From contig NZ_VDMA02000005.1 of assembly GCF_006334915.2 (NCBI RefSeq), positions 310,001-374,000 of the forward strand: DNA of 64,000 bases, given 5' to 3'. The notes under the pieces are model-generated. The model was given only the letters and a program-made list of their open reading frames with translations, did not search any database and was not told the DNA's origin. Shown piece after piece: positions 1-64,000 of this stretch. The first letter of the stretch is position 1. The number at the start of each line of letters is the position of its first letter. This stretch comes from Microbispora catharanthi (lineage in GTDB: Bacteria > Actinomycetota > Actinomycetes > Streptosporangiales > Streptosporangiaceae). A program made the position numbers and the translations under genes.

Positions 1-78
1 GACCCCCATCGTCACCGGACCGCGGTCCAGAGCCTACGCCGTGATCGCGAACCAGTGGGACTCAGGTGAAACAGAATC

Positions 79-1080
79 CTACCTCCGTTCCTCGCCGTCC
101 CGCCTCTCCTCGGACAGGCGCAACCCGGCCTCGATCACGGCGTTCATGATGGGGGCGAGCAGCCCCGCGCCCAGGCTGGGGGCACGGCGGGCCATGGCCG
201 CGACGAGGCGCCGCTCGCGCTCCATGTCCCGCCCGCGGAACCCGCCGACGGGCTTGAGCCGCTGGATCCGCCCGGCCAGCGCGGCCCGGCGTTCGAGGAG
301 CGTGGCGAGGGCCGCGTCCACCCGGTCGATCGCGGCCCGGGCCGCGTCGAGGGTCTCGGGATCGCCCGGCCGTACGAGCGCCGCCATGACGGTGGCCGCC
401 TCGTGCGCCGCCGCGAGGGCCCGCTCGGGCGCGCCCGGGCCGACCAGCAGGCCGTCCGCCCCCGCCGCCACCGCCGCGTCCGCCAGCCCACCGTCGCCGC
501 CCAGCCCGGCGAGCACGGGGCGGCCGGTGCGCTCCCGGGCGGCGCGCATGAGCCCGAGGTCGGGCGCGGCGTCCTCCGGTTCGCCGCGACCGCCGCTCTC
601 GCAGAGCACGACCGCCTCGTTGCCCTCGGCCGCGCAGTCGTCCACCGCGGCCAGCCACTCCTCCAGCGTCGCCGCGCGCCCATGCCGGACACTTCCCCGC
701 TGGAGGACGACGGGGAGCCCGAGCCGGGCCGCGGCGCGGACGAGATCGGGGTCGGCCGCCCAGGCCGCCCCGACCACCACTCCGTCGGCGTGCCGGGCCA
801 CGGCGGGCAGGTCGGCGACCGTGGCGGGTTCCACCAGCAGCGGGCCCGCCCAGCGCGCCCTGGCCTCGGCGACCGCCCCATCCCCTGAAGACCCGTCCCT
901 CGAGGGGTCCCCCGGCAGGTCCTGCACGGTCTCCGCTCCGTCGACGGGAGGGCCGCCGTCGCCGCGCAGGCGCAGCCAGCGGGCGTCCTGGCCCCCGATG
1001 ACCACAACGGGGCGCCCGTCGCCGATCACGAGGTCGCCGATCCGTACGGCGTCGCGGTCGAGTTGGGCTGCCTTCGACAT
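79..1080 (-). CDS. Chorismate mutase fused to a degenerate DAHP-synthase-like domain
   Basis: Protein of 333 residues. Residues about 242-325 look like an AroQ-type chorismate mutase helix bundle (LDAARAAIDRVDAAL, then LLERRAALAGRIQRLKP). This fold converts chorismate to prephenate on the way to Phe and Tyr. Residues about 80-235 resemble a class I-beta DAHP synthase barrel: the stretch from PVVLQRG through ATLEEWLAAVDDCAAEGNEA to VVLCESGG follows the family pattern. The family lysine in LKRG is Gln127 here, and I see no GPCSVES motif, so this half is probably catalytically dead. It may act as a regulatory or scaffolding half. Start ATG with GGAGGAG at normal spacing. The roughly 195-nt leader holds a small ORF and a terminator hairpin. 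Mutase call good; role of the N-terminal half is inferred. Confidence 0.8.
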   Translation of the reverse strand: MSKAAQLDRDAVRIGDLVIGDGRPVVVIGGQDARWLRLRGDGGPPVDGAETVQDLPGDPSRDGSSGDGAVAEARARWAGPLLVEPATVADLPAVARHADGVVVGAAWAADPDLVRAAARLGLPVVLQRGSVRHGRAATLEEWLAAVDDCAAEGNEAVVLCESGGRGEPEDAAPDLGLMRAARERTGRPVLAGLGGDGGLADAAVAAGADGLLVGPGAPERALAAAHEAATVMAALVRPGDPETLDAARAAIDRVDAALATLLERRAALAGRIQRLKPVGGFRGRDMERERRLVAAMARRAPSLGAGLLAPIMNAVIEAGLRLSEERRDGEERR

Positions 1081-1160
1081 GTGGGCTCCTCCGTGGGCCG
1101 GCCCCGCGGAACCGGCCGTCTGCCATGGGGATTCGCTGAGATCGGACTTCCGAGAGAACG

Positions 1161-1189
1161 AAAAAGGCAGAGACGCTGGCGTCCCTGCC
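1161..1189 (-). terminator. Intrinsic terminator in the leader of the chorismate mutase gene
   Basis: Read on the minus strand, GGCAGGGACG and CGTCTCTGCC form a 10-bp stem with one mismatch and a short loop, followed at once by five T residues. It lies between the leader ORF and the start codon at 1080, so it would end transcription before the gene. An attenuator is the natural reading. A mutually exclusive antiterminator is not obvious by eye. Confidence 0.7.
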
Positions 1190-1193
1190 TCAA

Positions 1194-1249
1194 GCCGGCT
1201 CCGGATGGTCGCTAGCTCACGTCACGCGACCGGCCCTCCCGGAGCCGGC
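1194..1249 (-). promoter_or_regulatory. Structured leader RNA: two nested stems before the terminator
   Basis: GCCGGCTCCGG (1194-1204) and CCGGAGCCGGC (1239-1249) form a perfect 11-bp outer stem. Inside it GGTCGC (1207-1212) pairs with GCGACC (1226-1231). The outer stem overlaps the 3' half of the leader ORF, so ribosome position could affect folding. This could be a ribosome-mediated attenuator or an aptamer; I cannot match it to a known riboswitch class. Confidence 0.5.
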
Positions 1250-1275
1250 CTTGTAAACGAGCTGTACCTACCCAT
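1222..1275 (-). CDS. Candidate leaderless leader peptide (17 aa)
   Basis: An ATG ORF encoding MGRYSSFTRPAPGGPVA sits upstream of the chorismate mutase gene. Its ATG lies 7 nt after a good -10 element, so the transcript would begin at or next to the start codon, giving leaderless translation. It contains Tyr (TAC) and Phe written as TTT, a rare codon in this GC-rich DNA. Leader peptides with Phe codons are known for aromatic genes, for example aroR in Corynebacterium. Here there is only one Phe and one Tyr codon, so amino-acid sensing is a hypothesis. Confidence 0.45.
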   Translation of the reverse strand: MGRYSSFTRPAPGGPVA

Positions 1276-1282
1276 AACAAGG

Positions 1283-1311
1283 ACCTTAGCAGCGACGGGC
1301 CACGACTCGAA
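1283..1311 (-). promoter_or_regulatory. Promoter of the chorismate mutase transcript
   Basis: On the minus strand TTCGAG (1306-1311), a 17-bp spacer and TAAGGT (1283-1288) form a sigma-A/HrdB-like promoter. The expected start site falls on or beside the A of the leader ORF at 1275. Confidence 0.55.
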
Positions 1312-1405
1312 CCGATCTGTCTCGGATTCCGGGATCGCCAGTCATGGACGCGGTTGATCCCTTTGCCATCCGTGGGACGATTCATGGGTCCAGGAAGGGG
1401 TTCGA

Positions 1406-3895
1406 GTGTCGCGTGCGGAAGGCCGGCTCGTCGGAGGCCGGTACCAGTTGATGGAGCCGATCGGCCGGGGTGGCATGGGCGTCGTCTGGCGCGCCCACGA
1501 CCAGTTGCTGGACCGCGCGGTCGCGGTCAAGGAGGTCCGCTACGACAGCGCCATGGGCGACGAGCTCAGCGACCTCAATCGCCGGACCATGCGCGAGGCC
1601 CGGGCCGCGGGCCGCCTCACCCACCCGAACGTGGTGGTCGTCCACGACGTGATCGAAGAGGACGACCGCCCCTGGATCATCATGCAGCTGGTGCCGTCCC
1701 GCTCGCTCGGGCAGGTGATCAGGGAGGACGGCCCGCTGTCCCCCGAGCGCACCGTCGAGATCGGCCTGCAGATCCTGGACGCGCTGCGCGCCGCCCACCG
1801 CCAGGGCGTGCTGCACCGCGACGTCAAGCCCGAGAACGTGCTGCTCACCGAAGACGCCCGCGTGGTCCTGACCGACTTCGGCATCGCCAGGCTCGAAGCC
1901 GACTCCACCATGACCCGCACCGGCCTCGTCGGCACCCCCGCCTTCATCGCCCCCGAACGGCTCCGCGGCGAGGCCGCGCAGCGCGAATCGGACCTGTGGT
2001 CGCTCGGCGCCACGCTCTACACCGCCGTGGAGGGCAAGCCCCCGCACGACCGGGGCATGGCGATGGCCACCATGCACGCCGTGCTGAACGACGACCCTGC
2101 CCCGCCGCGGCGCGCGGGCGCGCTGGGTCCCGTGCTCCTGCGGATGCTCGCCAAGGAGCCCGCCGACCGGCCCGGCTACGACGAGCTGACCCGGCTGCTC
2201 AAGCGCGCGTCGCGGGAGCTGTCCCCGCCGCCGTCGCGGCCCGCCGAGCCTGCCTCGCCGCGGCCCGCGACGCCGGAGGCCGCGAAGCCCGAAACGCCCG
2301 CCTCGCGGCAGGGCAAGGCGTCCCGGGGCGCGGCGCCGTACCCGCCCGTGTCTTCCCCGCCCGTGTCCTCCGCCCGGCGGGACGAGCGTCCCGCGGAGGG
2401 CGACGAGGCGGCGGGGGCGGGCCATGCGCCCGCCCCCGACAAGGGAGCGGCGGCCGGGCGCGGTGGGGCCGGGGCCGCGAGCGAGGCCGCGGGCCCCGGC
2501 GAGATCACCTCGCCCCTCCCGGTGATACGCGACGAAGGGGCACCGGAGCAGGGGGACGGCCCCCATCAGGAGAAGGCCGGGAAGGCGCCGGCGACCATGC
2601 CGGAGACGGGAGCGCAGGCCGCCCCGCCCGCCCGTACGAAGCCCTCGACCGGCGCTCCCGCGAAGGAGAAGCCCGGCGGGCAAGCCGGTCCGGCGGCGGA
2701 AGCGAGCGCCGACGACGGCACCGTCAAGGTCGGCCCCGCCGTCACCTCGGGCGCGGCCTCCGGCGCGGAGGACCGCAAGGCGCCGGAGGGCTCGGCCGCC
2801 TCAGGGAAGACGACGGGTTCCGGCACCTCCTCCGGCGAGCGTCCGCCCACGACGCCAGAGTCCTCGGCGTCACAGTCCTCGGCGTCACGGCCCTCGACGG
2901 CCTCCGGCGGGAGTGCGACACCGAAGGGCACCGCGGGAGGGACCACCGGCTCCGGCACCGGCGCTGCGGGCGGGAGCGACAGCCGTACGGACCGGGCGGG
3001 CGACCGCGCCGGAGCAGCGGCCCGCGCCACGGCGGACCGGACGCAGGACGGCTCGGGCGCGGCCGGGATCGCCGGCGCCGGGAGCCCGATGGCCGGGCTG
3101 AGGCAGGCGCCTGCGACGGTGCCCTCGCAGGGCGGGGCGGCGTGGCACGAAGCGTCCACCAGCGCGGTTTCGCCGCGGTCGTCGAACGGCATGCTGAAGG
3201 TCGCACTGGTCCTCATCCCCGCGCTGCTGGTCATCGCGGGTGTGGCGGGCTACCTCGGCCTGATGGCGGGCGAGGGCGACTCGGCGGGCGACCCCGCCGC
3301 CGGGTCGGACGCGGCCCCGGCCGCGACGGGGAAGACCACCGACAAGCCCTCCTCCGCCGCGCCGTCCTCCGCCGCGCCGTCCGCGTCCGCCTCCGACGAG
3401 GCGACGTCCCCGTCCCCCGAGCCCTCCCCGAGCCCCAAGACCTCCGAGCCCGCCGACGTCCCCAAGGGCTGGCACAAGTACAAGCACTCGAGCGGGTTCT
3501 CGCTCGCGCTGCCGAAGGGGTGGCACGTCGACGGCAGGGGCAACGGCGAGGTCCGCTTCCGCGGGGACTCGCACACGTATCTCGAGGTCCACCACACCAC
3601 GAGCCCCGAGTCGGACGCTCTGAAGGTCTGGCGGCGCGATGTGCCCGGGATGAGCCGGAACTTCCCCGGCTACAAGCTCATCGAGATCAGAGAGGTCAAG
3701 GGGTACTGGAAGACCGCGGCCGACTGGGAGTTCACCTTCGGCGACAGCCGCTACCGGTCACGTGTGATCGACCGCGGCTTCGTCACCGACAAGCACAACG
3801 GCTACGCGCTGCTCTACAAGACCCAGGACAAGGACTGGAAGAAGAAGAAGGATCTCTTCGAGACCATCGCCTCCACCTTCAAGCCGGCGAAGTGA
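1406..3895 (+). CDS. Transmembrane Ser/Thr protein kinase with extracellular sensor domain
   Basis: 829 residues. N-terminal Hanks-type kinase: glycine loop GRGGMG (20-25), ATP lysine Lys42, catalytic loop HRDVKPEN from His137, DFGIA, activation segment TPAFIAPE and SDLWSLGATLY. A linker of about 300 residues rich in Pro, Ala, Gly and Ser follows. One membrane helix lies near residue 600 (VALVLIPALLVIAGVAG). An extracellular domain of about 145 residues follows and begins PKGWHKYKHSSGFSLALP. This domain is homologous to that of the kinase at 24224, so the two are paralogs that probably sense related stimuli. No PASTA repeats, so it is not PknB. GTG start with GGAAGGGG five bases upstream. Substrates unknown. 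Confidence 0.9.
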   Translation: MSRAEGRLVGGRYQLMEPIGRGGMGVVWRAHDQLLDRAVAVKEVRYDSAMGDELSDLNRRTMREARAAGRLTHPNVVVVHDVIEEDDRPWIIMQLVPSRSLGQVIREDGPLSPERTVEIGLQILDALRAAHRQGVLHRDVKPENVLLTEDARVVLTDFGIARLEADSTMTRTGLVGTPAFIAPERLRGEAAQRESDLWSLGATLYTAVEGKPPHDRGMAMATMHAVLNDDPAPPRRAGALGPVLLRMLAKEPADRPGYDELTRLLKRASRELSPPPSRPAEPASPRPATPEAAKPETPASRQGKASRGAAPYPPVSSPPVSSARRDERPAEGDEAAGAGHAPAPDKGAAAGRGGAGAASEAAGPGEITSPLPVIRDEGAPEQGDGPHQEKAGKAPATMPETGAQAAPPARTKPSTGAPAKEKPGGQAGPAAEASADDGTVKVGPAVTSGAASGAEDRKAPEGSAASGKTTGSGTSSGERPPTTPESSASQSSASRPSTASGGSATPKGTAGGTTGSGTGAAGGSDSRTDRAGDRAGAAARATADRTQDGSGAAGIAGAGSPMAGLRQAPATVPSQGGAAWHEASTSAVSPRSSNGMLKVALVLIPALLVIAGVAGYLGLMAGEGDSAGDPAAGSDAAPAATGKTTDKPSSAAPSSAAPSASASDEATSPSPEPSPSPKTSEPADVPKGWHKYKHSSGFSLALPKGWHVDGRGNGEVRFRGDSHTYLEVHHTTSPESDALKVWRRDVPGMSRNFPGYKLIEIREVKGYWKTAADWEFTFGDSRYRSRVIDRGFVTDKHNGYALLYKTQDKDWKKKKDLFETIASTFKPAK

Positions 3896-3934
3896 CGCGC
3901 TCCCCCGCCGAGGAGCCGACGGCGGCGCGGGAGT

Positions 3935-4399
3935 TCAGCGCCCGGCCGCCGGCCGTCCTCGTCCACCGGAGGACAGCCGGGCCGGGCTCCCGCCGTCCTG
4001 CCCGCGTGAGCCCGTCAGCGTGCGGTGGAGCGTGACGGCCGCGAGGAGGACGATCGCGCCGATGTCGAACAGGATGCCGGGCGTCGCGCCCGCCCTCACC
4101 GTGGCGGGCAAGGTCGCCATCAGGCCGAGAAAGACGGACTTGGTGACGATCGCCGTCACCGCCGCCGGAACCCTCACCGCCGGCTGGAACGCGGCCCAGA
4201 TGAGGGCCGCGCCCAGCGCCGCCTGCAGGATGCCGCGATGCTGGAGCAGGGCCAGTGCCATGGGGTCGGACGGTGGGGAGATGCCGTAGGAGAAGTCCAG
4301 CGCCCGTCCCGGGGAGACCAGGGCGAGCACCGGGAGTGCCGTGACCACTCCCAGGATCACCAGGATCACCCGGACAACCCGTTCGATCGTCAGCGCCAT
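3935..4399 (-). CDS. Small integral membrane protein
   Basis: 154 residues starting MALTIERVVRVILVI. It has four hydrophobic segments: VVRVILVILGVVTALPVLAL, a helix around ILQAALGAALIWAAF, AAVTAIVTKSVFLGLMATLP, and GILFDIGAIVLLAAVTL. The C-terminal tail is short and basic. The layout resembles small four-helix membrane proteins of the DUF4345/DoxX-like kind, but I cannot name a family. An upstream in-frame start would add 12 residues; I chose the ATG at 4399 because a GGGGG stretch precedes it and the added residues look non-native. It converges on the kinase gene, leaving about 40 bp. Confidence 0.6.
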   Translation of the reverse strand: MALTIERVVRVILVILGVVTALPVLALVSPGRALDFSYGISPPSDPMALALLQHRGILQAALGAALIWAAFQPAVRVPAAVTAIVTKSVFLGLMATLPATVRAGATPGILFDIGAIVLLAAVTLHRTLTGSRGQDGGSPARLSSGGRGRPAAGR

Positions 4400-4576
4400 G
4401 AGAACCCCCGTCGTGGGGCCGGATGGGAGGGACACCAGGCCGCCGGTCCCGGCCCGCTCCCGGGGCCGTTCGCGGCGGTCTTCCTCCGGCCGCGAGGCGG
4501 CCGGAAGCGATCACTCCCTCCACTGTACGAACCCGCCCGTGAACACGCGCGGCGAAAACGGGGGGCGACGGGCCGC

Positions 4577-5350
4577 TCAGCCGGACCGGCGGGCCTGTTC
4601 CAGGTAGGACACCAGGCCCGCCATCCGCTCGGCCGGCCAGGGCAGGCTCCGGCCGATCTCCGCGCTGTTGTCCCGCCACATCCTGCGGGCCGCCGCCCTG
4701 GTGCGTTCGCCGTCCGGTCCGCCGGGGTGGAACCCGCCCGCCAGCGCGTCCCAGCGGCGTACGAGGTCCCGGGCGCGCTCGTCCTCCGCGGGCACGCCGG
4801 TCTCCACGAGCCGCAGGCCCTCCTCGACCAGCCCCGCCCACTCGCGCCTGGCCGCTTCGACGCCCTCGCCGCCCAGCGCGTTCCTGCGCTCGGCCAGCCG
4901 CTCGCGCTGCTCTTCCGTGAAGTAGGTCTCGAACACCGACATCAACTCCAATGTGGTCATCAACCGTTCCGGATCGGGGCCGGACGAGTCGCCGGCCTGC
5001 CGGAGCAGGCCGCGGATCCGCTGACGCAGCGTCCCGATCAGCTCGGCGTGCTCGTCGAGCCTGCGCAACTGCGCCGTCAGCAGCTCGCGCATCGACTCGG
5101 GGTCGTCCGCCGCGCCGTCGAGAACACCCGCGATCTCCTCCAGCGACAGGCCGAGCGCCCGCAGGGCGCGGACGCGGTACAACCGACGCAGGTCGCGCTC
5201 GGTGTATCGGCGGTGCCCGGCGGGCGTACGCTCGCTCGCGCTCAGCAGCCCGATCTCGTCGTAGTGGTACAGCGCGCGCACCGTCATCCCGGTCGCCCGC
5301 GCCAGCTCGCCGATCGACCATCGCCGTCCGGCGTCGTCTGCCCCGATCAC
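4577..5350 (-). CDS. MerR-family regulator with TipAS-like ligand domain
   Basis: 257 residues. The N-terminal winged helix is MerR (WSIGELARATGMTVRALYHYDEIGLL, then RRYTERDLRRLYRVRALRALGLSLEEI), followed by a dimerisation helix. From about residue 135 a helical domain (YFTEEQRERLAERRN, REWAGLVEEGLRLVETG, ARDLVRRWDALAGGF) matches the TipAS drug-recognition domain of TipAL. In that family the domain traps thiopeptide or other antibiotics and switches on transcription. The cysteine that TipAL uses to bind thiostrepton covalently is absent: I see no Cys in the protein. GTG start at 5350 lies 7 nt after the -10, so it is probably leaderless and autoregulated. Confidence 0.85.
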   Translation of the reverse strand: MIGADDAGRRWSIGELARATGMTVRALYHYDEIGLLSASERTPAGHRRYTERDLRRLYRVRALRALGLSLEEIAGVLDGAADDPESMRELLTAQLRRLDEHAELIGTLRQRIRGLLRQAGDSSGPDPERLMTTLELMSVFETYFTEEQRERLAERRNALGGEGVEAARREWAGLVEEGLRLVETGVPAEDERARDLVRRWDALAGGFHPGGPDGERTRAAARRMWRDNSAEIGRSLPWPAERMAGLVSYLEQARRSG

Positions 5351-5357
5351 GCCCGAA

Positions 5358-5388
5358 ACGCTACGACCTCCCCCGGCGGGAGGTTCAA
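5358..5388 (-). promoter_or_regulatory. MerR-type autoregulated promoter/operator
   Basis: Read on the minus strand: -35 TTGAAC (5383-5388), a 19-bp spacer and -10 TAGCGT (5358-5363). The spacer contains the inverted repeat ACCTCCC/GGGAGGT (5366-5372 and 5378-5384). An over-long 19-bp spacer carrying a dyad is the hallmark of promoters activated by MerR proteins through DNA untwisting. The start site would coincide with the GTG at 5350. Confidence 0.75.
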
Positions 5389-5560
5389 GCCCCCGCGAGC
5401 GCGCGATCGGCCGCGTCCCGCCGATCGGGCGGCACCCCTCCCGGGGCGAGGACAGGAACCCGCCTGACTACACTTCGGCTGCGAGAACCCCCCGGTCACG
5501 ACCCTGTCGACGGCTGGTCACCGACGCTCACGCGCGCAGACACGAAAGGCACCGCACACA

Positions 5561-6265
5561 ATGGTCGACCGTGACGCCGTCACACTCGACGACCCGGTCG
5601 GCGAGTCGCTCCGCGGCCACCACGCGCACCTGGCCCGCCGGCTCGGCCGGGCGGCCGGATACCTGCCGGAGGTCGCGACCTTCTCCACGGTGTCCGCCGA
5701 CCCCGACCCGGCGGAATGGGCCGACCTCGCGCGATTGCTCGGCCGCGGCGAATTCGCCGACCTGTTCAGCTGCCCGGCGACCCCGCCCGCGGACTGGGAG
5801 CCGGTCTTCACTCTCGGCGGCTTCCAGATGATCTGGCCCGCGGGAACCGACCCGGGTCACGCCGCTGCCGAGTCCGGCTCACGGATAGCCGAGCTGGGCG
5901 TCGACGACGTGCCCGAGATGCTCGATCTCACCGCGCGGACCCGGCCGGGGCCGTTCTGGCCCCGGACGCACGAGCTCGGCACCTATCTGGGTGTCCGCGA
6001 GAACGGCGCCCTGGTCGCCATGGCGGGCGAACGGCTCCGCCCGCCCGGGTGGACCGAGATCAGCGCCGTCTGCGCCGCCCCCGAAGCCCGCGGGCGAGGT
6101 CATGCCTCCCGTCTGGTGCGCGCCCTGGTCACCCGCATCACGGCTCGGAACGAGCGCCCGTTCCTCCACGTGGCCGAGGCCAACGTCAACGCGATCGCAC
6201 TCTACGAGCGGCTCGGCTTCGTGGTCCGCAAGCGCGTGACGTTCCGGGGGTTCCGTACGCCGTGA
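5561..6265 (+). CDS. GNAT-family N-acetyltransferase
   Basis: 234 residues. The C-terminal half carries the GNAT fold: ISAVCAAPEARGRGHASRLVRALV is the acetyl-CoA pyrophosphate loop (family pattern Q/RxxGxG/A), and FLHVAEANVNAIALYERLGF is the motif B helix seen in FR47-like members. The N-terminal 110 residues (pattern ADLFSCPATPPADWEPVFTL) probably shape the substrate site. Substrate unknown. It diverges from the MerR gene with a 210-bp gap, so a regulatory link is possible but not shown. Confidence 0.85.
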   Translation: MVDRDAVTLDDPVGESLRGHHAHLARRLGRAAGYLPEVATFSTVSADPDPAEWADLARLLGRGEFADLFSCPATPPADWEPVFTLGGFQMIWPAGTDPGHAAAESGSRIAELGVDDVPEMLDLTARTRPGPFWPRTHELGTYLGVRENGALVAMAGERLRPPGWTEISAVCAAPEARGRGHASRLVRALVTRITARNERPFLHVAEANVNAIALYERLGFVVRKRVTFRGFRTP

Positions 6266-6576
6266 GGGATCGTCACGACAGGCCGTCGTCCGGGGGTGTC
6301 ACCATACGACGGCATCGGGGCGGGTGCCCGCGGCGGCGTGGACGGCAGGGGCCCGCGAGCGGCGACCTCCTCAAGCGGCAGCCGGCCCCGCGTTCGGCAT
6401 CCCGGGAGCGTCCCGGTGCGGCGCGCTCAAGGCCTCCCGCTTTTTGCAACGCTTCTGTAAGCGAACTGAAAGTCATCTGAGATTGCCTGGCCCGGGAACC
6501 GCGACGCCGGAGTGGCCGTTCCCGCGGAGCCGGCGCGGCCTTTCGAGCCTTCACCCCGCCGGCCTGCGCGAGAACC
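6266..6576 (+). other. Intergenic region upstream of the MocR-like gene
   Basis: No gene recognised. An AT-richer island at about 6440-6486 contains CGCTT-CTGT-AAGCG (6450-6463), a 5-bp hairpin or dyad just after a TTTTT run. It may be part of the promoter or operator for the downstream regulator. I found no convincing -35/-10 pair. Confidence 0.3.
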
Positions 6577-8019
6577 GTGGTTATGGCGAGCCGAAGGGGC
6601 ATGATGCGGACGGCGACGACTCTGGCCATCTATGTCGAGCTGGCACGTGGCTCTTCCGAGTCGATGGCGGCACAACTGGCCAGGCAGCTGAGGCAGGCCG
6701 TCCTGGACGGCCGCCTGCCGCCGGACACGCGCCTGCCGTCCAGCCGCACCCTCGCCGAGTTGCTGAAGGTGTCGCGGCCGGTGGTGCAGGAGGCCTACCG
6801 CATCCTGGAAGCCGGGGACCTGGTCGAGAGCAGGCGGCGGTCGGGGACCTACGTCAGGCGGGCCCGGCCGGACAAGGCCGCCGGGGAGCCGGGCGGAGGA
6901 CAGCCTTCCGCGGACCGGGTCCGCCGGACGCTCGTCGACCTGTCCCCGGACCAGCCGTCCGGAGAGGACTTCCCGGTGCCGGTGTGGCGCGCCGCGTGGC
7001 GACGGGCCGCGCACCGCATTCCGGGCGCGGTGGAGATACCCGGCGAGACGGTGCTGCGCCGGGCGGTGGCGGCGCACCTGCGCGCGGTGCGCGGTCTGGA
7101 GGCCGATCCGGAGAACGTGCTGATCACGACCGGGGTCCGCCAGTCTCTGGACCTGGTGGCGGCGGTCGCGATACAGCCGGGCGCCGTCGCGGCGGTCGAG
7201 GACCCCTGCCTGCCCACGGTGATCCGGCTGCTGCGCCAGCACGACGTCACCACCGTGCCCGTCCCCGTGGACGCGGACGGGGCGCTGGTGGAGGCCGTGC
7301 CCCGCACCGTGGGGGCGGTCGTGGTGCGTCCCTCCCACCAGATGCCGCTGGGCGTGGAGTTGTCCCTTTCGCGGCGGCGCGCGCTGGTCGAGCTGTCGGC
7401 GGCACGCGGGGCGCTGATAGTGGAGGACGACCGGGACCACGACTTCAGCGAGACGATCCGGCCGCAGTCGTTGTGGGACCTGAGCCGGGATCGCACCGAC
7501 GACGTCGTCTACGTGGGCTGTCTGTGCCGGCTGCTCCCGGACGTGGTGTGCACTGGATACATCCTCGCCCGCGGGCGCCGGCTGCGGCAGCTGGCCGAGC
7601 ACCTGTCGCTGCGGCAGTCGGGCACCGTGGCGGTGGCGCAGCGCGCCGTGGCCGAGATGCTCGCCTCGGCCGAGACCCGCGTCCGCGTCGACCGGTTGCG
7701 CCACGCGTATCAGGCCAAACGGCAACTCGTGGTGGACGCCCTGGCCCGCCACCCGGCCGTGGAGCGGCTGAGCGGCGCCCAGTCCGGGTCGCACGTGCAC
7801 GTCGAACTGCGCCCCGAAGTGCACGTCGACCACGTCATCCGGGCATTCGAAACGAAGGGGATCGTGGCACCGGCCACCGCGCGGTACGAGTGGAGTGGCC
7901 TGGTTCCCGCCAGGAACGGTTTCCTGGTCAGCCACAACCACCTCACCGAGGCGGTGCTGTCCCGCGCGCTGGGGAAGATGATCCGCTGCCTGGACCATCT
8001 GGTCCCGTGCCCCTGCTGA
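6577..8019 (+). CDS. MocR/PdxR-like regulator with aminotransferase domain lacking the PLP lysine
   Basis: 480 residues. The GntR-type winged helix is near residues 20-90 (LARQLRQAVLDGRLPPDTRLPSSRTLAELL, SRPVVQEAYRILEAGDLVE). A fold-type-I aminotransferase-like domain follows (ITTGVRQSLDLVAAVA, VVVRPSHQMPLGVELSLSRR, LIVEDDRDHDF). In MocR proteins PLP binds a lysine in GTFSKT; the equivalent here is GCLCRLL, with Arg318 in the lysine position. The Tyr of the usual EDDYDSEF is also Arg. PLP cannot bind as a Schiff base, so the domain may sense another ligand or only hold the dimer. GTG start uncertain: ATG at 6583 or 6601 is possible. No partner biosynthetic gene is adjacent. Confidence 0.85.
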   Translation: MVMASRRGMMRTATTLAIYVELARGSSESMAAQLARQLRQAVLDGRLPPDTRLPSSRTLAELLKVSRPVVQEAYRILEAGDLVESRRRSGTYVRRARPDKAAGEPGGGQPSADRVRRTLVDLSPDQPSGEDFPVPVWRAAWRRAAHRIPGAVEIPGETVLRRAVAAHLRAVRGLEADPENVLITTGVRQSLDLVAAVAIQPGAVAAVEDPCLPTVIRLLRQHDVTTVPVPVDADGALVEAVPRTVGAVVVRPSHQMPLGVELSLSRRRALVELSAARGALIVEDDRDHDFSETIRPQSLWDLSRDRTDDVVYVGCLCRLLPDVVCTGYILARGRRLRQLAEHLSLRQSGTVAVAQRAVAEMLASAETRVRVDRLRHAYQAKRQLVVDALARHPAVERLSGAQSGSHVHVELRPEVHVDHVIRAFETKGIVAPATARYEWSGLVPARNGFLVSHNHLTEAVLSRALGKMIRCLDHLVPCPC

Positions 8020-8516
8020 CGCGGCAGGCGCACCTGTCCACTAAAGACCGTGAATGCCCTGCAACTGGCTATCCTCGTCCGTCTCGTGCACCGGCAGGAT
8101 GGGAACAGCCGGCCAGCCCGTCAACGTGGACGCGCTGGGAGCGACGCCTCGGTCATGGCCACTCGAGAAGGCGGACCGCCCGCCGGCGTCGACGTCGACG
8201 CCTGCCCTCCGATGGGCCCCTCGACAGGGCCACGGCGCAGGGCTTCGAAACAGGGCTCCGAAGCAGGGCCACGGCATAGGGCTGCGGCACAGGGCCGGAG
8301 CACAGGGTCGCAGCACAGGCCGCTGCCGTAAGCCGGGCGCCTCCGTCGCCGCCTGCCCCTCCCGGCGGCCGTCTCGGCCCCTTCCTCTCCGGCACGGCGT
8401 CCGCGTACGCCGCGGTCCGGTGCGCGCGGAAGGCGAGCACGAGCTCCCCTCCTGGCCGGGCAGTGAACCGGCCTTCACGAAGGCCGCCGATTCGATAGCC
8501 AGAGAAAGGCCACGAC
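8020..8516 (+). other. Intergenic region between the MocR-like and SARP-like genes
   Basis: 497 bp without a convincing gene; the ORFs crossing it have atypical composition and run through the tandem repeat. Besides the array at 8214-8317, it holds AGAAAGG, the ribosome site for the gene at 8517. No clear promoter or terminator was seen. Confidence 0.5.
8214..8317. repeat. Eight degenerate 13-bp tandem repeats
   Basis: Eight consecutive 13-bp units begin at 8214, 8227, 8240, 8253, 8266, 8279, 8292 and 8305. Examples are GGGCCACGGCGCA, GGGCTCCGAAGCA and GGGCTGCGGCACA; the approximate consensus is GGGCNNCGGCACA. The period is not a multiple of three, so this is non-coding. It lies about 200 bp upstream of the SARP-like gene and resembles an iteron or multi-site operator. 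Confidence 0.8.
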
Positions 8517-9317
8517 ATGCTCTTCCACCTGCTGGGACGTGTTCAGGTCGGCGACGACGACGCGCCCACGACCATCGGATCGGCCCCGGTAAGGGGGCTG
8601 CTCGCCGCGCTCCTGCTCGAAGAGGGACGCTCGGTGCCGGTGGAGCAATTGATGAGATACCTGTGGGAGGACCCGCCCGGCTCGGCCCGTAAGAACCTGA
8701 GACTCCACATCGCCCGGCTGCGCAACCGGCTGGCGGCCCTGGGGCTGCGCGACCGCCTGATCACCCTTCGGGGAGGCGGCGGCGAGGGCGGCTACCGGCT
8801 GCTGACCGTGCCCGAGGAGGTGGACGCGGTCATGTTCAGGCGGCTCGCCGCCGAGGGCTTCGCCCTGCTGCGCGCCCGGCGGCCCCACGCGGCCGAGGAA
8901 GCGCTCACCGGGGCCCTCCGGCTGTGGCAGGGGCCGATCGGGCAGGACTGCACCGCCTCGGAGCTGCTGCGATCCCGGTTCACGGCCTTCGGCGAGCTGC
9001 ACCTGACGGTGCGGGAGCGGCTGGTGGAGGCTCGCCTGGGCCTGGGCCGCACGGCCGACCTCATCCCCGAGATCCTGGAGGTGCTGGCCGACGCCCCCTT
9101 CCGGGAGACCTCCTGGGCGCACCTGATGCGCGCGTACTACCTGGGCGGGGACGTGGCCGGCGCGATCTCGGCCTGGGGACGCGCCACGGCGGTGCTCGGC
9201 GGCCAGCTCGGCCTCGACCCGTCGGCCGAGCTGCACGAACTCCACCTCGCCGTGCTCCGCCGGGACGACGACGCCGTCCGCGGCGCCGTCGTCCCCCAGC
9301 CGCAGGCCGCCTGCTAG
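8517..9317 (+). CDS. SARP/AfsR-type transcriptional regulator (winged helix plus BTAD)
   Basis: 266 residues. Residues about 1-95 form an OmpR-type winged helix of the SARP kind (VRGLLAALLLEEGRSVPVEQLMRYLW, then RKNLRLHIARLRNRL, then GGYRLLTVPEEVDAVMF). Residues about 100-255 are a bacterial transcriptional activation domain (ALTGALRLWQGP, FGELHLTVRERLVEARLGLG, LMRAYYLGGDVAGAISAWGRA, LGLDPSAELHELHLAVL). SARPs bind direct repeats and activate antibiotic or developmental genes. The length is that of a small SARP with no ATPase part. The stop codon abuts an IS630 insertion: TA of TAG is the duplicated target and the same TAG exists without the element, so the protein is not truncated. A tandem repeat array lies upstream. 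Confidence 0.9.
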   Translation: MLFHLLGRVQVGDDDAPTTIGSAPVRGLLAALLLEEGRSVPVEQLMRYLWEDPPGSARKNLRLHIARLRNRLAALGLRDRLITLRGGGGEGGYRLLTVPEEVDAVMFRRLAAEGFALLRARRPHAAEEALTGALRLWQGPIGQDCTASELLRSRFTAFGELHLTVRERLVEARLGLGRTADLIPEILEVLADAPFRETSWAHLMRAYYLGGDVAGAISAWGRATAVLGGQLGLDPSAELHELHLAVLRRDDDAVRGAVVPQPQAAC

Positions 9318-10569
9318 TGCGTTGACCGGAAATGATCACCGGGTGGGTGACACGCCGTCGGGCTTGCCGGGTTCGGGCGGGTTCTGCTTCCAGACTCCCC
9401 CCTGTAGGGATCGAGTCTGCGGAGGTGGCGGGTGGCAGAACCGGTAAGGGCTCGACGGCTGGACGATCACGGGGGGCAGTACCTGCAACGCATCGTCCGG
9501 CGGGGCAAACACGGATCGATCAAAGTCCGTAGGGCGTTGATCATCATGGCGTCGGCGTCCGGGACCCCGGCCCCGGCGATCGCCCGGCTGGTGGCGGCCG
9601 ATGAGGACACGGCGCGGGACGTCATCCACGCCTTCAACGAGCGGAGTCTGTCAGCACTGGACCCTAACTGGGCGGGAGGCCGTCCCCGCCTGCTGACCAG
9701 CGACGACGAAGCATTCGTCATCGCGACGGTCAAGATGCGCCCGGCCAGTCTGGGCCGTCCGTTCACGCACTGGAGTATCCGCAAACTCGTCGACTACCTC
9801 GCCATCTGCCCCGACCGGCCGATGCGGGTCGGGCGGGAACGGCTGCGTCTGCTGCTGCATGAACACAAGATCTCCTTCCAGCGGACGCGGACCTAGAAGG
9901 AATCACGCGACCCCGACAAGGACGCCAAACTCGACCGGATCGAACACGTCACCACGCACTACCTGGACCGGTGCTTCGCCTTCGACCAGTTCGGGCCCCT
10001 GTCGATCCGCCCCTGCCACGGCACGTCCTGGGCGCCGGAGGGCAAGCCCGACCGACTGCCGGCGACCTACCACCGCACTCATGGCGTCCGGTACTTCCAC
10101 GGCTGCTACTCCCTGAGTGACGACCAGCTCTGGGGCGTCAACCGGGAGCGCAAGGGCGGGAAGAACACCCTCGCGGCGTTGAAGACGATCCGGGCCCGCA
10201 AACCCGACGGCGCACCCATCTATGCGATCATGGACAATCTGTCGTCCAACAAGACCCCCGCGATCCGCGCGTGGGCGAAAAAACACAAGGTCGAGCTGTG
10301 TTTCACACCCACCAGCGCCTCATGGGCCAACCCCATCGAGGCCCAGTTCGGGCCCTTGCGGAACTTCGTGATGGGCAACAGCGACCACCCCAACCACACC
10401 GTCCTGGCCCGGAAACTGCAGGACTACCTGCGCTGGCGTAACGCCAACGCCCGCCACCCCGACGTCCTGGTCGCCCAACGCCGCGAACGCGCCCGCATCC
10501 GCAGCGAACGCCAGCAACGCTGGGGCCGACCACGCCGAGCAGCGGCATGATCAACCCCGGTGAGCGCAC
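9317..10569 (+). mobile_element. IS630-family insertion sequence
   Basis: 1,253-bp element flanked by the TA duplication typical of IS630 (9315-9316 and 10570-10571, each inside CTAG). The ends are imperfect inverted repeats: left GTGCGTTGACCGG, right (reverse complement) GTGCGCTCACCGG, with a further shared TGATCA. It carries one transposase gene interrupted by a stop codon. It landed exactly at the 3' end of the SARP-like gene. Confidence 0.9.
9432..10550 (+). pseudogene. IS630 transposase interrupted by an in-frame amber codon
   Basis: A single reading frame of 373 codons encodes an IS630 transposase except for one TAG at 9894-9896, in the context FQRTRT-stop-KES. Relatives normally have Trp here, so one TGG to TAG change explains it. 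I translated the stretch after the stop and found no other stop or frameshift. The N-terminal part has the helix-turn-helix region (LIIMASASGTPAPAIARLVA). The DDE triad is recognisable downstream: Asp in AFDQFG, Asp in IMDNLSSNK and Glu in NPIEAQFG. The GTG start follows GGAGGT. Inactive unless the amber is suppressed. Confidence 0.9.
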
Positions 10570-10584
10570 TAGCGTTCACCGAGT

Positions 10585-11097
10585 TCAGTGATCTGCGGCC
10601 GGTCGGTCGTCGTTGACCAGCCACTGCCGCCCGTCGATCAGCTCCCGGACCGCGTCGAGCTGTCCGGCGTGCGTCGCAGTGTCGACGATCACGTGCATCA
10701 GCACTTCGCGCAAAGACCCCAGCCGCCATGACCCCGAACCGAACATCTTCGTCGGCCACCAGGCCAGCACGGCATCGATCGCCGTCGCCCCGATGACCCT
10801 GTTCGACTGCTCGATCGTCTGTCGATACCGTGCGAGCACGTCCGCGCCGGAGAACTCCTCGGGGACCTTCCAACCGAACTCGCCGGCCACGAGCGTGTCG
10901 ATGACCTGGCGATCGGCGGCCATCGCTCCACGGAACCAAAGCACCTCGGACCAGGTCAAATGGTGCACCAGGTCGCGGGGTGACCAACCGGACGGCAGCA
11001 CCGCCTTGCGTAGGTCCCCCTCGCCAAGGCCGTCCAGGATGCCCAGGACGTGCTTGCGCTGCGAGTCCAGGTAACCGAGCAGTGTTTCGCGCTCCAC
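10585..11097 (-). CDS. DinB-like (DUF664/mycothiol-dependent type) protein
   Basis: 170 residues with a DinB four-helix-bundle pattern: LLGYLDSQRKHVLGILDGL, then WSPRDLVHHLTWSEVLWF, then LREVLMHVIVDTATHAGQLD. The conserved His at about 45-46 and the later MH and TH histidines would bind a divalent metal. In actinomycetes this superfamily includes mycothiol-dependent isomerases and S-transferases; the substrate here is unknown. GTG start with GGGGAG upstream. Its 3' end lies only 15 bp from the right end of the IS630 copy, on the opposite strand. Confidence 0.8.
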   Translation of the reverse strand: MERETLLGYLDSQRKHVLGILDGLGEGDLRKAVLPSGWSPRDLVHHLTWSEVLWFRGAMAADRQVIDTLVAGEFGWKVPEEFSGADVLARYRQTIEQSNRVIGATAIDAVLAWWPTKMFGSGSWRLGSLREVLMHVIVDTATHAGQLDAVRELIDGRQWLVNDDRPAADH

Positions 11098-11273
11098 AGC
11101 CTTGCTCTCCCCCGATATTTGTGGATTTCAGACCATACAACAACGAGATCGGCAACCGCATGGATCAACGTGAGCGCGGTCAAGCTGGCGCGTTGTCCAC
11201 CCGGTGAACGTTCATGGTCACCGCACTAGATCGTGTCTTCTAGATCCTGGGCCTGAAGAGGCGGGTCGCGCAG

Positions 11274-11308
11274 AAAGGGCCGCGAGGCGTTCCGCCTCGC
11301 GGCCCTTT
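11274..11308. terminator. Strong bidirectional terminator hairpin
   Basis: AAAGGGCCGCGAGGCG and CGCCTCGCGGCCCTTT form a perfect 16-bp stem with a TTC loop, with A and T tracts at the foot. It sits downstream of the S26 signal peptidase gene and would end the minus-strand peptide cassette. Confidence 0.85.
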
Positions 11309-11336
11309 CACGTCTCTCCCGCCCCGGGCCCCCGAT

Positions 11337-11384
11337 CCCCCGGACCCCCAATCCCCCGGACCCCCAATCCCCCGGACCCTCAGT
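11337..11384. repeat. Three tandem copies of a 16-bp C-rich unit
   Basis: CCCCCGGACCCCCAAT occurs twice in tandem (11337-11352, 11353-11368), followed by a variant CCCCCGGACCCTCAGT (11369-11384). The last copy covers the stop codon of the S26 peptidase gene. Probably a slippage-generated minisatellite. Confidence 0.8.
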
Positions 11385-11883
11385 CCCTCCGGGCGCCCGG
11401 TGCCCGCGCGGGGAGCACGCGGACCACCTTCCCGACGAGGCCGGCCGCGGGGACGTATCCGAAGTGGCGGGAGTCCATGCTGTGTCCGGCGTTGTCGCCG
11501 AGCAGGACGAAGGCCCCCCGTGGAACGGCGGTCTCGTCCGCCTGACGGGGGACCTCGGCGGGGACGGGGTCGCCCGGGATCGCGGCGACCCTCTTGACCA
11601 CGTAGCCGGCACCGGGATCCACGGTGACCTGGCTCGGCATGAGGCCCGCGCGCTCCACCACGAGCCCGGCCACGTCGGCCAGGACGACGTCCTCCCGGCG
11701 GAGGCGGCCGGCGGGGACGCGCCGCACCAGCACCCGGTCGCCGGACCGGTACGTGGGGCGCATGCTGTCCCCGGAGACGCTCACCATCAGCAGTCTCCTG
11801 CGCGCCCAGACCAGGCCCGCGGCCGCGGTGGCGGCGATGGCTGCGACGAGGGCGAGGAGGAGCGGCAGCGGTGCGGCGGTCAC
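11380..11883 (-). CDS. S26-family signal peptidase dedicated to the peptide cassette
   Basis: 167 residues. An N-terminal membrane helix (LPLLLALVAAIAATAAAGLVW) is followed by SGDSM with the catalytic Ser40 and YVVKRVAAIPGD with the general-base Lys97, the Ser/Lys dyad of type I signal peptidases. LLGDNAGHSMDSRHFGYV is the conserved box E. It is small for a housekeeping LepB. It is last in an operon with a peptide gene, MauE-like, TlpA-like and ABC exporter genes, overlapping the ABC stop (GTGA). It probably removes the leader of the small peptide, which has an AQA site. That substrate is an inference from position. Confidence 0.85.
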   Translation of the reverse strand: MTAAPLPLLLALVAAIAATAAAGLVWARRRLLMVSVSGDSMRPTYRSGDRVLVRRVPAGRLRREDVVLADVAGLVVERAGLMPSQVTVDPGAGYVVKRVAAIPGDPVPAEVPRQADETAVPRGAFVLLGDNAGHSMDSRHFGYVPAAGLVGKVVRVLPARAPGARRD

Positions 11884-13745
11884 AGGCCGAACCTCCCTCG
11901 AACCAGCTCCAGCAGGTCCTCGGCCTGCGGGGGCGGCGGCTCCGCATAGCCCTCGGCCTGCATGCGGAACAGGCCGGCGTAGACGCCGTCGAGTGCGATC
12001 AGTTCCTCGTGCGTGCCCTGCTCGGCGACCGCGCCGTCCGCCAGGACGACCAGCGTGTCGGCGTCCCGCAGGGTGTTGAGGCGATGTGAGACGAGCACGC
12101 TGGTCCGGCCCGCCCGCCGTTCTCGCAGGGAGTGGTGGATGCGGTGCTCGGCCTCGGCGTCCAGGCCGGAGCTGGGCTCGTCAAGGATCATGAGATCGCG
12201 CTCCGCCCGCAGGTGCGCGCGGGCCAGGGCCAGCCGCTGCCACTGCCCGCCGGACAGGGTGACCCCCGTCTCGCCGCCGGTGTCGCCGTCCTCCTGGTCG
12301 TCTCCCTGGAAGAAGAGCCGGGACAGCAGGGTGTCGTAGGAGTCCGGCAGCGCGGTGACGAACTCGTGGGCCCCCGCGTCCCGGGCCGCGGCGGCGATGC
12401 GGTCCCGGTCGCCGAGGTGGGCCAGGTCCCCCAGGCCGATGTTCTCCGCGGCGGTCAGGTCGTACTCCATGTAGTCCTGGAAGACCGCGCTGATCCGGGA
12501 CCGCAGTTCGGCCGGGTCCAGGTCCCGCAGGTCCACCCCGTCCCACAGGATCGCGCCCCGCTCCGGGTCGTACATCCGGCACAGCAGCTTGACGAGGGTG
12601 CTCTTGCCGGCGCCGTTGCGGCCGACCACCCCCACGGTGCGACCGTACGCGATGGTGAGGTTCACGCCCCGCAGAATCCAGGGGTGACCCGGCGAATAAC
12701 GGAACCACACGTCGCGGAACTCGATGCCGCGGGCCAGCGGAGCGACCTTCCCGGGGTGCGCGGGCACCGGCAGGTCGGGCTCTGCGGCCAGGACCTCGCG
12801 ATAGTGGGTGAAGAGCAGGAGCTGCTGGTGCGACTGGGCGATCCCGTTGACGACGGCCAGGCCCGCCGCCTGCACTCCGGCCACCGCCGCCACCAGCAGG
12901 GAGACGTCGCCGACGGTGATGCGCCCGCCCGCCGCCGCGAGCACGGCCCAGATCATCGCCCCGCCCGCCACCGCGGCCCCGATCATGCCGGTCAGCCCCT
13001 GGGCGCCCAGTTCCCTGCGGTCCAGCCGCCGGTTCTCGCCGTCGGCCCTGCGGCGCTGGGCCGACATGCGCTCGCGCAGGTGGGCGCCGATGCCGAACAG
13101 CCGGATCTCCTTGGCGGCCTGGGCGTCGGTCAGCAGGTCCCGGAAGAAGATCTCCCGGCGCTCCACCGGGCTCAGCCGCCAGTAAACGGCGGCCCTGCGC
13201 CGGGCCAGCCGCAGCTCCAGGCCCAGCACCGGCACTGCTGAAGCGAGCACCAGGACGGGCATCCACGGCGAGAGGACCAGCAGCGAGCCGAGGAACCCCA
13301 GCCCGGTGACGGCGGCGCCGGCCGTGGACAGCGCGCCGGAGACGACCACGCCCGGGGTGGTGCCGCCGTGCTGCAGCGCCATCCGCATCCGGTTGAGGAA
13401 GGCCGGGTCCTCGAACCTGGCCATGCCGACGAACCGCTCGGTCACCGCGAACAGCCGCTCCTGCGCCAGCAGCCCGACCCGGCGCCCGGTCTCGGCCGAG
13501 GCGTACCGCAGGACGTGCGGCACCAGCGCCATGACGAGCCCGGCGGCGGCCAGGGCCACACCCGGCCCGAGCACCGCCCCGGCGCCGCCCCCGGTCGTGA
13601 CGCCGTCCAGGAGCAGCTTGGTCAGCCATGCCCCCGCGACCGGCGCCACCGCGCCCAGAACCGTGCACACCGCGAACACGCCCGTGTGCAGCCGGCCGGC
13701 CCGCCAAGTCAGCCGCAGGGCCTCGATGATCCCGCCCACCGTCAC
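11880..13745 (-). CDS. ABC exporter, fused permease and ATPase, no C39 peptidase domain
   Basis: 621 residues. The N-terminal six-helix membrane domain starts almost at once (RLHTGVFAVCTVLGAVAPVAGAW near residue 17), so there is no N-terminal cysteine-peptidase domain of the bacteriocin-exporter type. The C-terminal ATPase has Walker A GRNGAGKST near residue 375, signature LSGGQWQR, Walker B LMILDEP and switch VSHR. It is most likely a homodimeric peptide exporter. It overlaps both neighbours by 4 bp (GTGA). The missing protease domain fits with a separate S26 peptidase encoded next door. Cargo inferred to be the four-cysteine peptide. Confidence 0.9.
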   Translation of the reverse strand: MTVGGIIEALRLTWRAGRLHTGVFAVCTVLGAVAPVAGAWLTKLLLDGVTTGGGAGAVLGPGVALAAAGLVMALVPHVLRYASAETGRRVGLLAQERLFAVTERFVGMARFEDPAFLNRMRMALQHGGTTPGVVVSGALSTAGAAVTGLGFLGSLLVLSPWMPVLVLASAVPVLGLELRLARRRAAVYWRLSPVERREIFFRDLLTDAQAAKEIRLFGIGAHLRERMSAQRRRADGENRRLDRRELGAQGLTGMIGAAVAGGAMIWAVLAAAGGRITVGDVSLLVAAVAGVQAAGLAVVNGIAQSHQQLLLFTHYREVLAAEPDLPVPAHPGKVAPLARGIEFRDVWFRYSPGHPWILRGVNLTIAYGRTVGVVGRNGAGKSTLVKLLCRMYDPERGAILWDGVDLRDLDPAELRSRISAVFQDYMEYDLTAAENIGLGDLAHLGDRDRIAAAARDAGAHEFVTALPDSYDTLLSRLFFQGDDQEDGDTGGETGVTLSGGQWQRLALARAHLRAERDLMILDEPSSGLDAEAEHRIHHSLRERRAGRTSVLVSHRLNTLRDADTLVVLADGAVAEQGTHEELIALDGVYAGLFRMQAEGYAEPPPPQAEDLLELVRGRFGL

Positions 13746-14320
13746 ACCTCCGCCGGATCGAGGAACAGGTGCTCCATGCCGGCCCCGGAGGCGCTGACCA
13801 CGCCGCCCGGGTCGACCAGCGCCAGCGCCGGGTACGCCCTGACGCCCAGCGCCTCACCCACCGGGCCGCCCCGGTCCGGCTCCACCACCACGGTGGCGAC
13901 CGGCTCCAACTGCCGGACCTTGTCGGCGAGGTCACGGGCGTCGCCGACAAGGAGCGCCAGCACCTGGGTGCCACCGCCGGGGAAGGCCGCGGCGAACTCC
14001 GCGAACTCGGGCAGTCGCTCCTCGCACGCCTGGCAGCCCGCGGTGAAGGCCCCGACCAGCGTGGTGGATCGGGCGAAGAACTCCTCGCCGATCGGCTCAC
14101 CGCGCACGGTGTGGCCGTGGAACGCGCCCACGCGCTCGCCTGCGGCACGCATCGCGCGCGGGGGCTTGTGCACGACTCGCCAGCGCCCCGGATCGGAGCG
14201 CGCGGCCGGCAGGATGTCATACGCGCGCAGGCGGCGGATCACACCGGCCGTGAGCAGGAGGTTCAGTACGCCGACAAGGCCGGCGAACGACACTGCGAAG
14301 ATCGACACGAGGACTCCCAC
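13742..14320 (-). CDS. Membrane-anchored thioredoxin-like (TlpA/MauD-like) protein
   Basis: 192 residues. An N-terminal helix (LVSIFAVSFAGLVGVLNLLL) anchors a thioredoxin fold outside the membrane. The active site is CQAC (Cys96, Cys99) in FTAGCQACEERLP, and the cis-Pro region is AYPALALVD. It would oxidise, reduce or isomerise disulfides. Pairing with a MauE-like partner resembles MauE/MauD of methylamine dehydrogenase maturation, where the pair handles disulfides of a cysteine-rich subunit. GTG start 17 bp after the MauE-like stop. Confidence 0.85.
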   Translation of the reverse strand: MGVLVSIFAVSFAGLVGVLNLLLTAGVIRRLRAYDILPAARSDPGRWRVVHKPPRAMRAAGERVGAFHGHTVRGEPIGEEFFARSTTLVGAFTAGCQACEERLPEFAEFAAAFPGGGTQVLALLVGDARDLADKVRQLEPVATVVVEPDRGGPVGEALGVRAYPALALVDPGGVVSASGAGMEHLFLDPAEV

Positions 14321-14337
14321 GTCTCAGGAATTGGCAT

Positions 14338-14874
14338 TCACGCGCCCGACGGCCGGAGCAGACCGGCGATGCCGTCGGTGAGCAGGACGAGGCCGGCCAC
14401 CACCAGGCCGAGGAACGCGGCGGCCACGGCGCCGGCCGGTTCCGGCACGGCGCCGGAGGCGTCGAGGCCGAGGACCGAGCCGGTCAGCGAGCCGGCCAGC
14501 AGCACACCGTTGCGGACCAGGTGGGCCGGGCCCACCGGCGACCGCGAACCACCGCCGAAGCAGGCGCACGGCACGCGCCGCCGTGACAGCAGGGCCGACG
14601 CGATGGCCGCGGTGAACGCCGCCAGCAGCGCCGCCGCGACCGCGAACCCGGCCACGACGGTGGCCGGCGGGACGAGCAGCACGGCCACGGCCAGTTCCCC
14701 GGCGACGACCACCGGTCCCGTCACCGTCCGCGCCGGCGGCGGAACCCACGGCGCCAGCGCGCCGGCCGCGTCCAGGAAAGCGGCGTACGCGCCCCGGCCA
14801 CGCACCTTGCTCACCGCCGAGACGGCGAACACGGCGCCCACGAAAAGGCGACAGCAGATCAGGACGTACTCCAC
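14338..14874 (-). CDS. MauE/DoxX-like redox membrane protein
   Basis: 178 residues with four to five membrane helices (LICCRLFVGAVFAVSAVSKV, VVVAGELAVAVLLVP, VVAGFAVAAALLAAF, AVAAAFLGLVVAGLVLL). VPCACFGGG (Cys103, Cys105) in a loop is the CxCFG signature of MauE-like proteins; Cys7 and Cys8 lie in the first helix. Likely passes electrons between the membrane quinone pool and the TlpA-like protein. I chose the GTG at 14874, with GGAG five bases upstream, over an ATG at 14958 that would add a non-membrane extension and run through a terminator hairpin. Confidence 0.8.
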   Translation of the reverse strand: MEYVLICCRLFVGAVFAVSAVSKVRGRGAYAAFLDAAGALAPWVPPPARTVTGPVVVAGELAVAVLLVPPATVVAGFAVAAALLAAFTAAIASALLSRRRVPCACFGGGSRSPVGPAHLVRNGVLLAGSLTGSVLGLDASGAVPEPAGAVAAAFLGLVVAGLVLLTDGIAGLLRPSGA

Positions 14875-14914
14875 GGTGACTCCGTTCGGGCAGCGGATCG
14901 GGAATGGACACAAA

Positions 14915-14951
14915 CGCCGCCCGGATCGCACCTCGTGTGATCCGGGCGGCG
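14915..14951 (-). terminator. Hairpin between the peptide gene and the export genes
   Basis: CGCCGCCCGGATC and GATCCGGGCGGCG form a perfect 13-bp stem that extends inward (G-T wobble, then CAC/GTG) around a 3-nt loop. On the minus strand it is followed by a T-rich TTTGTGT. It lies between the small peptide gene and mauE-like, so partial readthrough would give more peptide mRNA than exporter mRNA, as in many RiPP operons. Confidence 0.7.
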
Positions 14952-15084
14952 TGTTCACCGCGCACTGCGATTACGCGGACCGGTGTGACCGTTCACCGGA
15001 ATCGCCGGCGAATCACCACCGGAACCGCGAATCGCGCTTTCGTCGTTTCATCGCGGTCCCGGTTTTCCGCCGGATTCCGGTCGG

Positions 15085-15315
15085 TCAGCAGCCGCCCGAC
15101 GTCTGCAGGGTGATGGTCTTGGCCTCGAAGTCCACGCAGATCTTCTTCGTGACGGTCGCCACCGTGAAGGGATATCCGCCGGTGCAGTTGACCTGCTCGG
15201 TACCGATAGTGACGCACTTGGCCACGGCCTGAGCCTCCGCCGCGGGAACCACCGTGCTCAGCATGCGGTCGGTGAGCGACCCGAGAGTCCGAACCATTCT
15301 CACACCTCTTTCCAT
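15085..15315 (-). CDS. Four-cysteine secreted peptide precursor, candidate RiPP or bacteriocin
   Basis: 76 residues from ATG 15315, or 70 from the in-frame ATG at 15297. The leader (MVRTLGSLTDRMLSTVVPAAEAQA) ends in an AQA signal-peptidase-like site but lacks a hydrophobic core, so it is not an ordinary Sec signal. The core of about 46 residues has Cys34, Cys44, Cys60 and Cys76 (last residue, in QTSGGC), enough for two disulfides, and is rich in Thr and Val. GGGAGG precedes ATG 15315 at good spacing; GAAAGAGG precedes 15297. Downstream genes encode a redox pair, an ABC exporter and a signal peptidase. No lanthipeptide, YcaO or radical-SAM enzyme is near. I do not recognise the family; function inferred from context. 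Confidence 0.7.
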   Translation of the reverse strand: MERGVRMVRTLGSLTDRMLSTVVPAAEAQAVAKCVTIGTEQVNCTGGYPFTVATVTKKICVDFEAKTITLQTSGGC

Positions 15316-15322
15316 TGGTTTT

Positions 15323-15338
15323 CCTCCCTTTCGGGAGG
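15323..15338 (-). promoter_or_regulatory. GAAA tetraloop hairpin enclosing the peptide gene's ribosome site
   Basis: On the minus strand CCTCCC-GAAA-GGGAGG forms a 6-bp stem capped by a GNRA tetraloop. The 3' arm GGGAGG is the Shine-Dalgarno for the ATG at 15315, so folding would hide it and favour the ATG at 15297. Possible translational control. Confidence 0.45.
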
Positions 15339-15624
15339 GGCCGGTTTCTCCGACACCGACGACAATAGGAATGATTTGCATGGGAACGGCATGCGATTCA
15401 TTCACGGGCGCCCCCGGCCGAGCCCCGGTAGCCCCGTCCGCTCCGGCGACGGCGGCAGGCCCGGCCCGGATCGCCGATGAAAGTTGCACGTCCATACGAA
15501 ATCAGCCGCAGGTCAGGGCCTTGCGGGCCGCCTGAGCGTTGACCGTACGGCGTGGCGCGGAAAAGGATGCGGCTCGACCTGCGCCCGGAGAGGGCGACAG
15601 CGCGACCGCTCGAAGGAGCTCCCC

Positions 15625-17475
15625 ATGCACGGCTCGCTCACCCGCCGGCGGCGCGCCGGCCTGGCCCTGCTGACGTCGGCGGCGCTCGCCGCCGCGTCGG
15701 CCCTGGTGGCGGCGACGGCCGTCACCGCGCCCGCCTCCGCCGCGACCTCCGCCACCGTGACGGTGAACACCGGCACGAGCCTCGGCACGATCCCCGCCGC
15801 CGGGCACGGCGTCAACGTCGCCGTCTACGACGGGAACATGAACAGTTCCCCCATCTCGGGTCTGCTGCGGGACGCCGGCTTCACCGCCGTCCGCTACCCC
15901 GGCGGGTCGTACGGCGACATCTACCACTGGAAGACGCACACCACCGAGGGCGGCTACGTCGCCCCGGGCACCGACTTCGACACCTATGTGGGCACGGTGC
16001 GCTCGGCCGGCGCGCAGCCCGTCGTCATCGCCAACTACGGAACGGGCACGGCCCAGGAGGCGGCCGACTGGGTGCGGTACGCCAACGTCACCAAGGGGTA
16101 CGGCGTCAAATACTGGGAGATCGGCAACGAGGTCTACGGCAACGGCCACTACGGCTCGGGCTGGGAGCAGGACAACCACGCCGACAAGAGCCCGAGGGCG
16201 TACGCGAACAACGTCCTGCAGTACATCTCGGCGATGAAGGCCGTGGACTCCTCGATCAAGGTGGGCGTCGTGCTCACCACCCCGGGCGGCTGGCCGGACG
16301 GCGTCGTCGGCTCGGGCGACAGCGCCGACTGGAACAACACGGTCATGTCCATCGTGCAGGACAAGGCCGACTTCGTGATCGTCCACTGGTATCCGGGCGC
16401 CACGTCGGCGGCCGACAGCCTGACGAAGGTCTCGCAGATCGCCCCCATGGTGAGCACGATTCGCTCCCTTCTCGGCAAGTACGCCGGGAGCAGGGCGTCG
16501 AGCATCGGCATCGCGGTCACGGAGGCGAACCTCAACTACCAGCTCAACAGCGCGACGACCGCCCTGGGCGCCGCGGACAGCTACCTCACCTGGTTCGAGA
16601 ACGGGGTGATGAACGTCGACTGGTGGAGCCTCCACAACGGCACCAGCAGCAGCCCGAAGACCAACGACGACGGGACCACCGACTACAACGACTTCGGCAT
16701 CCTGTCCTCGGGCAGTTCCGGGGAGCCCGCGGTCAACACGCCGCTCCCGCCGTACTACGGCCTGGCCATGGTCGGCAGGGCCGGATCGCCGGGTGACACG
16801 CTGGTCAAGGCGTCCTCGTCCAGCTCGCTGCTCGCCGCGCACGCGGTGAAGACCTCCGGCGGCGTCAACGTCGTGCTCGTCAACAAGGACCTGAACAACT
16901 CCACGACGGTCTCGCTGTCCTACTCCGGCTTCTCCCCTGGCGGCGCGGCCACCGTCGTGCAGTGGCGCAAGGGCGCCACCTCGATCAGCACGAGCACCGC
17001 GTCGTCCGCCACCTCGATCACGCTCCCGCCGTACTCCATCACGGTCCTGAAGGCGTCCGGCGGCGGCACCGCGTCGCCGTCGCCCTCGCCGTCCGCCTCG
17101 CCCTCGCGTACGCCGTCGCCCTCCCCGTCGGCCTCGCCCTCGGCCTCTCCCACGGCCTCTCCCACGCCCGGCGGCTCGGGGTGCTCGGCGACGTACAAGG
17201 TGGTCAACTCCTGGCCGGGCGGCTTCCAGGCCGATGTGACGGTGACGAACACCCGCACCACCGGGATCTCGGGCTGGACCGTCGGCTGGTCGTACCGGAA
17301 CGGCCAGACGATCAGCTCCTCGTGGAACGCCTCGGTGTCCCAGTCGGGCGCCGTCGTCACGGCGAAGAACGTGAGCTACAACGGCAGCCTGGCCGCCGGC
17401 GCGTCCACGTCGTTCGGCTTCACCGCCAACGGCGCCGGTGACGTCCCGTCGCCGATCTCCTGCACCACCGGCTGA
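15625..17475 (+). CDS. Secreted clan GH-A glycoside hydrolase with C-terminal CBM2
   Basis: 616 residues. A Sec signal of about 39 residues (RRRR, then AGLALLTSAALAAASALVAA, ending ASA). The catalytic barrel has Glu169 in YWEIGNEVYGNG as probable acid/base and Glu300 in VTEANLNY as probable nucleophile, a pattern of GH51-type arabinofuranosidases and relatives. A Ser/Pro/Thr linker (about 480-515) joins a CBM2 cellulose-binding module with its paired cysteines and surface tryptophans (NSWPGGFQADVTV, SGWTVGW, SSSWNA). It likely acts outside the cell on plant cell-wall glycans; exact substrate unknown. Start ATG with AAGGAG six bases upstream. Confidence 0.85.
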   Translation: MHGSLTRRRRAGLALLTSAALAAASALVAATAVTAPASAATSATVTVNTGTSLGTIPAAGHGVNVAVYDGNMNSSPISGLLRDAGFTAVRYPGGSYGDIYHWKTHTTEGGYVAPGTDFDTYVGTVRSAGAQPVVIANYGTGTAQEAADWVRYANVTKGYGVKYWEIGNEVYGNGHYGSGWEQDNHADKSPRAYANNVLQYISAMKAVDSSIKVGVVLTTPGGWPDGVVGSGDSADWNNTVMSIVQDKADFVIVHWYPGATSAADSLTKVSQIAPMVSTIRSLLGKYAGSRASSIGIAVTEANLNYQLNSATTALGAADSYLTWFENGVMNVDWWSLHNGTSSSPKTNDDGTTDYNDFGILSSGSSGEPAVNTPLPPYYGLAMVGRAGSPGDTLVKASSSSSLLAAHAVKTSGGVNVVLVNKDLNNSTTVSLSYSGFSPGGAATVVQWRKGATSISTSTASSATSITLPPYSITVLKASGGGTASPSPSPSASPSRTPSPSPSASPSASPTASPTPGGSGCSATYKVVNSWPGGFQADVTVTNTRTTGISGWTVGWSYRNGQTISSSWNASVSQSGAVVTAKNVSYNGSLAAGASTSFGFTANGAGDVPSPISCTTG

Positions 17476-17482
17476 CACCCGG

Positions 17483-17514
17483 CCGCGCCCGCCCGTACGC
17501 ACGGGCGGGCGCGG
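17483..17514 (+). terminator. Terminator after the glycoside hydrolase gene
   Basis: CCGCGCCCGCCCGT and ACGGGCGGGCGCGG form a perfect 14-bp stem with an ACGC loop, 7 bp after the stop codon. There is no T run, which is common for actinomycete terminators. Confidence 0.7.
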
Positions 17515-17670
17515 GCCCCCGCTCTCACACCGGCTTGGCGGCTCTCATGGGCGGAACGCTAGGTCGGCCCTGCTCGCCGGCACATCGAGCGGCGGATAGA
17601 CGCGGGCATGACCGCAGTCATGGTTCCGATGGGCGATTGCGTCCGATCCGAATCGCTCTAGGGTCGAGTC

Positions 17671-18816
17671 ATGGCGCGTTTCGACTGGCTTCGCGACGCG
17701 GACCGGCCGTTCCTGTTCAACGTCGTGTTCTGGGCGATGATGACACTCCTGACCACCGGCCTCGTGCAGGCGGTCGCGACCGCCGCCGCCACCCCGCTGG
17801 AGTACGTGCTCTTCGCCGCCAACGTCGTGCTGCTCGCGGTGCTCTGGCCGACGCTGCCCTGGAATCCGGCGCGGGGCCGTCATTGGGTGGCCCCGCTGTT
17901 CCTGGCGGCGACGATCATGCTGGGGTTGACCGGCTCGCGGCAGACCCACCTGCCGCTGATCCTCATCGCGGTGGCCAACCTCGCCTTCCTGTACGGCATG
18001 CGCGTCGCGACCGCCATCCTGTCTTGCGTCGTGGTCGGTTCCGTGTTCGTGCCCCCGCTTTTCGGGTCGACGATCGCCGACGGCATCGTCCAGGCCACCG
18101 CGATGGCGGTGTTCTCCGCGTTCGTCCTGGGCATGGTGGCGTCCATACTTGAGGCGCGGCGCAGGCGGGAGGAGGCCCAGGGCCTGCTGGAGCGGATCAG
18201 GGAGCTGGCCGTCGCCGAGGAGCGGGCGCGGATGGCGGCGGAGATGCACGACTCGGTCGGCCACCACCTGACCGTCATCAAGATGGGCCTGGAGAACGCC
18301 GAGCGGTTCCGCGAGCGCCGCCCCGAGTCCGCCTGGGCGGAGGTCCGCCAGGCCAAGGAGCTCACCGTGGAGGCGCTGGCCGACGCGCGGCGCTGGGTGC
18401 GCGCGCTGCGGCCGCTCGCGCTGGACGGCCGCGTCGGCAGCGCCGCGCTCGAACGGCTCGCGGCGTCGTTCGACGGCACCGGCATCACCGTGAGCTTCGA
18501 GGTGCGGGGCGAGGAGCGGCGCCTGGAGGCCGACACCGAGCTCGTCCTCTACCGGGTGCTGCAGGAGGGGCTCACCAACGCGCTGCGGCACGCGAAGGCG
18601 GAGCACGTGCACGGCACGCTCACGTTCGGCGACGACCAGGTGGCGCTCGTGGTGAGAGACGACGGAACGGGCAGGGACGACCGGGCGCGCGGCGGCTTCG
18701 GGCTGACGTCGCTGGCGGATCGGGCCAGGGCGCTCGGCGGCACGCTGGCCGGCGGCAACAGGCCGGGCGGCGGGTTCGAGTTGCGCGCCGAGCTGCCGCT
18801 GGGGGTGCGGGCATGA
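17671..18816 (+). CDS. NarL-type sensor histidine kinase
   Basis: 381 residues. Five or six membrane helices fill residues 15-155 with little extracellular loop, suggesting that it senses membrane or intramembrane signals. A short linker leads to a HisKA_3 dimerisation domain with the phospho-acceptor His193 in RARMAAEMHDSVGHHL. The ATPase part has ELVLYRVLQEGLTNALRHA (N box) and VRDDGTG with GGFGLTSLADRARALGG (G boxes). Partner of the response regulator that begins inside its stop codon (ATGA). Target genes unknown; this kinase type often responds to cell-envelope or antibiotic stress. Confidence 0.9.
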   Translation: MARFDWLRDADRPFLFNVVFWAMMTLLTTGLVQAVATAAATPLEYVLFAANVVLLAVLWPTLPWNPARGRHWVAPLFLAATIMLGLTGSRQTHLPLILIAVANLAFLYGMRVATAILSCVVVGSVFVPPLFGSTIADGIVQATAMAVFSAFVLGMVASILEARRRREEAQGLLERIRELAVAEERARMAAEMHDSVGHHLTVIKMGLENAERFRERRPESAWAEVRQAKELTVEALADARRWVRALRPLALDGRVGSAALERLAASFDGTGITVSFEVRGEERRLEADTELVLYRVLQEGLTNALRHAKAEHVHGTLTFGDDQVALVVRDDGTGRDDRARGGFGLTSLADRARALGGTLAGGNRPGGGFELRAELPLGVRA

Positions 18817-19448
18817 CGCCGGTCAGGGTCGTGCTGGTCGACGACCAGGCGCTGCTGCGCCAGGGGCTGCGCAAGCTGCTGGAGGTCGAGGACGGCATCG
18901 AGGTCGTCGGCGAGGCGGCCGACGGCTACGAGGCGCTGCGGGTGATCGGCGACCGCCGTCCGCACGTTGCGCTCGTGGACATGCGCATGCCGGGCATGAA
19001 CGGGGTGGAGCTGATCGTCCGCCTGGCGGCCGAGCATCCGGAGGTGGCGGTCGTCGTGCTCAGCACGTTCGACGAGGACGAGTTCATCTTCGGCGCGCTG
19101 CGCGGCGGCGCGACCGGCTACCTGCTGAAGGACTGCTCGCCGGAGGACCTGGTCGCGGCCGTCCACCGGGTGAGCCGCGGGGAGACCGTGCTGGGCAGCC
19201 CGGTCGCGGCCCGACTGGTCGCCGAGCTGCGGCACCTGCCGGTGAGCCCGGTCGCCTTCCGCGGGCAGGAGCTGCTGTCGGCTCGCGAGGTGGAGGTGGC
19301 GCGGATGGTCGCCGCCGGGGCCGCCAACAGGGAGATCGCGGCGCGCCTGTTCATCACCGAGGGCACGGTCAAGAACCACGTGTCCAGCGTGCTGCGCAAG
19401 CTGGGCCTGCGCGACCGCATCCAGCTCGCCCTGCATCTGCGTCACTGA
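18813..19448 (+). CDS. LuxR/NarL-family response regulator
   Basis: 211 residues. The receiver domain has the acidic pair in VVLVDDQALLRQGL, phospho-acceptor Asp56 in VALVDMRMPGMNG, and Lys in TGYLLKDCSPEDL. The C-terminal LuxR helix-turn-helix is LSAREVEVARMVAAGAANREIA with ITEGTVKNHVSSVLRKLGLRDR. It overlaps the kinase gene by 4 bp, so the two are translationally coupled. The pair converges on the M1 peptidase gene across a strong terminator. Confidence 0.92.
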   Translation: MTPVRVVLVDDQALLRQGLRKLLEVEDGIEVVGEAADGYEALRVIGDRRPHVALVDMRMPGMNGVELIVRLAAEHPEVAVVVLSTFDEDEFIFGALRGGATGYLLKDCSPEDLVAAVHRVSRGETVLGSPVAARLVAELRHLPVSPVAFRGQELLSAREVEVARMVAAGAANREIAARLFITEGTVKNHVSSVLRKLGLRDRIQLALHLRH

Positions 19449-19477
19449 ACCGCGTCCCCGGCCGCGTCTTCCGAGAA

Positions 19478-19507
19478 CCGGCGGCTCCCGCGAACGGGAG
19501 CCGCCGG
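19478..19507. terminator. Bidirectional terminator between convergent genes
   Basis: CCGGCGGCTCCCG and CGGGAGCCGCCGG form a perfect 13-bp stem with a CGAA loop. It lies in the 66-bp gap between the response regulator (plus) and the M1 peptidase (minus). Confidence 0.8.
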
Positions 19508-19514
19508 AACGGGA

Positions 19515-20945
19515 TCACCAGGAGACGGGCTTGCCCTTCTGGAACAGCCACACGTCGAAGAACGCCTTCAGGTCCATGCCCGAGACCTCCTCCGCCGCCC
19601 GGATGAAGTCGGCGGTGCTCGCGTTGCCGTACCGCTGCCGGCTCGCCCAGTCCTTGATCAGCGTGAAGAAGGCGGCGTCGCCGATCTTGCCGCGCAGCGC
19701 GTGCAGCGTCATCGCGCCGCGGTTGTACGGCACGTTGCCGAACATGTCCTCGGGCCCGGGGTCGGCCGTGACGATCTGCCAGAACGACGAGGTCGCCGCC
19801 CGGCCGTAGTTGCCGGAGCCGTTGAACGTCTGCTGCGCGGTGGCGCCCCCGGTGTGCTCGGTCCACAGCCAGGTCGCGTACGTCGCGAAGCCCTCGTTCA
19901 GCCAGATGTCGGACCACTTGCCGACGCTCACGCTGTCGCCGTACCACTGGTGTGCGAGCTCGTGCGCCATCGTGCCGACGCCGGGCGCGCTGGAGAAGAT
20001 CGGCTTGGTCTGGCTCTCCAGGGCGTAGCCGACGTCCGGCGCGCGGTCGATGACGGCGCCCGCCTGGTTGAAGGGGTACGGCCCGAAGATCGAGGAGAAG
20101 TAGTCCAGGATGTCGGGAATCCGGGCGACGGCCGCGGCCGACTGGGTCACCAGACGCGGGTCCACCGCCGTGTAGACCGGGATGCCGCCGGGCGTGGTCG
20201 TCTCGTTGACGACGAAGTTCCCCAGGGTCACCGTGGCGAGGTAGGTCGCCATCGGCTCGGCCGAGTCCCAGACGAACGTCGTCTTGCCGTTCGCGGTCGT
20301 CGTGGACACCAGGCGGCCGTTGCCGACCACCGTGACGCCCTCGGGGACCGTCGCGCGGAAGGTGAACGTCGCCTTGTCCGCGGGGCTGTCGTTGGCCGGC
20401 AGCCACGCCGGGGCGCCCTGCGGCTCGCCCGGCACGAAGGCGCCGTCGTCGGTCGGCACCCAGCCCTCGATGGAGCCGTCGGGGTCGGTGACGACCGGCG
20501 GCGTCCCGGCGTACGTCACCGTGACCGTGAAGGCCTCCCCTGTCTTGAGCTTCGGCCGCGGGGTGACGACGAGCTCCTGCCCGTCCCGCCGGTAGGCGGC
20601 CGGGTGCTTGCCCACCTTCAGCGACGTGATCTGCGGGCCGCGGAAGTCCAGGTCGAACCGGTCGAGGTCCTGGGTGGCGACCGCGGTGATCACCGTCGTC
20701 GCGTCCATGACCTTGGTGGCGGGGTCGTACGTGAACGTGACGTCGTAGTGCCGCACGTCGTAGCCGCCGTTGCCCTGGTCGGGGAAGTAGGGGTCGCCGA
20801 GCGAGGGGGCGCCCGCGGAGTAGCGCGGCTCCCCCGGGTTTCCGGGAGCGGCGAGAGCGGTGGTCGCCTGGGTCGCGGTGAGCAGCGCGGCCGCGAGGGC
20901 GGCACCGCCGAGCCGCGCCGCCCGGCGCGAACGGGACGATGTCAT
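19515..20945 (-). CDS. Secreted M1-family metallopeptidase
   Basis: 476 residues. Signal peptide of about 32 residues (SRSRRAARLGG, AALAAALLTATQATTALAA). The zinc site is HELAH (His328, Glu329, His332) with the third ligand Glu351 in NEGFATY, the exact spacing of gluzincins. The exopeptidase motif is ALESQ rather than GAMEN, as in several actinomycete secreted members. Length fits an M1 core without the large C-terminal domain of PepN. Probably releases amino acids or trims peptides outside the cell. It lies 64 bp downstream of the M14 peptidase gene on the same strand, so they may be co-transcribed. Confidence 0.88.
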   Translation of the reverse strand: MTSSRSRRAARLGGAALAAALLTATQATTALAAPGNPGEPRYSAGAPSLGDPYFPDQGNGGYDVRHYDVTFTYDPATKVMDATTVITAVATQDLDRFDLDFRGPQITSLKVGKHPAAYRRDGQELVVTPRPKLKTGEAFTVTVTYAGTPPVVTDPDGSIEGWVPTDDGAFVPGEPQGAPAWLPANDSPADKATFTFRATVPEGVTVVGNGRLVSTTTANGKTTFVWDSAEPMATYLATVTLGNFVVNETTTPGGIPVYTAVDPRLVTQSAAAVARIPDILDYFSSIFGPYPFNQAGAVIDRAPDVGYALESQTKPIFSSAPGVGTMAHELAHQWYGDSVSVGKWSDIWLNEGFATYATWLWTEHTGGATAQQTFNGSGNYGRAATSSFWQIVTADPGPEDMFGNVPYNRGAMTLHALRGKIGDAAFFTLIKDWASRQRYGNASTADFIRAAEEVSGMDLKAFFDVWLFQKGKPVSW

Positions 20946-21009
20946 GGGAGTCCTTTCATGGGGCCGAGCGGCCGGGGGCGGGCCGCTCGGCCCGGTTTCC
21001 TGCGTGGGA

Positions 21010-23862
21010 TCAGGCGACGACGGAGCGGAGCGGGATGCCCGCCGCGCCGAGGTCGCGGACCAGGTCGCGGACGAACGGGTGCTCGTCGGCGGACAGTCCG
21101 CCGGGGTTCGGGATCGTGACGTAGGACGAGCCGTCCGCGGACGCGGTCAGCGCCGTGTCCGTGTAGCGCTCGACCACCGCCCGCGTCCGCGCGAGGTCGG
21201 CGTCGGCCACCTGGATGACGATCGGCCGCCACTCCCCGCCGAGGTTCGGCGGCTCCTGCGCCGCCGCCGCGGCGCTGCGCAGGGACTCCGTGTCCGGCTG
21301 TGCCGTAGCGATGCGCTGCTTCGCCTGAGGCGACGCGTGCGGCGCCTGCGCAGCGCCCGCCGGGTAGAGCAGCGCGTTGGCGAGGAGGTGGATGCCGTTC
21401 TCGTTGTACGCCCTGAACAGCGGGTTGTACGCGAACAGCACGGCGTGTCCCGCGCCGGCCGGCTCGTCGACGAGAGAGACCGTGCCCTTGAGCGCCTCGG
21501 CGCCCACGGTGTAGCCGTTGGACCAGAACGTGTCATCCGAGGGGTAGGTGAGCACGTTCACCCCGGTCTGGCTGGGGTTGAGGATCGGGTCGCCGTTGTT
21601 GAACTGGAAGTCCTCCGCCGGGCGGCCGAGCGACACCGGACTGCCCTGGGCCACGTCCACCCGGAAGTGCGAGCCGATGACCTGGTAGCCGGTCGGCTTG
21701 GCCTTCTCGGTCGTGGAGGTGAGGCCGGCGGCCCTGGCGACCCGGGTGCCCTCGTTGCGCAGCCCGACGTACGTGCCGCCCGCGGCCACCCACTGCCTGA
21801 GGTTGGCCAGGCCCTGCGCGGTCAGCCCGCCGTTCGCGCTGCTGCCGTCCGGGACGAGCAGGACGGTCCGCCCGGTGAAGGCCGGGGTGTTGCCGTTGAT
21901 GTCGGCCGTGGTCACCGGCGTGAGCCCGAGGCCCCAGCGGTCGCCGAGCACGTAGCGGGCCTCGCCGTACGAGCCGGAGGTGGTGGAGACGCCGGTGCCG
22001 GCGAAAAGACCGACGTCGGGCGTGCGCAGCGCGGCGCCGGAGGCCGGGGCGCCGCCGCCCTCGACCGTCACGCCCAAGGAGCGGGCCAGCTTGTCCAGCT
22101 CGCCGCGGTTCATGGCGCTGGCGGGCAGGCCGACGACCCCGGTCCGGTCGTCACGTGTGAGCGGCACGCCCGCGCCGAGCAGCCGGAAGGTCAGCTCGGA
22201 GGCGGCCGCCGAGTCCATCGGGTAGGAGTACGACCCGCCCCGGGGCGCGGCGGAGGCCACGCCGCCGTCGACGTCCCTGACGAGGTCGGCCTTCGGCGAC
22301 AGCTCGTCGCCGGTGGAGATGGTGTTCACGCCCGCGAGCAGCGGGTTGCTCCACGAGGAGACGTCGTAGAAGTAGGGGAACGGGACGTACGGGTCCTCCC
22401 CCATGACCGCCTGGATCCAGTGCTTCTGCGGCTGGTCCATCGGAATCCAGTAGGCCCCCTCGGGGACCGTCACGTCACTGGCCGTCCGGCCGCCGAAGAC
22501 CCGCGCGGAGGGCACCTTCACGGGCTTTTTCACCCGGTAGACCTCCACGTCCATGCGGCGCAGCCGCTCGACCAGCCGGCGCACGTCGCCGATCTGCCGG
22601 TCGGGCAGCAGGAAGTACGACCGGATCGTGATCTCGGGCACCGGGAACCGGACGGTGTTCGCCGGCTGGACGACCTCGTTCGGCTCCAGGGAGCCGGCGG
22701 CCCCCTCGGCGAGCGCGGTCTGCCAGATGGAGTAGTAGCCGTTCAGGACCTCGCGCCGGTTGTCGGCGGCCCAGCCGGTCGTCGCCCACTGGGTGTTGAA
22801 CTGCTGCTGCACCCGGTCCTCGACCGCCGACGAGCTGCCCTTCTCGAACGTCATCCCGGCGGCGCCGAAGCCCGCGGCCGGGACGCTGTCGCCGTAGCCC
22901 ATGTAGAACAGGTCGTACGTCGCGTAGTTGAAGTAGCACTCGGCGGTGACCGCGCCGCCGCAGGCGCCGTTGTAACCGAAGCCCGCCGCGTTCGCCGCCC
23001 CGATCCGGTTGATCCAGTTCACCGGCTGGTCGGCGATCTCGTGGTGGATGGGGTCGGCGTTGGGCGGGAAGAAGTACTGCCGCCCGCCCATCTCGTGCGC
23101 GTCGACGAAGACCTGCGCCGGATACCGGCGCAGCATCTCGATCTTGCCGTCGGTCTCCGGCTGGGTGCGGGCGAACCAGTCCCGGTTGAGGTCGAAGCCG
23201 TACTCGTTCTGCCTGCGGCTCGCGTCGCGGCCGTCCGGGTTCTGGGTCGGCATGATGACCGTGACCAGGTTGTCGTTGCGCTTCGCGACGTCGCAGGACA
23301 GGCCGCTCGCCAGCTCGTACAGGGTCTTGAGCGCGGCGTCGGCGCCGCTCTTCTCGCCGCCGTGCACGTTGCCGGCGATCCAGACGATGGCGGGCGAGTC
23401 GTCGGCGATGCGCGCCGCCTTGTCGGCCCGCAGCGACCTCGGGTCGCGCAGCGAGCGGATCTGGTCCGCGATCTTCTTGAGCTGCCCGGGGACCATGTTG
23501 CGGGAGTCGGACACGATGGCGTACGGCAGGTCCTGGCCGGTCACGCTGTGCGCCACGGTGCCCGTGACCACGCGGTCCGAGGCGCCTCCCACGGCTTCCA
23601 CGTACTTGTCGATCTCTTCGGTCGTGAGCACCCGGGGCTGTCCCTTGCCCAGCGGGAAGCCGAAGAACTGCTCGGGGGCCGGCACCGCGCCCAGGTGGGC
23701 GTTCGGGTCGGTGCTGCACCGTCCGGGCGCTTCGCGGGCGTCGGCCGGGTCGGCCCGCGCGGGGGACGCGGGCGTCAGCGTGAGCGCGGCCGACACCAGG
23801 ATCGCGGTGCCGAGCGCCATGCCGTAGGGGGATTTTCCGCACAACGTCGTGCGTAACCGCAT
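21010..23862 (-). CDS. Secreted M14-family zinc carboxypeptidase, multidomain
   Basis: 950 residues with a signal peptide (MALGTAILVSAALTLTPASPARA). The M14 catalytic domain lies near residues 80-400: zinc ligands His167 and Glu170 in GNVHGGEKSG, probably His256 in FVDAHEMGG, and the core PTQNPDGRDASRR. After it come about 550 residues with a glutamine-amidotransferase-like or beta-rich look (VLLVPDGSSANGG, LANLRQWVAAGGTYVGLRNEG), common in large actinomycete M14 proteins. Start ATG with GGAGGCGAG directly upstream; an earlier start would add 49 residues that do not look like a signal peptide. It has its own promoter. Confidence 0.85.
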   Translation of the reverse strand: MRLRTTLCGKSPYGMALGTAILVSAALTLTPASPARADPADAREAPGRCSTDPNAHLGAVPAPEQFFGFPLGKGQPRVLTTEEIDKYVEAVGGASDRVVTGTVAHSVTGQDLPYAIVSDSRNMVPGQLKKIADQIRSLRDPRSLRADKAARIADDSPAIVWIAGNVHGGEKSGADAALKTLYELASGLSCDVAKRNDNLVTVIMPTQNPDGRDASRRQNEYGFDLNRDWFARTQPETDGKIEMLRRYPAQVFVDAHEMGGRQYFFPPNADPIHHEIADQPVNWINRIGAANAAGFGYNGACGGAVTAECYFNYATYDLFYMGYGDSVPAAGFGAAGMTFEKGSSSAVEDRVQQQFNTQWATTGWAADNRREVLNGYYSIWQTALAEGAAGSLEPNEVVQPANTVRFPVPEITIRSYFLLPDRQIGDVRRLVERLRRMDVEVYRVKKPVKVPSARVFGGRTASDVTVPEGAYWIPMDQPQKHWIQAVMGEDPYVPFPYFYDVSSWSNPLLAGVNTISTGDELSPKADLVRDVDGGVASAAPRGGSYSYPMDSAAASELTFRLLGAGVPLTRDDRTGVVGLPASAMNRGELDKLARSLGVTVEGGGAPASGAALRTPDVGLFAGTGVSTTSGSYGEARYVLGDRWGLGLTPVTTADINGNTPAFTGRTVLLVPDGSSANGGLTAQGLANLRQWVAAGGTYVGLRNEGTRVARAAGLTSTTEKAKPTGYQVIGSHFRVDVAQGSPVSLGRPAEDFQFNNGDPILNPSQTGVNVLTYPSDDTFWSNGYTVGAEALKGTVSLVDEPAGAGHAVLFAYNPLFRAYNENGIHLLANALLYPAGAAQAPHASPQAKQRIATAQPDTESLRSAAAAAQEPPNLGGEWRPIVIQVADADLARTRAVVERYTDTALTASADGSSYVTIPNPGGLSADEHPFVRDLVRDLGAAGIPLRSVVA

Positions 23863-23936
23863 CTCGCCTCCAGGCGGGGGGACGGGGGGATGTCTCGGGG
23901 GGAGCACCCGTCCGGGAAACGACAAAGTCACTGCGG

Positions 23937-23965
23937 ACAGTATTAGAAGGGAATAAACCGGACAA
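23937..23965 (-). promoter_or_regulatory. Promoter of the M14/M1 peptidase genes
   Basis: On the minus strand TTGTCC (23960-23965), a 17-bp spacer and TACTGT (23937-23942) form a good sigma-A-like promoter about 75 bp upstream of the ATG at 23862, in an AT-richer stretch. Confidence 0.6.
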
Positions 23966-24223
23966 GACGCCGCGAAACATAACCACGCTGAATGGAAAAC
24001 TGTGAGCAATGGCGTTTTCGCAAGTCAATGTGGGAGCGACTGACCGAATCGTCCTTTTATAACGTCCGATAACGACTGCGCATCGGGTTCGCCCGCGTCA
24101 GCGGCGGTCACAGTCCGCCGGTGCGGCGCGCGAGTTCCACCGCCGGCGCGGTGTCGTGAGATCGAAGACGGACGGCCGCGCGCCGGGCTGTGGGACCATT
24201 CAGGGGGTTTCGAGGAGGACAGG
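23966..24223. other. Intergenic region between divergent M14 peptidase and kinase genes
   Basis: AT-rich for this genome between about 23930 and 24075. No gene seen. It includes the start region for the kinase (AGGAGG five bases before GTG 24224). No clear kinase promoter was identified. Confidence 0.4.
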
Positions 24224-26257
24224 GTGGACGAGGAGCGTCGGGTGGCGGGCAGGTATCACCTGCTCGAGCCGATCGGCCGCGGAGGCATGGGTGTGGTCTG
24301 GCGCGCCCACGACGACCTGCTCGACCGCACGGTGGCCGTGAAAGAGGTGCTCTACCACCCCACCTCCGATGAGGACAGGGAGACGTTCAACCGGCGCACC
24401 ATCCGCGAGGCGCGGGCGGCGGGCCGCATCGACCATCCGAACGTCGTCGTCGTCCACGACGTGATCGAGGAGGACGGCCGCCCCTGGATCGTGATGCAGC
24501 TCGTGCAGTCGCGGTCGCTGGGCCAGGTGCTGCGCGAGCAGGGCGCCCTCCCGCCCGGCCGGGTCGCCGCGATCGGCCTGCAGGTGCTCGACGCGCTGTG
24601 CACCGCGCACGCCGCGGGAGTGCTGCACCGGGACGTCAAACCGGAGAACGTGCTGCTCAACGGGGAGACCCGGGTGGTGCTGACCGACTTCGGCATCGCG
24701 ACGATGCCGGAGGAGGCCGCACTGACCATGACCGGCGGCATCACCGGCACTCCCGCGTTCATGCCGCCCGAGCGGCTGAACGGCCACCCCGCGACCCCGG
24801 AGTCCGACCTGTGGTCGCTCGGCGCGACGCTGTACGCCGCGGTCGAGGGGAGAACCCCGTTCGACCGCAACTCCCCCGTGGCCACGATGGCGGCCATCCT
24901 GCACGACGACCCGGCCCCGCCCCAGCGGGCGGGCGCCCTGACGCCGGTGCTCGAAGGCCTGCTGTGCAAGGACCCGGCCCGGCGCATCGGCGCGGCCGAG
25001 GCCGCCGCCCTGCTCAACGCCGCCATCGCGGCCGGCCCGGGACACGCCGCCGGGTCCGATCTCCTGAAGAACCGGCCCGAGCCCGGCTCGTGGAGCGGCG
25101 CCCCGTCCGGGCCGTCGCAGCCGTCCGCCGGCCCGTGGCCGCAGACCCCCTCCGGCTGGAACAGCATGGACAGCGGGCCGTCCGTCCCGGGGCAGCCGGG
25201 GCAGCCGGGACAGCCCGGATCCTGGAGCCAGGGCCCGGCCGGCCCCCCGCAGCCGTACGGCGCCCACCAGTCGTACGGTGCCCACCAGTCGTACGGCGGC
25301 CCACACCAGTCCGGCGGCTCCACCTCCTGGCCCGGGGCCGCCGGTCACCCGGGGCCGACCGGCCCTGGCGGCGGCGCGGGCATGGCGGGCTACCCCACGA
25401 GTCCGGGCGGCCAAGGGGTCCAGACGGGCCACGCGGGTCCCGGCGGACCTGCCGTCCCGCCGGGAGGCCACCCCGGCGCGTACCCCGCACCGGGTGCGCG
25501 CCCTCCGGGGCGCGGCTCGGCTGCCAAGGTGACCCTGTTCGTCCTGTTACCGCTGCTGCTCGTGGCCGTCGTCGCTGGCGGCTGGTACGGCTACCGCACA
25601 CTGGCCGGCAGCGGAACCGTCGCCGAGGACCTCACGCCTACGGGGACCGATCCCACCTCGGGCTCCGATCACACGTCGGGGGACACTGGCCAGAGCGCCT
25701 CCGGCGAGCCGTCCGCGCCCCCGTCGAAGGAGCCGACGGAGGAGCCGACAGAGGGGCCGACAGAGGAGCCCTCGGAGGAGCCGTCGCCGGAATCCCCCAC
25801 GCCGACGGCGGCCACGCTGCCGAAGGGGTGGAAGACCCACCGCGACCCGCTGGGCTTCTCGATCGCCCTGCCCGGCGGCTGGGTCCCGTTCCAGAGAGAG
25901 GCCACCCGCGTACGCTTCCACGGCCCGAGCGGACGGGACTACCTGCAGGTCGACTTCACCCCCTGGGAGACCACGGACCCGGTGGCCGCCCTGCGCACGG
26001 TCGAGGCGGCCTCGACCAAGAAGGGCTACCTGCGCGGCTACGAGCGCATCGGCCTGACGTACCGGAAATACCTCGGTGTTCCCGCCGCGGACTGGGAGTT
26101 CACCCACACGACCGACGCCGGCAAGGTGCGGGTGCTCGACCGCGCCTTCAGGCTCGACGACGGCCGCTGCGTCGCCCTCTACTGGCAGGTCGCCGACTCC
26201 CGATGGACATCCGGTTTGTCCTACTTCAACGCCTTCGCGCGCACCTTCCAGCCATAA
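24224..26257 (+). CDS. Transmembrane Ser/Thr protein kinase with extracellular sensor domain (paralog)
   Basis: 677 residues. Kinase domain 10-270: GRGGMG loop, ATP lysine Lys40, HRDVKPENVLL, DFGIAT, TPAFMPPE and SDLWSLGATLY. A Gly/Pro/Gln-rich linker contains short repeats around GQPGQPGQPG and SYGAHQSYG. One membrane helix spans about 436-458 (VTLFVLLPLLLVAVVAGGW). Outside, a Thr/Glu/Pro stalk leads to a domain of about 145 residues that begins PKGWKTHRDPLGFSIALPGGW and ends in FNAFARTFQP. It aligns along its length with the C-terminal domain of the kinase at 1406. GTG start with AGGAGG. Followed after 63 bp by a third kinase gene. Confidence 0.92.
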   Translation: MDEERRVAGRYHLLEPIGRGGMGVVWRAHDDLLDRTVAVKEVLYHPTSDEDRETFNRRTIREARAAGRIDHPNVVVVHDVIEEDGRPWIVMQLVQSRSLGQVLREQGALPPGRVAAIGLQVLDALCTAHAAGVLHRDVKPENVLLNGETRVVLTDFGIATMPEEAALTMTGGITGTPAFMPPERLNGHPATPESDLWSLGATLYAAVEGRTPFDRNSPVATMAAILHDDPAPPQRAGALTPVLEGLLCKDPARRIGAAEAAALLNAAIAAGPGHAAGSDLLKNRPEPGSWSGAPSGPSQPSAGPWPQTPSGWNSMDSGPSVPGQPGQPGQPGSWSQGPAGPPQPYGAHQSYGAHQSYGGPHQSGGSTSWPGAAGHPGPTGPGGGAGMAGYPTSPGGQGVQTGHAGPGGPAVPPGGHPGAYPAPGARPPGRGSAAKVTLFVLLPLLLVAVVAGGWYGYRTLAGSGTVAEDLTPTGTDPTSGSDHTSGDTGQSASGEPSAPPSKEPTEEPTEGPTEEPSEEPSPESPTPTAATLPKGWKTHRDPLGFSIALPGGWVPFQREATRVRFHGPSGRDYLQVDFTPWETTDPVAALRTVEAASTKKGYLRGYERIGLTYRKYLGVPAADWEFTHTTDAGKVRVLDRAFRLDDGRCVALYWQVADSRWTSGLSYFNAFARTFQP

Positions 26258-26320
26258 TAACGATTTGGTGAAGATCCGCAGGTCAAGGGGGATTTCGCCC
26301 CAGAAGAGTAACGATGTCGC

Positions 26321-27931
26321 ATGCGTTCGCCCAAGACGGGTAGCGCGACAACCATGGCTGAAGCGCAGACCTCCGAACGTGTCGTGGCAGGACGCTATCG
26401 CCTGATCGAGCCGCTGGGGCGGGGCGGCATGGGCACCGTGTGGCGGGCCGTCGACCAGGTGCTCGAACGAGAGGTCGCCGTCAAGGAGCTGCTCGCGTCG
26501 GCCGAGCTCACCGGTCCGGAGCGGGAGGTCTTCACCATCAGGACCTTCCGCGAGGCCAGGGCCGCCGGACGGTTGAGCCATCCGAGCGTGGCGGCAGTGT
26601 ACGACGCCTTCGAGGAGAACGGCTACCCCTGGATCGTCCTCGAACTGATCCCGTCCCGGACGCTGGGATCGGTCATCCGCGAGGAGGGCCCCCTGCCGCC
26701 GCGGCGAGTGGCGGAGATCGGGTCCCAGGTGCTGGCCGCACTGCGCGTCGCCCACGTGAACGGGGTGCTGCACCGAGACGTCAAACCCGACAACGTGCTG
26801 CTCGCCGACGACGGCCGGGTCGTGCTGACGGACTTCGGCATCGCCGCGATGGAGGACGACTCGCCGGTCACCCGCACCGGCATGCTGATCGGCACCCCGG
26901 CGTTCATCGCACCGGAGCGGGCGGCGGGACAGCAGGCACAGCGGGCATCGGACCTGTGGTCGCTCGGAGTGACGCTGTTTCTGGCCGTCGAGGGACGCTC
27001 GCCGTTCCACCGTGGGCACGCGCTGGCGACGCTGGCCGCCGTCATGTACGAGGAGGCGGGCCCGCTGCACAACGCCGGACCGCTGGCACCGGTGATCGAG
27101 GGCCTGCTGATCAAGGACCCGGCCCGCAGGATGACCGCGGACTACGCGGCGCAGCACCTGCACGCCGTGGCCACCGGCCAGGTGACCGACCCCGTCGTGC
27201 CGCGTCCGCGGCAGCCGCCCCGGCTCGCCCGGCTGATGCCCATCTTCGACACCACGACTTCGGCTCCCGCGTCCATGCCCGTGTCCGCGCCCGTGCCCCT
27301 CGGCGAGGGCACCCCGACGCCGGTCCCGGTGCCCGCGCCCGTACCGGTGGGCGGACGCCGCAGGCCCTGGGCGCTGGCGGCGGGCTCCGGGGCACTCGTC
27401 GCGTTCGTCGGGCTGGCGGCCGGCGCCGTCGCGTTCACCACCGCCAGGCTTCCGGCCGACCCGAGGGGGACCACCGTGGTGAGCACGCCCACGGTGACGG
27501 TCTTCGCGACCAGGACCGCCGAGGCCCCCAAGACCGGAAAGCGAACAGAGAGCCGCGAGGCGGGCAAGACGGACACACAGCCGGTGGCGAACACCGGGAG
27601 CGGCGCCGCCGGCGGGCACCGTACGGAGGAACGCGGGGGGCCCGCCGACAGGTCCGCCGGAAGGTCACCCGAGAAGCCCGGCGGGGGAAAGCCCAAGGAC
27701 AGGCCCACCGGGGCCGCGTCCAAGGGATCTCCCCCCGGGAAGCAGACAGGCAAGGGATCCGACAAGGGGACGTCCCCCACGTCCAAGCCCGAGAACGGCG
27801 GCGGAAGCGCCAAGCCGTCCCAGGGCGAGGGTGGGGGCCAGGGAAAAGGCGAGGGCCAGGAGGCCGCCACGGACGACACCGGTGACATCCCCGACGGCTA
27901 CACCCAGCCGGAAAACGACTCGGATGCCTGA
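26321..27931 (+). CDS. Transmembrane Ser/Thr protein kinase with disordered extracellular tail
   Basis: 536 residues. Kinase domain: GRGGMG (33-38 region), ATP lysine Lys55, HRDVKPDNVLL, DFGIAA, TPAFIAPERAAG and SDLWSLGVTLF. One membrane helix follows RRPWALAAG (ALVAFVGLAAGAVAF). The roughly 170-residue tail is Lys/Gly/Ser-rich and ends in an acidic stretch (GYTQPENDSDA). It lacks the folded sensor domain of its two neighbours. ATG 26354 (MAEAQTSE) is an alternative start with similarly weak ribosome signals. Probably co-transcribed with the preceding kinase. Confidence 0.9.
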   Translation: MRSPKTGSATTMAEAQTSERVVAGRYRLIEPLGRGGMGTVWRAVDQVLEREVAVKELLASAELTGPEREVFTIRTFREARAAGRLSHPSVAAVYDAFEENGYPWIVLELIPSRTLGSVIREEGPLPPRRVAEIGSQVLAALRVAHVNGVLHRDVKPDNVLLADDGRVVLTDFGIAAMEDDSPVTRTGMLIGTPAFIAPERAAGQQAQRASDLWSLGVTLFLAVEGRSPFHRGHALATLAAVMYEEAGPLHNAGPLAPVIEGLLIKDPARRMTADYAAQHLHAVATGQVTDPVVPRPRQPPRLARLMPIFDTTTSAPASMPVSAPVPLGEGTPTPVPVPAPVPVGGRRRPWALAAGSGALVAFVGLAAGAVAFTTARLPADPRGTTVVSTPTVTVFATRTAEAPKTGKRTESREAGKTDTQPVANTGSGAAGGHRTEERGGPADRSAGRSPEKPGGGKPKDRPTGAASKGSPPGKQTGKGSDKGTSPTSKPENGGGSAKPSQGEGGGQGKGEGQEAATDDTGDIPDGYTQPENDSDA

Positions 27932-28052
27932 GCTCCCGCCGGCGCCGGCGTCCGTACCGCCCGACCGCGCCGTCACCGCCTGACCGCGCCGTCACGAAGC
28001 GCCACGAGGCTGCCATCGGGCGGGCAATGGACGGGATGCCCGGAGCGCGGCG

Positions 28053-28982
28053 TCAGCCCTCGTCCGCGAGGATCTCCAGCGCGTTGGCCAGGTCCGCGGG
28101 GTAGTCGCTGGTGAAGGTCATCCACTCCCCCGTCGCCGGGTGCTCGAACGACAGCGAGACCGCGTGCAGCCACTGCCGGCCCACTCCGAGGCGGGCGGCG
28201 AGGGTGGGGTCGGCGCCGTACAGCAGGTCGCCCACGCAGGGGTGCCTGAGCGCGGCCATGTGGACCCGGATCTGGTGGGTCCTTCCGGTCTCCAGCTTGA
28301 TGTCGAGCAGCGACGCCGCCCGGAACGCCTCGATCGTGTCGTAGTGCGTGACCGAGTCCTTGCCGCCGGCCACCACCGCGAAGCGCCCGTCGCCCGACGG
28401 ATGCCGGTCGATCGGGGCGTCCACGGTGCCCCGCAGCGGGTCCATGTGCCCCTGGACGAGCGCGTGGTAGCGCTTGTCGACCGTGCGTTCCTTGAACGCC
28501 CGCTTGAGGTGCGAGTAGGCCCGCTCGCTCTTGGCGACGACCATGACGCCGGTGGTGTTGGCGTCGAGCCGGTGCACGATGCCCTGCCGCTCGGCCGCGC
28601 CGCTCGTGGACACCCGGTGGCCGCCGCCGAGCAGGCCGCCGATCACGGTGGGGCCGGTCCAGCCGACGGTCGGGTGCGCCGCCACACCGATCGGCTTGCT
28701 CACCACGACGACGTCGTCGTCCTCGTACAGGATCGCCATGCCCGGCACGGGCTCGGCCACGGGCATCGGCGCGGCGGGCGGCGGCGGGATCGTGACGTCC
28801 AGCCAGGCACCGGCGTGGACACGGTCGGACTTGGCCGGGACGGCGCCGTCGACCAGCACGTCCCCGGAGGCGATCAGTTCGGCCGCGCGGGTGCGGGAGA
28901 AACCGAAGAGCCGGGCCAGGGCGGCGTCGAGGCGCTCGCCCTCCAGGCCGTCCGGCACGGGCAGGCTGCGCTGGTCACCCAT
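28053..28982 (-). CDS. rluD: RluD-type 23S rRNA pseudouridine synthase
   Basis: 309 residues. N-terminal S4 RNA-binding domain ([31 protein letters not shown]), then the RluA-type catalytic core. Asp140 in [12 protein letters not shown] is the nucleophile that isomerises uridine in helix 69 of 23S rRNA or a related site. Other family motifs are [17 protein letters not shown] and [10 protein letters not shown]. The ATG lies inside the end of lspA (8-bp overlap). The lspA-rluD pairing is common in Gram-positive bacteria. Confidence 0.93.
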
Positions 28983-29616
28983 CGGCCCGCTCCCCCGCCG
29001 GCTCGCCGGCCTGCTTGCCCGCCTCGCCCTCCGCGTGGTCCCGCGCGTGGTCCTCGACGGGCTCGTCCGTCTGGCGGGTGCCGTCGATCTGGTAGCCGCG
29101 CCAGGCGAGGAACACGGCGAGCACGCCGCCGCACACGATGCCCGAGTCGGCGAGGTTGAACACCGGGAACCGGGTGACCGGGAACACCTGGATGAAGTCG
29201 ACCACATGCCCCTGGAACGGGGCCGGCCACCGGAAGATGCGGTCGGTCAGGTTGCCGACCGCCCCGCCCAGCAGCAGGCCGAGCGTGATCGCCCAGGGCA
29301 GGCTGTGCAGCTTCCGCGCCGTGCGCACGATCGCGACGACGACGGCCAGCGCGATCACCGTGAACACGATCGTCATGCCGGTGCCGATGCTGAAGGCGGC
29401 GCCGGCGTTGCGGATCACGGTCAGCACCAGCGCGCCGGGCACGACGGTGAGAGGCTCCTCGTGCTCCAGGAACTCCACGACGAGGAACTTGCTGACCTGG
29501 TCGAGCACGTACACGACCGCGGCCACGGCGACGAGGAGAGCGATCCTCCGCGCCCGGTTGGGCCGCGCCGGTTCGCCGCTCAGCGGCGCTCCTCCCGCTG
29601 CTTGCACGCTACGCAC
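28975..29616 (-). CDS. lspA: Lipoprotein signal peptidase (signal peptidase II)
   Basis: About 213 residues from the GTG at 29616. Four membrane helices. The aspartyl-protease pair lies in VGNLTDRIF and FNLADSGI, with [10 protein letters not shown] between. It cleaves diacylglyceryl-prolipoproteins at the membrane. A charged tail follows the last helix ([13 protein letters not shown]). The 5' end overlaps traR/dksA by about 37 bp if GTG 29616 is used (GAGGG seven bases upstream). GTG 29607 is an alternative; the ATG at 29679 would overlap by about 100 bp and is less likely. Confidence 0.88.
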
Positions 29617-29975
29617 AGCGTCGCCCTCGGGAATGCCCGCAGGCGTTCCTTGCCGATCGGCTTGTGGCACGATTCGCACTCTCCGTAAGTCCCTGCCTCG
29701 ACGCGGGCGATCGCCCGCTCGTTCTGCGCGAGCAGGTCGCGCGCATTCAGGGTAAGGGCGATCTCACGCTCACGCTCATACGTCTTGGCCCCGGCGTCCG
29801 CCGGATCGTCCCCCGCGCCCTGGCTCACGTCACCGGACGCGAGCTGTTCCTCCGCCCGGGCGATGTCGGCGCGCAACTCCTCGATCTCGTGCCGCAGCCG
29901 CTCACGGACCTCGGCGAGCTCCTCGTCGGACCAGACGTCGTCACTGATGGCGGTTCTCGCCGTGCGCGTCGTCAT
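29580..29975 (-). CDS. TraR/DksA-type zinc-finger protein
   Basis: 131 residues. N-terminal coiled coil (DEELAEVRERLRHEIEELRADIARAEEQL) and a C-terminal C4 zinc finger: Cys100 and Cys103 in GECESCHKPI, Cys121 and Cys124 in LCVACK. Family members bind in the secondary channel of RNA polymerase. The coiled-coil tip carries an acidic DDPADAG segment. It overlaps lspA and is first in the traR/dksA-lspA-rluD operon. Confidence 0.88.
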   Translation of the reverse strand: MTTRTARTAISDDVWSDEELAEVRERLRHEIEELRADIARAEEQLASGDVSQGAGDDPADAGAKTYEREREIALTLNARDLLAQNERAIARVEAGTYGECESCHKPIGKERLRAFPRATLCVACKQREERR

Positions 29976-30402
29976 TGCGGGCCTCCCCTTCGCCCAGAAC
30001 CCTTCGAGCCCCGGACGCCCTTCGAGCGGGTGTGATTCGAGCCGGTCCGGGCAGAATAAGCCGCCGATAACGGATCGGCAACGGACTCGCTGAGGCTTTT
30101 ACCCCACCCGTAAGCGGGTGGCGCATTCGGCCGGCTCCTCCTTGTCGCCCTCTGTTTCGATCACTTTGTCGCGGGCGGTGCCACCGGGACCCATGCCCCG
30201 GATCCCGAGGCGACGGCCCGCGGGGCCGCCTCCGTCGCCCTTCCACCGGCCGCCGGTGCCCACCCGCACACCCTCACAACAATCGCGGGGTCTCTGCGTG
30301 TTCCTCCCACGTATTCCCGCGACGAGCCGGGTCTCACCCGGGACGTCACCCGCATATCGGGAAGCCCTTCCGGCCAGGTTGCGTTATCGTCTTAGTCTGC
30401 AA
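29976..30402. other. Intergenic region between traR/dksA and the ileS leader
   Basis: No gene recognised. CCACCCG-TAAG-CGGGTGG at about 30103-30120 is a 7-bp hairpin of unknown role. TATCGT near 30384 could be the -10 for the ileS transcript, but no good -35 was found. The rest is unremarkable. Confidence 0.35.
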
Positions 30403-30640
30403 GGCGTTGATGGGGACGAGTACCTCCGCATCCGCCCGCTCAGCGACCCGGGGACGGTGTGAGCCCGGGGCGGGCCGCGAAGGGAAAGATCACCCCGGAG
30501 CCGCCGGAAGAAAGGCCGTCCCGGCCGAGTAGAACCGGCAGCGGAGAGCAAAACGAGAGGGCGTCCGGCACCGGCCGGACGTCAAGAAGGGTGGTACCGC
30601 GGGGCCGTCTCCGGCTTCGTCCCTTCACGCCAATGTCAGC
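30403..30640 (+). ncRNA. T-box leader of ileS (translational, isoleucine-specific)
   Basis: The conserved T-box sequence GGTGGTACCGCGG is at 30590-30602, where the antiterminator or anti-sequestrator binds the tRNA acceptor end. Upstream, GACGAGTA (30415-30422) and ATC at 30430-30432 in a loop context fit the specifier region for isoleucine. No T-run terminator follows, and the leader runs into the ileS ribosome site, so control is most likely at translation. That fits the short stem I T-boxes known in front of ileS in actinobacteria. Exact ends are approximate. Confidence 0.85.
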
Positions 30641-30679
30641 AGCGCTGTCACAGCCACCGCGTGGAGGTCCCGCCCGACG

Positions 30680-33600
30680 ATGTCTTCCCAATATTTCCGC
30701 TCACTTCCCGCGCAGGTCGACCTGCCGGCCCTCGAACACGAGGTCCTCGAACGCTGGCGGGACGGGAAGGTCTTCGAGCGCTCGCTGCAGCAGAACGCCG
30801 ACGGCCCCTCCTGGGTGTTCTTCGAGGGCCCGCCCACGGCCAACGGCATGCCCGGGGTGCACCATGTCGAGGCCCGCGTCTTCAAGGACGTCTTCCCCCG
30901 CTACAAGTCGATGCGCGGCTACCACGTGCCCCGCAAGGCCGGCTGGGACTGCCACGGCCTGCCCGTCGAGGTCGCCGTCGAGAAGGAACTCGGCCTGTCC
31001 GGCAAGCCCGAGATCGAGTCGTACGGCATCGCCGAGTTCAACGCGCGCTGCCGCGAGTCGGTGCTGCGGAACGTCGACGCGTTCGAGGAGATGACCGAGC
31101 GGATGGGCTACTGGGTCGACATGTCCCAGGCCTACCGCACCATGGACCCCCAGTACGTCGAGGCCGTCTGGTGGTCGCTCAAGGTCGTCTGGGACAAGGG
31201 CCTGCTGTTCCGCGACCACCGGATCACGCCGTACTGCCCCCGCTGCGGCACCGGGCTGTCGGACCACGAGCTCGGCCAGCCCGGCGGCTACGAGACCGTC
31301 TCCAGCCCGTCGGTGTACGTGCGGATGCCCGTCGTCTCCGGCCCCCTGGCCGAGATGGACGCCTCGCTGCTGATCTGGACCACCACTCCCTGGACCCTGG
31401 TGTCCAACACCGCGGTCGCCGTGCACCCCGACGTGACGTACGTCGCGGCCCGGCGCGGCGACGAGGTGCTCGTGGTGGCCGAGCCGCTGCTGCGGCGGGT
31501 CCTCGGCGAGGACGCCGAGGTGCTGGCCACCTACCAGGGCTCCGAGCTGGAGCACACCGCCTACCGGCGCCCCTTCGATCTGGTGGACATCGAGGGCGCC
31601 CACTACGTCGTGCTCGGCACGTACGTCACGGTCGAGGACGGCACCGGCCTGGTCCACCAGGCCCCCGCCTTCGGCGCCGACGACATGGCCGTCTGCAAGC
31701 GCTACGGCCTGCCGGTGGTGAACCCGATCGGCCCGGACGGGCGCTTCCTGCCGGACGTGCCGTTCGTGGGCGGCCTGTTCTTCAAGGACGCCGACGAACC
31801 GCTGACGGAGAACCTGCGCGAGCGCGGGCTGCTGTTCCGCGGCGAGCACTTCGAGCACAGCTACCCGCACTGCTGGCGCTGCCACACCCCGCTGCTCTAC
31901 TACGCGCTCCCGTCCTGGTACATCAGGACCACCGCGATCAAGGACCGGCTCCTCGCCGAGAACGAGCGCACCAACTGGTTCCCTGAGACGATCAAGCACG
32001 GCCGGTACGGCGAGTGGCTGCGCAACAACGTCGACTGGGCGCTGTCGCGGTCCCGCTACTGGGGCACCCCGCTGCCGCTGTGGGTCTGCTCGCAGGACGA
32101 GGAGCACGTCACCTGCGTCGGCTCGCTGCAGGAGCTGGGCGAGCTGGCGGGCCGCGACCTGACCGGGTTCGACCCGCACCGCCCGTTCGTCGACGACATC
32201 ACGTTCCCCTGTCAGCATCGTGTCGGAGACGCGTCAGGGGCACTGTGCCAGGCGGAGGCGCGGCGGGTGCCCGACGTGATCGACGTCTGGTACGACTCGG
32301 GCGCCATGCCGTTCGCCCAGTGGGGCGCGCCGCTGGTCAACAAGGACGTCTTCGAGAACTCCTTCCCCGGCCAGTTCATCTGCGAGGCGATCGACCAGAC
32401 CCGCGGCTGGTTCTACTCGATGATGACCGTCGGCACGCTGGTGTTCGACCGGTCGTCGTACGAGAACGTGCTCTGCCTCGGCCTGATCCTCGCCGAGGAC
32501 GGCCGCAAGATGAGCAAGCACCTGGGCAACGTGTTGCGGCCCATGCCGCTCATGGACCAGCACGGCGCCGACGCCCTGCGCTGGTACATGGCCACCTCCG
32601 GGTCCCCCTGGGCGCCCCGGCGGATCGGCCACGCCGCGCTGGAGGAGATCGTCCGCAAGGTCCTGCTGACCTACTGGAACACCGCGTCGTTCTTCGCGCT
32701 CTACGCCAACGCCGAGTCGTGGTCCCCGGCCCGGATGGCCGAGGCCCCGGCGTACGCGGAGCGGCCGCTGATCGACCGGTGGGCGCTGGCGGAGCTGCAC
32801 CGCACGGTGGCCGAGGTCACCGCGTCGTTGGAGGAGTTCGACACCGCCCGGGCCGGGCGTCGGCTCACCGAGTTCCTGGACGACCTGTCCAACTGGTACG
32901 TCCGCCGCTCGCGCCGCCGCTTCTGGTCCGGCGAGGCGTCGGCCTTCGCGACGCTGTACGAGTGCCTGGAGACCGTCACCCGGCTCATGGCCCCGCTCGT
33001 GCCGTTCCTCACCGACTACCTCTGGGACGTGCTGCGCGACCCGGACGCCCCGGCCTCGGTGCACCTGGCCACCTGGCCGGAGGTGAATTCCGCGCTGCTC
33101 GACCCCGAGCTGTCGGAGCGGATGGCGCTGGTGCGCCGCCTGGTAGAGCTGGGCCGGTCGGCCCGCGCCTCGTCGTCGGTCAAGACCCGCCAGCCGCTCG
33201 GCCGGGCCCTGGTCGGCGCCCCCGGCTGGGCCGCGCTGCCCGGCGAGCTGCGCGACCTGATCGCCGACGAGCTCAACGTCCAGCGGCTGGAGGACCTGTC
33301 CGGGTTCTCCGCCGACCTGGTGACGTTCACGGTCAAGCCCAACTTCCGCAGCCTGGGCAAGCGGTTCGGCTCGCAGACCAAGCTCGTCGCCGCGGCCGTG
33401 TCGGGCGCCGACGCGGCGGCGCTGGCCCGGGCCCTGCGCTCGGGCGGCTCAGCGACGGTCGAGGCCGCCGAGCTGGGCACGGTGGAGCTGGGCGCGGACG
33501 ACGTGATCGTGACCGAGCAGCCGAAGTCGGGCTGGGCCGTGGAGACCGGCGCGGTGGACACCGGCACCGGCGAGACCGTGGCGCTGGACCTGGCGATCAC

Positions 33601-33865
33601 CGACGAACTGCGCCGGGCCGGCCTGGTCCGCGACGTGATCCGGCTCGTCCAGGAGGCCCGCAAGTCCACCGGCCTGTCCATCACCGACCGCATCCACCTG
33701 TGGTGGTCGGCCGACGGTGAGCTGGCCGAGGCGCTGCGCGAGGGCGGCGACGCCGTCGCCGACGAGGTGCTGGCGGCGAGCCTCACCGAAGGCGTCCCTG
33801 ACGAGGACCTGCGGGTCCACGAGGACGCCGACCTCGGCCTGTCCTTCCGCCTGCGCAAGGCCTGA
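30680..33865 (+). CDS. ileS: Isoleucyl-tRNA synthetase
   Basis: 1,061 residues, class I synthetase charging tRNA-Ile. The HIGH-like motif is PPTANGMPGVHH (51-62); KMSKH begins at Lys610. The editing (CP1) domain includes LIWTTTPWTLVSNTAVAV and DGTGLVHQAPAFGADD. The long form with an extended C-terminal anticodon region matches the eukaryote-like IleS of many actinobacteria, which is often less sensitive to mupirocin (family knowledge, not tested). Controlled by the T-box upstream. The ribosome site GGAGG lies somewhat far from the ATG (13 nt). Confidence 0.97.
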   Translation: MSSQYFRSLPAQVDLPALEHEVLERWRDGKVFERSLQQNADGPSWVFFEGPPTANGMPGVHHVEARVFKDVFPRYKSMRGYHVPRKAGWDCHGLPVEVAVEKELGLSGKPEIESYGIAEFNARCRESVLRNVDAFEEMTERMGYWVDMSQAYRTMDPQYVEAVWWSLKVVWDKGLLFRDHRITPYCPRCGTGLSDHELGQPGGYETVSSPSVYVRMPVVSGPLAEMDASLLIWTTTPWTLVSNTAVAVHPDVTYVAARRGDEVLVVAEPLLRRVLGEDAEVLATYQGSELEHTAYRRPFDLVDIEGAHYVVLGTYVTVEDGTGLVHQAPAFGADDMAVCKRYGLPVVNPIGPDGRFLPDVPFVGGLFFKDADEPLTENLRERGLLFRGEHFEHSYPHCWRCHTPLLYYALPSWYIRTTAIKDRLLAENERTNWFPETIKHGRYGEWLRNNVDWALSRSRYWGTPLPLWVCSQDEEHVTCVGSLQELGELAGRDLTGFDPHRPFVDDITFPCQHRVGDASGALCQAEARRVPDVIDVWYDSGAMPFAQWGAPLVNKDVFENSFPGQFICEAIDQTRGWFYSMMTVGTLVFDRSSYENVLCLGLILAEDGRKMSKHLGNVLRPMPLMDQHGADALRWYMATSGSPWAPRRIGHAALEEIVRKVLLTYWNTASFFALYANAESWSPARMAEAPAYAERPLIDRWALAELHRTVAEVTASLEEFDTARAGRRLTEFLDDLSNWYVRRSRRRFWSGEASAFATLYECLETVTRLMAPLVPFLTDYLWDVLRDPDAPASVHLATWPEVNSALLDPELSERMALVRRLVELGRSARASSSVKTRQPLGRALVGAPGWAALPGELRDLIADELNVQRLEDLSGFSADLVTFTVKPNFRSLGKRFGSQTKLVAAAVSGADAAALARALRSGGSATVEAAELGTVELGADDVIVTEQPKSGWAVETGAVDTGTGETVALDLAITDELRRAGLVRDVIRLVQEARKSTGLSITDRIHLWWSADGELAEALREGGDAVADEVLAASLTEGVPDEDLRVHEDADLGLSFRLRKA

Positions 33866-33875
33866 TCCCGCAGCC

Positions 33876-33904
33876 GATGGGGCCGGTCGCCGACCGGCCC
33901 CATC
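33876..33904 (+). terminator. Terminator after ileS; one of two inverted copies of a 29-bp hairpin
   Basis: GATGGGGCCGGTC-GCC-GACCGGCCCCATC: a perfect 13-bp stem and 3-nt loop, 10 bp after the stop codon. The exact reverse complement occurs at 38003-38031. Confidence 0.8.
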
Positions 33905-34142
33905 GGCGTGTGGATCGCCCGCACGCCTCCGTCATCGGAGGCGGCAGGACGCGGGCCGCGCAAGGCCTCCATCTGCCCCGATCGGGCAGCCCGACCACTT
34001 GGTCATCGCGTGGACCGCATGCCGCGAGCACCAGCCCGAAGACCGGCAGCCACCCCTGCCCGGCGGACTCGGCGACGGGAAGCACGTCCACCACCGCCGA
34101 GGAACTCAGCATGCCGGGCCGTGCGACTGCGCAGGAAACGGC

Positions 34143-35036
34143 TCAAACGACAACGACCCGGCGCCCGCGCGTGTGACCGGCTTGGCTGTCGATATGCGCC
34201 GCCACGGCCTCGGCGAGCGTGTACGACTTCTCGACCGGGATGTGGAGCTTTCCTCGAGAGATGAGGCCGGCGGCCTCGGCGAGCGCTTCCGGCATGCTCC
34301 CGGCCACGCCGGAGAATCGGACACCGAGCTCCGGCGCGCCGAGATCGGCGATGGAGATCACCATCTGCGGATCCCCGGTCAGCTCGACGAGCTCGCGAAT
34401 CACGCCCGAGCCGGCCAGATCGAGAGCCGCGTCGACATGGCCGAGCTGCCGCACCCGCTCGACCCAGCCCTCGCCGTACGTCGTCGCGACGGCGCCCAGG
34501 CTGCGCAGATAGTCCTGGTTCGCGGCCCCAGCCGTGCCGATCACCACAATGCCGCGGTCGCGGGCGATCTGCAGCACCGCCGATCCGACTCCCCCGGACG
34601 CACCGCTGACCAGCAGCGTCTGCCCGGGCCGCACACCGACCTGGCGGATGATGCGCAGCGCGGTCTCCACCACGGAGGGGTACCCGGCCGCCTCTTCGAA
34701 CGTCAGCCCCTCGGGCATGGGGGCCCAGGCCGACAGCACGGCGAACTCGGCATAGGTGCTCGAACCTTCGCCGAACACGTGGTCGCCGATTTCGACCCCT
34801 TCGACGCCCTCGCCGACCTCGTCCACCACCCCGGAGGCATCCAGCCCGACTCCGGCGGGCAACTCGATCGGATGGACCTTCTGGAACTGGCCTTCGCGGA
34901 CCCTCCAGTCGACGGGGTTCACGCCCGCCGCCCGCACGGCGATGCGTACCTGGCCGGGGGCCGCGTGGGGCTCCTCGGCGTCGACCAGTCGCAGAACGTC
35001 CGGACCGCCGAACTCGGCGAAGCTCACTTTCTTCAT
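34143..35036 (-). CDS. MDR-family NAD(P)H-dependent quinone oxidoreductase-like enzyme
   Basis: 297 residues. GroES-like N-terminus (VRIAVRAAGVNPVDWRVREG, VGLDASGVVDEVGEGV) and a Rossmann domain with LLVSGASGGVGSAVLQIA (nucleotide site near 145). There is no zinc-ligand cysteine set, so it is of the QOR/zeta-crystallin kind that reduces enones or quinones with NADPH. ATG start 7 nt after TACGGT, so the transcript may be leaderless. Divergent from the TetR gene at 35107, which is probably its repressor. Confidence 0.87.
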   Translation of the reverse strand: MKKVSFAEFGGPDVLRLVDAEEPHAAPGQVRIAVRAAGVNPVDWRVREGQFQKVHPIELPAGVGLDASGVVDEVGEGVEGVEIGDHVFGEGSSTYAEFAVLSAWAPMPEGLTFEEAAGYPSVVETALRIIRQVGVRPGQTLLVSGASGGVGSAVLQIARDRGIVVIGTAGAANQDYLRSLGAVATTYGEGWVERVRQLGHVDAALDLAGSGVIRELVELTGDPQMVISIADLGAPELGVRFSGVAGSMPEALAEAAGLISRGKLHIPVEKSYTLAEAVAAHIDSQAGHTRGRRVVVV

Positions 35037-35052
35037 GCGGCCGACCGTAGCA

Positions 35053-35078
35053 CTAACCGTTAGCGTTTAAAAACCGTT
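35053..35078. promoter_or_regulatory. Likely TetR operator between divergent promoters
   Basis: CTAACCGTTAG (35053-35063) is a near-palindrome, and AACCGTT repeats at 35055-35061 and 35072-35078. The sites sit just upstream of TACGGT, the presumed -10 of the oxidoreductase gene on the minus strand, so binding would block it. Confidence 0.5.
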
Positions 35079-35094
35079 CTGCTTTTGTATCTGC

Positions 35095-35100
35095 TAGTAT
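35095..35100 (+). promoter_or_regulatory. -10 element of the TetR gene, probably leaderless
   Basis: TAGTAT ends 6 nt before the ATG at 35107, placing the start site at the start codon. No good -35 is visible at 17 bp; the AACCGTT operator copy lies there. Confidence 0.5.
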
Positions 35101-35106
35101 CAGGAC

Positions 35107-35748
35107 ATGACCGTCCCGTCCGGACGCCGTGAGCGCAAGAAGGCCGCGACCCGCCAGAAGATCGCCGATACCGCCCTGCGGCTCTTCCTGGAACGCGGGT
35201 ATGACGCGGTGGGCATCCGTGACGTGGCCGCCGAGGCCGACGTGGCCGTCACCACGCTCTTCTCCCACTTCGCCTCGAAAGAGGCCCTGGTGTTCGAGCA
35301 GGACGGAGACTTCGAGCAACGCCTCACGCAGGCGGTCGCCTGCCGGGCCCCGCACGAGCCGCTCATGCCTGCGCTGCGCCGCGAGATCCAGGCCCTGGTG
35401 CGGCATTGCACGGCCGACAGCTCCGCCCCGATCTGGCGCATGGTCGACGAATCGCCCGCCCTGCGGGAGTACGAGGAGTCGATGAGGCTGCGCCATGCGG
35501 AGTCGCTGGCTAGGGCCATCGCCGCCGATCTCGACCTGTCAGAGACCACAACGGCCTGCCGGACGATCGCGAGGTTCGTGATCGACGCCTATTCGCTGGC
35601 TCGAGAGGCGGCCGATCCCGAGACCGCGGTGGACGAGATCTTCCACATGATCGAGGCGGCCTGGGAGGTCACCTGCCCTTCCGGAGGTGCGCGAGGTACT
35701 GTTCCTCCAGGCAAGGCAGGGGCCGGTCGCGCTGTTACGAGTCGCTGA
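35107..35748 (+). CDS. TetR-family transcriptional regulator
   Basis: 213 residues. N-terminal helix-turn-helix (RQKIADTALRLFLERGYDAVGIRDVAAEADVAVTTLFSHFASKEAL) is canonical TetR. The helical ligand domain follows (WRMVDESPALREYEESMRLRHAESLARAIA). Divergent from the MDR oxidoreductase with a 70-bp shared promoter region, so it likely controls that gene and itself. Inducer unknown. The C-terminal 25 residues are low-complexity. Confidence 0.9.
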   Translation: MTVPSGRRERKKAATRQKIADTALRLFLERGYDAVGIRDVAAEADVAVTTLFSHFASKEALVFEQDGDFEQRLTQAVACRAPHEPLMPALRREIQALVRHCTADSSAPIWRMVDESPALREYEESMRLRHAESLARAIAADLDLSETTTACRTIARFVIDAYSLAREAADPETAVDEIFHMIEAAWEVTCPSGGARGTVPPGKAGAGRAVTSR

Positions 35749-35861
35749 ACGCGTGGTTTCTGTCGACGTGGCACAGGTACAGCGACCATCCCACGAGGTG
35801 GAGCACTCACCGGTGCCGGTTCAGTGATCCTCGGCCTTACCGGGAAGCCGTGTCTTCACCG

Positions 35862-36272
35862 TCATGGACCGATCGCGTCTGTCCCGGCCGGTCTGACGGG
35901 GAGCAGTCCGCGGGCGTCCAGGACCTGCCGGGCCAGTGTCATCGCGCCGAAGACGCGCGGGAAGCCCGCGTACGGAAGCGCTTGCATGATCGCCTCGACC
36001 AGTTCGCCGGGCCGCAGGCCCGCGTTGAGTGCCGTTTCCAGATGTGCCCGGAGCTGGGGCTCGACCCCGCCGAGGGTGATCAGCGCACCGATGACGACCA
36101 GCTCCCGCCGGGCGGCGTCGAGCCCGGGGCGGGCGTGGACGTCCCCGTAGGCGAACTCGACCGCCAGCCGCGACAGGTCCGGGGCGATGTCGGCGAGGGC
36201 GTCGTACGCCTCGGTGCGGGTGGCGCCGAGCTCGGTCTGGCGGGCGACGCCGCGTTTGTAGCGCTCGGTCAC
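35862..36272 (-). CDS. Carboxymuconolactone decarboxylase (CMD) family protein
   Basis: 136 residues. The CMD/AhpD core is visible in LDAARRELVVIGALITLGGVEPQLRAHLETALNAGLRPGELVEAIMQ. There is no CxxC, so it is not an AhpD-like peroxidase; a gamma-carboxymuconolactone decarboxylase-like role in aromatic breakdown is more likely. GTG start overlaps the stop of the dienelactone hydrolase gene (GTGA). Both enzymes belong to protocatechuate or catechol-type pathways, but no ring-cleavage dioxygenase is nearby. Confidence 0.82.
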   Translation of the reverse strand: MTERYKRGVARQTELGATRTEAYDALADIAPDLSRLAVEFAYGDVHARPGLDAARRELVVIGALITLGGVEPQLRAHLETALNAGLRPGELVEAIMQALPYAGFPRVFGAMTLARQVLDARGLLPVRPAGTDAIGP

Positions 36273-37018
36273 GCGGCGGCCTCCACGCCGTGGCGGGCGG
36301 TGAAGCCGAGGATGCGGTGCCATGCGTCGGCGCAGGCCTCCTGCCACTGGTTGTAGGAGTCGTCGAAGAACGAGTGCGGAGCGCCGTCGTACACGTGCGC
36401 CTCGTATTCCTTTCCGGCCCGGTCGAAGGCGGCGGTCAGTGCGGCGTACTCCTCCGGAGTGGTTGCCACGTCGGCCCCGGCGAGCAGCATGAGCAGCGGT
36501 ACGGACGGCTCGGTCGTACGGTCGCCAAGGAAGCGGGGCGGACCGTAGAAGCCGATGGCGCCGGCGAGGCCGAGCCCGGCGGCGCCGAGCCGCCAGGAGT
36601 AGCCACCGCCGAGGCAGAAGCCGACGCTAAACAGCGGGCCGGGATGCCAGGCGCGGATCGCCTCGACGGCGGCCGCGGCGTCGGTCTCGACGTGAAGCGG
36701 TTCCAGCAGGGCGAGGTGGGCCCACCCGTCGAACGAGTCGTCCCGGTCGCCGGTGCCGGCGCTGCGCCCGTAGTAGTCCATGACCAGGGTGTGGAAGCCC
36801 GCCTCGGCGAATCGCAGCGCCAGGCTCTCGTAGAACGGGTGCACCCCGCGAAGGTCGGGTAGCAGCAGCACGCTGCGGCCGTTCGGCACGGCCGGGGCGG
36901 CCCGGTAGGCGCGGAACCTGTTGCCGTCGACGGTGCCGATCTTCAGTGGCCCGTGTTCTGCCACCCCTCCGGTGACGACGGGGGCGGCGGGCGGTCTGCT
37001 GTCGATGTCGTGGCACAT
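36269..37018 (-). CDS. Dienelactone hydrolase-family protein
   Basis: 249 residues, alpha/beta hydrolase. The cysteine nucleophile is Cys135 in GFCLGGG, with Asp183 in AGADVATTP and His215 in GAPHSFFDD completing the triad typical of dienelactone hydrolases. It would open a lactone ring in aromatic catabolism or act on related esters. ATG with AGGAG six bases upstream. First gene of a two-gene operon with the CMD protein; divergent from the XRE regulator at 37157. Confidence 0.87.
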   Translation of the reverse strand: MCHDIDSRPPAAPVVTGGVAEHGPLKIGTVDGNRFRAYRAAPAVPNGRSVLLLPDLRGVHPFYESLALRFAEAGFHTLVMDYYGRSAGTGDRDDSFDGWAHLALLEPLHVETDAAAAVEAIRAWHPGPLFSVGFCLGGGYSWRLGAAGLGLAGAIGFYGPPRFLGDRTTEPSVPLLMLLAGADVATTPEEYAALTAAFDRAGKEYEAHVYDGAPHSFFDDSYNQWQEACADAWHRILGFTARHGVEAAA

Positions 37019-37156
37019 CGTGGTCTCCTCTTCGTCCGGTGACGAGAGTCAGCCTCCCGCGCGCACGGCGGGCGGCCCAGGCCCGGCTTGTACGGGTACC
37101 GGCAGGGCCACCCTGAGCCCGCCGCGGGCCGCGAAAAAGCCGACATACTGGACGTC

Positions 37157-38002
37157 GTGGGAGATCGACACGAGCTGGCGGGTTTCCTCCGGTCCCGCCG
37201 GGGCCGAATCACACCCCAGACCGCAGGGATCGCCGCCGGGCCGCGCCGCCGTGTCCGGGGGCTGCGCCGGGAGGAGGTCGCGCAGCTCGCCGGGATCAGC
37301 GTGGAGTACTACCAGCGGCTGGAGCAGGGGCGGGCCGCGCGGCCGTCGTCCGAGGTGCTCGACGCCCTCGCCGCGGCGCTCCGCCTTGACGACGTGGAGC
37401 GCGAGCACCTGCGCACGCTCGCCGTGCGGGAACGTCCCCGGCGTGCGGCCCGGCCCCAGGACGCCCGGCCGGAGCTGGTGCGGATGCTGGACCTGATCCA
37501 CACGCCCGCCATGGTCATCGACGACCGGTTCGACGTCCTCGCGGCCAATGCCGTCGCGGCCCGCCTCTTCGCCCTCGACACCGCCTCGCCCGTACGGGCG
37601 AACCTGGCCAGGCGGCTGTTCCTCGACTCGGGAAGCAGGGACTTCTACGTCGAGTGGGCCGACGTCGCCGCCGCGACCGCCGGGCAGCTGCGGGTGGCCG
37701 CGGGGCTGCACCCCCAAGACGCCGAGCTGGCCGGGCTGGTCCGCGAACTCGGCGACGGCAGCGAGACCTTCCGCGGGCTGTGGAACGCCCGCGAGGTGGA
37801 CGTCCGTACATCCGGGACCAAGAGCTTCCGGCATCCCGCCCTGGGCACGATCACGTTCTGCTATGAGAACTTCGTGCCGGCGGGCGACCCCCGGCAGCGG
37901 CTGGTCGTGCTCGTCCCCGCTGCCGACGGCGCCGCCGAGGCGGCGGTCCACCTGCTGGCGGCCTGGGCGCGCGCCGAGCTGCGGTCCCCGGCGGAACGCT
38001 GA
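37157..38002 (+). CDS. XRE-family regulator with MmyB-like ligand domain
   Basis: 281 residues from the GTG at 37157. The N-terminal Xre helix-turn-helix includes GLRREEVAQLAGISVEYYQRLEQGR. The C-terminal MmyB-like (PAS-related) domain has PAMVIDDRFDVLAANAVAARLF and FRGLWNAREVDVRTSGTKSFRHPALGTITF. In this family the domain may bind a fatty acid or other small ligand. The start follows CATACT by 7 nt, so the mRNA may be leaderless; an upstream ATG would add 23 residues. Divergent from the dienelactone hydrolase operon, which it probably regulates. Confidence 0.88.
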   Translation: MGDRHELAGFLRSRRGRITPQTAGIAAGPRRRVRGLRREEVAQLAGISVEYYQRLEQGRAARPSSEVLDALAAALRLDDVEREHLRTLAVRERPRRAARPQDARPELVRMLDLIHTPAMVIDDRFDVLAANAVAARLFALDTASPVRANLARRLFLDSGSRDFYVEWADVAAATAGQLRVAAGLHPQDAELAGLVRELGDGSETFRGLWNAREVDVRTSGTKSFRHPALGTITFCYENFVPAGDPRQRLVVLVPAADGAAEAAVHLLAAWARAELRSPAER

Positions 38003-38031
38003 GATGGGGCCGGTCGGCGACCGGCCCCATC
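38003..38031 (+). terminator. Terminator after the XRE gene; inverted copy of the ileS hairpin
   Basis: GATGGGGCCGGTC-GGC-GACCGGCCCCATC begins right after the stop codon. It is the exact reverse complement of the element at 33876-33904. Confidence 0.8.
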
Positions 38032-38256
38032 GTGGTGTGTCACCACCCAGCCTGGCAAAACCCCTGATCAGACGGGTGCCCCGGCCGTGTGGTCATCGCG
38101 CGAAAGAAGGTGACCGACACCGCTCCGTCGGGCAGACCTTGGCGGTCGCGGCACTAGCCGATCCGGGTGGGAGCGGTGCCCGCCAGGGGCGCCTACGTGA
38201 CCATGCCGAGGCGGAAAGAGCGGCGCTCGCGCCCCGTCGAATGCGCAGGCCGCGTC

Positions 38257-40308
38257 TCAGCCGTTCTGGCAGACCGAGCAGGGGGTGAGGCCGGCCTCGT
38301 CGGCCTCGGCCCGTGTCATGGTCTCGATGCCCGAGTCGCCCATTCCGCTGATCAGGGGGCAACCGGTCTCGTGGTAGCGCCGCGTGCCGACCATGACCCG
38401 CACCCGCGTGTCCCCGTCCGCGGACGACTCGGCCGCGTCGGTCGTGCGATCCTCATCGGTCTCGCTCCCGGACCCGCCGCGGTCCTCGCCACCCTTGTCC
38501 GTGCTGTCCTTGTCCGTGCTGTCCTCGTCCGTGCCACCGGGCCCGGGCGTGGCCGCCTTTCCCGCGGGGGCCGCTCCGGAGGCGCCGTCGTCCTGCCGGG
38601 CGCCGTCCTCCTCCTCCGCGGAGCCGGTGGTGGAGCCGGCCGAGGCCGCGGATCCGGCGCGCCCGGATCCGCGGGTCTCTGCCGGCTCCACCGGCTTTCC
38701 GGTCCTCGCACGCGGGGGCGTGGGGACGTTCTCCGGGCGGGACGCCGCTTGCGCGTCCGCGTCGCCGGAGTCGCTCTGGTCGTCACGGGCCTGCTCGTCG
38801 TCCGCCCGGGAAGAGGAGGCCTTCTGCGGCGAGGCCGCACCCGCACCCGCACCGGGGGCCTTGTCCCCGGCCGCGGGATCGTCGGACTCGCCGTCCCCCG
38901 ACGACGGGGTTTCCTTCCCCGCCTCCCCGGTCGACTTGGACCGTGCGGGGTCCCACGGCAGGGGGACCCTGCCGGGCCTGAACCAGTCGTGCTCCGCGGT
39001 GTCGGTCAGCGAGTCGTCCGTCTCGTCGTCCGCCTGGCCCGACGCCGATCCTGCCGCCGGCGGAGACCAGGCCGGTGCGGACCATGACGTGGCAGAAGGC
39101 CAGGACGGCGCGGAGGATCCGGACGACGACCCTGAAGACGCGGCGGAGGAGGAATCGGAAGGCGAGGGCGGCGGCGTGGAGGCGGCAGGCCGCGGCGGCG
39201 CCGTCGTCTCGGCGCCGGACTCAGGCGACCCGCTCCGGCCGAACCAGTCCACCGGCGTGTGCTCGTCGCCCTCGGTCCCGGCGTCGGCCTCGGAAGCCGT
39301 GTCACGCGCCGGACCGTCTTCCTCATCGGCCTCGCCGGCGTCGGCGGTCTTCCCTGACGCCTTTTCCGCCGTCTCACCGGGCTCTTCGCGCGCTTCGTCG
39401 TCGGACGGCTTGCCGCCGGAGGGCGTGGACGGGCCGGCCGTGGAAGGGCCTGACGCACCGGGAATGGACGACTGGGGGCCGGACGATTCAGGGCCGGACG
39501 ATTCAGGGGAGGACGACTCGGGCAGGCGCGGCCCCGGGACGCCGGGCTGAGGGAACCGCGCGACGGGCGGCTCGCGATCAGCGGGCGTGGGACGGGACGT
39601 TTCCTGGCCGGTCGTGCCGGAGGTCGCGGCCGAAGGCGTGGTGGTCGTGGGGGCGGCTTCCGCGCGCAGGCTCTCGTCGCGAGCCGTGTCGTCGCGGAGG
39701 GCGGCCTCCTCCGGCTCCGCCGTGCGGGTGGAGATCTCGGGGAGACAGGTGGTGCAGGGAGTGAAGCCCTCCTCGCGGGCCTCCTCGTGCGTGAGCTCCT
39801 CGGTCTCACGCCCGGCGAGCTGGCGGCAGGTGGCCAGATGGAAGCGCTTGCGCCCGGGGATCACGAGCACGATCGCGTCGGGGGCGAGGCCGCGACCGGA
39901 ACCGGTCGGCGGCCGCATGATCGGTCCCGTCCGCTGGGGCGGCGGAGATGGGAAGGCCTGCGGGGGCAATGCCCCGTGATGCGTGACCGGCGGGGCCGCC
40001 ACCATGGGCGTCGCCACCGGATGCGCCGGTGCCCCGGCGAGGGCTCCGCCGTACGCCCCGCTCACGGCACCGACGTGCGCGAGCTGGGGCACGGACGAAC
40101 CCTGGGGGGTGGGAGCGGTTCCCTCGGCGGCACGCCCACCGGCGGGGAACAGCTCATGGCGTCTCAGCAGTGCCCCGATCAGCAGGCAGACCGCCGACAG
40201 CACGCTGACGACGATCGACCACATCACTAGAGGGGGTGTCCCCAGCACGACGCCCGCGATGAGCAGGACGATTGCGGCGAGGACCAGTGCGGCACTGATG
40301 AGGATCAC
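38257..40308 (-). CDS. Membrane protein with long disordered linker and two Cys/His modules
   Basis: 683 residues. Two N-terminal membrane helices (ISAALVLAAIVLLIAGVVL, LVMWSIVVSVLSAVCLLIGAL). Two related modules of about 45 residues follow: one after the helices (RKRFHLATCRQLAGR, then EEAREEGFTPCTTC) and one at the very C-terminus (TRRYHETGCPLISGM, then AEADEAGLTPCSVCQNG). The shared pattern is F/Y-H-x3-C, an EAxxxG stretch, then PCxxC, reminiscent of the Ada-type zinc site. About 450 acidic Ser/Pro/Glu/Asp-rich residues separate them. Adjacent to divIVA at the end of the dcw cluster, so a role in envelope or polar growth is possible. I do not recognise the family. Confidence 0.7.
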   Translation of the reverse strand: MILISAALVLAAIVLLIAGVVLGTPPLVMWSIVVSVLSAVCLLIGALLRRHELFPAGGRAAEGTAPTPQGSSVPQLAHVGAVSGAYGGALAGAPAHPVATPMVAAPPVTHHGALPPQAFPSPPPQRTGPIMRPPTGSGRGLAPDAIVLVIPGRKRFHLATCRQLAGRETEELTHEEAREEGFTPCTTCLPEISTRTAEPEEAALRDDTARDESLRAEAAPTTTTPSAATSGTTGQETSRPTPADREPPVARFPQPGVPGPRLPESSSPESSGPESSGPQSSIPGASGPSTAGPSTPSGGKPSDDEAREEPGETAEKASGKTADAGEADEEDGPARDTASEADAGTEGDEHTPVDWFGRSGSPESGAETTAPPRPAASTPPPSPSDSSSAASSGSSSGSSAPSWPSATSWSAPAWSPPAAGSASGQADDETDDSLTDTAEHDWFRPGRVPLPWDPARSKSTGEAGKETPSSGDGESDDPAAGDKAPGAGAGAASPQKASSSRADDEQARDDQSDSGDADAQAASRPENVPTPPRARTGKPVEPAETRGSGRAGSAASAGSTTGSAEEEDGARQDDGASGAAPAGKAATPGPGGTDEDSTDKDSTDKGGEDRGGSGSETDEDRTTDAAESSADGDTRVRVMVGTRRYHETGCPLISGMGDSGIETMTRAEADEAGLTPCSVCQNG

Positions 40309-40354
40309 GGGGGGTTCTCCGAGCTATCGGGTCCCTGTGAGGACCCGCCACTGC

Positions 40355-41218
40355 TTACCGGCGGTCGTTGTGGGGGCCGTCGGGTCCGGGGAAGGCGCCG
40401 GAGTGCTGCGAGGGCTCCTGGCCGAACGGGTTGGGGGCGGCGGTCATCTGCTGGGGACCGGGGGCGACGGCGTGGGCCATGGCCGGGGCGGCGCCCACGA
40501 TCGGGAAGCCTCCGCTGCCTTCACCCGCGACGTTCAGCTCGGCGAGCTGGTTCTCCAGGTACAGCTTGAGACGGCTGCGGTACTCGCGCTCGAAGCTGCG
40601 CAGCTCCTCGACCTTGCGCTCCAGCTCGTCGCGGGTCTGCACGAGGGTGCCCATGGCCTGGCGGTGCCGCTCCTGGGCGTCGCGCTCCAGCGTCTCGGCG
40701 CGGGCGCGGGCGTCGCCGATGATCTGCTCGGCCTGGCGGCGGGCCTTGCCGAGGATGTCGTCGGCCTCACGCCGGGCGCGGGTCACGGTCTCGTCCGCCT
40801 CGCGACGGGCGTCGGCGATCGCCTGGTCGGCCGTCTGCTGGGCGAGGGCGAGCACGCGGGCCGCGGTGTCCATGTTGTCCTCGGCGGGCGGCAGGCCCAT
40901 GCCGACGGGCACCGGCTCGGGACGGGCCGGCTCCGGAGGCTTGATCGGCTCCGGCTGGGGGGCCATCATCTCGGGCTTCGGCTCGGCCACGGGAGCGGGC
41001 GCCATCTGCATGGAGCCGGGCATGCCCATGCCCCCGGGAACCTTGCCCCTGAGGCACTCGGCCAGCTTCGCGCGGAGTTCCTCGTTCTCCTGGATGAGGC
41101 GGTCCAGTTCGGCCTCGACCTCGTCGAGGAACGCGTCGACCTCCTCCTCGTCGTACCCCGGCCTCAGCCGGGTGGTACTGAACTGCTTGTTCCGCACATC
41201 GGCGGGCGTCAACGGCAT
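40355..41218 (-). CDS. divIVA: DivIVA/Wag31 polar growth scaffold
   Basis: 287 residues. The N-terminal DivIVA lipid-binding domain (MPLTPADVRNKQFSTTRLRPGYDEEEVDAFLDEVEAEL) leads into coiled coil. A Pro/Met/Glu-rich insert (about 60-110) separates it from a long second coiled coil (ADDILGKARRQAEQIIGDARARAETLERDAQ, ELERKVEELRSFEREYRSRLKLYLENQL). It marks cell poles and recruits wall synthesis in actinomycetes, and is often phosphorylated by Ser/Thr kinases. The N-terminus after the coiled coil resembles Streptomyces DivIVA more than the shorter mycobacterial Wag31. Confidence 0.95.
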   Translation of the reverse strand: MPLTPADVRNKQFSTTRLRPGYDEEEVDAFLDEVEAELDRLIQENEELRAKLAECLRGKVPGGMGMPGSMQMAPAPVAEPKPEMMAPQPEPIKPPEPARPEPVPVGMGLPPAEDNMDTAARVLALAQQTADQAIADARREADETVTRARREADDILGKARRQAEQIIGDARARAETLERDAQERHRQAMGTLVQTRDELERKVEELRSFEREYRSRLKLYLENQLAELNVAGEGSGGFPIVGAAPAMAHAVAPGPQQMTAAPNPFGQEPSQHSGAFPGPDGPHNDRR

Positions 41219-41267
41219 TTGGGTCTCCTTGGCGCGCTTGGAGTCTGTCCGGTCGGACGGTACCCGA

Positions 41268-41555
41268 TCAACGAAGCGCGTTCACGACTTGGATCAAGAC
41301 CAAAACCACAATGAACAGCACTGTGAAGCTCAGGTCAAAGGCCACCGTACCCAACCTGAGGGGCGGAATGAAACGGCGGAGGAACTTGAGAGGCGGGTCG
41401 GTCACTGTGTAAACCGCCTCCGCCAGCACCAGGACGACCCCGGTGGGCCGCCAGGCGCGGGCGAACGCCTGCACCGTATCTATGATCATTCTGCCGATCA
41501 GCAGAACCAGGAAGAGGGTCAGGGCGATGACCAAGATCTCGCTAATGATCCCCAC
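41268..41555 (-). CDS. YggT-family membrane protein
   Basis: 95 residues from GTG 41555. Two hydrophobic segments (EILVIALTLFLVLLIGRMIID and VAFDLSFTVLFIVVLVLIQVV) flank the YggT motif YTVTDPPLKFLRRFIPPLRLG. Found between sepF and divIVA across actinobacteria. Function not firmly known; linked to division, cell shape or osmotic stress. An upstream ATG (41606) would add 17 polar residues. Confidence 0.88.
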   Translation of the reverse strand: MGIISEILVIALTLFLVLLIGRMIIDTVQAFARAWRPTGVVLVLAEAVYTVTDPPLKFLRRFIPPLRLGTVAFDLSFTVLFIVVLVLIQVVNALR

Positions 41556-41638
41556 GGTCGAGCCCCGCCTCCCCTCGGTCCAGCCGTCCTCGGGCCGCAC
41601 GGGCACCGCTCAGCCGGTCACTGTTCATGTATGGAACT

Positions 41639-42166
41639 CTAGCTCTGGTTGAAGAAGCCGCGTTCCGCGATTCTGGCCTTGTCCTCGGCGGTCACCTCAA
41701 CGTTGGCGGGGGACAACAGGAACACCTTGTTGGTAACACGTTCGATGCTGCCGTGTAGGCCAAAGACGAGACCTGCCGCGAAATCGACAAGGCGCTTGGC
41801 GTCGCTGTCGACCATCTCTGTCAGATTCATGATGACCGGCGTGCCCTCGCGGAAGTGCTCGCCGATCGTCCGCGCCTCGTTGTACGTGCGGGGATGCAGG
41901 GTGGTGATGCGCGCCAGATCGGTCGTGCGGCGCTCCAGCACGGTTGTGGGGGGACGCGGAGCGGGAACGGCCGTCTCGGTGTCGTCCTCGCGCTCCAGGG
42001 GCCCGGAGTGCGTGCCCGAGGGGCCGGCGAAGCCGCGCCGCGGCGACTCGAACTCCTCGTCGCCGTACTCCTCGTCGGTGCCGTACTCTGCCGCGTACCT
42101 GTCTTCGTAGCGGTCGTCCTCCACGAGACCGAGGTAGACCGCCATCTTGCGCATCGCGCCGGCCAT
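41639..42166 (-). CDS. sepF: SepF, FtsZ membrane anchor
   Basis: 175 residues. An N-terminal amphipathic helix ([16 protein letters not shown]) targets the membrane, an acidic linker follows, and the C-terminal SepF fold ([31 protein letters not shown], then [21 protein letters not shown]) polymerises and binds the FtsZ tail. In actinobacteria, which lack FtsA and ZipA, SepF is the main anchor of the Z ring. Confidence 0.95.
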
Positions 42167-42300
42167 CGCTCGTCGTCCTCCGCTTTACTGGTGCCTTCAA
42201 GGTCCCTTCGGAAGGCCAGGGCGGTAGCCGTACCCCCCTTGGAGCTCACCGCTGATCGACCTCTACCTGAGCGCGGACACCATGGTCCACTTGGGGGACA

Positions 42301-43014
42301 TTACCTGACGAAGGGCTTTCTGCGGCCGAGCAACGCCGTACCGACTCGCAGGTGTGTCGCGCCGTTCGCCACAGCCTGGGGGATGTCTCCACTCATCCCG
42401 GCCGATATCACATCGGCCGCGGGGTGTTCCTCGCGGACCCGCTCGGCGACGGCCCGCAGCCGGGCGAACGCGGCGGCCGGGTCCTCCCCCAGCGGGGCGA
42501 CCGCCATGACCCCCCGCAGGCGTAGCCCCTCCGCCTTCGCGACGAGCCCCGCGAGCGCCGGCACCTCCTGCGGCGCGGCGCCGCCCCGCCCGGCCCCGCC
42601 CTCACCCGGAGCGGCGTCGAGGTCGACCTGGATGAGGCAGTCCACCTCGCGCCCCGCGCGTACGGCCTCGCGGCTGAGCGCGTCCACCAGACGGGGGCGG
42701 TCCACCGAGTGGACCATGTGGGCGTAGGAGGCGACCGAGCGGACCTTGTTCGTCTGTAACTGGCCGATGAAATGCCACGTGAGGCCGAGATCGCCGCACT
42801 CGGCCGCCTTGACCGCCGCCTCCTGGTCGCGGTTCTCGCCGACGTGCGACACGCCCAGCTCCGCGAGCAGCCGCACGTCGGAGGCCGGGTAGGTCTTCGT
42901 CACCGCGATCAGCGTGATCTCCGACCGCGACCGGCCCGCGGCCCGGCAGGCGTCGTCGATGCGCCGCTCCACCTCGTCCAGCGCCGCGGCCAGTTCCTCG
43001 CGCCGGTCACCCAC
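42301..43014 (-). CDS. PLP homeostasis protein of the YggS/PROSC family
   Basis: 237 residues. PLP lysine Lys40 in LIAVTKTYPASD; other motifs are GVSHVGENRDQEAAVK, WHFIGQLQTNKVR, and the phosphate-binding SAGMSGD near the end. The family buffers PLP and affects amino-acid balance. A Gly/Ala-rich insert follows VDLDAAPGEG. It directly follows ftsZ with a 33-bp gap; pgeF, usually between the two, is absent. Confidence 0.93.
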   Translation of the reverse strand: MGDRREELAAALDEVERRIDDACRAAGRSRSEITLIAVTKTYPASDVRLLAELGVSHVGENRDQEAAVKAAECGDLGLTWHFIGQLQTNKVRSVASYAHMVHSVDRPRLVDALSREAVRAGREVDCLIQVDLDAAPGEGGAGRGGAAPQEVPALAGLVAKAEGLRLRGVMAVAPLGEDPAAAFARLRAVAERVREEHPAADVISAGMSGDIPQAVANGATHLRVGTALLGRRKPFVR

Positions 43015-43047
43015 GGACCGCGCCCCCGGCCGTACGGACGTCCAGCG

Positions 43048-44511
43048 TCACTTGAGGAAGTCCGGCACGTCGAGCTCCTCCTCCTGCTCCTCGAACACCA
43101 CCGGACGCCGGGGACCCGGCTGAGCGGTCCTGGAGGTGATCGGGGTCGGCGGCTCGGGAGTCGGGCGCGGGATCGACAGCGGCCCGGTGGCGCCCTGGTC
43201 GCGCCCGCCGTCGGCCGCCGCGTCGCGCGGGAACGGCGTGACCGGCTCGGCCTGCTGGGCCTGCGGCGCGGACGCCGCCTGCGACGTCGCCTGCTGGACC
43301 GGCTGGCTCGCGGGCTGGGCCGGCGGCGGCACGGGGTTCGCCGGAAGCGCGTTCATCGGCAGCTGGGTCACCGGCGGAGTAGCGGGCTGCGCCGGCGCGG
43401 GCGCGGGCTGCGCCATGCTGCTCATCGGACGCACCGGCGGCTGCGCGGGCTCCGCGCGCGGCTCCGGCTTGGCCGGGGCGGGCGCGGGACGGGTCGCGGG
43501 CGCGGCCGGCGCCGGCCGGGCCTGCTGGGGCCGCGACAGCGGCGCGGCCACCGCCTTGGCCGGTTCGGGCTCGTCGAAACCGGCCGCGATGACCGTCACC
43601 CGCACCTCGTCGCCGAGCGCGTCGTCGATGACCGTGCCGAAGATGATGTTGGCGTCGGGCGCGGCGGCGTTGCTGACGAGCTGGGCCGCCTCGTTGATCT
43701 CGAACAGGCCCAGGTCGGAGCCGCCCGCGATGGACAGCAGCACGCCGTGGGCGCCGTCGATGCTCGCCTCCAGCAGCGGGCTGGAGACCGCCATCTCGGC
43801 GGCGGCGACCGACCGGTCGTCGCCCCTGGCGTGGCCGATGCCCATGAGGGCCGAGCCCGCGCCGGACATGACCGACTTCACGTCGGCGAAGTCCAGGTTG
43901 ATCAGACCGGGCGTGGTGATGAGGTCGGTGATGCCCTGCACACCGGACAGCAGCACCTGGTCGGCGGCCTTGAACGCGTCGAGCACGCTCACCTGGCGGT
44001 CGGAGATCGACAGCAGCCGGTCGTTCGGGATGACGATCAGCGTGTCGACCTCCTCGCGGAGGGTCTCGATGCCGGCCTCGGCCTGCATGGCCCGGCGCTT
44101 GCCCTCGAAGCTGAAGGGCCGGGTGACCACGCCGATCGTGAGCGCGCCGAGCGAGCGGGCGATGCTGGCCACGACCGGCGCGCCGCCGGTCCCGGTGCCG
44201 CCGCCCTCGCCCGCGGTCACGAAGACCATGTCGGCGCCCTTGATGACCTCCTCGATCTCCTCCCGGTGGTCCTCGGCGGCCTTGCGGCCCACCTCCGGGT
44301 TGGCGCCCGCGCCGAGACCCCGGGTGAGCTCGCGCCCCACGTCGAGCTTCACGTCGGCGTCACTCATCAGCAGCGCCTGGGCGTCAGTGTTTATGGCGAT
44401 GAACTCGACGCCCTTGAGTCCCTCCTCGATCATCCGGTTGACGGCGTTCACTCCGCCGCCGCCGATGCCGACGACCTTGATGACCGCGAGGTAGTTCTGC
44501 GGTGCTGCCAC
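43048..44511 (-). CDS. ftsZ: Cell-division GTPase FtsZ
   Basis: 487 residues from the GTG at 44511 ([20 protein letters not shown]). The tubulin signature GGGTGTG is intact and the T7 loop ([11 protein letters not shown]) is present. An unusually long Pro/Ala/Gln-rich linker of about 150 residues leads to the conserved C-terminal peptide DVPDFLK, which binds SepF and other partners. The GTG gives the N-terminus shared by actinomycete FtsZ; an ATG at 44583 would add 24 basic residues. The 247-bp gap upstream suggests its own promoter. Confidence 0.96.
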
Positions 44512-44578
44512 GACGAGGGGCCTTTCCGCTCGTTTGCGTTTCATGCGGGCAGGGCCCGCCGTCTTCTGAACTCTCACC

Positions 44579-44606
44579 CTCAAGTTGAGATTTAGAGTTA
44601 TGTCAA
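44579..44606 (-). promoter_or_regulatory. Candidate ftsZ promoter region with palindrome
   Basis: On the minus strand TTGACA (44601-44606) is a perfect -35 hexamer, followed after an AT-rich stretch by the palindrome CTCAACTTGAG (44579-44589). I see no convincing -10 at 17 bp. The region lies about 70-95 bp upstream of the GTG. Confidence 0.45.
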
Positions 44607-44758
44607 CCTGAGGATTGATACGGACAGTAGGGTTGCGCGTCCCCCAGGGTCAACTAACCGCGCCGCAAGGCCGTCCGGCGTGTCGCGCGCTGTCCTATTC
44701 ACACGATGCCCCGCTGAAAGGCGGTCCCGGATCATGCGTCCGCGGCCGGTGAGATATC

Positions 44759-45430
44759 TCACTTGACCGTCACCACCTGCGGCGAGCTGACATCGTAGCT
44801 GGTTCCCGGCTTGGCGAGGGCGGCCAGCAGGACACGTCCTTTCTGCGCCGAGCGCCCCGCGTCTCCCCATACGACCGTACGGCCGTCGGTGAGTTTGAGC
44901 GTGATCGACCGTGGTGAGGAGACGCGCAGCTCCCGCAGGCGCTGCAGGACGCTCTCCGGCAGCGCCCGCAGCACGGTGAGCCCGGCCCTGGTGGCCGGGT
45001 CGTCCACGGCGGCCCGCTGGACGCGCAGCACCGGCAGCCGGGGCGGGGCCACGGTCACCTGCTGCAGGACGACGCCGTACCGGTCGATCACCGCGGTCGT
45101 CCCGCCCATGGGCACGGCGGCGGCGGGGACGCGTTCTACCACGCTGATGCGCAGCGTTCCCGGCCAGCCGCGGTCGACGGTGGCCGACTCGATCGCGCGC
45201 ATCGCCCGCAGCCGCCCTTCGACCCCGGCGAGGTCGACGGTGGCGAGCGGCGTGCCGGTGCGCACCCCCGCGGCCTGCCGCAGCTGCTCGGCGGGGATCC
45301 GGCTGTTGCCGGTGATCTCGACCTCCCGCACGCCGAGGACGGGCGAGAAGAACACCACCCATGTGGCGACGCCCACCACCCCGCCGGTCAGCAGGGTCGC
45401 GAGGGCCGAACGCCGGACGGCCCGCCTCAC
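44759..45430 (-). CDS. ftsQ: Cell-division protein FtsQ
   Basis: 223 residues, type II membrane protein. Short basic N-terminus, one membrane helix (LATLLTGGVVGVATWVVFF), then a POTRA domain (VREVEITGNSRIPAEQLRQAAGV) and the FtsQ beta domain (VVERVPAAAVPMGG, VIDRYGVVLQQV). It links FtsL and FtsB-like proteins to FtsW/FtsI at the septum. GTG start 31 bp after murC. Confidence 0.93.
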   Translation of the reverse strand: MRRAVRRSALATLLTGGVVGVATWVVFFSPVLGVREVEITGNSRIPAEQLRQAAGVRTGTPLATVDLAGVEGRLRAMRAIESATVDRGWPGTLRISVVERVPAAAVPMGGTTAVIDRYGVVLQQVTVAPPRLPVLRVQRAAVDDPATRAGLTVLRALPESVLQRLRELRVSSPRSITLKLTDGRTVVWGDAGRSAQKGRVLLAALAKPGTSYDVSSPQVVTVK

Positions 45431-45461
45431 CGGTCCCCCACCCTCCGGATCACGGCCCGCA

Positions 45462-46886
45462 TCACCGGGCGGACAGCTCCGCGACGATCTTCGGGCCGAG
45501 CTCCGTCACGTCTCCCGCGCCCATCGTCAGCACGATGTCCCCGGCACGGGCCCGGCCGGCGACGAGCGCCGGCACGGCCTGCCGGTCGGGCGCGTAGACG
45601 ACCCGCTCGACGGGAAGCGGGATCTTCCCCGCGACCAGCGCGCCGGAGACCCCCGGCTCGGGGTCCTCGCGCGCGCCGTACACGTCCAGCACGACCACCT
45701 CGTCGGCGAGGCCGAGCGCCGCGCCGAACTCGTCGGCGAAGAACCGGGTGCGCGAGTACAGGTGCGGCTGGAAGACCGCGATGACCCGGCCGTCGCCGGT
45801 GACGACGTCGCGGGCGGCACGCAGGTCGGCGGTCAGCTCGGTCGGATGATGGGCGTAGCTGTCGAAGACCGTCACGCCCGCGGCCTCGCCCTTGGACTCG
45901 AACCGCCGCTTGGCCCCGGTGAAGGCGGCCAGGCCCTCCTTGACGTCGTCGAAGCGCAGACCGAGGTGGAGCGCCACGGCGATCACCGCGGTGGCGTTGA
46001 GCGCGTTGTGCCGGCCCGGCACGGCGAGGCGCACCTCGCCGCGTCCCGCTCCCCCGGGCACGGCGGGGCCGAGCTCCACGCAGAACTCCACGCCGAGGCC
46101 GCGCGGCACCACGTCGGTCGTGCGCAGGTCGACGCCGGCGCTCTCGCCGTACGTGACGACGGTGAGGCCGCGCTCACGCGCGAGGGGCACGAGGGCGGCG
46201 GCGCCCGGGTCGTCGGCGCACACCACGAGCAGCGACCCGATCCGCTCGACGAAGCGGGCGAAACTGTCGTGGACGGCCTGGGGGTCGCCGTAGTTGTCGA
46301 GGTGGTCGGCCTCGACGTTGGTCACCACGGCGATGCGCGGCGCGAGCATGAGGAACGAGCCGTCGCTCTCGTCGGCCTCCGCCACGAACACCTCGCCCGC
46401 GCCGTCGTCGGCGCCGAGCCCGGTCGTCACGAGCTGCCCGCCGACGCAGTACGACGGGTCCTCGCCGCACTTCTGCAGGGCCACGGTCAGCATCGAGGTC
46501 GTCGTGGTCTTGCCGTGCGTGCCGGCGACGGCGATGCCGGTGCGGCCGGTCATGACCGAGGCCAGCGCGGCGGCGCGCGGGATCACCCGCAGGTTCTGCC
46601 GCAACGCCTCCCCCAGCTCGGGGTTGGAGTCGCGGATGGCGGTGGACACCACGACCGTGTCCACCTCCTTGATGTGGGAGGCGGCGTGGCCGACGTGGAT
46701 GACGGCGCCCAGCTCGCGCAGCTCGGCCAGCAGCTCGGAGGGCCGCGCGTCGCTGCCCGACACCGGCACGCCCCGCTTGAGCAGGATCCGGGCGATGCCG
46801 GACATCCCGGCGCCGCCGATGCCGATGAAGTGCACCCGCCCCAGGTCGGCCGCCGGGACGGGATCCACGAGCTTGACGAGACTCAT
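45462..46886 (-). CDS. murC: UDP-N-acetylmuramate--L-alanine ligase
   Basis: 474 residues. Adds L-Ala to UDP-MurNAc using ATP. N-terminal UDP-binding Rossmann fold ([19 protein letters not shown]), P-loop [15 protein letters not shown], then SYAHHPTEL and the C-terminal ligase domain. The ATG overlaps the murG stop (ATGA). Confidence 0.97.
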
Positions 46887-47962
46887 CGGTGAGCGATCTC
46901 CAGCACCTTGCGGGCGAGCGCCATGTCGGCGTCCTTGCGGCCCATCCGCGATGCGGCCTCGGACATCGCGACCACACGCTCGGGGTCGTTCAGGATCGGC
47001 AGCAGCGTCTGGACGATCCAGGCGGCCGACAGGTTCGCATCGTCGACCATCAGACCGCCCCCGGCCCGCACGATGGGCTCGGCGTTCAGGCGCTGCTCGC
47101 CGTTGCCGTGCGGCAGCGGCACGAACGCCGCGGGCAGCCCCACGGCGGTGAGCTCTGCGCAGGTCATGGCGCCCGCGCGGGACAGCACGAGGTCGGCGGC
47201 GGCGTAGGCGAGGTCCATCCGGTCGACGTACGGCAGGATGACGTACTGCGGGTCGCCCGGCGGGAGCTCCGCCTCGACGGTGTTCTTGGGCCCGATCACG
47301 TGCAGCACCTGGACGCCCGCCGCCCGCAGGTAGGGCGCGGCCTCCAGCGCCGCCTGGTTGATCGAGCGGGCGCCCTGGGAGCCGCCGAACACGAGCAGCG
47401 TCACCCGGTCGGACTCCAGCCCGAAGTACGACCGCGCCTTGTCGCCCATCGACAGGCGGTCCATCATGCTGATCTCGCGGCGCAGCGGGATGCCGATGTA
47501 CTCGGCGTTCGGGAGCACGGCGTCCGGGTGGCCGGTGAAGACGTGCTCGGTGAGGCGGGCGCCGAGCCGGTTGGCCAGGCCGGGCCGGGGGTTGGCCTCG
47601 TGGACCACGATCGGCACGCCGCGCCGCCGGGCGCCGAGGTAGCCGGGCGTGGCGACGTATCCGCCGAAGCCGACCAGGACGTCCGCGCCGACCTTGTCGA
47701 GGATGCCCGCGGCGCTGCCGATGGACCCGGCGAGGCGGCCTGGCACGGTGAGGAGCTGGGGGCTGAGCGAGCGGGGCAACGGCACGGCGGGCACGAGTTC
47801 GAGCTCGTAGCCCCGGGCGGGCACCAGGCGGGTCTCCAGGCCGCGCTCGGTGCCGAGGCAGGTGATGCCGATCCTCGGGTCGAGCCGGCGAAGCGCGTCG
47901 GCCAGCGCGAGCGCCGGCTCGATATGGCCGGCCGTCCCGCCGCCGGCGAGGACCACCCTCAT
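46883..47962 (-). CDS. murG: UDP-GlcNAc transferase MurG (lipid II synthase)
   Basis: 359 residues, GT28 family. Transfers GlcNAc to lipid I at the inner face of the membrane. The first glycine-rich loop is [18 protein letters not shown]; the UDP-GlcNAc site region is [14 protein letters not shown], with the donor loop [21 protein letters not shown] lies 1 bp after the ftsW stop. Confidence 0.97.
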
Positions 47963-47963
47963 G

Positions 47964-49409
47964 TCACTCCCTGTTCTCGCGGACGTCTTCGCGGATGTTC
48001 TCGCGGACGTCTTCCCGGATCTTCTCGCGAATGTTCCCGCGTCCGTTCCCTGTCGTTCCTCTTCGTGCCGTCCGCGGCCGTGCCGCCTGCTGACGGGCCG
48101 GTGCCCGCGAGATCACGGGCCGCCGCCCGGCGCGGCCGTTCAGGCCAAGCCAGCTTAGAGCCCGCGCGACCGGTCCCGGGCCACGGGCGGCCAGCGCCTC
48201 GGGCGCTCCGGGCTCCTGTTTGGCGAACGACACCAGCATGCCGAGCGCGGCGAGCGTCGGCAGCAGCGCCGATCCGCCGTACGACACCAGGGGCAGCGGG
48301 ATGCCGGTGACCGGGAAGACCCCGATGACCGCGCCGATGTTGACGACGGCCTGACCGGCGATCCAGGCGGTGACGGCGGCGGCCGACAGCCGGACGAAGG
48401 GGTCCTTCGTCCGGATGGCGATACGCAGCCCGGCGTACCCGAGCAGGCCGAACAGCGCGACCACCACGAGCGTCCCCATCAGCCCGAGCTCCTCGCCCAG
48501 GATCGAGAAGATGAAGTCGCTCTCCGCGTGCGGAACGTAGTTCCACTTCTGCCGGCCCGCGCCGAGCCCGAGGCCGAACCAGCCGCCGGAGCCGATGGCC
48601 ATCAGTCCCTGGGCGGACTGGAACCCCTCGTTCTGCGCGGTCTCCCACACGTGCATGAAGCCGGTGAGGCGGCCGAGCCGGTACGGCTCGACGACGATCA
48701 TAGTGGCGGTCGCCAGCGCGAGCAGCGCGAGGATCCCGCCGAACAGCCGCACCGGCGCGCCGACCACCCACAGCAGCGCCAGGAAGATCATCATGAGCAC
48801 GAGCGTCGTGCCGAGGTCGCGCCCCAGCATAACCAGGACGGCCAGCAGGGCCACGCCCGGCATCAGCGGGATCAGCAGCTGGCGCCACTCGATGCGGCCG
48901 GCGCGCGCCCGCGTCGCGAGCAGGTCGGCGCCCCACAGCACCAGGGCCAGCTTCGCCGGCTCCGACGGCTGGACCGAGAACGGGCCGATGACGATCCACC
49001 GCTGGGCGCCCAGCAGTTCCTGGCCGAGGAAGATGACCATCAGCAGGCCGAGGATCGACAGACCCATCAGCGGATAGCCGGCCAGGCGGAAGAACCGCTG
49101 CGGCAACCGGGAGCAGACCCACATCAGGGGAAGCCCGATCGCCACCGACGTGACCTGCTTGAGGAACCAGTAGAACGGGTCGCCGGTCCGCTGCAGCGCC
49201 TCGATGCTCGACGCCGACAGCACCATCATCAGCCCGAGCGCCAGCAGCAGCGCGCTGCAGCCGAGCACCAGGTGGTAGGACGTCAGCGGGCGCGCGAGCA
49301 GCTCGCGCAGCGCGGCGAGCTGGGCGCCGGCCCAGCCGACGGGCTCGGGCCCCTGACGCTCCTTCCGCGCGGTGGCGGCGCCGGCGGAGCCGGTCGCGGG
49401 GCCCGTCAC
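47964..49409 (-). CDS. ftsW: Septal glycosyltransferase FtsW (SEDS family)
   Basis: 481 residues with ten predicted membrane helices ([24 protein letters not shown] is the first). SEDS motifs: [22 protein letters not shown], the long extracellular loop with [23 protein letters not shown], and [14 protein letters not shown] near the end. It polymerises lipid II into septal glycan together with FtsI. The cytoplasmic tail is long and basic and ends in (RE-acid/amide-V/I) tetrapeptide repeats. GTG overlaps the murD stop by 4 bp. Confidence 0.95.
47967..48040. repeat. 12-bp minisatellite at the 3' end of ftsW
   Basis: About six degenerate 12-bp units (TTCTCGCGGACG type, plus strand). They encode successive tetrapeptides such as IREK, IRED and VREN at the C-terminus of FtsW. 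Copy number may vary between strains. Confidence 0.7.
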
Positions 49410-50767
49410 CGGGCCGCCAGCCGCCGCACGGCTCGGGCGAAGGCCTCCCCACGCGCTCCGTATCCGGCGAACATGTCCAGTGACGCCCCGGCGGGGGCGA
49501 GCAGCACGGTGTCACCCGGGGTGGCGAGCCGGGCGGCTTCGGCGACGACACGGTCCATGACCCCAGTGTCTTGCCCTGGCACGTCCACCACGGGGACATT
49601 CGCGGCGTGTCGCGCCAATGCGCGGCGGATCACATCCCGATCGGTCCCCAGCAGCACCGCGCCGCGCAGCCGGGGGGCAGACTGCCGTACGAGATCGTCG
49701 ACGTCGGCGCCCTTGAGCTGGCCGCCCGCGATCCACACGACCGACTCGTAGGCGGCCAGGGACGCGGCGGCCGCGTGCGGGTTGGTGGCCTTCGAGTCGT
49801 CCACGTAGTCGACCTCGCCGACGCGGGCCACGTGGGCGATCCGGTGCGGGTCGGGCGTGAACTCCCGCAGGCCGCGCCGTACGGCCTCGGGCGGCACGCC
49901 GTAGGCGCGGGCCAGGGCGGCGGCGGCGAGCGCGTTGGCGACGTTGTGCGGCGCGAACGGCCGCACGTCGGCGAGGCAGGCCAGCTCCTCCGCCGAGGTC
50001 GCCGGGTCGGCCACGAAGGCCCGGTCGACCAGCAGGTCCTCCACGACTCCCAGCTGCCCGGGCCGGGGCACGGCGAGCGTGAAGCCCACCCGTGAGGCGT
50101 ACGGCTCGGCCAGGCGGGACGACGACGCGTCGTCGGCGTTGTAGACCACCGTCCCCGCTCCCGCGAAGATACGCGCCTTGGCCGCGGCGTACTCCTCCAT
50201 GGAGCCGTGCCAGTCGATGTGGTCGGGCGCCACGTTGAGCACGGCCGCCGCGAGCGGGGCCAGGGTCGAGGACCAGTGGAGCTGGAAGCTCGACAGCTCC
50301 ACGGCCAGCACGTCGTACGGCCCGTCGACGGCCTCGACGATGGGAACGCCGACGTTGCCCACGGCCACGGCCTTGTGCCCGGCGGCGGACAGCATGGACG
50401 TGAGCATGCGGACGGCGGTGGTCTTGCCGTTGGTGCCGGTCAGCGCCAGCCAAGGGGCCGCGGGCTCCTGCCGCAGCCGCCAGGCCAGCTCGACCTCCCC
50501 GATGACCTCGACGCCCGCGTCCGCGGCGGCGACGAGCAGCGGGTGGGTGGGACGCCAGCCCGGCGAGGTGACCAGGAGCGAGGTCGCGGCGGGCAGGGCG
50601 GGCTCGCCGAAGCGCACCTCCACGCCCAGCTCGGCGAGCTCGGCGGCCGTCGCGCGCTGCCGCTCGCCGTCGGCGGCCTCCAGCACGGTCACGCGCTCGC
50701 CGCGCGCCGCCAGGGCCCGCGCCGCCGCGGCGCCCGACACGCCGAGGCCGGCGACGACGACGTTCAC
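49406..50767 (-). CDS. murD: UDP-MurNAc-L-Ala--D-Glu ligase
   Basis: 453 residues from the GTG at 50767, which overlaps the mraY stop (GTGA) like the other junctions; the in-frame ATG at 50782 is an alternative. Adds D-Glu. N-terminal Rossmann loop ([21 protein letters not shown]), P-loop [15 protein letters not shown], then [14 protein letters not shown] and [12 protein letters not shown]. Confidence 0.95.
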
Positions 50768-51840
50768 TGTTTCGGCATCCATTCGAGGTAGAACAGTCCG
50801 AGACCGGCGGCGACGCACAAGGCGGCGATCAGCCAGAAGCGCACCACGATCGTCGTCTCGGCCCAGCCCGACAGCTCGAAGTGGTGCTGGAGTGGCGCCA
50901 TCCGGAAGACGCGTCTGCGGGTCAGCTTGAAGGACCCGACCTGGATGATCACCGACATCGTGATGATCGCGAACAGCCCGCCCAGGATGACGAGCAGGAG
51001 CTGGGTCCGGGTGGTGAAGGCCAGGCCGGCGATCACGCCGCCGAGGGCCAGCGAGCCGGTGTCACCCATGAAGATCTTGGCGGGCGGGGCGTTCCACCAC
51101 AGGAAGCCCAGACAGGCGCCCAGCACCGCCGCAGCGACCACCGCCAGGTCGAGCGGATCTCGCACCCAGTAGCAGTTGGGGCCGAAGCCGACCGTCGTGC
51201 AGCTGTTGCGCAGCTGCCAGTTGCCGATCAGCACGTACGCCGCGAGGACCAGGCAGGTGGCGCCGGAGGCCAGGCCGTCGAGACCGTCGGTCAGGTTCAC
51301 CGCGTTCGAGAAGCCCACGATGAAGAACACGACCCAGATCATGAACCCGATCAGCCCGATCGACGGCCCGATGTCCCGCAGGAACGACACGCGCGTCTCC
51401 GCGGGGGTCACGGCGTAGGCGTTGGGGAACCGCAGGACGAGCACCGCGAAGATCGCCCCGACGACGAGCTGCCCGCCCGCCTTGGCGCCGCTGCGCAGGC
51501 CCAGGCTCCGCTGCTTGTAGATCTTGATGAAGTCGTCGAGGAAGCCGACCGCGCCGAGGCCCGTCATCAGGAACAGCACCAGCAGTCCCGATGCCGTCGG
51601 GGGGTCGCCGACGGCCGAGAAGACGGTCGCCCCGTGGGCCACGAAGTAGCCGATCAGCGACGCGATGACGATCACCGTGCCGCCCATCGTGGGAGTGCCC
51701 TTCTTGTCGTAGTGTCCCGACGGGCCCTCCTCCCGGATGTTCTGGCCGTAGCCCCTGCGGGCGAACAGCCGGATGGCCAGCGGCGTGCCGACCATGGAGA
51801 GAATCAGCGAGATCGCCCCCGCGATGAGGATGTTCCTCAC
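50764..51840 (-). CDS. mraY: Phospho-N-acetylmuramoyl-pentapeptide transferase
   Basis: 358 residues, ten membrane helices. Attaches phospho-MurNAc-pentapeptide to undecaprenyl phosphate to make lipid I. Diagnostic motifs: [16 protein letters not shown], the Asp pair in [40 protein letters not shown] and the His-rich [14 protein letters not shown]. Overlaps murF by 4 bp. Confidence 0.97.
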
Positions 51841-53204
51841 CGGGCGTCACCTCCGAGGATCGCCTCGGCGACCCGCTCGAGTCCGGCCGCACGCGGCCCC
51901 TTCACCAGCACCACGTCGCCCGGCGCGAGCCGGTCCGACAACTCCCGCGCCGCCGCCGAGGCGTCCGGGACGTGGATCGCGCCGGGCGCGCCCAGGAGCA
52001 CCGGCTCGGCGTCCTCCCCCACAACGACGACCGCCTCCAGGCCCGCGCCCGCGGCCAGCCGCCCGAGGTCCTCGTTCAGCGCCGGGCCGTCCTCGCCGAG
52101 TTCGCGCAGCGCGGCGATCACCGCGAACCGCCGCCGCCCCTCCCCGATCACCGCGAGGCTGCCGAAGGCGGCCCGCATGGAGTCGGGGTTGGCGTTGTAG
52201 GCGTCGTTGATCACGGTCACGCCGTCGGGCCGCTCGGTGACCTCCATCCGCCAGCGGCTGCGCGGCTCGGCCGCCGACAGCTCCTCGGCGATGTCGGCCA
52301 CCGGCAGCCCCAGCTCGTGCGCGGCCGCCGCGGCGGCCAGGGCGTTCTCCACCGTGTGCGCGCCGTACAGGCGCAGCCGGACCGGAGCGGTGCCGGACGG
52401 CGTGCGCAGCGTGAACGAGGCGCGGCCGGTCGCGTCGAGCGTCTCGTCCTCCGCCCGCACGTGCGCCTCCGGCGAGCGCCCGAAGTAGGTCACCCGCGCG
52501 CTCGTACGGCCGGCCATCGCGCGCACCAGCGGGTCGTCGGCGTTGAGCACGGCGACCCCGTCGGCGGGCAGCGCCTCGACGAGCTCGCCCTTCGCCTGCG
52601 CGATCGCCTCCTTGCCGCCGAACACCCCGAGGTGCGCGGTGCCGACGTTGAGCACGACGCCGATGCGCGGCGGGGCGATCCTCGCGAGGTAGGCGATGTG
52701 GCCGATGTTGCGTGCGCTCAGCTCCAGGACCAGGAACCGGGTGGTCTCGTCGGCCTTGAGGACGGTCAGCGGGTGGCCGATCTCGTTGTTGAACGAGCCG
52801 ACGGGGGCGACCGTGGGGCCGAGCCGGGCGGCGAGACCGGCCAGCAGGTCCTTGGTCGTGGTCTTGCCCGCGGAACCGGTCACCCCGACCACGGTCGTGC
52901 CGGGCAGCTCCGACAGCACGGCGGTGGCGAGCGAGGCCAGGGCCGCGAGCGGGTCGCCCACGATCACGGCCGGCGCCTCGACGGGCCGGGTGGCGAGGAC
53001 GGCGGCGGCGCCGGCGTCGCGGGCCTGCCGGGCGAAGTCGTGCCCGTCGGCCCGTTCACCCTTGATCGCCACGAACAGCGAGCCCGGTCCGGCCGCCCGT
53101 GAGTCGATCACGACGGGCCCCCGGACCACGACCGCGGGGTCGGCCGCCCCGTTCAGCGCTCCGGACGTGATCTCGGCGACCCGGGCCAGCGGCATCGGGA
53201 TCAT
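51837..53204 (-). CDS. murF: UDP-MurNAc-tripeptide--D-Ala-D-Ala ligase
   Basis: 455 residues. Adds D-Ala-D-Ala to complete the pentapeptide. P-loop [15 protein letters not shown], then [27 protein letters not shown] and [15 protein letters not shown], all MurF-specific. ATG start with AGGAAAG upstream; 63 bp after murE. Confidence 0.97.
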
Positions 53205-53267
53205 GGTGTCTTTCCTGCTCTCTTTCGCGTCGCTAACTCGGCCGCCAGGGCACGGCCCGGCATCGGC

Positions 53268-54839
53268 TCACGCATCGGCGGCCTCTCGCGCCGCCCGCCG
53301 CGCCCGGCTCCGCTCCGCGACGGCCGCGGCGGCCACCTCGCGGTCGTCGAAGGGAACGACCTCGCCCCCGACATACTGCCCCTGCTCGTGCCCCTTGCCG
53401 GCCACAACTACCACATCTCCGGGCGCCGCACCGCCGACGGCCAGGCGGATGGCGGCCGCCCGGTCCGGCTCCACGACCACGTGGCCCCGCTCCTTGATAG
53501 GTACCCGCAGCGCGCCCTCCAGCATCGCGGCGAGGATCGCGAGCGGGTCCTCCGTGCGAGGGTTGTCGCTGGTGAACACGGCCAGGTCGGCGAGGCGGAC
53601 GGCGGCCTCGCCCATCATCGGCCGCTTGCCGCGGTCGCGGTCGCCGCCGCAGCCCAGCACGATCACCAGACGGCCTCCCGGCCCGTCGTCCAGCACGGCG
53701 CGCAGCGAGCGCAGCACCGACTCCACCGCGCCCGGCTTGTGCGCGTAGTCCACGATCACCTGGACGTCGTCCGCGCCCGGCACCCGCTCCATCCGGCCCG
53801 GCACGCCGCCGAACTCGCCCACGCCGGTCACCGCGGCCTGCAGCGGGACCCCGGCCTCCACCAGCGCCACCAGCGCGCCGAGCGTGTTGGCCACGTTGAA
53901 CGGGCCGGGCAGGGCCACCGACACCTCGGCCTCGACCCCGCCGGGACCGACCAGGCGGAACGTGCTGCCGGCGGAGCCGAGGCGCACGTCCTCGGCGCGC
54001 CAGTCGGCCTCCGGCGCCCCGGCGGCGGAGAACGTGGTGATCGGGATCTTGGCCGTGGCGGCCAGCTCCCGTCCGTGGGCGTCGTCGATGTTCACCACGC
54101 CCGCCCGGCTGAGCTCGGGGGTGAACAGCCGCGCCTTGGCCGCGAAGTAGTCGTCCAGGTCGCGGTGGAAGTCCAGGTGGTCCTGCGAGAGGTTGGTGAA
54201 GATCGACACGTCGTAGAACAGGCCGTCCACGCGGCCGAGCGCCAGGGCGTGGCTGGAGACCTCCATGGCCGCCGCGCTCACGCCCCGCTCGCGCATCAGC
54301 GCGAACAGCCCCTGCAGGTCGGTCGCCTCCGGAGTGGTGAGCTCGGGGGTGAACCGCACGTCGCCCGCGCGGATCTCCACGCCGCCGACCAGGCCGGTGC
54401 GGTGACCCGCCGCCCGCAGGCCCGCCTCCAGCAGGAACGTCGAGGTGGACTTGCCGCTGGTGCCGGTGACGCCGATGAGCGTGATGCCGGCCGCCGGCCT
54501 GCCGTACACCCAGGCGGCGACCTCGCCGAGCACCGCCCTCGGGTCGGGCACGACGAGCACCGGCAGTCCGGTGGCGGCGGCCCGGTCGCGGCCCTCCTCG
54601 TCGGTCAGGATCGCCGTCGCGCCCGACGCCAGGGCGTCGCCGGCGAACTCCGCGCCGTGCCTGGCGTTGCCGGGCACGGCCACGTACAGGTCGCCGCGCC
54701 GCACCCGGCGCGAGTCGAGGGTGATGCCGGTGACCGTGCCGCGCACCGCCCGCGCTCCGGGGGACGGGACGGCCGACGACGTGCCGAGCAGGGACGCCAG
54801 CGCGGACAGCGGACGGGCCTGGACGGCCTCGGGACGCAT
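53268..54839 (-). CDS. murE: UDP-MurNAc-L-Ala-D-Glu--meso-DAP ligase
   Basis: About 523 residues from ATG 54839 (MRPEAVQARPLSALASLLG). P-loop GVTGTSGKSTSTFLLEAGL; LTTPEATDLQGLFALM; FTNLSQDHLDFHRD. The DNPR motif in VFTSDNPRTEDP marks meso-diaminopimelate rather than lysine as substrate, consistent with an actinomycete wall. A GTG at 54911 would extend it by 24 residues and put it 7 bp from ftsI; the choice of start is uncertain. Confidence 0.93.
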   Translation of the reverse strand: MRPEAVQARPLSALASLLGTSSAVPSPGARAVRGTVTGITLDSRRVRRGDLYVAVPGNARHGAEFAGDALASGATAILTDEEGRDRAAATGLPVLVVPDPRAVLGEVAAWVYGRPAAGITLIGVTGTSGKSTSTFLLEAGLRAAGHRTGLVGGVEIRAGDVRFTPELTTPEATDLQGLFALMRERGVSAAAMEVSSHALALGRVDGLFYDVSIFTNLSQDHLDFHRDLDDYFAAKARLFTPELSRAGVVNIDDAHGRELAATAKIPITTFSAAGAPEADWRAEDVRLGSAGSTFRLVGPGGVEAEVSVALPGPFNVANTLGALVALVEAGVPLQAAVTGVGEFGGVPGRMERVPGADDVQVIVDYAHKPGAVESVLRSLRAVLDDGPGGRLVIVLGCGGDRDRGKRPMMGEAAVRLADLAVFTSDNPRTEDPLAILAAMLEGALRVPIKERGHVVVEPDRAAAIRLAVGGAAPGDVVVVAGKGHEQGQYVGGEVVPFDDREVAAAAVAERSRARRAAREAADA

Positions 54840-54918
54840 GGACGACGGGGAACGCACGGCGAGAGCGTACCCCCCTCCGTCGCTCGCCCCGGCCACTCCT
54901 GCTCCGGTCACTCCGCCG

Positions 54919-57600
54919 TCACTCCGACGGGCGAAGGACCATCGCGGGCGCCTTCGTGCCGCTCGGCGGGATCTTCCTGCTCTTCAACGCGAAAGTCATG
55001 ACGTCCTTGAACACCGGGGCGGCGACGGAGCCGCCGTAGTGGTCTTTCTTCGGGTCCTGGATGACCGCCAGGGCCATCAGCCGGGGCTGGTCCGCAGGGG
55101 TGAAGCCGACGAACGTGGCGGTGTACCCGCAGTATCCCGCGCACTTCTCGTCGTATCGCATGGCGGTGCCGGTCTTGCCCGCGACACGGTAGCCCTCGAT
55201 CGAGGCCTCCTCTCCCGTGCCCTCGTGGCCCACCACGGCCTCCAGCATCAGCGCGATCTTCTTGGCGGTGGTCTCGCTGATCACCCGCGTGCCCTTGGCC
55301 GCGGGGCTGGGGACGAACACGCCGTGCTCGTCGGTGGTGCCCGCCACGATCGAGGGGGTCACCCGCACTCCGCCGTTGGCGATCGTCTGGTAGACGCTGG
55401 CCATCTGCAGCGCGGTGACCGAGATGCCCTGGCCGTAGGCGATCGTACAGCGCTGGCTGCCCGACCATGTCTGCCACTGCGGCAGCAGGCCGGCCTGCTC
55501 ACCCGGGACACCCGATCCGCTGCGCGCGCCGAATCCGAAGGACCGGAACATGTCGTACAGCCGCTGGCTGGAGATCTTCTCGGATACCATGATCGTGCCG
55601 ACGTTGCTCGACTCGGCGAGGATCCCGGTGAACGTCAGCGGCTCGGGCTTGTGCGGGTGGGCGTCCTTGAGCTGCTGGTCGGCGCACTGGATGTGGTCGG
55701 GCACGCGGAAGACGGTGTCGGGGGTGACGACGCCCGCCTCCATCGCCGCCGCGGCCGTGATCACCTTGTTGGTGCTGCCCGGCTCGAACACCTCGGACGC
55801 CGCGCGGTTGGCGCGGTCCTCGGCCGGGGCCGACTGCCAGTCGTTGAGGTTGGCCTGGGGCGCGTTCGCCATGGCGAGGATCTGCCCGGTCCGCACGTCC
55901 ATGACGATCACGCTGCCGCTGCGCGCCCCCGTCGCGCGGACCTGCCGGTCCAGCGCCTGCTCCGCGGCCCACTGAATGTCCCTGTCGACGGTCAGGCGCA
56001 CGTCCCGCCCGGGCACCGGCGCCTCGCGCTGGCTGCGCGTCATCGGGATGCGCTGCCGGTTCGCGCCGAGCTCGACGCTCTGCTTGCCGTCCTTGCCCGC
56101 CAGGATGTCGTCGTACGCGCTCTCCAGGCCCTCCAGGCCCCTGCCGTCGACGCCGACGAAGCCGAGCAGGCCGCCCGCGAGCGAGCCCCCGGGATAGAGG
56201 CGGCGGTAGGTCTCCTTCGTGCCCACGCCCTTGAGCTCGAAGCCCATGATGCGCTTGGCCCGCGGCGGCTCGACGTTACGGGCCAGCGGGATGTACCGCT
56301 GGGTGGTCTTGGCCAGCGCGGCGGCGATCTCCTCCTTGGGCTTGTTCAGCTCCCGTGCCAGCGTGGTGGCGACGAGGTCGCGCTTGTCCGGGTCGACGTC
56401 CTTGGGGTCGACGTAGATCTCCCTGGCCTCCACAGTCACGGCGAGGTCGTGGCCCCCGGCGTCGGTGATCGAGCCGCGCCGCGCCGGCAGCGTCTCGGGC
56501 CGTACGCGCTGCTCGGCTGCCCTCGCCTGGAGCACCTTGGAGTCGAAGCCCTGGAGCTGGACCAGCCGGCCGGCGAACAGCGACAGCACGATCGCCATCA
56601 CCACCAGCGCCGCCCTCAGCCGCCGGGCGGGGTTGCCCAGCCGGAGCACGGCGGGCGGACGCGGCGGGCCCGGCGGGCCTGAAGGACGCTGCGGACCGTG
56701 CGGTCCCTGCGGACGCTGGGGGCGCGGCGGGGCGCCGCCGATACGGGGACGGCCCGCGCCGGTCCCGCCGGGCGCTCCCGGCGCGGACGGCCGCGATGAG
56801 CCGGTCCTGCCCGGAGCCCCTGCCTTCGCCGAAGCGCCGTCTCCGGACGTTCCCGATGTTCCCGGGACGCCGGGTCTGCCGGGAGCGCCGGACTTTCCGG
56901 CGGCACCGGACTTTCCGGAAGCGCCGGATTTTCCTGGGCCGCCGGAACGCGGGTCGCCGGCGGCCGCGGTGCGCGGGCGGCCGGAAGCGCCGGACGCGGC
57001 TCCCCGCGCGCCGTGACCCGGCGCGCCGCCATGCGGGCGGTCGGAGGTTCCTGGCGCACCCGCCCGCGACTGCCCGGATCCCGCGCCACGCGGCCGGTCC
57101 CCGTCGTCGCCCGATCCGCTCGCGCGCGCGCCACGCGGACGCCCCTCACCCGGGGCCGGGTGCTGCGCGACGGCGCGGCGCGGGCCACCGCCGGGCACGC
57201 CGGGCTCGCCCCTTCGCGGCGTGCGAGAGGGCGGGACCGATCCGCCCGGCGCCGACCGGCGCCTCCCGGGCGACTCGCCGGTGCGGCCGTTCCGGGCGTC
57301 GTCACGCCCGCCCGCGGCGTCGCGCGCACCGTCCGCCCGGCCGCCGCCCTGCTTGCCTCCGCCTTCCGAGGCGCCGCCGGTCCTGCCGCGCCGTGCCGTT
57401 CCGCCGGTCGTGCCGCCCGTCGCGTCGTCACGTCCGGGGTCGGCGGGTCTGCCGGGACGTCCGGGCCTCGGCGGCCCGTCCTGACGGGACGGCCGCCCCG
57501 GGGAGCCCGGGCTCCTCCTGTCACCGCCCGGGCCCTGGCCACCGCCTCGCCCGCTGGGACCCCCGCGGCCGGGACCCGGGTTCCGGCCGCTGTCTCTCAC
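54919..57600 (-). CDS. ftsI: Penicillin-binding protein FtsI (PBP3) with collagen-like cytoplasmic extension
   Basis: 893 residues from a GTG that overlaps the ftsL stop (GTGA). About 325 residues before the membrane helix (about 330-350, [20 protein letters not shown]) are Gly/Pro/Arg-rich, including Gly-X-Y runs such as [20 protein letters not shown]. Class B PBPs normally have a short cytoplasmic tail. After the helix come the PBP dimer domain and the transpeptidase: SxxK at Ser609-Lys612 (PGSTNK), SSN at 664-666 (ESSNVG) and KTG at Lys809 (AGKTGTA). It cross-links septal peptidoglycan with FtsW and is a beta-lactam target. Confidence 0.93.
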
Positions 57601-58502
57601 CGGTCCGTGCCCTCCTTCTGGGCCTGCTCCTGCGCCGCCGCGCCGCCGCCCGCGTCGATGAACTCCGGCGCCGACGTGTCGGGTTCGAGGCCCTGCGCCG
57701 CGGCCTGATCGCCCAGCGGGCCCGGCTGCGTCCACTGGCGGAGCTGGTTCTCCTGCTCCGCGGCCTGCTCGTGCAGCTCGTCGATGCTCGACTGCAGGTC
57801 GCTCAGCCTGAACGAGTCCTGCGAGAGGACCACGTTCAGCAGCAGGAGGGTCACCAGGCCGCCGCACATGAGACCCACGACGAGCAGCACGAAGGGCGCA
57901 CGCGGCGGCCGCCGGAACGCCCGCCGCGCCATTGTGGCACGCGCGGTCGCCGCCGGCCGGGTTTCCGAGCCGCCGCGCCGGACGCGCCGCGGAGCGGGCG
58001 CGACCTCGGTGAGGCCCCGGGCCTCACGGGACGGCGCGGGACGGGTGGCCGTGCGGGATCCGACCGTGCCGGACGCGGCTGTGCCGGAAGCGGCGGGGGC
58101 GGCCGTACGCGTCCGGGAGCCGTCGCGCTTCGGGGCCGCGACGGATCCCGCGGACGGCGCGCCGCCCGGCCGGGTGGCCGCGGCCGCCTCACTCCGGCGC
58201 GCGTCCGTACGAGCCTTCCGGGGGGCCGGGACCGCCTCACGACGGAGCCGGCCGTCCGCGCCGGGCCGGGAAGCCGGGGCGGCCTCCCCGCGACGGCTCT
58301 CCGCGCCGGGCCGGGAAGCCGGGACGGCCTCGCGTGTGCGGTCGTCGCCCGCTGTGGGCGCGCCGGGGCGGACGCGGCGCTTCTCCGGAGCGGCGACGGC
58401 CTCGCCCGCCGTCGCGGCGGTCCGGCCCGGCGTGCGGCCGGGCACGCGGGGCGGCGCGGCCGTGCGCCCGGCCGCCCTCCTGCTCTCCTGCTCTGTCCTC
58501 AT
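57597..58502 (-). CDS. ftsL: FtsL-like septum protein with long basic N-terminal extension
   Basis: 301 residues, three times the usual length. The first 200 are Ala/Arg/Pro-rich and very basic. A membrane helix follows ([23 protein letters not shown], about 203-226), then a short coiled coil ([28 protein letters not shown]) and an acidic tail. The last 100 residues and the place between rsmH and ftsI identify it as FtsL, which activates FtsWI. The ATG overlaps the rsmH stop (ATGA). Confidence 0.85.
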
Positions 58503-59464
58503 CCCTCGCGGATCCTCTCTGCCGCCCGCAAGCGGGCCGAGGCCGCCCGCGGGTTGCGGGCCACCTCCTCGTCGTCCGGGAGCTCCGCTCCCCTCGTCAG
58601 AAGGCGGAACCGGGGCTGGTGAGCCTCCAGGGGGACCGGCAGCCCGGGGGGGCTGGTGTCCCTGGTTCGCGCCACGAGGACCTGCTTGGTGAGCCGGTCC
58701 TCCAGGGAGTGATAGGCGAGCACGACCACGCGCCCGCCCAGCACCAGCGCGTCGAGCGCGGCGGGGAGCGCGCGCTCGAGCGCCGACAGCTCTCCGTTCA
58801 CCTCGATGCGCAGCGCCTGGAACGTTCTCTTCGCCGGGTTGCCCCCGGTCCGCCTCGTGGCGGCGGGTATCGCCGCGCGGACCAGGTCGGCAAGCCGTTT
58901 CGTGCTGGTGATGGGGTCCTTGGCGCGCTCCTTGACGATGAGGTTCGCGACGCGTGCCGCGAAGCGCTCCTCGCCGTAGTCGCGCAGGATGCGGGTGAGG
59001 TCCGCGGCGGAGTAGGTGTTCACCACACGCTCGGCGGTGAGCTCCTGCTCGCGGTCCATCCGCATGTCGAGGGGGGCGTCGTAGGAATAGGCGAAACCGC
59101 GCTCGGCCTCGTCGAGCTGAGGGGAGGACACGCCGAGGTCGAACAGCGCGGCGTCCACGCGGGGCCGTCCGGCGTCACGGAGCACGTCGGCCAGTTCGTC
59201 GGAGACGGCGCGCACCAGAGTGATCCGGTCCGCGTACGGCGCGAGCCGGGCGGTGGAACGCTCGATGGCGGTGGGGTCGCGGTCGATGCCGACGAGGTGA
59301 AGAGAGGGGTGGGCGGCCAGAAGCGCCTCGGCGTGCCCGCCGAGACCGAGGTTGGCGTCCACGGCCACCGGCTCCGGTCCGGACAACGCCGGAGCGAGCA
59401 ACTCCAGCACGCGATCGAGCATGACCGGAACGTGACCACCCGGCTGACCGGGCTCGTGCGACAA
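58499..59464 (-). CDS. rsmH: 16S rRNA m4C1402 methyltransferase
   Basis: 321 residues from a probable TTG ([16 protein letters not shown]), matching the family length; earlier starts would add unconserved sequence. SAM site [15 protein letters not shown] and [42 protein letters not shown] is the family signature; [11 protein letters not shown] near the end. It methylates N4 of C1402 in 16S rRNA. Confidence 0.93.
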
Positions 59465-59705
59465 CGCTTCCAACCCCCATTTACGCCGCAGTACTCGCGG
59501 ATTCGCGGCTGTGCCGCCGGTGACTACCCAACGGACCCCCACCCATGCCGGTTCCCGGAGAACCGACCCGTCCGGCCAGGTCCCCATCCGCGTCGCCGGC
59601 CATGGCGTCTGACACCGGGGAAGGTGCATCAGCTGCCACATGGGAGCGGGTGGAGACCTCGCCGAACGTCACCGACGGGTCAATTGATCAAAAGAAAGGA
59701 CCGAT

Positions 59706-60137
59706 CTACAGAATCCCGGGCAGCACCTCCTCCGACAGATCGGAGAATGCCTGCTCCTGAGCCTCCAGGTAGGTGTCCCATGCCTGGGCGTCCCAGATCT
59801 CCAGCCGCGTGTTGGCGCCGATCACGACGCAGTCACGTTCCAGCCCGGCGTACCGCCGCAGCGTCTGGGGAATCGTGATGCGTCCCTGCTTGTCCGGCAC
59901 CTCGTCGGACGCGCTGGCGAAGAAGACACGGCTGTAGTCGCGGACCGCCTTCGCCGTCACCGGAGCGGTGCGCAGGGCCTCGGTGATGCGCTGGAACTCC
60001 TCTACGGGGAAGACGTAGAGGCAGCGCTCCTGGCCTTTGGTGATCACCAGACCCTCCGCCAGCTCCTCGCGATACTTCGCCGGCAGGAACAGCCGTCCTT
60101 TGTCGTCGAGGCGCGGGTGGTGGGTGCCGAGGAACAC
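59706..60137 (-). CDS. mraZ: Transcriptional regulator MraZ
   Basis: 143 residues from the GTG ([23 protein letters not shown]), which follows GGAGGT at ideal spacing. Two AbrB-like halves, each with a DKGR/DKQGR core ([38 protein letters not shown]). It binds repeats in front of its own gene and represses the dcw operon. About 240 bp to rsmH without a clear gene. Confidence 0.95.
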
Positions 60138-60187
60138 CGGACCCACCTCCTGTGCCTTGTGGAGCGCTCAGCGCTATAGCCCCTGCC

Positions 60188-60229
60188 CTCCACTGCGCAC
60201 CACCATACTCCACTTCTCCCCACCGTCAA
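60188..60229 (-). promoter_or_regulatory. mraZ promoter with four MraZ-type boxes
   Basis: On the minus strand TGGNG repeats start every 10 bp (plus-strand CCCCA 60218-60222, CTCCA 60208-60212, CACCA 60198-60202, CTCCA 60188-60192), like the TGGGN array bound by MraZ. -35 TTGACG (60224-60229) and -10 TATGGT (60202-60207, 16-bp spacer) overlap the boxes, so MraZ would shut its own promoter. Confidence 0.75.
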
Positions 60230-60626
60230 CTGATTCTGAGCGTGTCGGCATTCAAAATCGGCGGCGTTTTCGCAGGTGAAATGGGGTGGGTCGGAGTGGG
60301 GCGCCGCGGCGCCCCCCGGCCCGCGCACGGGCGTGTCGGCCCCGCGGGAACCCCGGCGCGTACGGGGTTCCCGGCGGCGGCCGGGGCCCGGTGGAGGAAA
60401 CCGGTGGGGGGAAGTGGAGCGTGCCGGGGCGGCCGGGCTTCACGTGTCACGGGATTCGGACGAACGCGCCACGTGACCGTGAAGAGATGCCACAACACTG
60501 TGGGCAGTTCGCCCGGATTTCCGGACAAAGTCGCCCGAGAACCAGAGGGGACATAGGGTCAGTACACAGAATGGAAAAGGAACGTTTAACGCCCCATTCT
60601 CGGGGACGCACCCTCATGGAGGCCTG
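60230..60626 (+). other. Intergenic region between mraZ and moxR
   Basis: No gene recognised. An imperfect inverted repeat at 60438-60484 pairs CTTCACGTGTCACG with the reverse complement of CACGTGACCGTGAAG; each arm contains CACGTG. It may be an operator for the moxR operon. No strong promoter was identified. Confidence 0.4.
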
Positions 60627-61607
<981 letters not shown>

Positions 61608-61669
61608 CGGACGCGAGTGAGCCGGGCGTACACCCGGCGATGTGACAGTGAGCAAGTGACGGAGGGCCC

Positions 61670-62926
61670 ATGACCGGGCTGAAGGCTCTGACCCCGCGAG
61701 GACGCTCGTTCCTCGCCTCCGGCGTGGCGGCCCTGCTGTGCGCCCTCGTCCTCGGGGAGCAGGACCTGCTGCGCGTGGCCGTGCTGATCATCGCGATGCC
61801 GTTGATCGCGTCGATGGTCGTCGCACGCACGCGATACCGTCTGGCCTCCGCCCGGCGGCTCAGCCCGGCGCGGGTGCAGGCCGGCGAGGACAGCACGGTC
61901 ACCCTGCGGCTGGAGAACGTCACCCGGCTGCCCACCGGGCTGCTGCTGGTGGAGGACACCCTGCAGTACGCGCTGGGCACGCGGCCGAGGTTCGTCCTCG
62001 ACCGGATGGAGTCGCGCGGCGTCCGGGAGATCGACTACAAGGTGAGCTCGGACCTGCGGGGACGCTTCCCGATCGGGCCCCTCTCGGTGCGGATCGCCGA
62101 CCCGTTCGGGCTGGTCGAGCTGACCCGCTCCTTCACCGTCACCGACACGCTCGTGGTGACCCCCGAGGTGGTGCCGCTGCCGCCGGTGCGCCTGTCGGGC
62201 GAGTACAGCGGCGGCGGCGACAGCCGTACGCGGTCGGTCGCGGCGGCGGGCGACGACGACGTGGCGCCCCGCGAGTATCGCCAGGGCGACGACCTGCGCC
62301 GGGTCCACTGGCGCTCGACCGCGCGGCGCGGCGAGCTGATGGTCAGGCGCGAGGAGCAGGAGTTGCAGAGCCGGGGCGCGCTGCTGCTCGACACCCGCAG
62401 GCACGCCCACCGGGGCGAGGGGCCGCGCTCGTCGTTCGAGGTCGCGGTCTCGGCCGCCGCGTCCATCGGCGTGCACCTGTCCGCGGAGGGGCTCGCCCTG
62501 CGCCTGGTCACCGACCAGGGCGCGCGGCACGTGGTGGACACCGGCCAGTCGTGGTCGCTGCTCGACACGCTCGCCGTCATCCGGCAGAGCACGGCGCGCT
62601 CGCTGGAGCACGGCGTCGGCGCGCTGCGCCAGGGCGGCGGGGAGGGGCTGATCATCGCGGTCCTCGGGGCGCTCGACCCGGAGGAGGCCCGGGCGCTCGC
62701 CCAGCTCAGGCGTTCGGGCGTGACCGCGGTCGCGGTCCTGCTCGACCTCGCCTCCTGGGACCGTGCTTCCGGGGCCGGGGCCTCCTGGGACGCCGTCGCC
62801 GACGAGAACGCGCGGGCCGCGCGCTCGGTCCTGACCGGTGCCGGGTGGCGGGTGCTCGACCTGCCCGCCGGCGCCTCGCTCGCCGGCGTGTGGCCGGAGG
62901 CCGGAAACAACAGGAGCGCGGCCTGA
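61670..62926 (+). CDS. DUF58 family protein
   Basis: 418 residues. Two N-terminal membrane helices (FLASGVAALLCALVL, VAVLIIAMPLIASMVVA), a beta-rich domain, and the DUF58 signature around REYRQGDDLRRVHWRSTARRGELMVRREEQE, followed by a von Willebrand A-like fold (LLLDTRRHAH). Function unproven; partner of the MoxR ATPase. ATG start 62 bp after moxR. Confidence 0.88.
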   Translation: MTGLKALTPRGRSFLASGVAALLCALVLGEQDLLRVAVLIIAMPLIASMVVARTRYRLASARRLSPARVQAGEDSTVTLRLENVTRLPTGLLLVEDTLQYALGTRPRFVLDRMESRGVREIDYKVSSDLRGRFPIGPLSVRIADPFGLVELTRSFTVTDTLVVTPEVVPLPPVRLSGEYSGGGDSRTRSVAAAGDDDVAPREYRQGDDLRRVHWRSTARRGELMVRREEQELQSRGALLLDTRRHAHRGEGPRSSFEVAVSAAASIGVHLSAEGLALRLVTDQGARHVVDTGQSWSLLDTLAVIRQSTARSLEHGVGALRQGGGEGLIIAVLGALDPEEARALAQLRRSGVTAVAVLLDLASWDRASGAGASWDAVADENARAARSVLTGAGWRVLDLPAGASLAGVWPEAGNNRSAA

Positions 62927-62961
62927 GCCGGCCGCTCCGGCGTGACGGAGGGTAAGAAGCA

Positions 62962-64000
62962 ATGAAACTGCCGGTTGCGGCGGGGCTGGCCACGGCGGCC
63001 GTCACGGTCACGCTTTACCCGCTCTTCGAGGGCGGCGCCTGGTTCTGGTCCTGCATGGGGGCGATCCTCGTCACCACCGTGGCCGGGGCGGTGGCCTCCC
63101 GCCTTGGCGCCCGTCCGTGGGTGGCGCCCGCCGTGACGCCCGTGGCGGCCCTGCTCTACCTGACGCTCGTCTTCACGCCGGACGAGGCGTGGCTGCGGAT
63201 CGTCCCCACCATGGACTCGCTCGCCCGGCTCGCCGAGCTGGTCGGTTCCGGGTTCGACGACATCCAGCAGTACGCCGCCCCGGTGCCGGACAACCCCGGC
63301 ATCACGCTGCTCACCGCAGTGGGCGTGGCGCTTATCGCCCTGCTCGTGGACGTCTTCGCGGTGCGGCTGCGCAGGGCCGCGCTGGCCGGGCTGCCGCTGC
63401 TCGCCCTGTTCACCGTGCCCGCGGCGGTGGTCACGGAGCCGATCGGGTGGATCGCGTTCGTCGTCGCGGCGTTCGGCTACATCGGCCTGCTCGTCGCCGA
63501 CGGGCGGGAGCGCCTAAGCCGCTGGGGCCGGGCCGTCGTGGTGCGCCGTTCCTCCGGCTCCGCGCGTGGCGCCACCCCTGACACCGAGCGGCTCGCCCTG
63601 TCCGGCAAGCGCATCGGCGTGACGGCCATCGCGCTGGCGGTCCTGGTGCCCGCGGTGCTGCCGGCGCTCTCCCCCGATCCGCTGTTCGGCTTCGGCGTCG
63701 GCAACGGCCTCGGAGGGGGCGGCGGCAACATCGGCATCCCCGACGCCATCGCCAAGCTCGGCGGCCAGCTCAGGCAGCAGGGCAACGCGACCGTGCTCAC
63801 CTACACCAGCAGCGACGACGTGCCGCGCTATCTGCGGATCTACTCTCTCGACATCTTCGACGGGACGAAGTGGACGCTGTCCCCGCTGCGGGGGCTCTCG
63901 GAGGACCGCGTGTCGGAAGGGCCGCTGCCGCCCACTCCCGGGCTCCGCCCCGGGGTGTCGGTGAAGCGCGCCGAGATGCGGGTCACGATGAGCGAGGACA
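62962..64000 (+). CDS. TgpA-like transglutaminase-domain membrane protein (partial)
   Basis: The first 346 residues are in the window; the gene continues past the edge. Six or so membrane helices (LPVAAGLATAAVTVTLYPLF, CMGAILVTTVAGAVAS, ITLLTAVGVALIALLVDVFAV, LAGLPLLALFTVPAAVV, IAFVVAAFGYIGLLV, VTAIALAVLVPAVLPALSP) precede a Gly-rich loop and the start of the extracellular part (YLRIYSLDIFDGTKWTLSP). Third gene after moxR and DUF58, where a transglutaminase-like protein is usual. The catalytic Cys-His-Asp part lies beyond the window, so the enzymatic call rests on context and the N-terminal layout. Confidence 0.8.
   Translation, partial: MKLPVAAGLATAAVTVTLYPLFEGGAWFWSCMGAILVTTVAGAVASRLGARPWVAPAVTPVAALLYLTLVFTPDEAWLRIVPTMDSLARLAELVGSGFDDIQQYAAPVPDNPGITLLTAVGVALIALLVDVFAVRLRRAALAGLPLLALFTVPAAVVTEPIGWIAFVVAAFGYIGLLVADGRERLSRWGRAVVVRRSSGSARGATPDTERLALSGKRIGVTAIALAVLVPAVLPALSPDPLFGFGVGNGLGGGGGNIGIPDAIAKLGGQLRQQGNATVLTYTSSDDVPRYLRIYSLDIFDGTKWTLSPLRGLSEDRVSEGPLPPTPGLRPGVSVKRAEMRVTMSED

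What the first reader, a model, noticed from the sequence alone, without database searches (positions are those of the whole stretch)
11380..15315. Compact cassette for a four-cysteine secreted peptide: precursor, redox pair, ABC exporter and private signal peptidase
Seen: five minus-strand genes, the last four tightly packed, encode a 76-residue peptide with 4 Cys and a leader ending AEAQA, a MauE-like CxCFG membrane protein, a membrane thioredoxin (CQAC), an ABC exporter without protease domain, and an S26 peptidase with an intact Ser40/Lys97 dyad. No RiPP-modifying enzyme is present. Known: MauE/MauD pairs assist disulfides; ABC exporters of peptides usually carry a C39 protease. Inference: the peptide is exported by the ABC protein, cut after AQA by the S26 enzyme and oxidised to a two-disulfide product, perhaps a bacteriocin or signal. 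I know no named class with this exact enzyme set.
Basis: partly seen in the sequence, partly recalled or inferred. Interest (0 to 1): 0.85.

Follow-up and report, generated by a model that had tools for sequence, protein, structure and literature searches.

The report
Leader-guided disulfide peptide secretion cassette
A small gene cassette, found four times in this soil bacterium and in many other actinomycetes, appears to make, trim and export short cysteine-rich peptides whose front end is constant and whose business end is extremely variable, a design typical of peptide weapons or signals.

Summary
The same genome carries four complete copies, in four gene orders, each with its own precursor. 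Relatives share a 24-residue leader (M.R...LgDRlL..lvP...A.A) and hypervariable cores of 22-75 residues; 143 of 147 distinct cores have an even number of cysteines, and 142 of 147 leaders end in AxA. Of 80 family loci drawn by leader, 71 hold the ABC exporter, 71 S26, 69 the thioredoxin, 57 MauE. Named hosts include Microbispora, Nonomuraea, Streptomyces, Micromonospora, Lentzea and Nocardia. The leader is amphipathic, not a Sec signal. Best reading: a dedicated maturation-export system for disulfide-rich, probably antagonistic peptides, in which a cytosol-facing S26 protease replaces the exporter's C39 domain. decRiPPter (PMC7794033) flagged three mauE families in Streptomyces; my searches found no characterisation. 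No product is known.

The parts
15226..15297 (-). precursor leader, 24 residues MVRTLGSLTDRMLSTVVPAAEAQA, amphipathic, ends AxA (a start at 15315 is possible)
   Evidence: leader model hit E 4e-16; alignment with two relatives; leader statistics
15088..15225 (-). precursor core, 46 residues, 4 Cys; stop codon 15085-15087
   Evidence: AF2 gives three strands at pLDDT about 80
14914..14952 (-). terminator-like hairpin between precursor and MauE (18-nt arms, 94% complementary)
   Evidence: z -3.56
14338..14874 (-). MauE-family membrane protein, CxCFG
   Evidence: PF07291; C103 and C105 each in 122 of 125 relatives
13742..14320 (-). membrane-anchored thioredoxin-like protein (TlpA/MauD-like), CQAC
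   Evidence: PF00578; CxxC and cis-Pro conserved
11880..13745 (-). ABC exporter (membrane part plus NBD, no C39 peptidase domain)
   Evidence: PF00005; relatives
11380..11883 (-). S26 peptidase, Ser40/Lys97, single N-terminal membrane anchor followed by a basic cluster
   Evidence: PF10502; TIGR02227; topology
8517..9317 (+). SARP-type regulator (BTAD), possible regulator of the cassette; a transposase gene now lies between them
   Evidence: PF03704; SARP-type genes in 45 of 80 and 39 of 80 related loci

Best explanation
The cassette is one member of a large actinomycete family of dedicated maturation-export systems for disulfide-rich peptides. The precursor carries a conserved amphipathic leader that is not a Sec signal; it probably docks the precursor at the cytosolic face of the membrane on the ABC exporter and/or the S26 protease. 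S26 removes the leader after AxA, and the ABC exporter moves the core out. The membrane thioredoxin and MauE handle the cysteines of the core. The charge pattern around the membrane anchors predicts that S26, the thioredoxin and the MauE CxC motif face the cytosol, so leader removal and probably disulfide handling would happen at the inner face, before or during export; S26 would then do the job that the C39 domain does in peptidase-containing exporters. The product, here a 46-residue peptide with two predicted disulfides, is most likely an antagonistic peptide of the bacteriocin kind under SARP control. Shown by sequence: genes, co-occurrence, leader, AxA, even cysteine number, catalytic residues, charge pattern. 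Inferred: cleavage, export, disulfides, side of the membrane (about 0.6), biological role.
For: Four complete cassettes in four different orders in one genome. Leader model: 108 of 297 family genomes at E<=0.001. Of 80 loci fetched around the strongest leader hits, ABC 71, S26 71, Trx 69, MauE 57, within 18 kb or less. Of 80 named loci fetched by ABC, Trx 76, S26 73, MauE 64, leader 62 by model and 6 more picked by eye. S26 is otherwise rare: the own genome has two tandem housekeeping S26 and four cassette ones. AxA in 142 of 147 leaders, GG in 0. No h-region; hydrophobic moment 0.585 against 0.275 +/- 0.016 shuffled. Even Cys number in 143 of 147 distinct cores, 81 of 84 core clusters. Trx present in all 97 distinct loci with more than 4 Cys, absent in 6 of 19 with 4 Cys. 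Core pN/pS above leader pN/pS in 6 of 6 groups, 1.08 against 0.04 in the largest contrast. ABC, Trx, S26 and leader distances correlate, r 0.28-0.59, 0 of 999 permutations each. Charge pattern. SARP genes nearby.
Against: No product, expression or activity data. Topology rests on the positive-inside rule alone, and for S26 the N-side count depends on the start codon chosen: more K/R after than before the anchor in 102 of 109 with the nearest start, 83 of 109 with the farthest, and only 49 of 109 (38 the other way) if 15 upstream residues are counted whatever the start. The conserved arginines could also be functional. MauE is missing in 23 of 80 leader-drawn loci and in the two relatives aligned with this cassette's precursor, and six four-Cys loci lack both redox genes. 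Three leader-bearing loci have no cassette gene within about 9 kb (L075, L097, L114). 12 of 80 ABC-drawn loci show no recognised precursor. No recurring immunity gene was recognised (clusters in 8 or more loci only), unlike most bacteriocin loci. Leader searches over a phylum-wide draw of 396 genomes found nothing convincing outside the own genome, so beyond the family the system is rare or has a diverged leader.
Confidence: 0.7

Rival explanations
1. One reading: the ABC protein exports the whole precursor, S26 cuts after AxA outside, Trx and MauE form the disulfides outside.
For: Housekeeping type I signal peptidases act outside (established knowledge); MauE has been linked to disulfides of the methylamine dehydrogenase small subunit (as stated in PMC7794033). 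The catalytic dyad and CxxC are intact. With start codons ignored, the S26 charge pattern is not one-sided.
Against: Cassette S26 has on average 2.88 K/R in the 15 residues after the anchor, housekeeping S26 0.15; more after than before in 102 of 109 against 2 of 26 with the nearest start, 83 of 109 against 1 of 26 with the farthest. Trx 121 of 121 with the nearest start. The MauE CxC lies in a strongly basic loop.
Confidence: 0.3
2. The core cysteines bind a metal or carry another modification rather than disulfides, and Trx/MauE keep them reduced.
For: High Cys content (17.6% of core residues); a cytosol-facing thioredoxin could be a reductase; a mycothiol-S-transferase-family gene lies next to the window cassette.
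Against: Cysteine arrangements are very diverse while an even number is kept in 143 of 147, which fits pairing better than one metal site; six four-Cys loci lack both redox genes; AF2 folds a six-Cys core as a small beta fold (best model pLDDT 90.8, but three of five models at 60.1 or below).
Confidence: 0.15
3. The peptide is a signal or developmental factor for the producer rather than an antagonist.
For: SARP regulators nearby; no recurring immunity gene recognised.
Against: Four different cassettes in this genome and hypervariable cores with pN/pS about 1 in one group look more like competition; a signal with one receptor is usually constrained.
Confidence: 0.3
4. The peptide is an ordinary Sec-secreted peptide and the neighbours are coincidental.
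For: It ends in AxA, as Sec signals do (leader ends).
Against: No hydrophobic core: longest uncharged run in the first 18 leader residues has a median of 5 and a maximum of 9; linkage to the same ABC in 71 of 80 loci.
Confidence: 0.03

Closest known systems
decRiPPter mauE candidate families in Streptomyces (PMC7794033, section 7)
   Same: mauE homolog, one family also with mauD, predicted precursor with at least 8 Cys, transporter and peptidase required by their filter
   Different: Listed among 42 candidate families without characterisation; the section read names no conserved leader, AxA site, S26 orientation or non-Streptomyces members. I did not see their S2 Table, so identity is likely but not proven
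Peptidase-containing ABC transporters and class II bacteriocins with double-glycine leaders (recalled)
   Same: Leader-guided ABC export of small, often disulfide-bonded peptides
   Different: No C39 domain on the window ABC; AxA instead of GG, GG in 0 of 147; separate S26 protease
TMcins (PMC13252029)
   Same: Membrane-centred cassette with precursor, protease, oxidoreductase and ABC transporter; disulfide required for activity
   Different: TMcin protease is an S2P-type DUF3267 protein, oxidoreductase DsbA-family, precursor has a transmembrane helix; the window cassette has S26, a TlpA-like protein with MauE, and a leader without a hydrophobic helix
MauD/MauE of methylamine utilisation
   Same: Pfam MauE member and a MauD/TlpA-like partner, probably serving a Cys-rich client
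   Different: Client is a short peptide; genes sit in a cassette with ABC and S26; MauE not always present
SodX, Ni-SOD maturation protease (function recalled; model TIGR02754)
   Same: Small S26 enzyme believed to cut a leader in the cytosol
   Different: 40.7 bits against a cut-off of 63.25; membrane anchor, AxA substrate and ABC partner here

Membership tests
Class II bacteriocin / peptidase-containing ABC transporter system | double-glycine-type leader end | tested here: not met
   GG at -2/-1 in 0 of 147 distinct leaders; GA in 8, six as AGA and two as VGA
Class II bacteriocin / peptidase-containing ABC transporter system | C39 peptidase domain on the exporter | tested here: not met
   window ABC: no C39 among 8 Pfam hits at E<=0.1; other loci not scanned for it
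Sec-dependent secreted peptide | signal peptide with hydrophobic h-region | tested here: not met
   147 leaders: best 10-residue hydropathy 0.92 on average (maximum 2.15; 2.18 in a Sec signal of the window), amphipathic
Type I signal peptidase (S26) | S26 domain with Ser/Lys dyad | tested here: met
Type I signal peptidase (S26) | catalytic domain outside the membrane | tested here: inconclusive
   charge pattern predicts the opposite side; prediction only, start-codon dependent
MauE family PF07291 | profile match over curated cut-off and CxC | tested here: met
   85.2 bits against 27; CxC
Methylamine dehydrogenase (mau) maturation cluster | mauA/mauB structural genes nearby | tested here: inconclusive
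   none recognised among recurring neighbours, but mauA/mauB were not searched for directly
TMcin | precursor with a transmembrane helix and DUF3267 protease | tested here: not met
   window precursor sequence has no such helix; its cassette protease is S26
Known RiPP classes with dedicated modifying enzymes (lanthipeptide, lasso, LAP, sactipeptide) | modifying enzyme beside the precursor | tested here: inconclusive
   none recognised among neighbour clusters present in 8 or more loci, judged by the first 80 residues; an SDR-like cluster occurs in 17 loci; no direct search with RiPP enzyme models
decRiPPter mauE candidate families | same precursors as in their S2 Table | not testable with these tools
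   supplement not available; text only
Knottin / inhibitor cystine knot | C-C-CC-C-C framework | tested here: inconclusive
   31 of 59 six-Cys cores, 8.5% in shuffles; many of the 31 are close relatives, and the window core (four Cys) does not have it
Knottin / inhibitor cystine knot | knotted three-disulfide fold | tested here: inconclusive
   AF2 core model pLDDT 90.8 but no significant PDB match

The most novel reading that the evidence does not exclude
An inside-out peptide factory: the leader protease, the thioredoxin and MauE all face the cytosol, so disulfide-rich peptides are cut and oxidised at the inner face of the membrane, against the reducing cytosol, and leave through the ABC exporter already folded. 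It would be a bacterial route to folded multi-disulfide peptides in which MauE/Trx drive oxidation on the cytosolic side and S26 replaces C39.
Probability: 0.33. Interest if true: 0.88.

Novelty: new variant of a known kind. Interest (0 to 1): 0.75.

Why it matters
It defines a large, searchable source of natural disulfide-rich peptides (147 distinct precursors here, 84 core clusters) in genera known for antibiotics, all behind one recognisable leader. If the inverted topology holds, it would show how a bacterium makes multi-disulfide peptides on the cytosolic side, which is of direct use for producing such peptides, and it would give a function to orphan MauE/TlpA pairs. A cassette in Streptomyces clavuligerus makes it testable in a laboratory species.

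Tried and rejected
Known precursor family: the four own-genome precursors gave no Pfam match, and in NCBIfam only two chance-level hits far below cut-off. Sec export: rejected. Fold relatives: the window precursor model (leader low confidence, core about 80) and the six-Cys core model gave no significant PDB match; only nine chains were compared. Phylum-wide leader searches with the 4-row and the 39-row models gave only marginal hits besides the own genome; both scored at most 21 candidates per genome, so rare or diverged members would be missed. Topology controls: for Trx, the script printed no comparable membrane-anchored redoxin of the own genome; for MauE the only control is one non-cassette protein with basic residues before its first helix (L231). 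For S26, one search compared housekeeping proteins by a measure that ignores the start codon (0 of 27) whereas one search used the nearest start for the cassette; one search repeats both sets with each measure (26 housekeeping, 109 cassette) and shows that the contrast is strong for two measures and weaker for the third. First attempts with a narrower motif gave 53 S26 (46 of 53 in the same direction) and an ill-placed Trx window, replaced. Dropped rows: topology used 109 distinct S26 of 148 and 121 Trx of 149 (aligned catalytic residue, clear anchor and a start codon required). One search counts come from thresholds that I set (ABC 500, Trx 100, S26 75, MauE 85 bits) and take the best hit anywhere in the stretch; one search used lower Trx and S26 thresholds (60, 50). 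The 80 leader loci are the strongest listed hits down to about E 1e-6, leaving out the own genome, hits next to a fetched one and one at a contig end (G224); weaker hits were not examined. The two sets of 80 overlap in genomes and are not independent; the Fisher and Mantel figures ignore kinship, and the six Trx-less loci include related strains. One search kept the best 80 of 468 confirmed relatives. The hairpin after precursors is a general tendency (107 of 148 below -30 kcal/mol against 46 of 148 single-base shuffles), weakly controlled. Neighbour clusters count only frames of at least 70 residues with GC3 above 0.80.

Literature: ten searches; of the listings only PMC7794033 bears directly on the system. 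'Not characterised' means only these searches of the held library. PMC7794033: passages and all of section 7. PMC13252029: outline, abstract and part 1 of the Results. PMC12453122: passages, from which I take only the title of its reference 35 on the two-sided archaeal VKOR of Aeropyrum pernix, a precedent for thiol oxidation on the cytosolic side. Other papers were seen as search listings only. SodX, the C39 exporters and the outside position of housekeeping signal peptidases are recalled.


Full report
What is there. The five genes described are in the sequence at the stated coordinates on the minus strand. Pfam and NCBIfam identify MauE (PF07291), an AhpC-TSA/thioredoxin-like protein, an ABC exporter NBD and an S26 peptidase, and nothing credible for the precursor. 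MauE, thioredoxin, ABC and S26 are packed with a 17-base gap and two 4-base overlaps. The precursor most likely starts at 15297 (70 residues) because homology begins there. A strong hairpin (14914-14952) lies between precursor and MauE, which would allow more precursor than machinery (inference).

Four copies in one genome. A DNA search of the window's own genome (9.25 Mb) and tblastn on the fetched stretches show three further complete cassettes, on contigs C33, C18 and C24. The order differs: window precursor-MauE-Trx-ABC-S26; L009 MauE-Trx-ABC-S26-precursor; L010 precursor-MauE-S26-Trx-ABC; L011 precursor-MauE-Trx-ABC with S26 divergent. The four precursors share a leader and have unlike cores with 4, 6, 8 and 6 cysteines. 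A leader model finds these four in the genome at E 1e-15 to 1e-17, and a fifth hit only at E 0.07. By PF10502 the genome has two tandem housekeeping S26 genes and only these four others; of six MauE genes four are in cassettes.

Distribution. Within the family 108 of 297 genomes and 24 of 68 genera carry the leader at E<=0.001. From the strongest listed hits I fetched 80 loci. In them ABC was found in 71, S26 in 71, Trx in 69 and MauE in 57; 50 have all four and 3 none. A scan of named genomes with the ABC alignment found 468 relatives and returned the best 80 loci, all from actinomycetes by their titles: Microbispora, Nonomuraea, Planomonospora, Streptosporangium, Streptomyces, Embleya, Micromonospora, Catellatospora, Thermobifida, Lentzea, Amycolatopsis, Kibdelosporangium, Pseudonocardia, Nocardia and others. 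In these, Trx was found in 76, S26 in 73, MauE in 64, the leader in 62 by model and in 6 more by eye; 12 show none. In plasmid records 25 hold a similar ABC, the best on 0.7 Mb plasmids of Streptomyces clavuligerus, where the neighbours are annotated as two hypothetical proteins, MauE/DoxX, hypothetical protein, ABC and S26 signal peptidase; the two small ones are leader-type precursors with six-Cys cores, the third hypothetical protein is the thioredoxin. The closest named ABC is from Microbispora sp. H13382 (92% identical), so the window probably comes from Microbispora. Leader searches in a phylum-wide draw of 396 genomes gave only marginal hits besides the own genome.

The precursors. 165 hits reduce to 147 distinct precursors and 84 core clusters. 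The leader has P18 in 146, A22 in 143, A24 in 146, D10 in 134 and R11 in 136 of 147, and never a cysteine; 142 end in AxA and 4 in VxA. Cores are 22-75 residues, median 37, with 17.6% cysteine. Cysteine number is even in 143 of 147 and in 81 of 84 clusters; one of the four exceptions (L089) has an unusual extension and may be a frameshift. Among 59 six-Cys cores, 31 have the arrangement C-C-CC-C-C (8.5% in shuffles), which recalls knottins, but many of these cores are close relatives. In six groups of close relatives pN/pS was higher in core than in leader each time: 1.08 against 0.04 (8 sequences), 0.76 against 0.38 (9), 0.56 against 0.18 (8), 0.73 against 0.39 (4), 0.67 against 0.58 (4), 0.33 against 0.28 (4); the small groups are weak. 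AF2 gave a three-stranded core for the window peptide (about 80 pLDDT, leader under 50) and for a six-Cys core a best model at 90.8, although three of five models were at 60.1 or below. No PDB fold matched significantly.

Leader and protease. The leader has no hydrophobic core: best 10-residue hydropathy averages 0.92, with a maximum of 2.15 (2.18 in the Sec signal of the neighbouring glycosidase-like protein), and its hydrophobic moment is 0.585 against 0.275 +/- 0.016 for shuffled leaders. It is an amphipathic segment ending in an S26-type AxA site; GG ends do not occur.

Which side. By the positive-inside rule (established) an anchor with basic residues after it and none before it puts the C-terminal domain inside. 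In 109 distinct cassette S26 proteins the 15 residues after the anchor hold 2.88 K/R on average, in 26 distinct housekeeping S26 of relatives 0.15. More K/R after than before is seen in 102 of 109 against 2 of 26 counting from the nearest start codon, 83 of 109 against 1 of 26 from the farthest start within 60 residues, and 49 of 109 (38 the reverse) against 0 of 26 if 15 upstream residues are counted whatever the start (first versions). The third measure counts residues that are probably not translated in the cassette proteins. In the window the S26 start overlaps the ABC stop and no basic residue precedes the anchor, and the annotated S. clavuligerus start gives the same picture. In 121 distinct cassette thioredoxins all have more K/R after than before the anchor from the nearest start (3.36 against 0; 1.02 from the farthest). 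In 125 MauE sequences basic residues sit in loop 1 (positions 23, 25, 27) and around the CxC in loop 3, while loops 2 and 4 have almost none. Three proteins agree, so I take the cytosolic face as more likely than not (about 0.6), but no experiment or topology predictor was available, the Trx control failed and the MauE control is a single protein.

Redox genes. Trx is present in all 97 distinct ABC+S26+leader loci with more than four cysteines and absent in 6 of 19 with four; these six lack MauE too, and precursor and ABC lie next to each other, as in L090 beside the otherwise similar L091, which has both redox genes. This ties Trx to the number of cysteines but shows that some four-Cys members do without it locally; another cassette in the genome may help. 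MauE is missing in L129 and L130, the two relatives aligned with the window precursor.

Regulation. SARP-type regulators occur in 45 of 80 and 39 of 80 loci; in the first set the median distance between regulator frame and precursor frame is 149 bases. The own genome has 40 BTAD hits in 9.25 Mb, about 0.08 per 18 kb; the two figures come from different models. Two of the three other own-genome cassette stretches hold one (L009, L011), L010 none. In the window a SARP gene lies at 8517-9317, separated from the cassette by transposase-like frames and a mycothiol-S-transferase-family gene.

What is known. The only print found that bears directly on it is decRiPPter (PMC7794033): three of 42 candidate RiPP families in Streptomyces contain mauE, one also mauD, with precursors of at least eight cysteines. 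That is very likely the Streptomyces branch of this family and takes first notice away from this report; the section read does not describe leader, protease or topology. TMcins (PMC13252029) are a parallel solution with a different protease, oxidoreductase and a transmembrane precursor.

Verdict. Real, widespread in actinomycetes, functionally coherent and uncharacterised as far as these searches show. Interest is high for the size of the family and for the inverted topology; it is held down by the earlier flagging and by the lack of any product.

Noticed in passing
window 9432-10550 (+): Transposase-like gene in separate frames (helix-turn-helix part 9432-9896; DDE_3 part 10179-10550) between the SARP gene and the cassette; its insertion may have parted regulator and cassette.
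   Followed up: partly
window 10585-11097 (-): Mycothiol-S-transferase/DinB-family gene just downstream of the S26 gene; not among the recurring neighbours listed.
   Followed up: partly
L114 8508-9432, L097 8675-9140, L075 9013-9213: Precursors (four close together in L114) without any cassette gene found within about 9 kb; they may be served in trans.
   Followed up: no
L090, L106, L088, L085, L121, L196: Minimal cassettes of precursor, ABC and S26 only, all with four-Cys cores.
   Followed up: partly
L279 4180-8405 (Streptomyces clavuligerus 0.7 Mb linear plasmid): Complete cassette with two precursors; a good laboratory test case.
   Followed up: yes
L012 4038-5864: A more distant ABC exporter (34% identical) of the own genome without convincing matches to the other cassette genes nearby.
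   Followed up: no
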